Virus record (IMG/VR): IMGVR_UViG_3300050026_000198
Span: 1 to 28,900 of that record
Direction: 5' to 3' (one strand)
From: a virus
DNA length: 28,900 bases
Positions 1 to 28,900 of this stretch are shown here, piece by piece (positions within the stretch are counted from its first letter, which is position 1; every line of letters begins with the position of its first letter). The notes beneath the pieces are model-generated. The model had not been told where the DNA came from. It saw nothing but the letters and a program-made list of their open reading frames with translations, and did no database searches. The position numbers were made by a program, and so were the translations under genes.

Positions 1-13
1 GAATGGCGAGGCT

Positions 14-382
14 GTGGCAGCCCTGATCAAGCGTTGCAGAACATTGACCAAGGGCGAGGCCAAACAACTATCCGCAGCCAGGGATGCAGCCAGGGACGCA
101 GCCAGGTACGCAGCCTGGTCCGCAGCCAGGGACGCAGCCGGGGACGCCGCCGCCCACGCCGCCCAAGCCGCAGCCGCACGGGCCGCCCACGCCGCCCAAG
201 CCGCAGCCGCACGGGCCGCCCTCGCCGCCACTCTCGAAGCCGCCTATGCCGCAGCCGCACGGGCCTCCGCCGCCTACGACGCCGCACGAAACGCCGCACT
301 AGCTCTGCTGACCCGCGACGTCATCACCCCCGAGCAGTTCGACCTCCTTTACGGACCGTGGAAGTCGGTGATGGAGCCATGA
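14..382 (+). CDS. Alanine-rich repeat protein, possibly 5'-partial
   Basis: The product from GTG at 14 is 122 residues, but the frame is open to the window edge, so the true start may lie upstream. After a short basic N-terminus the residues from about 20 to 95 are an almost pure Ala-rich helix built of DAAR/AAHAAQ-like units, including an exact 11-residue tandem repeat. The C-terminus ends in a non-repetitive LLYGPWKSV-type tail. Similar Ala-repeat proteins with a GPW tail are, as I recall, common in actinobacteriophages and have no known function. Its ATGA overlap with the next gene places it at the end of an upstream operon or as part of a longer one. The repeats suggest a long amphipathic helix or coiled coil; an ice-binding-like helix is only a formal possibility. 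A second Ala-repeat protein lies at 4382-5164. Confidence 0.6.
   Translation: MAALIKRCRTLTKGEAKQLSAARDAARDAARYAAWSAARDAAGDAAAHAAQAAAARAAHAAQAAAARAALAATLEAAYAAAARASAAYDAARNAALALLTRDVITPEQFDLLYGPWKSVMEP
149..214 (+). repeat. Two tandem 33-bp units coding an 11-residue Ala-rich repeat
   Basis: Units at 149-181 and 182-214 are identical and in frame. Each encodes AHAAQAAAARA, and a degenerate third copy follows. The 11-residue period equals three turns of an alpha helix. The perfect identity suggests recent slippage or duplication. Confidence 0.85.
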
Positions 383-483
383 ACGCACTCACTCTCGCTT
401 TCGCCATCCTCCTCTACGTGGTCGCACTCATGGTGCTCGCCGCCTTCGTGATCGTCGTGCTCGGGATCGTGGGGATCTCGTGA
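379..483 (+). CDS. Small single-span membrane peptide (34 aa)
   Basis: ATG at 379 overlaps the stop of the preceding gene (ATGA). The 34-residue product is almost entirely hydrophobic from residue 5 to 32 (Leu, Val, Ala, Ile), which is one transmembrane helix with a short N-terminal tail. Its stop overlaps the GTG of the second methyltransferase-locus frame (GTGA) and lies 1 nt before the methyltransferase GTG at 485. There is no family assignment. Tiny membrane peptides in phage early operons include holin-like and superinfection-exclusion proteins, but nothing here selects a role. Confidence 0.6.
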   Translation: MNALTLAFAILLYVVALMVLAAFVIVVLGIVGIS

Positions 484-1571
484 CGTGGCTCTTACCTGTC
501 TCTCTCTGTGCTCCGGCTACGGAGGACTTGAGCTCGCCGTCGATGTCGTCCTTGGATGTCGAGTGGTGGGTTACGTTGAGCGGGACGGCTACGCGGTGTC
601 CGTCCTCCTGGCAAGGATGGAAGACGCGACCCTGGCACCGGCTCCTGTTTGGTGCGGCAACCTCGAAGACCTGGACACCGCCCCGTTTCGCGGAGTGGAC
701 CTCGTCACCGCAGGATTCCCATGTCAGCCCTGGTCCGCTGCAGGGAAGCGGAAGGGGACCGATGACGAACGGTGGATCTGGCCGGCCATCGCTTCACTTC
801 TTCGCAGAGTTCAACCGCGATTCGTGTTCCTGGAGAACGTCCGCGCCCTCGTTTCTGGGGGAGGACTGGGACTCGTCCTCGCTGACCTGGCCGACCTCGG
901 GTTCGATGCGGAGTGGACGGTGCTATCTGCGGGAGAGGTCGGTGCTTCCCAGCAACGGGAGCGAGTTTTCATCCTGGGCCACGCCCGAAGCGCACGCCCG
1001 GACCTTTACGCCGCGGGACGTGGATCATGGGATCGCACTGGCAAACCAGGTAAATCTTTGGCCCACGCCAGTAGCACACGACGATCAGAAATCGCCCGAG
1101 GCGCACTTGGCGATGAAAGCCCGCATGAAGGGTGGACCGCGGACGAAGCCGACCTCGCTGACGGTGGTGGCGAAGATGTGGCCGACGCCGCGGGCAGAGA
1201 ACGGGATTCCATGGAACAACCAAGCATGGGAGCGTCCGCTGGACCAACCGCAGAACTTGGAAAACGCTGTCGCCAGGTGGCCGACGGCGACATCGCGGGA
1301 CGGCAAAGGACGGGATGCCCCAGGTCGGACCGGGGGCATGTCGCTCCCCGAGTTCCTCCATTCCCACCAGGACCAGACGAACGGGACCTCTGGAACGCCA
1401 TCCTCGAATGCGAGCCGGGTCTTGAACCCTCGCTTTGTCGAGTGGCTGATGGGGCTGCCGATTGGCTGGGCGCTGCCTACGCCTCTCGGGACGATCAACT
1501 GCGGTTGCTTGGCAACGGTGTCGTCCCCCAGCAAGCCGAAGTTGCCTTGCGGATCCTTTGGGAGCGATTGA
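480..1571 (+). CDS. Overlapping-frame protein with WPTP repeats and LNPRFVEWLMG motif
   Basis: A second open frame covers the same bases as the methyltransferase. It starts at GTG 480, which overlaps the previous stop as GTGA with GGGG six bases upstream, and ends 5 nt before the methyltransferase stop; 363 residues. It carries W118-R-T-S and LTWPTSGSMRSG near 135, WATPEA at 166, LWPTP at about 193, MWPTP at about 233, RWPTA at about 266, and LNPRFVEWLMGLPIGW from 315. I recall these elements, in this order, from a family of phage and metagenomic proteins usually found beside or labelled as cytosine methyltransferases; this needs a search. By eye the third codon positions from about 1020 to 1500 are richer in G/C in this frame than in the methyltransferase frame. 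Function is unknown; a role in target recognition or as a methyltransferase partner is inference. The alternative is that it is a conserved shadow of the methyltransferase. Confidence 0.5.
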   Translation: MTWLLPVSLCAPATEDLSSPSMSSLDVEWWVTLSGTATRCPSSWQGWKTRPWHRLLFGAATSKTWTPPRFAEWTSSPQDSHVSPGPLQGSGRGPMTNGGSGRPSLHFFAEFNRDSCSWRTSAPSFLGEDWDSSSLTWPTSGSMRSGRCYLRERSVLPSNGSEFSSWATPEAHARTFTPRDVDHGIALANQVNLWPTPVAHDDQKSPEAHLAMKARMKGGPRTKPTSLTVVAKMWPTPRAENGIPWNNQAWERPLDQPQNLENAVARWPTATSRDGKGRDAPGRTGGMSLPEFLHSHQDQTNGTSGTPSSNASRVLNPRFVEWLMGLPIGWALPTPLGTINCGCLATVSSPSKPKLPCGSFGSD

Positions 1572-1576
1572 GATGA
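485..1576 (+). CDS. DNA C5-cytosine methyltransferase
   Basis: This 363-residue protein transfers a methyl group from S-adenosylmethionine to C5 of cytosine in DNA. Motifs in order: AdoMet-binding motif I around residues 7-16 (CSGYGG), catalytic motif IV GFPCQPW with Cys81, motif VI ENV at 118-120, motif VIII QQRERVF at 157-163, and C-terminal motif X GNGVVP at about 343-348. All lie in one frame, so the enzyme looks complete. The region between 165 and 335 should hold target recognition, but it is low in recognisable structure and its third codon positions look less G/C-rich than those of the overlapping frame. The GTG start follows the previous stop by 1 nt. It probably protects phage DNA from host restriction or marks the phage's own DNA, alongside the adenine methyltransferase at 10046. 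Codon use suggests a coding conflict with the frame at 480-1571. Confidence 0.9.
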   Translation: MALTCLSLCSGYGGLELAVDVVLGCRVVGYVERDGYAVSVLLARMEDATLAPAPVWCGNLEDLDTAPFRGVDLVTAGFPCQPWSAAGKRKGTDDERWIWPAIASLLRRVQPRFVFLENVRALVSGGGLGLVLADLADLGFDAEWTVLSAGEVGASQQRERVFILGHARSARPDLYAAGRGSWDRTGKPGKSLAHASSTRRSEIARGALGDESPHEGWTADEADLADGGGEDVADAAGRERDSMEQPSMGASAGPTAELGKRCRQVADGDIAGRQRTGCPRSDRGHVAPRVPPFPPGPDERDLWNAILECEPGLEPSLCRVADGAADWLGAAYASRDDQLRLLGNGVVPQQAEVALRILWERLR

Positions 1577-1872
1577 CCATCACCCACGTCGACTACGCCA
1601 ACGACACCCGTCGTGACCACCCGGCGGACCTAAAGCGCACCGTCTCCGCTCTCACCCTAGAGAACGCCGAGCTGAAGCTAGAGCTCGCCGTCGTAAAGCT
1701 CGCCCACTTCCGCGCCGAAGCGGAACTGGCCGCGTCCGAGGAGCGCCTCGCCGCCTACCGCGTCACCGCCGCCGCTCAACAAGAGTGGATCGAGAAGCGG
1801 AGCGGGGTCGAGCGGCGCCAGGTGCCATCGATCCAATGGCCTCGCAAGAGGCCCGACAGGAGGAAGTCATGA
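1573..1872 (+). CDS. Predicted coiled-coil protein, unknown function (99 aa)
   Basis: ATG at 1573 overlaps the methyltransferase stop (ATGA). Residues about 18-70 form a charged Leu/Ala/Glu helix likely to be a coiled coil. The tail is basic and contains RSGVERRQ and RPDRRKS. A related R-S-G-x-[DE]-R-R motif occurs twice in the protein encoded at 5862-6560. Longer upstream starts exist in frame, but they would run back into the methyltransferase, so the overlapping ATG is preferred. No family was recognised. Confidence 0.65.
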   Translation: MTITHVDYANDTRRDHPADLKRTVSALTLENAELKLELAVVKLAHFRAEAELAASEERLAAYRVTAAAQQEWIEKRSGVERRQVPSIQWPRKRPDRRKS

Positions 1873-2114
1873 TATGCTACGGGTCGACAACCCTTTCGCT
1901 CGACAAGGACGATAGGACGCCCGAGGTCGTCGTCAAGACCTACGAGTACACCAGCTCGACGTGGCTGAAGGTCGTCATCGGTGAGGTCAGCGGCGGCACG
2001 TTTTACGTCGTCGGCACCCGCGAGCAGATCGCCGCGGTGGTGCGCTCGCTAGCTGAGGCCGCGCACAAGGTAGCGATGGGCTTCGTGTTCGAGTCGATGG
2101 GTGGCGTGAGATGA
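1869..2114 (+). CDS. Hypothetical protein (81 aa)
   Basis: ATG at 1869 overlaps the upstream stop and follows a strong GGAGG ribosome site. The product alternates short beta-like stretches (VVVKTYEYTSS, LKVVIGEVSGGTFYVVG) with a C-terminal Ala-rich helix, giving a small alpha/beta fold. I do not recognise the family. It sits in a coupled operon between the methyltransferase and nuclease genes. Confidence 0.65.
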   Translation: MICYGSTTLSLDKDDRTPEVVVKTYEYTSSTWLKVVIGEVSGGTFYVVGTREQIAAVVRSLAEAAHKVAMGFVFESMGGVR

Positions 2115-2395
2115 GCCTGCACGGCTACAGGGTGGCCCTTGAGCTGCACGCACATGACAAGCCGTTTTACGGGCTCATCATGGCGGCGATGCTCAAGGCA
2201 GACACTCAGAACACCGCCAAACTACGTCACGCCTTCCCGGATACCTGGGAAGAGTTGCAGGAGCGGTACAACAGTCCCGGAGGACTGACAGTGGAGGAAC
2301 GCCCGCGGCAGGTTAACACGGCGCTCGAGCGCCTCGGGGCGACGATGACGGCCAAGCGCGAGGAGCCGCCGGAACCCACGGAGGTGGTGGTATGA
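2111..2395 (+). CDS. Hypothetical protein (94 aa)
   Basis: It starts with ATG at 2111 overlapping the preceding stop, and its own stop overlaps the nuclease start. The N-terminal part, including a segment reading FYGLIMAAMLKAD, looks helical, followed by a Trp-Glu-Glu-Leu helix and a Glu/Pro-rich acidic tail. No conserved catalytic motif is seen. Position before a Cas4-like nuclease suggests membership of a recombination or replication cluster, but this is context only. Confidence 0.65.
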   Translation: MSLHGYRVALELHAHDKPFYGLIMAAMLKADTQNTAKLRHAFPDTWEELQERYNSPGGLTVEERPRQVNTALERLGATMTAKREEPPEPTEVVV

Positions 2396-3249
2396 CCCTG
2401 ACAGACGTGCGCCTCGGTGAGGTCGACGTTCCCAAACCTGAGCAGAACGATGAAAGGTTCTGGTCTGTTACAACGATCATCGGCCAGCTCGATAAACCCG
2501 CCCTTCTGTACTGGGCTGCCGAACAGGCGGCCGAGGCAGCGTGTGATCAGGCCGGTTACCTTGCCGACCGCATACAAGCCGAAGGCCGCGAGGCCGTCGT
2601 GAAGGACCTGCGCGACGCTCGCTTCCGCAAGCCAAAGGGACAGCGGAGCGCAAGTGAGCTAGGGACGGCCGTTCACGACGCGTGCGAGGACTATGCCCTC
2701 ACGGGCATCCGTCCCGAGGTCGACGACGAGGTGCGGCCGTTCCTTGAGCAGTTCGACAAGTGGGCTCAACTCTGGCAGCCTCACTACACCGCAGCCGAGG
2801 CCGCTGTGTACTCACCGACGTACGGCTACGCGGGGACGCTTGACGCCATCGTGGAAATCGACGGCATGAAGCTGCTCCTCGACTACAAGTCCACCCGCAA
2901 GAGCATCGACAGCCAGGGCAAGCAGAGCGGGCCGTACCCCGAGGTGGCGCTGCAACTTAGTGCCTACCGCTACGCCGACCTGATCGCCACATGGCGGGCG
3001 CGCAGATATGAGCAGTTCCGCCGCCGTTACTACCTTCTCAATGACGCCGAGCGTGGCGTTGCCGAGCCGATGCCTGCTCTCGACGGTGGGGTCGTTCTCC
3101 ACCTGACGCCCGAGCACGCGACCCTTCACCCGGTCGTTTGTGACGAGGCGGTGTTCGAGTACTTCCAGTTCACCATAGAGATCGCACGGTGGATGACTGA
3201 CGCGTCCAAGCACGTCGTCGGGGCACCGATGGAAAGGGGACCGCAGTGA
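2392..3249 (+). CDS. PD-(D/E)XK nuclease, Cas4/RecB-like exonuclease
   Basis: This 285-residue protein has the signature of the RecB/Cas4-type PD-(D/E)XK nucleases found in many phage recombination clusters. It shows VTTII and KPALLYW in the N-terminal region, a metal-binding His95 in GTAVHDACEDY, Glu136, Asp151 in GTLDAI, the core Asp164-Tyr-Lys166 of DYKS, and Gln188 with Tyr192 in LQLSAYRYA. These residues together make the active site of a Mg-dependent DNA exonuclease. No clear four-Cys iron-sulphur cluster is present, unlike classical Cas4. It begins by ATGA overlap and is followed by the Gp3-like gene. The likely job is end resection in phage recombination or replication; no RecT/Erf annealing partner was recognised nearby. 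Confidence 0.85.
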   Translation: MTLTDVRLGEVDVPKPEQNDERFWSVTTIIGQLDKPALLYWAAEQAAEAACDQAGYLADRIQAEGREAVVKDLRDARFRKPKGQRSASELGTAVHDACEDYALTGIRPEVDDEVRPFLEQFDKWAQLWQPHYTAAEAAVYSPTYGYAGTLDAIVEIDGMKLLLDYKSTRKSIDSQGKQSGPYPEVALQLSAYRYADLIATWRARRYEQFRRRYYLLNDAERGVAEPMPALDGGVVLHLTPEHATLHPVVCDEAVFEYFQFTIEIARWMTDASKHVVGAPMERGPQ

Positions 3250-4385
3250 CCATCATCACCCTGCAACGCCGACTCCATGAGGCGGGCCGTATCCGCCTTG
3301 GTGAGAAGGTGGCGATGAAGGACAAGAACGGCAAGGACATCACCCGGCCCGGCAAGCTCGACGCCTTCCGCTTCACCAGCCAGAACGAAGGTGCGATCAA
3401 GGCCATAGCGGGCCTGTACGGCGGGAAGCCTCAGCTGTGGGCAGATGCCCCGGCTGGCAAGCAATGGGAGGTGTTTACCGACTCATCTGAGATCCGTTGT
3501 CACGTCCTGCCCGCTGCGATGGCTTGCAGCCAGTATTACGAATCATGGTCGGGCGGCGGCTGTGTCCGACGCTGCGACGGCGAGAACCAGATCCCGAGCG
3601 AGGAACCGTGCGTGTGTGATCCCGAGGCGCGCGAGTGCAAGCCGACGACGCGCTTGTCTGTCCTGCTTGATGACGTGCCCGGCACCGGCCAGTTCCGGCT
3701 TGAGTCCCACGGCTACTACGCGGCAACCGAACTGAGCGGGTCGTTCGAGCTCATGGAGCGGATCGCTGAGGCCACCGGCCAGGCCATCCTGCCTGCGACG
3801 CTCCGCATCGACCACCGCGAGGTCAGGCGACCCGGCGAGCCAACCAGGAACTTCACGGTGCCCGTGCTCGACTTCAAGATCAACCTGCAAGCGCTCGGTC
3901 GTGGTGCTGCGACCGCAGCACTCCCGCCAGCACCGGCCGCCTATGTCACACCCGTGCCGGCCCTACCACCAGCCTCGCTCCGTGAGCAGATGGAGCAGGC
4001 TGCCCAGCCATCGCAGGCACGCCCGAGGGCGAATGCAGCACAACCACTACCGGCCACGGGTCGGAGGGCACGCACGGCAGCACAAGCTCGCAACGGTGCG
4101 AACAGGAAGGAGGTAGTCGACCAAGGCGAACCTCATGCAGGGGACAGGGACGGCGCGGGTGATGTCAGCACGCCCGCGCCGTCCACCACTGCAAATGAGA
4201 AGGCCATCGCATCAAAGATGCGCCTGCTTCATGCCATCGCGAACGGCCTCAACCTCGACCATGAGCAGCTGCGCGGGGAGGCAGCACGCATCCTCGGTGC
4301 CGACGTCGGCTCGATGTCCGACCTCACCCTTTCCGAACTCGAGGAGGTCATCAGTGTGATGAGGAAACGGGAGGTGTCGGCATGA
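3246..4385 (+). CDS. phiC31 Gp3-like (recombination directionality factor-like) protein
   Basis: GTG at 3246 overlaps the nuclease stop. Residues about 14-210 match the Gp3-like family as I know it: GRIRLGEKV, RPGKLDAFRFTS, AGLYGG, WEVFT, YYESWSGGGCVRRCDG, a Cys cluster at 106, 110, 122, 124 and 131, then CKPTTRLSVLL and the strongly conserved RLESHGYYAA. In phiC31 the founding member turns the serine integrase from integration to excision; many relatives occur in phages without that known role. About residues 220-310 are a Pro/Ala/Arg-rich linker, and the last 55 residues form a predicted helical domain (MRLLHAIANGLNL to ELEEVISVM). No integrase lies in this window, so a directionality function cannot be claimed. 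The nuclease neighbour suggests a DNA recombination or metabolism role. Confidence 0.75.
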   Translation: MTIITLQRRLHEAGRIRLGEKVAMKDKNGKDITRPGKLDAFRFTSQNEGAIKAIAGLYGGKPQLWADAPAGKQWEVFTDSSEIRCHVLPAAMACSQYYESWSGGGCVRRCDGENQIPSEEPCVCDPEARECKPTTRLSVLLDDVPGTGQFRLESHGYYAATELSGSFELMERIAEATGQAILPATLRIDHREVRRPGEPTRNFTVPVLDFKINLQALGRGAATAALPPAPAAYVTPVPALPPASLREQMEQAAQPSQARPRANAAQPLPATGRRARTAAQARNGANRKEVVDQGEPHAGDRDGAGDVSTPAPSTTANEKAIASKMRLLHAIANGLNLDHEQLRGEAARILGADVGSMSDLTLSELEEVISVMRKREVSA

Positions 4386-5164
4386 CCTACTACAAGCTCC
4401 TGGGACCTGGCCGCGTCCCCCTCGTGAGCAGCGACAAGACGCCCTGGCCCCGCGTGCGCTCATGGACCCCCGAGCGCCCCGTGGAGGTCTGCAAATCGGG
4501 TTGGCACCTCGTCACGCTGGAGGGCATCCCCGAGTGGGTAAAGATCGGCGCGCTCTACGAGGCCGAAGGGCGCGGGGAGCCTCAGAGCGACGACGGGCGA
4601 AAGTTCTGCTTCGCACAGGCCCGGCTCCTGCGCAAGGTGGGGGACCTGACGACTCCTGTTCTCGTGTTCTGGGCCGCGGACTGTGCCGAGCATGTGCTCC
4701 CCGTCTTCGAGACCAAGTACCCGGAGGATGACCGGCCCCGCAAGGCGATAGAAGCCGCGCGGGCTTGGGTAGCCAATCCGACCGATGCGAACAGAAACGC
4801 ATCCACCTACGCCGCCTACAACGCCCACGACGCCGCCTACGCTGCCAACGCCGCCTACAACGCCGCCGCCTACAACGCCGCCGCCTACAACGCCTTCGAC
4901 GCCGCCTACGACGTCGCCTACGACGCCGCCTACGCCGCCGCCTACGCTGCCAACGCCGCCACCTACGCCGCCTACGCCGCCTACAACGCCCACACCCACG
5001 CCGCCGCCTACGCCACCCACGCCGCCCACGACGCTGCCAACGCCGCCTACGCCGCATGGGACGCCGCACGGGACGCCGCATGGGACGCCGCACGGGACGC
5101 CGCATGGGACGCCGAGAAGGCATGGCAGGGTCGGCGGCTCATCGAACTACTGGAGAAGCCATGA
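4382..5164 (+). CDS. Imm5-like / phage N-terminal domain with long Ala-Tyr repeat tail
   Basis: This 260-residue protein has two parts. Residues 1-125 are a globular domain: YYKLLGPG at the start, VCKSGWHL around 37-44, LYEAEGRGEP, and the well-known ADCAEHVLPVFE with DDRPRKAIEAARAW near 98-125. I associate this with the Imm5-like or DUF7666-type phage proteins, tentatively. Residues about 140-245 are a low-complexity helix of AAYNA, AAYDA and finally AWDAARDA units. A charged end EKAWQGRRLIELLEK closes it, as in other phage members. Function is unknown; an immunity or anti-defence role is only suggested by the Imm5 resemblance. ATGA overlaps join it to both neighbours. The repeat DNA explains the long Pro/Arg-rich shadow frames on both strands. 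Confidence 0.75.
   Translation: MTYYKLLGPGRVPLVSSDKTPWPRVRSWTPERPVEVCKSGWHLVTLEGIPEWVKIGALYEAEGRGEPQSDDGRKFCFAQARLLRKVGDLTTPVLVFWAADCAEHVLPVFETKYPEDDRPRKAIEAARAWVANPTDANRNASTYAAYNAHDAAYAANAAYNAAAYNAAAYNAFDAAYDVAYDAAYAAAYAANAATYAAYAAYNAHTHAAAYATHAAHDAANAAYAAWDAARDAAWDAARDAAWDAEKAWQGRRLIELLEKP
4800..5113 (+). repeat. GC-rich low-complexity coding repeats (9-12 bp units)
   Basis: Many imperfect repeats of a nine-base unit (TACGCCGCC and variants, Ala-Ala-Tyr) cover about 4800-5050. From 5054 to 5113 there are five exact-length 12-bp units alternating GCATGGGACGCC and GCACGGGACGCC, encoding A-W-D-A and A-R-D-A. Length changes in such DNA stay in frame, so the helix length probably varies among relatives. 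Confidence 0.85.
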
Positions 5165-5343
5165 CCCTCACCGACGCCGAGACCACCATTCCCATTAAGG
5201 TCCGCCTCGCCCATTCCAATGAGCCGTGCCGGTTCCTCTCCTGTAACGAGTGCCTGCCCCACGACCACCCGATTTGCCCCATGTGCGGCAGTGTGAAGTT
5301 CAGCAACCTGAGCTGTGCGCTGTGCCGGCTGGTGCGGCCATGA
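5161..5343 (+). CDS. Small zinc-finger-like protein (60 aa)
   Basis: ATG at 5161 overlaps the upstream stop. The product has Cys pairs typical of zinc ribbons: CRFLSCNEC in the first half, CPMC and CALC in the second, with His residues between (LPHDHPICPMC). It could bind one or two zinc ions and contact nucleic acid or protein. No named family was recognised. Stop and next start overlap. Confidence 0.65.
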   Translation: MTLTDAETTIPIKVRLAHSNEPCRFLSCNECLPHDHPICPMCGSVKFSNLSCALCRLVRP

Positions 5344-5546
5344 AGGTTTACCTCATGCCCTGGGACGAGTTGTACCCGTATTGCACCCTGGAGACGCAGG
5401 CCGAGCTAGGCGACGATCACTCGGTGGACGACGAACTGAACGAGGTCCCCGACGCGGATGTCGAACGATGGCAGCGGGTGATCGCGGAGTTCCAGGACGT
5501 GCAGCGAGAAATGTTCGCCGTTGCTGAGCCCGAGGTAACGCCATGA
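5340..5546 (+). CDS. Small acidic protein (68 aa)
   Basis: It starts at ATG 5340 (ATGA overlap). The beginning MKVYLMPWDELYPYC resembles a widespread small actinophage protein as far as I recall. The rest is strongly acidic (GDDHSVDDELNE) and ends in a helix. No catalytic motif is visible and the function is unknown. Confidence 0.65.
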   Translation: MKVYLMPWDELYPYCTLETQAELGDDHSVDDELNEVPDADVERWQRVIAEFQDVQREMFAVAEPEVTP

Positions 5547-5869
5547 CGCCCCCGGCTCGCGTAGTCCGCACTGTCACAGGCGCAATCGTGTTCGCCATCT
5601 GCGCCACCTTCCTTTGTATCGCGGATGGGTGGTTCGTGCTCTGGATCGTGTGCGGCATTGGCGCCGGGCTTGGCGTGGTATTCGGGGTGGCGGAGGTCGA
5701 TTATCGGAGAGCACAAAAGCGAAGGGACGCTGCATTGGTAGCGGCGGCCAAAGAAACCCTGAGACAGAAGGAGCGTGACATGACCATTGCAACCAAAACC
5801 AACGCACCGAACTGGAGCAGCCACGCTTTCGACTACCACCGAGGACGGAAGGCGGGAGCAGATGAGTGA
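5543..5869 (+). CDS. Two-span membrane protein, unknown function (108 aa)
   Basis: Residues about 8-30 and 33-52 are hydrophobic and separated by a short Trp-containing turn, indicating a helical hairpin in the membrane. A basic, Ala/Lys-rich helix of about 30 residues and a short polar tail with HAFDYHRGRKAG follow. The start overlaps the previous stop. Its stop overlaps the GTG of the Rpf-like gene, and its last bases also contain the ATG at 5862. Holin-like topology fits, and the next gene could degrade peptidoglycan, but a lysis role is inference. Confidence 0.6.
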   Translation: MTPPARVVRTVTGAIVFAICATFLCIADGWFVLWIVCGIGAGLGVVFGVAEVDYRRAQKRRDAALVAAAKETLRQKERDMTIATKTNAPNWSSHAFDYHRGRKAGADE

Positions 5870-6560
5870 CCGCGCGGCGAGGTCCGCTCTGGCCAGCTCG
5901 GTGTTCACTGGCCTTGTTGCTGGCTGGTCTCCTGGCCGCTGGCTTGGCGTCAATACCCGGAGCGGGGAGGACCGACGGAAGGACGACCGCGGCGGATATA
6001 GCGTCCCGGGCTACCGTCCGTCCATCATTGTCAGGCACGAGGGTCGAAGCGGCAAAGAGCGCCGAGTCGCCCTTACTGCGCCGGATGACCACTGTCCCCA
6101 CTGTGGTGCCGTCGGGAAGCTTGAATCGGTCGGCAGTGACGACCAGTCCTCGTGGAACTTCACACACGCCTGTGACCCGTACAAGGCCGCCGAGCGGTAC
6201 CGCCGCGATCACCCCAGTCGCGACACCATCCAGATCGCCAATGACGACGCTGACACACGCGCCGCCTTCTTCGTCAACGACTGCCTCGGCGACGACTTCA
6301 TCAACTACAACGATGCCGACGGTGACCCCGTCTACCACCCAGACCTCGACGACGACGACGTCTACACCGGCCCCAGTTTCCGACGCGACCAGCACGGACA
6401 CGGCCGACTGGGCGTGCATCCGCGCCAGGGAATCAGGTGGGGATTACTCCATCGGTGGGGACGAGCCGTTCGGGGGCGCATACCAAGCAGCAGTTTCTAC
6501 GTGGCAAGCCCTGGGCTTCAGCGGGGTTCCGAACGCGGCCCCACCGGCGGTGCAAGATGA
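5862..6560 (+). CDS. Overlapping-frame Zn-finger/acidic protein of unknown function
   Basis: ATG at 5862 opens a 232-residue frame that overlaps the Rpf-like gene on the same strand. The first 170 or so residues look like real protein: RSGEDRRKDDRGGY and RSGKERRVAL (a motif also present in the 1573-1872 product), a zinc-type HCPHCG, a His/Cys segment FTHACDPY, a helical AAERYRRDH, then an acidic stretch with NDCLGDDFINYND. Third codon positions from about 6150 to 6390 look strongly G/C in this frame. The last 60 residues are Arg/Gly-rich and look like a shadow of the Rpf domain, so the real protein may once have ended earlier. No family was recognised. Confidence 0.45.
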   Translation: MSDRAARSALASSVFTGLVAGWSPGRWLGVNTRSGEDRRKDDRGGYSVPGYRPSIIVRHEGRSGKERRVALTAPDDHCPHCGAVGKLESVGSDDQSSWNFTHACDPYKAAERYRRDHPSRDTIQIANDDADTRAAFFVNDCLGDDFINYNDADGDPVYHPDLDDDDVYTGPSFRRDQHGHGRLGVHPRQGIRWGLLHRWGRAVRGRIPSSSFYVASPGLQRGSERGPTGGAR

Positions 6561-6648
6561 GTTTGCCCTCAAGCTCTACGCGTGGGACCTCAAATACACA
6601 GGCAACGGTTTCAGCGCGTGGCAGACCGCTCCCATGTGCGGATTGTGA
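5866..6648 (+). CDS. Secreted Rpf-like transglycosylase domain protein
   Basis: GTG at 5866 overlaps the upstream stop (GTGA). Residues about 10-33 form a signal peptide or membrane anchor (ALLLAGLLAAGLAS). Residues 35-180 are a Ser/Thr/Pro-rich, probably extended linker. From Trp182 to the end is a resuscitation-promoting-factor-type lysozyme-like domain: WACIRARESGGDYS with the presumed catalytic Glu189, FGGAYQ, a TWQALGFSG segment, and a final Trp-Cys end. Such domains cleave peptidoglycan. The likely site of action is outside the membrane, for wall degradation or remodelling. The position among early small genes is unusual for a lysin. The linker overlaps a second credible frame (5862-6560), and by eye that frame has the better third-position G/C from about 6150 to 6390. 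Confidence 0.8.
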   Translation: MTARRGPLWPARCSLALLLAGLLAAGLASIPGAGRTDGRTTAADIASRATVRPSLSGTRVEAAKSAESPLLRRMTTVPTVVPSGSLNRSAVTTSPRGTSHTPVTRTRPPSGTAAITPVATPSRSPMTTLTHAPPSSSTTASATTSSTTTMPTVTPSTTQTSTTTTSTPAPVSDATSTDTADWACIRARESGGDYSIGGDEPFGGAYQAAVSTWQALGFSGVPNAAPPAVQDEFALKLYAWDLKYTGNGFSAWQTAPMCGL

Positions 6649-6660
6649 AGGAGGCGACCG

Positions 6661-6960
6661 ATGCTTGACCTAGACGCCATCGAAGCACAGACAGCAGGTG
6701 CGCTTGAGGACCACGAAGCCTGGGTGTTTGAGTGTTTGTGCGCCCCCAACTACACCTGCGACATCAAACTGACGCTTGATGCTGTCCCGGCCCTCGTTGC
6801 CGAGCTACGTGCTGCCAGGGAAGTGCTTGTGTTCGCTGACGGCCTAGCTGTAGCCAATACGGGGTTTCCACTCGCCGCTCTCTATGCCGAAGATTGCGAA
6901 TGGGCACAACAGGCACTCAAAGCCGCAGGTTGTTTCCCAGCTGCCTACCGAGCCGTGTAG
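6661..6960 (+). CDS. Hypothetical protein (99 aa)
   Basis: A strong AAGGAGG precedes ATG 6661 with good spacing; this is one of the few genes here not coupled by overlap. The product is mildly acidic and mainly helical (LVAELRAAREVLVFADGLAV), with three Cys in the first 40 residues. No motif identifies a function. Confidence 0.65.
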   Translation: MLDLDAIEAQTAGALEDHEAWVFECLCAPNYTCDIKLTLDAVPALVAELRAAREVLVFADGLAVANTGFPLAALYAEDCEWAQQALKAAGCFPAAYRAV

Positions 6961-6970
6961 GGGAGGCATG

Positions 6971-7171
6971 ATGGCCCGTGACCCGGCGCCGCTCGTGCTA
7001 CTCCAAGCCGGCTACGGCACCTGGCGTATCCTCGCACCGACGCCGCGCTTTGGTGCGAACATTGGGGTCAACGAAGGCCCCGATCGACGCTACGAAGAAC
7101 TGGCGACAGTCCGAGGCAACCTGTACGACGCCACAGCGCGCTTGCATGAACTTGAGAAGGGCCGCGCGTGA
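6971..7171 (+). CDS. Hypothetical protein (66 aa)
   Basis: ATG codons stand at 6968 and 6971. GGGGAGG at 6960-6966 is better spaced for 6971, so that start is preferred. The product has a hydrophobic N-terminal segment (PLVLLQAGYGTWRILAPT) and a C-terminal charged helix (YEELATVRGNLYDATARLHELEKG). No family was recognised. Confidence 0.55.
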   Translation: MARDPAPLVLLQAGYGTWRILAPTPRFGANIGVNEGPDRRYEELATVRGNLYDATARLHELEKGRA

Positions 7172-7431
7172 TGCCTCCAACTGAGACCACCCGACCCGAC
7201 AAGGCCCAGCGCCGCACGGTGGTCGAGCGGGCACTCAGGGAGGCCGTCGCCGCTAACTCTGCACTCGCCGCGCAGGTGACGGCGCTGAGGCGCGTGGCGG
7301 TAGTGGCGAAAGAGATCCGCGACAACCAGGCCGACGACATAGACGGACGGCTGCGGTACGTCTACATCCAGCCCGACCGCGACGAATGGGAGCGGTTCTG
7401 TGCTGTCGTCGATGCACTGGAGACGTCGTGA
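7168..7431 (+). CDS. Small helical protein (87 aa)
   Basis: GTG at 7168 overlaps the preceding stop; the adjacent ATG at 7171 is an equally possible start. The central part is an Ala/Val/Arg helix (ALREAVAANSALAAQVTALRR) followed by a beta-like YVYIQPDRDEWERF segment. No known family was seen. Confidence 0.55.
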   Translation: MMPPTETTRPDKAQRRTVVERALREAVAANSALAAQVTALRRVAVVAKEIRDNQADDIDGRLRYVYIQPDRDEWERFCAVVDALETS

Positions 7432-7658
7432 CCACCATTGACCAGATCCGCGCCGAGGCCAAGGCCGGCATCTTCGGTTGCACCACGGGAGTGGTCACGC
7501 TCGGCCGTGAGCGCTTCGACGCGCTGGTGGACGTGGCCGAAGCCGCGTATGCACACCGGAACTTCGGCGAGTTCGAGCCTGACGACGGGTGCGGGTGCAC
7601 CAGGTGCCGGCTCTATCGCTCCACCGCGGCACTGGAGGCGCTGACATGCCCGGAGTAA
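7428..7658 (+). CDS. Small protein with CxC-x2-C motif (76 aa)
   Basis: GTG at 7428 overlaps the stop of the previous gene. The sequence has a hydrophobic core (GVVTLGRERFDALVDVAEAAY) followed by CGCTRCRLY, a compact potential metal site. Its 3' end overlaps the next gene by 13 nt. No function can be assigned. Confidence 0.6.
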   Translation: MTTIDQIRAEAKAGIFGCTTGVVTLGRERFDALVDVAEAAYAHRNFGEFEPDDGCGCTRCRLYRSTAALEALTCPE

Positions 7659-7897
7659 GCCTCAATGACCTCCCGCCAAAGGTGCGCGCCAGGGTTGTCG
7701 CCCACGCGGAGGAACTGGCCGCGGGTGTTGCGAACGCCCCATCGCGCGCGTTGCGTATCGCTAATCACGGGACGAGCCGCTGGCGTTGCGCCGGTTGCGG
7801 CGTCGTGTTCACGCAATGGGCGCCCGCACAGAGACATTCAATGGCTGGGTGCAACGGGCGGCATTCCATGGGGAACATATTGGACAAGGAGGCGTAA
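7646..7897 (+). CDS. Small zinc-finger-like protein (83 aa)
   Basis: ATG at 7646 lies inside the end of the preceding gene. The N-terminal half is helical (LPPKVRARVVAHAEELAAGV). The C-terminal half reads WRCAGCGVVFTQWAPAQRHSMAGC, a CxxC followed by His and Cys at spacing resembling a C2H2/C2HC finger. It could bind DNA or RNA. The stop TAA shares its last base with the next ATG. Confidence 0.6.
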   Translation: MPGVSLNDLPPKVRARVVAHAEELAAGVANAPSRALRIANHGTSRWRCAGCGVVFTQWAPAQRHSMAGCNGRHSMGNILDKEA

Positions 7898-8151
7898 TGG
7901 CCAGGGGAGACAAAGTCGTTGTCTACGTCGACACCGGTGCAACAGAGGCACGTGAGTTCACCGTGACGGCATCCCGTAATGGCCGCACCGTCGAGGTGAA
8001 GTCGGCGCGGGCAATGATCGAGGTGAGTGAGATGGACAAGAACGGGAACGTGTGCCACACAGCTAGGTTCATGGCGTCCAGGGTCATCGCCCTCATTGAG
8101 GAGCGCACGGAGGAACCTGAGCCGCCAGTGGTATTATTGGAGGCGTCGTGA
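7897..8151 (+). CDS. Small beta-rich protein (84 aa)
   Basis: ATG at 7897 overlaps the previous TAA by one base and follows AAGGAGG. The sequence alternates beta strands (KVVVYVDTG, REFTVTASRNGRTVEVKS, AMIEVSEMD) and ends in an acidic tail. No family was recognised. Confidence 0.6.
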   Translation: MARGDKVVVYVDTGATEAREFTVTASRNGRTVEVKSARAMIEVSEMDKNGNVCHTARFMASRVIALIEERTEEPEPPVVLLEAS

Positions 8152-8429
8152 TTGACCTCGCCAGAATCATCCGCTGCTACGACGCCATCTGCGACATGGA
8201 GAATGCCAGCGCGCAGAGTCTCACGGCGGCTATCGCCTACTCGCTGGATGTGCCGCCGCTGATCGGGGAGGTGAAGCGTCTGCGGGCGTTCTACGAGGCA
8301 TCTATGGATGTGCTCGCTGTGCTCGAAAACGACCTGTGCCGGTTCTGCAACCACGCCCCGCCGTGCCACGCCGACGACTGTCCGCAATATGCCGCGATCA
8401 GAGCTCTTGACGTGGTGCAGGCGTCATGA
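8148..8429 (+). CDS. Small protein with Cys cluster (93 aa)
   Basis: GTG at 8148 overlaps the previous stop. The first 65 residues are helical. The end carries CRFCNHAPPCHADDCP, four Cys and two His in 16 residues, a likely zinc site. Similar short Cys tails occur in many phage proteins of unknown role. Confidence 0.6.
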   Translation: MIDLARIIRCYDAICDMENASAQSLTAAIAYSLDVPPLIGEVKRLRAFYEASMDVLAVLENDLCRFCNHAPPCHADDCPQYAAIRALDVVQAS

Positions 8430-8719
8430 CACTCATCATCTGCGGCCCGCGCGGCCCACTGTTCCGCGCCGTCAAGAGGTGCCCGACATGTAAGTGTCGG
8501 CGGCGCTTCGTTGTCCGCGTAGAGGTGTGGTATGGCGACTACTGGCATTGCTGCCACTGCGGCGACGTGTGGAACGACGGTGAGCTATTGCAGCGGCCAT
8601 TCAAGCCCCGTTGGCGCGCCGAAGAAGCTCGTAAGCATCGGGAGATGTGGAAGACCGCGGGGACGCGTAAGGCCGCCATGGCGTGGCTGATGGATGATGT
8701 CATGGGGGAGGCGTCGTGA
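8426..8719 (+). CDS. Small zinc-ribbon protein (97 aa)
   Basis: ATG at 8426 overlaps the previous stop. Two Cys pairs, CPTC and CCHC, flank a beta hairpin (RRFVVRVEVWYGDYWH). This is a textbook zinc-ribbon layout, seen in transcription and nucleic-acid-binding proteins. A basic helical tail follows (RWRAEEARKHREMWK). It sits directly before the WhiB gene, so a regulatory role is possible but unproved. Confidence 0.65.
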   Translation: MTLIICGPRGPLFRAVKRCPTCKCRRRFVVRVEVWYGDYWHCCHCGDVWNDGELLQRPFKPRWRAEEARKHREMWKTAGTRKAAMAWLMDDVMGEAS

Positions 8720-9261
8720 CTTTCACCCTGACCCAGACGCTGCAGAACAACGACGAGGCGAACGGTGCTGAGCCCGAGAGCACCCTGACGCGCGAGGAAT
8801 GGCTGCGGGCCCAGGTTCCCGCGAGCAAGCCGAGCCGGGAACCTCGCGAAACGGTAGCGGCCACGGCGACGAAACAGAATCTCACCGATTGGCGGGCGCA
8901 AGCTGCATGTCACGGTTGTGACACTGACGTGTTCTTCATCGGGCGCGGCGAGGATGCGAGGCCGGCGAAGGTGATATGCGCCCAATGCCCCGTGCGGCGC
9001 GAGTGCCTCGACTGGGGGCTGCGCCACGAAAAGTTCGGCGTGTGGGGAGGTGAGAGCGCGGATGCGCGCGAAAGGATGCGGGCGCGGCGCGGTATCAGGC
9101 TGGTGGTGCCCGGCAGCATGTTCCTGATTGAGACCCGGCACGGGACCAGTGCCGGCTACCAGCGCCACCGGCGTGCCGGCACGGCCATCTGCGTGCCGTG
9201 CCAACGTGCCCACGCGTTGACGGCTGCGGTGCGGAAGGCGAGAAGGGAACGGGCTATCTGA
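8716..9261 (+). CDS. WhiB-family iron-sulphur transcriptional regulator
   Basis: This 181-residue protein contains the WhiB core at about residues 58-118: WRAQAACHG with Cys65 (and Cys68), CAQCPVRREC with Cys88, Cys91 and Cys97, and the turn motif GVWGG at 108-112. WhiB proteins bind a 4Fe-4S cluster through four Cys and, in actinobacteria, act with the primary sigma factor. Phage WhiB proteins can regulate phage or host promoters. The N-terminal 55 residues are polar and probably disordered. The C-terminal 50 residues, HGTSAGYQRHRRAG followed by CVPC, resemble a short basic module common in actinophage proteins. GTG at 8716 overlaps the previous stop. This gene strongly supports an actinobacterial host. 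Confidence 0.92.
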   Translation: MTFTLTQTLQNNDEANGAEPESTLTREEWLRAQVPASKPSREPRETVAATATKQNLTDWRAQAACHGCDTDVFFIGRGEDARPAKVICAQCPVRRECLDWGLRHEKFGVWGGESADARERMRARRGIRLVVPGSMFLIETRHGTSAGYQRHRRAGTAICVPCQRAHALTAAVRKARRERAI

Positions 9262-10049
9262 TGCCGCGAGTTCCGCGCCCTTGGTTCCGCTTCTACAGCG
9301 AGACGCTCGGGGACGGCAAGATTCGCTGCCGTCCGCCTGCCGAACGATGGTGTTGGACCGCACTTTTGTGCATCGCAGGTGAGGCCGAAGAGCGCGGCGA
9401 ACTGACGATCGGATCACACCCTGCTACACCCTGCGAGATAGCTGACTTGGCCGCACTACCTGTCAAGACGGTGCGCTCTGCACTTGACTACTTCGTCGAG
9501 GAAAAAATGCTCGCTGACCAGGGAGGAGTGCTAGTTGTGGCGCGATGGAAAGAGCGGCAGTTCGAGTCCGACGAGTCGATGGAACGAACAAGGAAATACC
9601 GCGCCAAGGCGGGAGGTAGTGACGACTTCTCGCCGTCACAACGCCGTCACTGTGACGGACGTAGTGACGGGTTAGCAACTCCCCAGAGAACAGAGTCAGA
9701 GAACAGAGTTAAAAGCAGCAGCGAAGGCGACAACTTTGAGCAGGCCGTGGAAATCCTCGCGCAGCGCAGGCTGAACCGTTCGACAAAGACGATCCGCAAC
9801 CCCGAAGGCTGGCTTGCAGGAGCAAGGGCAGGACTTATGGGAGACCACGCCGAGGCCGCAGCACTAGCACCCGGCGGTATGACGCCAACCCAGCTCGCCG
9901 ACTGGCTCGAGCCGCCACCGAAGCCACCGCGAGCCGAAGGAGCGCGCATCCCCGAGACACCGATGCCCGAGATGCAAGGCGCGCCGAGCGAGGCAGGAAA
10001 GGCCGCGATGGAAGCACTCAAGGCGAGTGTGAGAGCGACGAAAGCGTGA
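9261..10049 (+). CDS. Phage replication initiator / replisome-organiser-like protein (DnaD-like)
   Basis: ATG at 9261 shares its first base with the WhiB stop. The N-terminal 110 residues resemble the winged-helix domain of phage replisome organisers: PRPWFRFYSETLGDGKIR, RWCWTALLCIAGE, a helix-turn-helix-like LPVKTVRSALDYFVEE, then GVLVVARWKERQFESD and ERTRKYR. The middle is polar. Residues about 158-190 hold a shorter helix (EILAQRRLNRSTKTIRNPEGWLAGA), a layout seen in DnaD-like proteins. The tail is Pro/Ala-rich. Such proteins bind the origin and load helicase; no helicase or loader was seen here. No clear iteron repeat marks an origin inside the gene. Confidence 0.7.
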   Translation: MPRVPRPWFRFYSETLGDGKIRCRPPAERWCWTALLCIAGEAEERGELTIGSHPATPCEIADLAALPVKTVRSALDYFVEEKMLADQGGVLVVARWKERQFESDESMERTRKYRAKAGGSDDFSPSQRRHCDGRSDGLATPQRTESENRVKSSSEGDNFEQAVEILAQRRLNRSTKTIRNPEGWLAGARAGLMGDHAEAAALAPGGMTPTQLADWLEPPPKPPRAEGARIPETPMPEMQGAPSEAGKAAMEALKASVRATKA

Positions 10050-11053
10050 AGGCCCCTTTTGTCTGGTTCGGAGGCAAGCGCAAGGTAGCGCCGCAAGTCT
10101 GGGAGGCACTCGGCGATGTGGACAACTACGTCGAGCCGTTCGCTGGCTCTCTCGCCGTCCTCTTGGAACGTCCTCACCACCTCGCAGACGGCTCGTGTCG
10201 CGCCGAGACGGTAAATGACGCGGATCACTACTTGGCGAACTTCTGGCGAGCCTTAGCGTCCGATCCTGAGATTGTGGCTGCATACGCGGACTGGCCGGTG
10301 AACGAGGACGACCTGTTCGCCCGCCACCTGTGGCTCGTGAACGAGGGGCGAGCGACGTTGGCACAGGGACTCGAACTGGACCCGATGTTCTATGACGCCA
10401 AGATTGCCGGCTGGTGGGTCTGGGGTGTCAATGCCTGGATCGGTAGCGGCTGGTGCTCGGGCACCGGCCCGTGGGATTACGAGGCAACGCGGGCCAGGGC
10501 GTCAACCGCCAGCTCCCTCACCTCAGCAGCGGACGAAGACGATACGAGCCAGCTCCCTCACCTCGGCAACGCGGGTCGGGCTGGCTATAACAACCTGAGC
10601 TACCGCAGCGCGGGTATTGCCGCCTACATGAGCCAACTCGCCGAGAGGTTGCGCGACGTCAGGGTTTGCACGGGTGACTGGTCACGGGTCGTCACGAAAG
10701 GCGCGCTGAGCTTCGGGGCGTCGGTTGGAGTGTTCCTCGACCCGCCTTACGCAGAGGATGTGCGAACCGCTGGTCTGTATGCGAGCGAGACGGTCGATGT
10801 CGCCATCGCTTGCAGGGACTGGGCGATAACTAACGGCGACAACCAGCGCTATCGAATCGTGCTGGCGGGCTACTCCACAGAGCACGACGACGCGATCCCG
10901 AAGTCTTGGCGTCGCATCCGCTGGTCGGCGTCTGCCGCCTACCAGACGAGCACAAGTAGTGGCGGCAACAAGGACAACCGACACGGCGAGGTGCTCTGGT
11001 GTTCGCCAGCGTGCTTAGTCACACAAGCGTCGCTCTTTGATGAGGCGTCATGA
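10046..11053 (+). CDS. DNA N6-adenine methyltransferase (Dam-like, D12 class)
   Basis: This 335-residue protein has the D12-class order: WFGGKRKVA at 7-15 (motif X), VEPFAGSLAV at 29-38 (motif I, AdoMet binding) and catalytic DPPY at 232-235 (motif IV). It should methylate adenine in double-stranded DNA. GTG at 10046 overlaps the preceding stop. The segment around residues 148-180 is odd. A 17-bp sequence is repeated 40 bp apart (10508-10524 and 10548-10564), and the first copy in another frame would read GQGVNRQLPHL, like the in-frame SQLPHLGNAG that follows. This suggests a compensated frameshift in a tolerant loop. Catalytic motifs are outside it, so activity may remain. Confidence 0.88.
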   Translation: MKAPFVWFGGKRKVAPQVWEALGDVDNYVEPFAGSLAVLLERPHHLADGSCRAETVNDADHYLANFWRALASDPEIVAAYADWPVNEDDLFARHLWLVNEGRATLAQGLELDPMFYDAKIAGWWVWGVNAWIGSGWCSGTGPWDYEATRARASTASSLTSAADEDDTSQLPHLGNAGRAGYNNLSYRSAGIAAYMSQLAERLRDVRVCTGDWSRVVTKGALSFGASVGVFLDPPYAEDVRTAGLYASETVDVAIACRDWAITNGDNQRYRIVLAGYSTEHDDAIPKSWRRIRWSASAAYQTSTSSGGNKDNRHGEVLWCSPACLVTQASLFDEAS

Positions 11054-11271
11054 CCTACGAAGCCGACGTCCGCGCCGCAATCGCCCGACGTGACTTCCGT
11101 TACCTCCGCTGCGCCTGCCGGGTTCACAAGACGCTGCCGTTCTACGTTGTGGCGCGCGGCGGCAGGTGTGGCGCGTGTGGCGAGGCATGCGTGCCGGCGA
11201 CGCAGGAGGAGTACAAAGTGCAGGAGTACAAAGTGCATTGGGAGAAAGGCCATTATGAACCGTCCGAATGA
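11050..11271 (+). CDS. Small zinc-finger-like protein (73 aa)
   Basis: ATG at 11050 overlaps the Dam stop. It contains LRCACRVHK and CGACGEAC, a possible zinc site in a small basic protein. Near the 3' end the sequence GAGTACAAAGTGCA occurs twice in tandem (15-bp step, encoding EYKVQEYKVH). No function is recognised. Confidence 0.55.
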   Translation: MTYEADVRAAIARRDFRYLRCACRVHKTLPFYVVARGGRCGACGEACVPATQEEYKVQEYKVHWEKGHYEPSE

Positions 11272-11764
11272 GCGGCAGTGGGATTCCTGTCTTGATGAGA
11301 TCGAGTGGAACGTCGGCGAGCTTCGCAAGCACGGATCTGAGGCGATTACGCGCACGAAGGGCTTAGCCGCTGGCGACGATGGCTATCCGCGCTCGTCGCT
11401 GCCCGAATCGTCGGTTGCATCCGGTCGCGTCGGCGATCCAACGGGGTTGGCGGCCGTGTCACGGGCGATGGGCACTGGTGTTCGAGACGAAGCCGCGATA
11501 CACGTGAATTACATGCTCACCCGCGTCGACGACGCAGTGAAACGCCTTCGCGAGGCAGTCCAGACAATGTACAAGGCGATTCCAGAAGCGCCGCCCGATC
11601 CCAGCCGCGAGCAGTGCCAGAGTTGCGGCATCGCGAAGCAAATTGCGACGCGCTACGGCAAGAACCCACGCGGCTGGGTTGTTGCCGACGCCAAGTGTGA
11701 CTCGTGCTATAAGCGGGCGCTCGGCGCGGCTAAGCGACGGGGACAAAAACTCCAGCATGCTTGA
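11255..11764 (+). CDS. Hypothetical protein with C-terminal zinc-ribbon-like motif (169 aa)
   Basis: ATG at 11255 follows a GGGAGAAAGG ribosome site and overlaps the previous gene by 17 nt. The N-terminal part is helical with conserved-looking GDPTGLAAVSRAMG near 66-80, a phrase I recall from other actinophage proteins. A long helix VDDAVKRLREAVQTMYKAI follows. The C-terminus has CQSCG and CDSCY about 32 residues apart with a basic tail, a likely zinc ribbon for nucleic-acid contact. It is the last gene of the first operon; the promoter of the next transcript overlaps its stop. Confidence 0.65.
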   Translation: MNRPNERQWDSCLDEIEWNVGELRKHGSEAITRTKGLAAGDDGYPRSSLPESSVASGRVGDPTGLAAVSRAMGTGVRDEAAIHVNYMLTRVDDAVKRLREAVQTMYKAIPEAPPDPSREQCQSCGIAKQIATRYGKNPRGWVVADAKCDSCYKRALGAAKRRGQKLQHA

Positions 11765-11790
11765 CACGAACTACACGCGTGTGGTACTGT
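11761..11790 (+). promoter_or_regulatory. Sigma70-like promoter with operator-like palindrome
   Basis: A perfect -35 TTGACA (11761-11766), an 18-bp spacer and TACTGT (11785-11790) preceded by TGG (extended -10) lie in the 169-nt gap between operons. A 10-bp palindrome ACACGCGTGT at 11773-11782 fills the spacer, where a bound repressor would block polymerase. The expected transcript start is near 11797. Confidence 0.6.
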
Positions 11791-11800
11791 CGTGATAGTT

Positions 11801-11828
11801 AGCCGTCTTGTGTTCACACGAGGCGGCT
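11801..11828 (+). promoter_or_regulatory. 12-bp hairpin at the expected 5' end of the transcript
   Basis: AGCCGTCTTGTG pairs with CACGAGGCGGCT around a TTCA loop; ten Watson-Crick and two G-U pairs, no bulge. No T-tract follows, so it is not a classic terminator. Lying a few bases after the predicted start site, it may protect the RNA 5' end or regulate expression of the 11934 gene. The rest of the gap (11829-11933) shows no gene and ends in an AGGGGG ribosome site. Confidence 0.55.
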
Positions 11829-11933
11829 ACTTCGCGCCAAGGGTCCGCGCCTCATCTCGCCCACACACGGCCGGCACGGGTTCGGCATCCGGTGACCTGG
11901 CTCACTCCTGGCGCTTGATCGAACAGGGGGATC

Positions 11934-12125
11934 ATGCTGGAAACCTCCGTCAACACCGTCCTCACCGAAGTGCGAGACGAGTGCGACCGAAGCCTGAGCC
12001 TCCTGATGAAGATGCACGCCGAAATGGACGGCAATCGCGCATCGTACCTGTCGGACGTGATCGATGACCTCGCTAAGGCTCTTGACACGATCGACGTCGC
12101 GTTACCGCACCTGTGGAATGACTAG
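11934..12125 (+). CDS. Small helical protein (63 aa)
   Basis: ATG at 11934 follows AGGGGG at good spacing and is the first gene after the 11761 promoter. The product is acidic and entirely helical, with heptad-like Leu/Val/Met spacing (VNTVLTEVRDECDRSLSLL, YLSDVIDDLAKALDTID), so a small coiled-coil dimer is likely. Function unknown. Confidence 0.65.
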   Translation: MLETSVNTVLTEVRDECDRSLSLLMKMHAEMDGNRASYLSDVIDDLAKALDTIDVALPHLWND

Positions 12126-12132
12126 GGGACGC

Positions 12133-12384
12133 ATGAACCCGCCCACACTGGTAGAAGCCGCCCAGGACGACACGCCCGTCAACAAGCTCGACGCGGCGAT
12201 CGTGGAGTACATGCGCGAGGTCGCCGGCACGCCGATCGTTGGCGACTGGTATCTCGTCGCCGAGCTCGCCTCGGAACCCAACGGTGGCAAGCAGCTTCAC
12301 AGCGCCGAATCACCGTACATGACGGAGTGGATGGGAGGGTTCAGGTCTGGCGATGAGAATCGTCGTCCCGTTCACTCACCTTGA
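12133..12384 (+). CDS. Hypothetical protein (83 aa)
   Basis: ATG at 12133 follows AGGGGAC. A helix (LDAAIVEYMREVAG) is followed by a beta-rich stretch GDWYLVAELASEPNGGKQLH that resembles a small domain seen in many actinophage proteins. The 3' end overlaps the next gene by 32 nt. Function unknown. Confidence 0.6.
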   Translation: MNPPTLVEAAQDDTPVNKLDAAIVEYMREVAGTPIVGDWYLVAELASEPNGGKQLHSAESPYMTEWMGGFRSGDENRRPVHSP

Positions 12385-12892
12385 GCGAGCAGTAACCGTC
12401 GCTCTCAACGCCACAGGGCGCGAGTACGAGCTGGTCGACGTGTCAGGCTCAGACTCGGCATACTGGCAAGTTCTGTCAGACCTCTGGAGTGCGGGGAGGT
12501 CGTTCGCTGTAATTGAGCACGACGTCGTCGTTCACCCATCAGTGTTCGATGAGTTCGACGACTGCCCGCGCGTCTGGTGCGCGTTCCCACATCGCTATGT
12601 GTGTGGCGGCGACGCTGGTTACTACGGCATGGGCTGCGTACGATTCCGCGCCGAGTTGCTCAGAGACAATCCCAATGTGATGCACGACGTGGCTCAGATG
12701 GCGAACGCTGGTCATCCACCGAAGCACTGGTGCACGCTCGATGCTCACCTGCAAACCGTGCTGCCGCGTTGCCATGTCACAGTGCCGGACACCCGGCATC
12801 CGTGGGGTGAGCACCAGGAAACTGTGACTCGTTGCTATCACCCCACGGTGCTTGGTCACCTACACCAGGGGGTTTCACACGGCTGTGTCTAA
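12353..12892 (+). CDS. Glycosyltransferase-like protein (179 aa)
   Basis: The product is a short GT-A-like domain: beta-rich start MRIVVPFTHLERAVTVAL, then a central FAVIEHDVVVHPSVFDEF where EHDVV takes the place of the metal-binding DxD strand, CAFPHRYVCGGDAGYYGMGCVRF and a Cys/His-rich end (HWCTLDAHLQTVLPRCH). Similar short proteins in phages are annotated as glycosyltransferases. Substrate is unknown. It lies apart from the main sugar cassette (21736-26583). ATG 12353 is inside the preceding gene. Confidence 0.6.
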   Translation: MRIVVPFTHLERAVTVALNATGREYELVDVSGSDSAYWQVLSDLWSAGRSFAVIEHDVVVHPSVFDEFDDCPRVWCAFPHRYVCGGDAGYYGMGCVRFRAELLRDNPNVMHDVAQMANAGHPPKHWCTLDAHLQTVLPRCHVTVPDTRHPWGEHQETVTRCYHPTVLGHLHQGVSHGCV

Positions 12893-13484
12893 GTACGGCG
12901 GCAAGTGGCAAACCGTTCGCAAGAAGATCCTTGCGCGTGACGGGTACGTGTGCCAGATCCGTGCGAAGGGTTGCCAAGGTCAAGCGACCGATGTCGACCA
13001 CATCGTGCCACCGAGTCTTGGCGGATCGTGGTATGACTGGGCGAATCTCCGCGCCGCTTGCCATCACTGCAATGCCGGTCGCTTGGTCGGACGCGGCGAG
13101 ACCTGGCGACTGGCACCGACCAACGTGCACCTGGTCGTCGGTCCACCCGGTGCCGGTCTAGGTGCCTGGGTCGCAGACAAGGCGAGACCCGGCGACCTTG
13201 TCGTGGACTACGAGACCATCGCCCACAGTGTGGGTGGGAACCACGAGGCAGTGAACGCGGCCAGGAATATTTTGCTCCAGAAAATAAGGGGGGGGCAGCT
13301 GGGAGTTCCCGCCGTCTGGATCACCTCCTCAAATCCGAAGGCCGAGGATCTGTTCCCCTACCACCAGGTGCACGTCGTGGACCCCGGCATCGATGCCTGC
13401 GATCCTGCGATGCGCGGGCTAGCTGAGCGGTGGTATGCTGAGCGGGGTGAGTCGACAGCTAGCGCGCCGAGTCGAGCATGGTAG
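12885..13484 (+). CDS. HNH endonuclease fused to a degenerate P-loop domain
   Basis: GTG at 12885 is chosen because AGGGGG lies 12 nt upstream; a TTG at 12852 would give 11 more residues. Residues 1-65 are an HNH nuclease: Cys23 and Cys30, DVDHIVP with His39, Asn54 and CHHC at 59-62 for zinc. From about 80 a second domain begins HLVVGPPGAGLGAWV, followed by RPGDLVVDYETIA. It matches the P-loop domain often fused to HNH in actinophages, where the motif is normally GPPGAGKST. Here Lys is Leu92 and Ser/Thr is lost, so nucleotide hydrolysis is doubtful. An eight-G run lies at 13288-13295. HNH proteins before terminase genes often aid DNA packaging by nicking; that role is plausible here. Confidence 0.8.
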   Translation: MSKYGGKWQTVRKKILARDGYVCQIRAKGCQGQATDVDHIVPPSLGGSWYDWANLRAACHHCNAGRLVGRGETWRLAPTNVHLVVGPPGAGLGAWVADKARPGDLVVDYETIAHSVGGNHEAVNAARNILLQKIRGGQLGVPAVWITSSNPKAEDLFPYHQVHVVDPGIDACDPAMRGLAERWYAERGESTASAPSRAW

Positions 13485-13642
13485 CTAGCGAGCGAGCGAA
13501 ACCGGCCACGTTTTGAACAATTTACGGGCTGGCGCGATCGTTTATGACTTCGCTGTATGGCTTTTCTCTCCCGATCAAAAACACGGACGGCGGGCGGCAA
13601 ACCCCCGGTCAGCGATACAGCGGCCGACTAGACTGGTATCAG
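13485..13642. other. Intergenic region before the terminase cluster
   Basis: No gene is evident in these 158 nt. It opens with a GCGA-repeated stretch (CGAGCGAGCGAA) beside a CTAGC palindrome, then an A/T-richer part. TTTACG (13521-13526) and TATGAC (13543-13548), 16 bp apart, form a weak promoter candidate. Position just upstream of the terminase genes would suit a packaging (cos/pac) site, but nothing in the bases proves that. Confidence 0.35.
13629..13634 (+). promoter_or_regulatory. Candidate -10 element for a leaderless transcript
   Basis: TAGACT matches four of six -10 consensus bases and ends 8 nt before the ATG at 13643, which has no Shine-Dalgarno sequence. Transcription starting at the ATG would give a leaderless mRNA, common in actinobacteria. 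No good -35 is visible. Confidence 0.35.
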
Positions 13643-13819
13643 ATGCCTAAGCCGACAACCTGCCGAATATGTGGTAACCCGGTGCCAATGGGCCGGGGTC
13701 GGGCGCGGGCATTCTCTTCGTCTGGCCGGTCGCGACGGACTTGTGCCTCCAATACCTGTCGGCTCGCCTATGCGGCGTGGCAAGAACGCACCAAGCGTCA
13801 CGAGAAGGTCGCAGCATGA
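13643..13819 (+). CDS. Small zinc-finger protein (58 aa)
   Basis: The product begins MPKPTTCRICGNPVP and later has CASNTCRLAYAAW, two Cys pairs about 24 residues apart with a basic Arg/Ser-rich segment between. This resembles small actinophage zinc-finger proteins located before terminase genes. An upstream in-frame ATG at 13544 also lacks a ribosome site; the 13643 start is favoured because the protein sense begins there. Overlaps the next ATG. Confidence 0.55.
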   Translation: MPKPTTCRICGNPVPMGRGRARAFSSSGRSRRTCASNTCRLAYAAWQERTKRHEKVAA

Positions 13820-14178
13820 CCAAACAACGAGGACCAGCAGGCCGTTTTATTGCCGTCACGCCAGCACAGTCAGACCACGGCCGTAACCGCCAGGCCGCCG
13901 AGGAAACGATCGCCGCCATGCGATCTACTGGTAGGCTTGAGCCAATAGATTCTGTCCGAATCGTCACGCTTCAGGCACTTGCCGATGCCGTGGATGCCGA
14001 TACGGGCAACGCTAGTCTTTGGCGTGAGTACCGCGCGGCCGATGCAACCCTGCGCGAGGTGCCCGATGTCCCTGACGATGAACTCACCCAGATCCTTGGA
14101 CGACTGTCGACCCCGCTGGGCGACGAAACGGACGCCGGGGCGCCGAACCCTCGGGCCAAAGGTCGCCGAAGTAGCTGA
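13816..14178 (+). CDS. Probable terminase small subunit
   Basis: This 120-residue protein starts at ATG 13816 behind GAAGG. It has helical segments with TIAAMRSTGRLEPID, TLQALADAVDADTGNASLWREYRAAD and a polar tail. These phrases match, to my recollection, small terminase-like proteins of actinophages. Small subunits bind the packaging site and hand DNA to the large subunit. Position directly before, and overlapping, the large subunit gene supports this. No helix-turn-helix is obvious by eye. Confidence 0.65.
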   Translation: MTKQRGPAGRFIAVTPAQSDHGRNRQAAEETIAAMRSTGRLEPIDSVRIVTLQALADAVDADTGNASLWREYRAADATLREVPDVPDDELTQILGRLSTPLGDETDAGAPNPRAKGRRSS

Positions 14179-15508
14179 ACTGCTCGGCGTGCCGCTTATG
14201 CCGTGGGGGCTGGAGGCGACCGAGATCGGGTTGGAACTGTTGCCCGGTCCGCGGTTGATTCCGGCTTACAGGGAAATCATCATCACGGTGCCGCGGCAGT
14301 CAGCGAAGACGACGCTCGCTTTGGTAGTCGAGGTCCAGCGCGCAGTTGGCTGGCCCGAACCGCAGCGGATCGCCTATTCGGCGCAAAACGGCGTCGAGGC
14401 TCGCCGCAAGTTGCTTGACGACCAAGAACCCATACTGCGCGGGTCTCCACTCTGGCCCACGGTTAAAAACGTTTACCGAGCGGCTGGCCATGAGTCCATC
14501 ATCTTCAAGAACGGCAGCCGCATTGACGTGCTCGCATCGCTTGAAGGGTCAGGTCACGGCCGCATAATCGATCTCGGCATCATCGACGAGGCATTCGACG
14601 ACGAAGACAGCCGTCGCGAGCAGGCGATCATCCCCGCGATGTCGACACGCCCATCAGCACAGCTGCTTGTCATCTCGACGGCTGGCACCGAGAAGTCTGC
14701 CTACCTGAAGCGCAAGGTCGATGCCGGACGGGACGCGGCCGCCAATGGGGTGACCGAGGGCATCGCCTATTTTGAGTGGTCGGCTGAGGCGGATGCAGAC
14801 CCCTACGACCCGGCGACCTGGTATGGCTGCATGCCAGCACTTGGTCGCACAATCAGCGAACCTGTGATCCGCCACGCGAGCGGGATGCCCGAGGGCGAGT
14901 TCCGCCGCGCCTATCTCAATCAGTGGACCGTCAGTGACGAGCGCGTCATCCCCGCCGCTCAATGGACCGCGGTCCGCGCCCCTGACACGAAGCCTTACGG
15001 CACCCTGGCAATGGGGATCGACGTCAACCCGGAGCGGACACACGCCTCCATCGTCGTCGCAGACCGTGAAGGCAAGATCGAGCTGGTCGAGCACACCGGC
15101 CAAGGTGACCCGCCGCGTGAGGGGATCGCCTGGGTTGTCACGCGGGCCATAGAACTAGCGCAGCGCTGGAACATGTCGGTAGCGCTTGACACCCGCGGGC
15201 CCGCCGGACTGTTCGCCGCCGACCTGGTGGCCGCGTACATCGTCGTCGTCCCCTACTCGGGGCAGGAGATGACCTACGCGTGCGCCGCCGTCTTCGATGC
15301 GATCATGGACAGTCGAGTTGCCATCCGCCCGGACCCGGCGCTCGATGCGGCTGCCGCCGCAGTTACCCGCAGACAGGTCGCGGACGCCTGGGTATGGGGC
15401 CGACGAGGTTCCGGCGTCGACGTGAGCCCTATCGTCGCCATGACGATGGCCTACGACCTTGCCCGCAAGTCCTCGGCAGACGAGGACGCCTGGGTTATGG
15501 TCGGCTGA
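14078..15508 (+). CDS. Terminase large subunit
   Basis: The packaging motor and nuclease, about 476 residues from ATG 14078. Several starts are possible (ATG 14066, TTG 14096), and the gene overlaps the small subunit by about 100 nt; protein sense begins around RTLGPKVAEVAELLG. The ATPase domain has a Walker A of the terminase type at 71-79 (VPRQSAKTT; most relatives have Gly where this has Ala76) and Walker B IIDEAF with Asp170-Glu171. The RNaseH-like nuclease domain shows acidic residues Asp315 in MGIDVNPERTH, Asp371 in ALDTRGPAG and a late Asp460 in AYDLARK. It cuts concatemeric DNA and pumps it into the head through the portal. Confidence 0.88.
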   Translation: MNSPRSLDDCRPRWATKRTPGRRTLGPKVAEVAELLGVPLMPWGLEATEIGLELLPGPRLIPAYREIIITVPRQSAKTTLALVVEVQRAVGWPEPQRIAYSAQNGVEARRKLLDDQEPILRGSPLWPTVKNVYRAAGHESIIFKNGSRIDVLASLEGSGHGRIIDLGIIDEAFDDEDSRREQAIIPAMSTRPSAQLLVISTAGTEKSAYLKRKVDAGRDAAANGVTEGIAYFEWSAEADADPYDPATWYGCMPALGRTISEPVIRHASGMPEGEFRRAYLNQWTVSDERVIPAAQWTAVRAPDTKPYGTLAMGIDVNPERTHASIVVADREGKIELVEHTGQGDPPREGIAWVVTRAIELAQRWNMSVALDTRGPAGLFAADLVAAYIVVVPYSGQEMTYACAAVFDAIMDSRVAIRPDPALDAAAAAVTRRQVADAWVWGRRGSGVDVSPIVAMTMAYDLARKSSADEDAWVMVG

Positions 15509-15524
15509 GAAGGGGGAGTGTCAA

Positions 15525-15728
15525 TTGCGTACCCTAATCGCCACGATCCTGCAAGCCCTCGGCATCCTCGGCGTCGCCGCCGGCGTCTACTGGATCGTCC
15601 CGTGGGCCGGTGTCGTCGTTCTCGGTGCGGGGCTCGTCCTGTTCGGCCTCTCGGTTGAGCTCGGGGCCAAGTCACCGCCTCCACCGCCGCCTCGCTATCC
15701 AGGACAGCCGTACGGGCCTAGTTACTAG
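15525..15728 (+). CDS. Small membrane protein with Pro-rich tail (67 aa)
   Basis: TTG at 15525 is the best start: AGGGGGAG lies six bases upstream and no ATG fits. Residues 4-24 and 27-46 are two hydrophobic spans, followed by SPPPPPPRYPGQPYG. Small two-span proteins between terminase and portal are common in actinophages. The function is unknown. Confidence 0.65.
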   Translation: MRTLIATILQALGILGVAAGVYWIVPWAGVVVLGAGLVLFGLSVELGAKSPPPPPPRYPGQPYGPSY

Positions 15729-15748
15729 CCCGGGGCACTAGCCCTGGG
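15729..15748. terminator. Hairpin between convergent genes
   Basis: CCCGGGGC pairs with GCCCTGGG around loop ACTA (8 bp, one G-U). It starts right after the stop of the + strand gene and covers the stop of the reverse-strand gene, so it could end both transcripts. There is no T-tract, so strength is uncertain. Confidence 0.5.
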
Positions 15749-16634
15749 AAGTGGACCCGGCTGTCTCACCCGATCCGGTGAGCGGCCGGGTTCGCGCAAA
15801 CCGCCTACGGTTGGCCGCTGCGACCCTCGCGTGTCCCTCTGGCGTGAGCGGCTTAGCCACTCCCGTGTGCGAGGCGCTTGCCTTTGCTCGCGATGCCTCC
15901 GACCACTGAGGCGGGTTGGCCTTATTGCGCGCAGCCATAGCGGCGCGGCGCTCAGGCGTCCAAGCGGCCCGCATCTTGGCCTTCATCTCTTCAGTGCGGG
16001 GTGCCGCCGCGATCTTAGCCTTCGTCTCGTCCGAAAGCACACGCCCGACGCAGTTCTTGTTGCCGAAGCGCGACTTACTGACTCGTTCTCGCTGCTCTGC
16101 CGTTCGACGGTAGCCAGTGGTGAGTTTGCCGAGTTCATTGCCATCCATCCATGGCTTACGCATCCCCGTGTGGGCGGCGCTGATCTTGGCCCTGGCTTCG
16201 GCGCTTTGCACAGACCCCCGTTTATGCTCAGCCCACGCGGCGCGCCGCTCGGGTGTCCAGGTCGCGGCGATCTTGGCCCTAGTCTCGGCCGATCGCGGCA
16301 CGCCCTTCTTGGCGAGGCTCACGTCCGGCCGCTTCATCCCGAGCGTGCTACCCGCCGCTGGCGCATGATTCAACACGGGTCGCAACAGGTCCATCCAGAA
16401 CTGCTCGGCCTCGGTCAACTTCTCGGGCGGACATTCCTCAAGTAGTTCCCACTCAAAAGCCTCACGACCATACTTGTCCCAGATGTTCTGAAACCTGCGG
16501 GACTTGTGCTTGCCCAGCTTCAGTAGCGACCGATGTTCAGCCCACCGCCTCCCGACATTTGACGTTTGGCCGACGTAGCAGCGGCCACTCTCACGGTGCA
16601 CAATCCGATAGATCCCACTTATGACTCTGGTCAT
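15738..16634 (-). CDS. GIY-YIG homing endonuclease with NUMOD3-type repeats
   Basis: This is the only supported reverse-strand gene in the window. The start at 16634 gives 298 residues beginning MTRVISGIYRIVH. The GIY-YIG nuclease domain occupies about 1-95: GIYRIV, then CYVGQTSNVGRRWAEH with the conserved Arg, and an acidic metal ligand in the WELLEECPPEKLTEAE helix. The rest is a chain of DNA-binding NUMOD3-like repeats (SAETRAKIAATWTPERR, SAEARAKISAAHTG, SDETKAKIAAA, SEASRAKASASHTG). Such free-standing enzymes cut a homing site in related phages and spread by repair. It sits between a membrane-protein gene and the portal, divergent from the portal. A longer TTG start at 16670 is possible but adds no recognisable domain. 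Confidence 0.88.
   Translation of the reverse strand: MTRVISGIYRIVHRESGRCYVGQTSNVGRRWAEHRSLLKLGKHKSRRFQNIWDKYGREAFEWELLEECPPEKLTEAEQFWMDLLRPVLNHAPAAGSTLGMKRPDVSLAKKGVPRSAETRAKIAATWTPERRAAWAEHKRGSVQSAEARAKISAAHTGMRKPWMDGNELGKLTTGYRRTAEQRERVSKSRFGNKNCVGRVLSDETKAKIAAAPRTEEMKAKMRAAWTPERRAAMAARNKANPPQWSEASRAKASASHTGVAKPLTPEGHARVAAANRRRFARTRPLTGSGETAGSTSQG
15755..15791. terminator. Second hairpin inside the 3' end of the GIY-YIG gene
   Basis: ACCCGGC pairs with GCCGGGT, and inside it CTCACC pairs with GGTGAG around a CGATCC loop, with a small internal bulge. It may reinforce termination of rightward transcription or simply be GC-rich coding sequence. Confidence 0.35.
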
Positions 16635-16640
16635 GGGAAT

Positions 16641-16670
16641 ACTGTAGCACGTTCCCAGGAGGTGATGCAA
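16641..16670 (-). promoter_or_regulatory. Candidate promoter of the GIY-YIG gene
   Basis: On the reverse strand TTGCAT (16670-16665), an 18-bp spacer and TACAGT (16646-16641) stand before the ATG at 16634. Only six bases separate the -10 from the ATG, so the transcript would be leaderless. The same bases carry the portal ribosome site on the other strand. Confidence 0.4.
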
Positions 16671-16754
16671 ATGTTGTCTGACCTCGGTAGGCGCAGACGT
16701 CGAACACTAGAAGAAGAGCGTTCGGCGGGCGCCATCTCTTGGCCGGACTATTGA
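16671..16754 (+). pseudogene. Detached 5' end of the portal gene (27 codons)
   Basis: AGGAGG at 16657-16662 is well placed for ATG 16671. The encoded peptide MLSDLGRRRRRTLEEERSAG and its end SWPDY look like the usual start of an HK97-type portal. A TGA follows at 16752. The next bases contain TAG at 16757 and TAG at 16762, closing the other two frames. The portal sequence then resumes in a different frame at LWEQFGFNGVQY (16766 on). Removing the eight bases TGACTTAG (16752-16759) would restore one continuous protein. Confidence 0.6.
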
Positions 16755-16891
16755 CTTAGCTTAGGCTCTGGGAACAGTTCGGCTTTAACGGCGTCCAATA
16801 TGTAGTTCCCGGTGGAGGCATCGGCGAACTAACAGCCCTACAGGCGCAACGCAACCCCATCGTCTGGGCGTGCATCAACATTCGCGCCTCA

Positions 16892-18061
16892 GTGTTCTCT
16901 GAAGTCCGCTTCGCGTACCAGTCCTTCGATGCCGGCCGCCCCGGAAAGGTGTTCGGCAACCCCAACCTGTCGATACTGAACAACCCGTGGGCGCAGGCAT
17001 CGACCGGCGACCTTCTCGCACGCATGGAAGTCGACGCCAGCCTCTACGGCAACTCCTACTGGGTCCGCACCGGTAACCAGCTCGTCCGCCTGCGCCCGAC
17101 GAAGGTCACGATCGCGACCGTCGATGTCCTCGACCCCGAGACTGAGGAACCCTTCGGCAAGCGCCTGGTCGGTTACGCAGTCAACGACGACCGCGGCCAC
17201 GTCACCTCAGTGTTCACCCCCGAGGAGGTGTGCCACTACCGGCCGCTTCCCGACCCGGAGCACGAGTTCCGCGGCATCTCATGGATGTCGAGCCTCCTGC
17301 CTGACATCATCGCCGACCTCGACATGTCCGACTTCAAGCACAGCTTCATGATGAACGCCGCGACGCCGAGCCTGGTCGTCAAGTTCGACCCCGGCGTCTC
17401 GCCCGAGGCTGCCACCAAGTTCCGGGAGAAGTTGGAGGCGGGCCACACCGGCGCGCAGTCGGGGTTCAAAACGTTGTACCTCGGTGCCGGCGCAGACGTG
17501 AAGGTCGTCGGCTCCAACTTCCAGGAGCTCAACATCAACGGGGTGCAACAGGCTGGCGAGACGCGCATCGCCGCAGCGGCCGGCGTCCCGCCCACGTTGC
17601 TGTCCCTGTCCGAGTCCCTCGGCGGCTCCGCCCTCAACGCCGGCAACTACCAGGCCTCCCGGCGTCGATTTGCCGACGCCACCATGCGCCCGCTCTGGCG
17701 TTCAGCGTGTGGCGCGTTGCAGACGCTCGCGCCGCCACCCGATGGCGCACGGCTCTGGTACGACCCCCGTGACGTCCCCTTCCTGCAGGAGGACATCGCC
17801 GACGTCGCGAACTACAAGATGACGGCGGCGCGCACAATCTTCTTCCTCGTGGAATCCGGCTTCTTCCCGGACTCCGCCGTCGTGGCCGTCGAGACAGGCG
17901 ACCTCAGCAAGCTCGTGCACACCGGCCTCGTGCCGAAGAGCATGCAGCCGGCAGGTCCGCCAATCCCACTAGGAGGCACGGCACAGACCGTGCCGGAACT
18001 TCCACCCGAGCCGACATCAGGTGCCGACCTCGGCGACGACCTCGAAGGAGGCGACATCTAA
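16892..18061 (+). CDS. Portal protein (HK97-type), 5' end interrupted
   Basis: The portal forms the dodecameric ring through which DNA enters the head. The frame gives typical HK97-family phrases: SEVRFAYQSFDAGRPG, ILNNPWAQASTGDLLARME, DASLYGNSYWVR, a central MMNAATPSLVVKF, and GVPPTLLSLSESLGGSALNAGNYQASRRRF near residue 230. The protein sense clearly extends upstream to 16766 (LWEQFGFNGVQYVVPGG, then RNPIVWACINIRAS), but no ATG, GTG or TTG exists between the stop at 16757 and GTG 16892. That GTG is therefore only the first conventional start and would remove about 40 conserved residues. The original start is probably ATG 16671 (see the detached fragment). The C-terminus is Pro/Asp-rich. Its stop overlaps the protease ATG. 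Confidence 0.85.
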   Translation: MFSEVRFAYQSFDAGRPGKVFGNPNLSILNNPWAQASTGDLLARMEVDASLYGNSYWVRTGNQLVRLRPTKVTIATVDVLDPETEEPFGKRLVGYAVNDDRGHVTSVFTPEEVCHYRPLPDPEHEFRGISWMSSLLPDIIADLDMSDFKHSFMMNAATPSLVVKFDPGVSPEAATKFREKLEAGHTGAQSGFKTLYLGAGADVKVVGSNFQELNINGVQQAGETRIAAAAGVPPTLLSLSESLGGSALNAGNYQASRRRFADATMRPLWRSACGALQTLAPPPDGARLWYDPRDVPFLQEDIADVANYKMTAARTIFFLVESGFFPDSAVVAVETGDLSKLVHTGLVPKSMQPAGPPIPLGGTAQTVPELPPEPTSGADLGDDLEGGDI

Positions 18062-19716
18062 TGTGCCCAGCATGCCCCGTGCACCACACGCCCATTGACT
18101 CGACCGGCTCTTGGGATGGTGCTGCAGTCGAGAAGGCGTTCGACAAGCGGAAGGGTGACTTCCCGAAGCTGTACGCGTGGGTGGACGAAGGCGAGAGCGA
18201 TTCGTCCGCCGACGGCACCGACAAGGAGGACGGGTGGGGACCGCATCACGACGTGAGTGATACCGGCGTCCCTGGTGCCGCCAACACTAAGGGCTACCAG
18301 GCCGCCATGGCCGCCCTGAATGGTGCACACGGCGGTAAGACCGTCATCCCGGCCGGAGACCGCCAGGCCGTCTGGGACCACCTTGCAGCCCACTACAAGG
18401 ACGGCGGGACGAAGGCAGCGGACATCCCCGACCTCGAGGCCAACTCGGTGGCGCTGTGGGGCCAGTGCCGCCTGTGCCATGGCCACAGGTTCCTGCTCCT
18501 GCGCCCCAAGCCGGAGAAGCGTGACACCGACGCCGTCGCCGCGCTGCTGAGCGATGGCGACGTCACCGTGGAGGCCGGGAGCGCCGGACCCGGCACGACC
18601 ATCGTCTGCCCGTCGTGCGCCGGCACCGGCTCGGTCCCCATCGACGAGAACGGCGTCCCCATCCTGCTCCCTGCCGCTGAGGATGGCGACCCTGCCTCGA
18701 TCGTCGGTGACAACCCTCACAGTCCCCCGTTGGATCCCGCCGCCACGGGTGACCAGGTGGGCGCCTACCCCTACGACGCGGCCGACGACGACCTGGGATC
18801 GGCCGACGAGACCGCATTGAACGCCGGCGAGGCGTCCGACCTCGCGGTGTCGGGCTCGAACCCGGCGGAGGACTACATGCCGATGGGCGCGATGTCGAAG
18901 GAATACCCCACGGAGAACCTGATCCGTGCCCGCCGTTCCGATGCGGGCTGTCCTGCCGTGCTGCTCCGCGACACGGTAGCCCCGGTCGACGGCCAGGGCG
19001 GCTCGACCATGTTTGGATATTTCAGCACGTTCGACTCGCCCTACGAGATCGACAGCCTCTGGGAAGGCCACTTCATCGAGACCGTCGCCCCTGGTGCGTT
19101 CAAGAAAACAATAAAGAACGACGCCACGGGCATGCGCGTCCTCTACGACCACGGCTTCGACCCGCAGTTGGGGAACAAGCCGTTGGGACCGATCCAGACG
19201 CTGCGCGAGGATGCCAACGGCGCCTACTACGAGGTGCCGCTCCTCGACACCGACTACAACAGGAACTTCCTGCTTCCGTGCCTCCGCGGCCAGCTCATGA
19301 ATGGTGAACAAGTCGGCTCGCAATTGGGGGCTTCGTTCCGGTTCATCGTTACTGGCGAGACCTGGGACCGCTCGGGCAAGAAGTCCAGGACCAACCCAAA
19401 CGGGCTCGACCAGCGCACCATTACCGAGGCGCAAGTCCTCGAGTTCGGCCCAGTGACATTCCCCGCCGCGCCTACGGCAACCGCCGGCGTGCGCTCAGGG
19501 AGCGACGACTTCATCAACAAGCTCCGAACAGACCCATTGGCGCTCGCCCGATTCACAGAGCGGACGTCGTACAAGGTCGTGGAACGCCTGCTCGACAGTG
19601 CCCCGGTGACGCCGGACACTGACCCCACCGCCAACACCGACGAGGCACCGGTTGACGACCGTGCAGCGCGGGTCAAGCAACTGCGACGCAGGGCCAGAGT
19701 GGCCTTGCTCGACTGA
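18061..19716 (+). CDS. Prohead protease with N-terminal extension and DnaJ-like Cys motifs
   Basis: This 551-residue protein begins with ATG 18061, behind GGAGG and overlapping the portal stop. The C-terminal half (about 300-510) is an HK97-type prohead protease (peptidase U35): FGYFSTFDSPYEIDS, APGAFKKTI, catalytic His364 in LYDHGFDP, Ser425 in LGASFRF, and FGPVTFPAAPTATAG at the end. It should cleave capsid delta domains during head maturation. Residues 1-130 are a separate domain (HHTPIDSTGSWDGAAVEKAF, YAWVDEG, WGPHHDVSD, AVWDHLAAHY) that I recall fused to phage proteases or portals. Between them Cys136/139 (CRLCHG) and Cys183/186 (CPSCAGTG) form a DnaJ-type zinc motif. A long acidic linker follows. 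The fusion could tether the protease or make it a scaffold. Confidence 0.85.
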   Translation: MCPACPVHHTPIDSTGSWDGAAVEKAFDKRKGDFPKLYAWVDEGESDSSADGTDKEDGWGPHHDVSDTGVPGAANTKGYQAAMAALNGAHGGKTVIPAGDRQAVWDHLAAHYKDGGTKAADIPDLEANSVALWGQCRLCHGHRFLLLRPKPEKRDTDAVAALLSDGDVTVEAGSAGPGTTIVCPSCAGTGSVPIDENGVPILLPAAEDGDPASIVGDNPHSPPLDPAATGDQVGAYPYDAADDDLGSADETALNAGEASDLAVSGSNPAEDYMPMGAMSKEYPTENLIRARRSDAGCPAVLLRDTVAPVDGQGGSTMFGYFSTFDSPYEIDSLWEGHFIETVAPGAFKKTIKNDATGMRVLYDHGFDPQLGNKPLGPIQTLREDANGAYYEVPLLDTDYNRNFLLPCLRGQLMNGEQVGSQLGASFRFIVTGETWDRSGKKSRTNPNGLDQRTITEAQVLEFGPVTFPAAPTATAGVRSGSDDFINKLRTDPLALARFTERTSYKVVERLLDSAPVTPDTDPTANTDEAPVDDRAARVKQLRRRARVALLD

Positions 19717-19732
19717 CCCTAAGGAGACCCTA

Positions 19733-21151
19733 ATGAAGCTCGACGAGCTTCGCACCAAGGTCACCGAGCTGCGTGACGAGATCACAGCACTCAGTGACAA
19801 AGACACACTCGACGAGGCTGAAGAGGTGCGCTTCGAAGCCGCCCTGGCCGAGTACGAGCCCCTAAAGGTGGAGTACGCCTCCGCTGAGGCACGGGCCAAG
19901 AAGGTCGCCGAGATTCGCGGCGCCGACTTCACCGCCGGCCACGACGACTTTACGTTTCAACGCAAGGTCGACCCGTCGTCCATCGACCCCCGTACGGCGA
20001 GCCGCAAGGAATTGCGCGACGCCGCTCTGAAGGTCACAGAGTCCGAAGGCGGACACCTCAACTCCGCTCAACGTGAGCACTTCGAGAGGCAACTCCGCTC
20101 GCACAGTGCGGACTTCGAGGGCTCGATTGTCGCCAAGCGTCTTTTGGTGACTGAGAACGACGACTACCGCAGCGGCTTCATGAAGGCTGTAACGCAAGAC
20201 AAGCCAGCCTTTACACCAGAAGAGGCGCGAGCGATCAACGCGTTCCAGGAGTTCCGTGTCGCGTCTGAAGGCACCGGCTCTGCTGGTGGCTTCGGTATCC
20301 CGGTCCTCATCGACCCGTCCATCATCCTGACGTCTGCTGCGGCCGATGCTCCTATCCTGCAAATCAGCAGGATGGTTACCATCACGACCGACGCGTGGAA
20401 AGGCGTTGCATCGTCCGGTGTCTCGTGGGCGTTCCAGGCTGAGTCCGCGGTAGTCGCTGATGACACCCCGACGCTGGTACAGCCCAGCATCCCGGTGTAT
20501 GCAGCCCGCGGCTTCATTCCCTACAGCATTGAGGTAGGCCAGGACTATCCTGGATTCGCGGACGAGATGTCGACCCTGCTCAACCAGGGATACGTCGACC
20601 TGCTCGCGAAGAAGACGTGTGTCGGTTCCGGTTCCGGTGAGCCTACGGGTATCTTCACCACCCTGGCGAACCAGACGGTCAGCCCCGCACACATCACCGT
20701 GACGACAGTCGGGACGCTGGGTGCTGTCGATGTCCGCAAGGCATGGATGACGCTCCCTGAGCGTTACCGTCCGCGTGCAACGTGGGTCTACAGCCCGTCT
20801 GTCGATGGCACGATCCGTGCCTTCGCTAACGCGGCCAGCGGCCTCGCGCTCGCTGACTTCACCGTTGACCTGACCAAGAACGGCGTCGATGTCCTCATGG
20901 GCCGACCCGTCGTGGTCACCGACTACGCGCCGCAGTTTACGGGCACCACGGGCGCAGCGAACATCGCTGTCATAGGCGATTTCAGCAATTTCCTCGTTGT
21001 CCAGCGTGCAGGGATGACCGTGGAATTGGTGAATCACTTGTTCGACACCACCACAGGACGCCCCGTCGGCCAGCGCGGCTGGTTCGCCTTCGCGCGTATC
21101 GGTTTCGATGCCGTCAACCCCAACGGTTTCCGCCTGATAAGTAATAGCTGA
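19733..21151 (+). CDS. Major capsid protein (HK97 fold) with delta domain
   Basis: ATG at 19733 follows AAGGAG. The 472-residue product has an N-terminal coiled coil (MKLDELRTKVTELRDEITAL to about residue 75) typical of the scaffold-like delta domain, then the HK97 coat: TGSAGGFGIPVLIDPSII, PILQISRMVTITTDAWKG, a long beta hairpin region (ARGFIPYSIEVGQDYPGFAD), SGEPTGIFTTLA, VLMGRPVVVTDYAP, AVIGDFSNFLVVQRAGMTVE and QRGWFAFARIGFDAVNPNGF at the C-terminus. It forms the icosahedral shell. The preceding protease probably removes the delta domain. It lies in the usual head order after portal and protease. Confidence 0.93.
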   Translation: MKLDELRTKVTELRDEITALSDKDTLDEAEEVRFEAALAEYEPLKVEYASAEARAKKVAEIRGADFTAGHDDFTFQRKVDPSSIDPRTASRKELRDAALKVTESEGGHLNSAQREHFERQLRSHSADFEGSIVAKRLLVTENDDYRSGFMKAVTQDKPAFTPEEARAINAFQEFRVASEGTGSAGGFGIPVLIDPSIILTSAAADAPILQISRMVTITTDAWKGVASSGVSWAFQAESAVVADDTPTLVQPSIPVYAARGFIPYSIEVGQDYPGFADEMSTLLNQGYVDLLAKKTCVGSGSGEPTGIFTTLANQTVSPAHITVTTVGTLGAVDVRKAWMTLPERYRPRATWVYSPSVDGTIRAFANAASGLALADFTVDLTKNGVDVLMGRPVVVTDYAPQFTGTTGAANIAVIGDFSNFLVVQRAGMTVELVNHLFDTTTGRPVGQRGWFAFARIGFDAVNPNGFRLISNS

Positions 21152-21162
21152 CCTGGGCTTTT

Positions 21163-21220
21163 GATTGTCTAGCGGGGACATGGTCGAGTCGTTCTTTCGG
21201 CCCATCCTCGCTAGACAGTC
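21163..21220 (+). terminator. Long hairpin after the capsid gene, possible terminator or processing site
   Basis: Bases 21163-21177 pair with 21206-21220 (15 bp, two G-U), and ATGG (21180-21183) pairs with CCAT (21202-21205) inside, around an 18-nt loop. It begins 11 nt after the capsid stop. No T-run follows, so it may stabilise or process the abundant capsid mRNA as well as end it. Confidence 0.5.
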
Positions 21221-21233
21221 GCCCACGGCGTGG

Positions 21234-21262
21234 TGGATAGTTGCACTCACTTGTGATATAGT
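21234..21262 (+). promoter_or_regulatory. Promoter upstream of the leaderless ORF and tRNA
   Basis: TGGATA (21234-21239), a 17-bp spacer and TATAGT (21257-21262) preceded by TGA (extended -10) make one of the best promoter matches in the window. The predicted start is at about 21268-21269, where an ATG stands. It could drive the 44-residue ORF, the tRNA and the glycan cassette. Confidence 0.6.
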
Positions 21263-21268
21263 GTGAGC

Positions 21269-21403
21269 ATGACAACGACACCAAAGGATACTTCCACAAA
21301 AGTTCAATGTTCCGTCGTCGCCGAGGGTCTGCCAGCCGAGGGCACCCTGTACGCAGGCCACCCGAGCCGTGTCGGCCCAGCCGTGAACGTGCCGGCCGTA
21401 TAA
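21269..21403 (+). CDS. Small apparently leaderless ORF (44 aa)
   Basis: ATG at 21269 is six bases after a TATAGT -10 element, so its mRNA would start at the ATG. The peptide begins MTTTPKDTSTKVQCSV and ends in TAA at 21401-21403; it has one Cys and no hydrophobic span. No family was recognised. The promoter geometry is the main support; the coding content alone would not convince. Confidence 0.4.
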   Translation: MTTTPKDTSTKVQCSVVAEGLPAEGTLYAGHPSRVGPAVNVPAV

Positions 21404-21477
21404 ACCAAGGACCAGCCCCCGGGGTCGGCCGTTCGGCGGTGCGACCGGCCCTGGACCAACCGCCATCACCGTCGCGT

Positions 21478-21552
21478 AGCGCCGTGGAGCAGTAGCAGCT
21501 CGCTGGCCCCATAAGCCAGAGGTCGTGGGTGCGAATCCCACCGGCGCCACCA
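21478..21552 (+). tRNA. tRNA with CAU anticodon (Met, initiator-like features)
   Basis: A cloverleaf can be drawn: acceptor AGCGCCG (21478-21484) with CGGCGCC (21542-21548), D stem GAGC/GCTC, anticodon stem CTGGC/GCCAG with loop CCCATAA (CAT at 21510-21512), a five-base variable loop, T stem GTGGG/CCCAC with loop TGCGAAT, discriminator A and encoded CCA. Base pair 1:72 is an A-C mismatch and the D stem has A11-U24, both initiator hallmarks, but the anticodon stem lacks the three G-C pairs of bacterial tRNAfMet and the D loop is short. It could be initiator-like, elongator Met, or Ile2 if modified. It lies between capsid and sugar genes. Confidence 0.8.
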
Positions 21553-21554
21553 GA

Positions 21555-21716
21555 CTGAACGTCCGAGGGAAAGTGCCCTAGAAACTGCCTGGTGTCGGTC
21601 GGCGCGCCATCGTCGCGGCCAGGAACAACAGGACTGATAGGGACAGGGCATCGATGCTGGCTTTGGCAGCCGAAGGGTGTGCCGCCCACTAACGACGGCG
21701 CGTGTAGGACGTTCAG
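21555..21716 (+). ncRNA. Possible structured RNA leader between tRNA and glycosyltransferase
   Basis: A perfect 10-bp inverted repeat, CTGAACGTCC (21555-21564) and GGACGTTCAG (21707-21716), would close a 162-nt RNA domain. Inside, TGCCCT (21574-21579) pairs with AGGGCA (21645-21650), enclosing CCTGG (21588-21592) with CCAGG (21619-21623), and a small GCTG/CAGC hairpin follows (21656-21670). The ribosome site of the next gene lies just after the closing stem. There is no homology support; it may be chance. Confidence 0.3.
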
Positions 21717-21735
21717 CCTTTCTCAAGGGGGAATC

Positions 21736-22374
21736 GTGGGAGCACCGATCACGGTAATTACCGCGTCCATCCCGGGTCGCGAGGCCCTACTAGGTCTCAC
21801 CCTCGCCAGCGTTTACAACCAGACGGTAGAGGTCGACGCACATTTGGTGATGGCGCAGTCATGCACCGAGGGTCTGATCCCACCGGTCCACGTAGCGATG
21901 CAGCAGAACGCCTTACTCCCCGCCGTCCGCTCCACATTCTGCATGCGCCTAGCTGATGACGACCAGCTCCTGCCGCATCACATCGAGACCTATCTGCCGC
22001 ACCTGGCCGACGCCGACGTCATCTACTCGTGGGACGCCAACGGTGATCGCCCGCGCGTCGACTGTAACGGGTGGGACACGGGCCGCCTCTGTGCCGAACT
22101 CGACCGACGGAACTGGATAGACGGGTCCGCCGTCGCCATCCGTACGGTCATACTCAAGCAAGTCGGCGGATGGCCGACTGACTGGGTAGGTGGCAGTCAC
22201 ACGGACGGCTCTGGTCGGTTCGTCGCCTCCAACTGCGTGGCCGAGGACTGGGGCTGCTTCATCGCCCTAGCACACGCTGGCGCCCGGTTCCGTTGCATCC
22301 CCGAGCCGACATGGCTATATGGCAACGGCGACTGGGTGAGGAGTTCCGACGGATGCCCGCCACCCATGCGCTAA
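21736..22374 (+). CDS. Glycosyltransferase family 2-like protein
   Basis: GTG at 21736 is chosen because AGGGGGA stands just upstream and the GT-A fold begins there (ITVITASIPGREALLG). Residues 74-76 are Asp-Asp-Asp in RLADDDQLLPHH, the DxD-type nucleotide-sugar/metal site. Later come WIDGSAVAIRT, VGGWPTDW and EDWGCFIALAHAG, where the conserved Glu-Asp is the usual catalytic-base region of GT2 enzymes. At 212 residues it is a compact single-domain enzyme. Donor and acceptor are unknown. It opens the glycan cassette. Confidence 0.75.
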   Translation: MGAPITVITASIPGREALLGLTLASVYNQTVEVDAHLVMAQSCTEGLIPPVHVAMQQNALLPAVRSTFCMRLADDDQLLPHHIETYLPHLADADVIYSWDANGDRPRVDCNGWDTGRLCAELDRRNWIDGSAVAIRTVILKQVGGWPTDWVGGSHTDGSGRFVASNCVAEDWGCFIALAHAGARFRCIPEPTWLYGNGDWVRSSDGCPPPMR

Positions 22375-23060
22375 AGATCGCGCACTGGTATCACGCCTAC
22401 GCCTTCGGCAACTGGCAGAAGATCGTTACCAGTCACCTTGAAGCGCTCGAATCGAGCGGGTTGGCCGCCGAGGTCGGAACGCTCCACCTCGGGATCATCG
22501 GTCCACAAGCCGAACGGCTGGCCCTGGCTGCGCTGTGTGCGAAGCACCTACCCGTCGAGATAGAGGCGCAAGCCGATACCGGTTGGGAACAGGTCACCCT
22601 CGAGGCGCTCCGCAAGAAGGCTGGCACGTTCGACGTCGTGCTCTACGCCCACACCAAAGGCGTCAGTAACCCGGAGGGCTCCGACGAGCACTACGAGAAC
22701 ATCTGGCGCTGGTCGATGACGGCCGAACTGATTACCGGGTGGCAGAAGTGCGTTGCCCTGCTCGATGAGCACGAAGCGGTTGGGTGCCACTGGGTCTGCC
22801 ACTCCGAGGTCAATCGCTACTGCAACGACCCGGGCACCTACTTCTACGGCGGCAACTTCTGGTGGGCACAGTCGAGTCTCTTGAAGCGCCTGAAGCCCCC
22901 GCGCGCCGACACCCGTTACGACGCTGAGCTCTGGTTCAGCCTCAACGGCCCCGTCGACGCGTTCGATCTCACGCCCGGTTGGCCGGAGCCGAAGAACTTC
23001 ACAGCGCCGCCGCCAATGGTGAACGTCGACACGAGCGGCCGCTACAGGGGCAAGACATGA
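22353..23060 (+). CDS. Glycosyltransferase-like protein (AHTKG type)
   Basis: ATG at 22353 follows GAGGAG at good spacing and overlaps the previous gene by 22 nt. The 235-residue product has ALKIAHWYHAYAFGNWQKIV at the start, a central VVLYAHTKGVSNPEGSDEH, then WRWSMTAELITGWQKCVALL and YFYGGNFWWAQSSLLKRL. The AHTKG and GNFWWA phrases recur in phage and bacterial proteins tied to polysaccharide synthesis. No classical DxD is seen, so the exact family is unsure. Confidence 0.6.
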   Translation: MPATHALKIAHWYHAYAFGNWQKIVTSHLEALESSGLAAEVGTLHLGIIGPQAERLALAALCAKHLPVEIEAQADTGWEQVTLEALRKKAGTFDVVLYAHTKGVSNPEGSDEHYENIWRWSMTAELITGWQKCVALLDEHEAVGCHWVCHSEVNRYCNDPGTYFYGGNFWWAQSSLLKRLKPPRADTRYDAELWFSLNGPVDAFDLTPGWPEPKNFTAPPPMVNVDTSGRYRGKT

Positions 23061-23767
23061 ACACCGTCGCCATTTACACCGCCATTTTCGGCAGCTTCGA
23101 CTGGTTGAAGACGCACCCGGACATCCCCGGCGTCGACTTCGTCGCGTTTACCGACGACGAGTCCCTGACGGCCCGCGAGGACTGGCGCGTCATCACAGTG
23201 CCGCCATCCAATAATCCTCGGCTCACCGCCAAGTATCCGAAGATCGTCGGGCCGCAGTCGCCGCCACTGGACAGTTACGAGGCGACCATCTGGATCGATG
23301 GATCGATGGAGATCCTGACCCCTGCCTTCGGAGAGGCATTCGCCGACCTTGGTCCCGATGACCTTGCGCTCTTTCGTGCTGAGCACGGCGACTGCATCCA
23401 CGAGGAGGCTAGGCGCAGCATCGGGTGGGACAAGTACGACGGGCAACCGATCCGCGAGCAGGTCGAGTACTACCGCAGTCTCGGCTACCCAGACCACGCG
23501 GGTCTGTGGCCCTGTGCCGTGATAGGACGAGCCAAGTCCACCCGCGTCGATGCGCTGATGTCCGACTGGATGGGAGAGATCGAGCGCTGGTCGCTGCAGG
23601 ACCAGATCAGCCTTCCGTTCGTCCTGTGGCAGCACGGGTTTACGCCACACGAGTGGCCGCACTATCCCCCAGGCAACGACGGGTGCCGGCACCCGGTCGA
23701 GAATCCTTGGCTCTTTCTCCACACCCACTCAGCATGGCCGATGAACTGGGCAGGCGGTCGTATATGA
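23057..23767 (+). CDS. DUF616/TOD1-like glycosyltransferase-type protein
   Basis: ATG at 23057 overlaps the previous stop. The 236-residue product begins VAIYTAIFGSFDWLKTH and continues VDFVAFTDDESL, PRLTAKYPKIVG and ATIWIDGSMEIL, the set of phrases of the DUF616 (TOD1/MUCI70-like) domain, which has a GT-A-like fold. FTDD and WIDGS hold the acidic residues expected at the sugar-nucleotide site. The C-terminal half has DQISLPFVLWQHGF and a Trp/His-rich end. Activity and substrate are unproved. Confidence 0.7.
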   Translation: MNTVAIYTAIFGSFDWLKTHPDIPGVDFVAFTDDESLTAREDWRVITVPPSNNPRLTAKYPKIVGPQSPPLDSYEATIWIDGSMEILTPAFGEAFADLGPDDLALFRAEHGDCIHEEARRSIGWDKYDGQPIREQVEYYRSLGYPDHAGLWPCAVIGRAKSTRVDALMSDWMGEIERWSLQDQISLPFVLWQHGFTPHEWPHYPPGNDGCRHPVENPWLFLHTHSAWPMNWAGGRI

Positions 23768-24636
23768 GAGCCCTAGTCACCGGCAGCGCGGGCTTCATCG
23801 GACGGCACTTCGCCGCCCGTCTTGTACAAGATGGACACCATGTTGTCGGATGCGACCCGGCGCACCTGCCTCACCTCACCTGGTGCGGGGACTGTCGGCG
23901 CATCTTCGCCCGCGACGACAACGGCTACGACCTCCTAGTCCACTGCGCCGCCGTCATCGGGAGCAGACAGGAGCGCGACGACAACCCGATGGCCGTCTAC
24001 GAGAACCTCGCGCTCGACCAGATGGCGATTGCCTGGTGCCTCCGAACCCGGACCCCGCTGCTCTACTTCTCGTCATCGGCCACGTACCCGACCAACATGA
24101 GGGGACCGTTCCGCGAGACAGACGTGGACGTGGCCGAGAACATCATCCGCCCGGACGCGGCTTACGGGTTCATCAAACTCGTGGGGGAGCGTCAGTGCCG
24201 GGAGCTGAAGGCCGCGGGAGTGCCCGTGTACGTCGTGAGGCCGTTCTCGGGCTATGGGACGGACCAGAGTGCCGATTACCCCTTCCCGGCCATTATCGAG
24301 CGTGTCCGCCAGCGTGAGGACCCGCTCGTCATCTGGAGCGACACCGAGCGCGACTTCATCCACGTCGATGACGTTGTGGGCGCCTGCATGGCGATGATCG
24401 CTGTTGCCTACATCCCCGGCCCGGTCAACATCGGGACCGGCATCCCGACACGCATGAGCGCACTCGCCCGGCTCGCGGCCGACATCGCAGGGTATGACCC
24501 GAGCATCAAGAGCCTCGGCAAGTCGGCGGGCCCGGACCACCGCTTCGCCGACATCAGCCTCATGAAGAACTTCTACCTCCCAACCATCACCCTCGACCAG
24601 GGGATCACCGAAGCACTAAAGGAGCCGCCATCATGA
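23764..24636 (+). CDS. NAD-dependent sugar epimerase/dehydratase (extended SDR)
   Basis: ATG at 23764 overlaps the previous stop. The Rossmann motif is TGSAGFIG at 6-13; LLVHCAAVIGS follows, then SSSATYP near 104-110, the catalytic Tyr134-x3-Lys138 in AYGFIKLVGE, and RPFSGYG, typical of nucleotide-sugar epimerases and dehydratases. Later RDFIHVDDVVGA and GPVNIGTG complete the family signature. At 290 residues it is close to normal length. It probably makes an activated sugar for the neighbouring transferases. Confidence 0.88.
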   Translation: MRALVTGSAGFIGRHFAARLVQDGHHVVGCDPAHLPHLTWCGDCRRIFARDDNGYDLLVHCAAVIGSRQERDDNPMAVYENLALDQMAIAWCLRTRTPLLYFSSSATYPTNMRGPFRETDVDVAENIIRPDAAYGFIKLVGERQCRELKAAGVPVYVVRPFSGYGTDQSADYPFPAIIERVRQREDPLVIWSDTERDFIHVDDVVGACMAMIAVAYIPGPVNIGTGIPTRMSALARLAADIAGYDPSIKSLGKSAGPDHRFADISLMKNFYLPTITLDQGITEALKEPPS

Positions 24637-24872
24637 CTGCAGTCGTTTATGCCAGAGACACGCTCAGCACGGGGACCAAGGCCGGTCTTACGGTGCATTT
24701 AACGCAAGGAGCCGTGTGGGCAGCGGATGATCCCATTTGTACAGAAAGACCTGACCTGTTCAGCCCCGAGCCGACGACTGTGTGTCGCACAACCGCTCCG
24801 ATCACCATCGGTGAGCTTCGCGGCGAGGTCGAGCAGGCCACCCGGAACCCTGGCCAGCGCCGCAACCGGTGA
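24633..24872 (+). CDS. Hypothetical protein (79 aa)
   Basis: ATG at 24633 overlaps the epimerase stop, with AAAGGAG upstream. It has TVHLTQGAVWAADDPICTERPDLFSPEP and an Arg-rich end. The GAVWAADDP/ERPDLFS phrase resembles small proteins near head-tail genes in actinophages, as far as I recall. No known function. Confidence 0.6.
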   Translation: MTAVVYARDTLSTGTKAGLTVHLTQGAVWAADDPICTERPDLFSPEPTTVCRTTAPITIGELRGEVEQATRNPGQRRNR

Positions 24873-25147
24873 TGGACACAATCATTACACCCGAGATTGG
24901 CGCGCTTCTTAAACAACGCGAGCGCAGCGCCCTTCGGCGAGAGAACGCCGTCCTACGTGGCATAGTCGGCAATCTTGCAGCGCGGAACGACGATCTGTCA
25001 CGACCGCTCGTGGTGCCAACAAGTGCTCTCGAACGTAGTTATGACTTTCCATTTCACCTAGGCGTGGCTGGGTTCGGTCAGCGCCTCATCACGATTCGAC
25101 CGGGAACCGCCAGCGATGTTGCTGAGAAACTCCGCGCCATCCAGTGA
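24869..25147 (+). CDS. Hypothetical protein (92 aa)
   Basis: GTG at 24869 and ATG at 24872 are both possible starts and both touch the previous stop. Residues about 5-45 form a charged helix (IGALLKQRERSALRRENAVLRG), likely a coiled coil. The C-terminal part is beta-rich (LGVAGFGQRLITIRPG). The function is unknown. Confidence 0.6.
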   Translation: MMDTIITPEIGALLKQRERSALRRENAVLRGIVGNLAARNDDLSRPLVVPTSALERSYDFPFHLGVAGFGQRLITIRPGTASDVAEKLRAIQ

Positions 25148-26583
25148 GGGGCCAAGCCGCCGGCAAGACCACGACAGTGGAGCACGCCGCCGCCGACCAA
25201 AATAACGTCTTCCTTGCCTACCTCCACCCGCACGAGGTCACGTCGAGCTTTCACAAGTCCCTCATTGACCTCATCGGTCACGACCTGTCCGGTCCCCGCC
25301 GCCTCCACTCGTGGTGCCAGGTCCAGTGCGGGGCGATGGGCATCCCCGAAGGCCGCAACGATGCGTGCCGGAAGATGTTGCTCACCGACTGCGAGTGGCT
25401 GTTCTTCATCGACGCCGATATGGGTTTTGAGCCATGGGTGCTGGAGATGCTGCTGTCCGTTGCCGACCCGAAGGTTCGCCCCGTCGTCGGTGCGCTGGCT
25501 TTCGCTCAACGCGAGACAGGGCCGGATGGAATGAACGGTTTCCGCTGCCGTCCGAACCCGACCATTATGGACTTCGTCGAGCACCCCGACGGGCACTGGC
25601 GCCACACCGGCCGCAGTCACTATCCCGTCAATGCCCTCGTGAAGTGCAGCGGGACCGGTGCCGCCTGCCTACTCATCCACCGCTCGGCCCTCGAGGCAAT
25701 CGGCGAACACTGGTTTGATCGGATCATGGACCCCGCCGGCAAAGACCTGATGGGCGAGGACGTCAGCTTCTGCGAGCGCCTCCGCGTGAACGAGATCCCG
25801 CTCCACATCCACACGGGCATCCGCACATCGCACTTCAAGCACCTATGGCTGTCCGAGCCGGACTTCTGGACCTCGTTCGTGCCGCCGCCGGCTACCGAGC
25901 GCGTCGACGTCATCATCCCCGTGCTCCACCGGCCGCAGAACGTCGAGCCGCTCATGACATCGCTCATCGCTTCGACGGGGCTGGCGACAGCCTGGTTCGT
26001 CTGCGAGGCGGGCGACGAGGAGGAGATTGCCGAGGTCATCCGCTGCGGTGGCGAAGTCATCACCTCGCCTGAGTGTCATAGCTTTCCGCAGAAGGTGAAC
26101 CTGGCCTACGATTTCATTGCCGACGACCTCAGGGGTGAGCACGAGCTCGCGCCCTGGATTCTGCTAGTCGGCGACGACGTGCGTTTCCGCCCGGCGTGGT
26201 TGGATCACGCCCAGGACGTCGCCCGACGCTACGGCGCCCAGGTGGTAGGGACCAACGACCTGGCGAATCCTCGCGTCATGCGCGGTGAGCACTCGACGCA
26301 CTCGATGATCCGCCGCTCGTACATAGACGAGCTCGGGGCGAGCTGGGATGGACCGGGCGTCGTTTGCCACGAATCGTATTTTCACTGGTGCGTTGACGAC
26401 GAAATAGTCACAGTCGCCAAGCAACGTGGCGTCTTCCAGTCAGCGATGGCGTCAGAGGTCGAACATCTCCACCCATACTTCGGTGGTGGCGAGATGGACG
26501 AGGTCTACAAGGCAGGCGAGAAGCACGCCGCCGAAGACAAGGCAGAGTTCGAGCGCCGGGTGAAGGCCAACCTGCCACACTGA
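25144..26583 (+). CDS. Two-domain glycosyltransferase
   Basis: GTG at 25144 overlaps the previous stop. The 479-residue product holds two GT-A-like domains in tandem. The first (about 20-240) has a metal site Asp90-Ala-Asp92 in WLFFIDADMGFEPW, then PVVGALAF and a conserved GEDVSFCERL, with HIHTGIRTSHFKH after it. The second (about 255-460) begins RVDVIIPVLHRPQNVEPL and has GDDVRF with Asp344-Asp345, VVGTNDLANPRVM and a CVDDEIVTVAKQ segment. Such fusions may add two sugars in sequence. It ends the glycan cassette, 15 nt before the connector gene. Confidence 0.75.
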   Translation: MRGQAAGKTTTVEHAAADQNNVFLAYLHPHEVTSSFHKSLIDLIGHDLSGPRRLHSWCQVQCGAMGIPEGRNDACRKMLLTDCEWLFFIDADMGFEPWVLEMLLSVADPKVRPVVGALAFAQRETGPDGMNGFRCRPNPTIMDFVEHPDGHWRHTGRSHYPVNALVKCSGTGAACLLIHRSALEAIGEHWFDRIMDPAGKDLMGEDVSFCERLRVNEIPLHIHTGIRTSHFKHLWLSEPDFWTSFVPPPATERVDVIIPVLHRPQNVEPLMTSLIASTGLATAWFVCEAGDEEEIAEVIRCGGEVITSPECHSFPQKVNLAYDFIADDLRGEHELAPWILLVGDDVRFRPAWLDHAQDVARRYGAQVVGTNDLANPRVMRGEHSTHSMIRRSYIDELGASWDGPGVVCHESYFHWCVDDEIVTVAKQRGVFQSAMASEVEHLHPYFGGGEMDEVYKAGEKHAAEDKAEFERRVKANLPH

Positions 26584-26598
26584 GAGAGCCGAGGTCCA

Positions 26599-27492
26599 AT
26601 GTCATTCTCCATCACCAGTGGCCTCTGCGCGCTCACTGACGTCAAGTCCGCGCTCCAGATCACCGACACGCGCGACGACGACCGTATCTCGCTTGCCATC
26701 GACTCGGCCAGCAGGCTTATAGAGGAGAAGTGCAACCGTCGCTTCTGGCAGGATCCGGCGCCACGGACTGACGCAGGCTGCACGCTCGTCAACGGCAGTG
26801 CCCTCGTGCTCGACGCGGCGATCCAGCTCACCGACGCGGGACGCATCGTGACCGACCCTCTCGGCTACGTGCCGAATGACACGGGTGCTCTCGGTACGCC
26901 TCAGTCCCTCGTCGGCAACGTCGTCGCCGGGGTGAGCTTCCAGCTCGTGAACTTCGAGGGCACGGCGCTGCCGGCCACTGGTGGCGGCGTGGAAACCCTG
27001 ACAATCGGGCTCGCCCCGCGCCAGTACGTCTCGAGTGACCCGTGGCTCGTACAGACCGACGACTTCTACGCCAACTGGGGCCTGACCGTCCAATCGGACT
27101 ACGCCGGCGACGGCACGTTCGGCACGACGTGGGCGGCGGCCGACATGCAACTGGAGCCGGTCAATGGATTATGGCAGGGCGAGTCCTGGCCGACCACGCA
27201 GATCCGCGCCGTCCGGTCGCTGTACTTCCCGGTGTGGGGCGGCATCGCCTACCCGAAGCCGTACACACAGGCGCTCGTGCGAGTGACCGCGCGCTGGGGC
27301 TGGAACGCCATCCCGACGATGGTGCAGAAGGCGGCCATCGTCCAGGCCATCTCGATCTTCCGCAGCGACGACGTGCCGTTCGGAGCGACACCGTTCGCCG
27401 AGTCCGGCATCGTGCGCCTCAAGACGGCATTGCACCCGACGGCCGAGCTGCTCATTGAGCGGTACTCCGAGAACTCGGTTTTCGTGGCCTAG
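26599..27492 (+). CDS. Head-tail connector protein
   Basis: ATG at 26599 follows GAGG. The first 55 residues, CALTDVKSALQITDTRDDDR and LAIDSASRLIEEKCNRRFW, are the classic start of gp6-like phage head-tail connectors, which sit under the portal. The middle 60-210 is an insertion rich in beta structure, and the C-terminal third returns to family-like helices (YTQALVRVTARWGWNAIPTMVQKAAIVQA, SGIVRLKTALHPTAELLIERY). At 297 residues it is longer than many members. Its position after the sugar cassette shows the cassette interrupts the head genes. Confidence 0.78.
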   Translation: MSFSITSGLCALTDVKSALQITDTRDDDRISLAIDSASRLIEEKCNRRFWQDPAPRTDAGCTLVNGSALVLDAAIQLTDAGRIVTDPLGYVPNDTGALGTPQSLVGNVVAGVSFQLVNFEGTALPATGGGVETLTIGLAPRQYVSSDPWLVQTDDFYANWGLTVQSDYAGDGTFGTTWAAADMQLEPVNGLWQGESWPTTQIRAVRSLYFPVWGGIAYPKPYTQALVRVTARWGWNAIPTMVQKAAIVQAISIFRSDDVPFGATPFAESGIVRLKTALHPTAELLIERYSENSVFVA

Positions 27493-27508
27493 AGATGAGG
27501 AACGACTG

Positions 27509-28900
27509 ATGCCAGTATTCCCCGGCAGCATCTTCAGCCAGTCCAACCCGACGCCATCTACGTATCGCGCGACCGGCGCGGTTGGCCCGGCCGAACAGAT
27601 GGCCGCGATCAATGGCGAGGTCAATGCGATAGAGACGTGGCTGCTGGCAGCCCACGTCTTTAACGTCAAGGCTGCCCCTTTTGGCGCCAAGGGCGACGGC
27701 ATCACCGACGATTGTGTGGCTATTCAGGCAGCGATCAATGCGGCGTTGACGGCGGGCGGTACGGTCTACCTGCCACCAGGGACTTATCTGGTCAACGCCT
27801 ACTCCCTCGTTCCCGCCCCAGGCTCTGCCGCGTCAGGGTTCACCAGTGGAGCGGGCCTGACGGTCGTGATCCAGGGGGCCGGGACTAGGACTACGACCCT
27901 TCTAGCCGGGCAACAGTTTATTTATGCAGGCCTTTTCGGTTACGGCGCCTCAGGCAACAACCCAATCCTCGCTCAGATGATCGTGGAGGACTTGACTCTC
28001 GACGGGAACTACTCGGGCATTGGCGGAGGAGCCCTCGCCCAGCCGGCCGGCGGCCCGGCTGGCGCCCTCGTGTCTATCTGCCCGCCTAACCAGTCTGCCA
28101 GCAGTCCTTCGGCACCGGACCTGTTCCACACCTTTGAGGACGTTAGGTTTTACCGACCCACCGGGTACACGTTCCAGCCCACGCGTGGTGTGAGGCTGCT
28201 CGGTTGCGAGTTCGACTCGGTTGGCCAGCCTCCGTCGAGCGTCGTCCATTATGACAACCTCGGCAGCGGCGATTGGTCCGATGCAATCGTGATCGGATGC
28301 GACTGGCATGATTCGAGCGGCAACTACGCTGACTTCGACAGCGGCCAGCCAAGCCGACTGACGATGATCGGATGTCGATCATACAACCACGGGATCGGCG
28401 GGATCTATGCCTGTGGCGTCGGCTCGGTCATCTGTGGGAACTGCCTTGGCAACAGCAGCCCCGTTTCCGGAATCGGCTATGACTCCGGGACTGTCAACCG
28501 TTCCAACAACCTAGTCGCCAACAACGTGCTCACGAACATTGCCGTCAATGGCTCGGGGTTGTCCTACTCCTCCTATGGCGATGTGGTGTTCGGCAACATC
28601 AGCTACGACCAGATGGCCTTCAGTTCCACGTTCTTCGGCCCTGTCGGAGCTGAGTACGGCGTAGTGTTGGGCGCTGGTTTCCCCGGCAGCGGCCCGGACT
28701 TACACAGCGACGGCACGGACGTCTACCTCGAGGCGAACACCGGGAGTATCTTTCTACGACCTGTCCCCGGGTGGAATAATGGGGCGGTCGCGGCCGCCCC
28801 GGTCACCGGCGCTTGCGAGATCCAGACTTACGACTCAGGCGGGACCCAGCGCTCCTCGCTCCTCACTGGCTCAGGTACCCCCGGGAGCTATGGCTCCAAC
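27509..28900 (+). CDS. Tail fibre/spike protein with pectate-lyase-type beta-helix, 3'-partial
   Basis: ATG at 27509 follows a GAGGAA ribosome site, and the frame stays open to the window end (464 codons, no stop). After a 50-residue N-terminal region it shows VKAAPFGAKGDGITDDCVAI, QAAINAALTAGGTVYLPPGTY, the signature of the pectate-lyase-3/end-rhamnosidase beta-helix fold. Then come repeated short strands with Asn, Gly and Asp turns (RLTMIGCRSYNHGIGGIYACG, VICGNCLGNSSP). Such proteins form trimeric tail spikes that bind or cut host polysaccharide. The catalytic residues of this fold vary and cannot be placed here. Its place next to a connector gene, rather than after tail genes, is unusual. 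Confidence 0.75.
   Translation, partial: MPVFPGSIFSQSNPTPSTYRATGAVGPAEQMAAINGEVNAIETWLLAAHVFNVKAAPFGAKGDGITDDCVAIQAAINAALTAGGTVYLPPGTYLVNAYSLVPAPGSAASGFTSGAGLTVVIQGAGTRTTTLLAGQQFIYAGLFGYGASGNNPILAQMIVEDLTLDGNYSGIGGGALAQPAGGPAGALVSICPPNQSASSPSAPDLFHTFEDVRFYRPTGYTFQPTRGVRLLGCEFDSVGQPPSSVVHYDNLGSGDWSDAIVIGCDWHDSSGNYADFDSGQPSRLTMIGCRSYNHGIGGIYACGVGSVICGNCLGNSSPVSGIGYDSGTVNRSNNLVANNVLTNIAVNGSGLSYSSYGDVVFGNISYDQMAFSSTFFGPVGAEYGVVLGAGFPGSGPDLHSDGTDVYLEANTGSIFLRPVPGWNNGAVAAAPVTGACEIQTYDSGGTQRSSLLTGSGTPGSYGSN

Follow-up and report, generated by a model that had tools for sequence, protein, structure and literature searches.

A phage C5-cytosine methyltransferase gene that probably encodes two subunits in overlapping reading frames

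M.EcoHK31I and M.EaeI are two-polypeptide C5-cytosine methyltransferases (MTases) of YGGCCR sites, and Lee, Kam and Shaw are reported to have described in 1995 that the beta polypeptide of M.EcoHK31I is encoded inside alpha, in another frame. The larger polypeptide of M.EcoHK31I contains conserved motifs I-VIII and X and the smaller one contains motif IX; its recognition domain has been placed in the large subunit, a placement that is itself a prediction (PMC3404938). M.AquI is divided within the variable region, such that motifs IX and X are both on the small subunit (PMC3404938). A second frame has also been described in the ShiLan element, an out-of-frame HNH endonuclease within a phage methylase (PMC11855218).

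We analysed a 28.9 kb phage record (G000; "the window" denotes this whole stretch) in which an MTase gene is open in two frames of one strand, A and B (Table 1). As in M.EcoHK31I, the large polypeptide (A) has motifs I-VIII and X and is without IX, the small polypeptide (B) has IX, and, as is reported for that enzyme, the gene for the small polypeptide is read in a different frame of the same DNA as that for the large one. Unlike in M.EcoHK31I, compared here by its published description, profile and selection evidence puts the recognition region in B. As in split C5-MTases of the M.AquI type, two subunits would supply one enzyme, but motif X is retained by A, and the overlap of the two genes is complete. 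In both this locus and the ShiLan element, the methylase gene of a phage conceals a second frame; unlike ShiLan's inserted homing endonuclease, B appears to be the enzyme's own recognition region. An HNH endonuclease of the ShiLan type in B was rejected, as B has no Pfam or HNH match and matches phrog_1008. Taken together, the sequence evidence makes it quite likely that the locus encodes a two-polypeptide C5-cytosine MTase with beta nested in alpha, as in M.EcoHK31I. Enzymes of this two-polypeptide kind are known in principle; what is new is their breadth and the presence of the recognition region in beta.

Frames A and B and the parts of one methyltransferase

Both frames lie where the preliminary description had placed them, and the strings it listed for frame B (LTWPTSGSMRSG, WPTP and LNPRFVEWLMG) are all present there. 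The overlap of the frame B GTG with an upstream TGA was likewise confirmed, as GTGA. That stop ends a 34-codon hydrophobic ORF (379-483) that overlaps both of its neighbours, by ATGA and GTGA, and that possibly couples translation into B. The adjoining 14-382 encodes an alanine-rich low-complexity protein with AAHAAQAAAARAA repeats that matches phrog_8332 (function not assigned). Farther along the window, a 335-codon ORF (10046-11053) matches phrog_56, "DNA methyltransferase", over its first 85 residues and has no match over the remainder, and a glycosyltransferase cluster with a nucleotide-sugar epimerase (21592-26580) is located between the major head protein and head-tail adaptor genes.

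Table 1. Features of the nested locus. wA and wB, defined in the text, measure constraint on frames A and B.
Feature	Position	Strand	Remarks
Frame A, proposed alpha subunit	485..1576	+	363 codons
Frame B, proposed beta subunit	480..1571	+	363 codons; +1 relative to A
Frame A start, GTG	485..487	+	sole usable start past the last upstream in-frame stop
Frame B candidate start, GTG	480..482	+	5 nt before A start; coupled to upstream stop (GTGA)
Candidate alternative internal B start	750..764	+	GGAAGGGG, then ATG 762-764; ATG frequent there in family
Catalytic domain, motifs I-VIII, frame A	494..1003	+	PF00145 positions 2-168; family wA 0.32-0.33
B core, target-recognition-like WPTP region and motif IX	909..1502	+	hhalign to in-frame C5-MTase C-terminal regions
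Frame A linker	1004..1430	+	no stops; wA 0.90 (0.82-1.00; this and all 88-locus intervals are too narrow, being resampled from non-independent pairs), wB 0.38; mostly pLDDT <50
Motif IX equivalent, frame B	1422..1469	+	LNPRFVEWLMGLPIGW; frame A reads PSLCRVADGAADW there
Motif X segment, frame A	1484..1573	+	SRDDQLRLLGNGVVPQQAEVALRILWERL; profile of in-frame MTase C-termini E 1.2e-8; wA 0.28, wB 0.95

Frame A matches phrog_363 and, over residues 4-173, PF00145 (E 8e-33), and has motifs I-VIII of a C5-cytosine MTase, including PCQ (GFPCQ at 713) and ENV (LENV at 830). In an AlphaFold2 (AF2) model of A, pLDDT is about 95 for residues 1-170 (the catalytic domain) and reaches about 97 in the helix of motif X, while residues 191-286 and 316-326 are disordered (pLDDT <50); Foldseek matched the model to the catalytic domain of M.HhaI and M.HaeIII. 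The PF00145 match covers only the first part of the 324-position profile, no motif IX is recognisable in frame A (CRVADGAADW stands at that place), and A aligned with a profile of the C-termini of in-frame enzymes at motif X only. Contrary to what had been claimed, A therefore does not hold every motif from I to X: the Pfam match stops at position 168, IX sits in B, and A does not unite the recognition region and IX with I-VIII in a single chain. Read in frame B, the linker DNA is the recognition region. By the genetic code, the A-type MTase C-terminus RV[AV][DHNY]GVPxRVDRL is VEWLMGFPxGWTDL read one base earlier, and this pattern may flag nested MTases in databases.

Residues 69-330 of frame B match phrog_1008 (E 1e-29), and the in-frame MTases L006, L081 and L093 match the same family at about positions 131-320, downstream of their motif VIII. 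When B residues 144-341 were compared by hhalign with the C-terminal regions of in-frame C5-MTases, they aligned with Prob 99.0 and E 4.6e-18, and VEWLMGLPIGW of B aligned to motif IX; P317, E321, W322 and M324 are invariant among 70 B proteins. Single-chain C5-MTases with LPTP repeats (L006, L066, L081, L093, L011) share the catalytic domain with this locus and the LPTP/IX region with B but, unlike the locus described here, have everything in one frame. Since its core aligns to in-frame MTase C-termini, B would carry motif IX and the recognition region of the same enzyme, and since B aligns at 144-341 and A at motif X only, A and B would hold each conserved part once. By these alignments, the core of B consists of the same C5-MTase's recognition region and motif IX, moved into the other frame; "recognition region" is a label that the WPTP region takes from its position between VIII and IX. 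B had been described as a separate phage protein family, and it had been asked whether WPTP lacks independent homologues. Neither was the case, as the core is homologous to what single-frame C5-MTases carry at their C-terminal end, and independent in-frame homologues of the WPTP/EWLMG region exist elsewhere. Pfam and NCBIfam searches of B gave no match, and a PDB sequence search with a B profile gave nothing credible (top match ribosomal L32e, E 0.23). A fold search was dropped because the AF2 model of B alone was too poor (pLDDT 55.5, pTM 0.24).

Stop codons and selection in homologous loci

A by-eye shift of G/C-rich third positions from A to B had been noted, and was roughly right: GC at the A third position falls from 0.64-0.74 upstream of about 900 to 0.48-0.56 at 940-1270, and that at the B third position is 0.68-0.80 across 1000-1500. 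The high B value is not B-specific, however, since the B third position is the same base as the A first position and is GC-high throughout. Synonymous shuffling of A at this locus alone left B open in 7.6% of trials (P 0.076), and the reverse test gave 0.02%; the openness of B in this locus alone is unremarkable and compatible with chance. The significance of the open frames comes from the homologues, not from this locus by itself.

Across 215 loci, the median number of stops expected was 3.7 in B and 7.4 in A, none was observed, and P was <=0.05 in both directions at 197. Because these overlaps were defined as stop-free, a regional test over 106 dereplicated nested loci, with the A protein and codon usage fixed, is cleaner. 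B stops numbered 3 over VI-VIII, where 107.6 were expected, and 121 over I-IV, against 183.1; the third-frame control gave 605 observed and 640 expected over I-VIII (0.94) and 542 and 479 over the linker (1.13). The VI-VIII deficit was also present in 38 loci from genomes (1 observed, 36.4 expected) and in GC-poor loci (GC <0.55; 0 observed, 34.1 expected). A stops in the linker were 0/304, a count conditioned on an open A, but A is interrupted in only 2 of 167 loci. With B as the query, ascertainment favours an open B and does not favour an open A. The valine codon preceding EWLMG in frame B is GTC, GTG or GTA, and in none of 96 loci GTT, which would put a stop into A. The stops in B that might have been found in homologous loci are missing from the motif VI region onwards.

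Selection was estimated by sorting substitutions by their effect in both frames (NN, SN, NS, SS), in a manner like that of OLGenie, with wA = NN/SN and wB = NN/NS. Among 88 loci of the window type, wA/wB was 0.33/0.86 over I-IV, 0.32/0.69 over VI-VIII, 0.90/0.38 in the recognition region, 0.60/0.25 at motif IX and 0.28/0.95 at motif X. In a second set, the L101-like loci, wB was 0.15 (0.11-0.20) inside B versus 0.54-0.90 outside, wA was 0.28 inside B versus 0.13-0.21 outside, and the A-synonymous rate fell from 0.42-0.46 outside to 0.16 inside B. In sliding windows constraint passed from A alone to both frames, then to B alone and back to A alone. Between the window locus and its nearest relative, L014, both frames are constrained at 785-1000 and 1290-1500 (NN vs NS, p=1.3e-4; NN vs SN, p=0.004). 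Selection is therefore a mosaic: it acts on A at I-VIII and X, on B at motif IX and in the recognition region, and on both frames in part of the overlap. The proposal of dual coding across phages stands insofar as two frames are selected and the arrangement recurs, and second-frame substitutions are not neutral in the recognition region or at IX, but dual coding is not full-length: over most of the overlap, amino-acid selection acts in one frame at a time, and the B stretch over I-IV is under little selection.

Proposed translation of frame B and alternative readings

At this locus B may start at GTG 480 or at ATG 762, the latter of which may be a by-product of the KGxDDE motif of A. Start spacing identical to that of the window is found in L033 (GTGACATGG), the A and B start codons of L014, L016 and L018 overlap, 2 nt apart, and in a Salmonella-phage-like clade B begins 4 nt after A, with M-S-W-L. 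A B start beside the A start (MxWL) is present in 73 of 199 loci, mostly of one clade. B has a stop inside A upstream of motif VI in 43 of 100 dereplicated loci, so full-length B is not general. All 27 L101-like loci have the B ATG at the same place; in most of them it is preceded by GAGG, and in many a B-frame stop lies directly ahead of it. Elsewhere, clear GGAGG sites accompany an internal B start about 160-185 nt before ENV.

The motifs of B could be by-products of the codons of A's conserved motifs, with B itself untranslated. By the genetic code several of them follow in part from A (S-W-R/K-T/M from FLENV, G-M/T-M/T-x-N/S-G from GYDAEW, WPTP from VADA/LAHA and, as one possible outcome, EWLMG from RVADG), and B is nearly neutral over I-IV. 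Such a shadow is nevertheless extremely improbable, given that the constraint in the recognition region and at motif IX falls on B, with A near neutral in the former, that nearly all of about 108 expected B stops over VI-VIII are missing, that other MTases carry this region in frame as their C-terminus, and that an internal start with a Shine-Dalgarno sequence is conserved. The selection seen in the L101-like and 88-locus sets and the regional stop counts led us to abandon the reading of every B motif as a codon shadow.

Programmed frameshifting from A to B after VIII, possibly with a return before X, would instead produce one fused chain, and selection alternates from A to B to A just as such a fused enzyme would demand. 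At three loci (L002, L003 and L005), A ends past VIII and B contains the recognition region, IX and X. Double shifting does not, however, require that A be open through the linker, as it is in 165 of 167 loci, nor does frameshifting account for the near absence of B stops upstream of the shift point or for the Shine-Dalgarno sequence of the L101-like B start, often right behind a B-frame stop; we regard it as unlikely. A might alternatively be a working single-chain MTase with a divergent C-terminus, and B an independent regulator or inhibitor derived from an old recognition region. Motif X is kept in A, the RVADG segment is moderately constrained (wA 0.60), and many annotated MTases resemble A. 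Because A has neither IX nor a confidently folded recognition region, and because its near-neutral linker makes a sequence-reading domain there unlikely, we consider this very unlikely.

For the preferred reading, a nested two-polypeptide MTase, we infer translation of both frames, heterodimer assembly, methylation activity and its purpose. Frame A would produce alpha, in which a long unstructured linker joins the AdoMet-binding catalytic domain (I-VIII) to the helix of motif X. Beta would come from frame B, separately started at the coupled GTG 480 or at ATG 762 within A, and would supply motif IX and the target-recognition region with its WPTP repeats. Assembled in trans, the two subunits would form a single complete C5-MTase that would mark phage DNA, presumably against host restriction.

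Recurrence of the nested arrangement

All 11 phage records found with B contain an MTase with some form of +1-frame partner, and some 280 further loci came from three scans of viral sequences and one that covered 84,980 prokaryote genomes; B homologues are present at >200 loci. A motif census by regular expressions, with counts that were not dereplicated and include near-duplicates, placed IX in B and X in A at 167 loci, of which 165 have A open through X and 2 have A interrupted; 4 split loci have both IX and X in B, 41 have no IX by the pattern used, and the others have IX in A with repeats in B or A, or no X by pattern. The loci of Gordonia phage Float294 and Mycobacterium phages Jarcob and Mundrea (L002, L003, L005) are M.AquI-like, with IX and X on B. 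In these and L251, A stops just past VIII and B has repeats, IX and X, which could mean two subunits or a frameshift. In a further variant (L101 and L182-L207), IX and X are in A and the LPTP region alone is nested in B; B of L101, a plasmid locus of 36% GC, is 177 codons long. The nested arrangement occurs in phages (of Salmonella, Acinetobacter and Microcystis), in plasmids and in genomes of many bacterial phyla and archaea, including GC-poor ones.

Annotation at such loci usually gives one of the two proteins. Both nested CDSs are annotated in Paenibacillus phage Bloom, and PHROG already holds phrog_1008 and phrog_363, both as "DNA methyltransferase" families. Our literature search found no paper linking the two as two frames of one gene, and a search on overlapping C5-MTase genes found nothing relevant.

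We lean towards the view that nested two-frame C5-MTases are a major, mostly overlooked phage and prokaryote class in which a single-chain enzyme was converted, perhaps repeatedly, such that the catalytic subunit's gene harbours the recognition subunit in its +1 frame, and the near-neutral A linker and B N-terminal part are open only for the sake of the other frame. Extended gene overlaps are considered rare in bacteria and their phages, and proof of them is difficult; this case could be used as a benchmark, since it offers scores of independent homologues, matched controls from the third frame and the flanks, and a function that can be read. Many phage and prophage entries for "DNA cytosine methyltransferase" would describe only half an enzyme, so that tests of activity, predictions of specificity and annotation would be misled.
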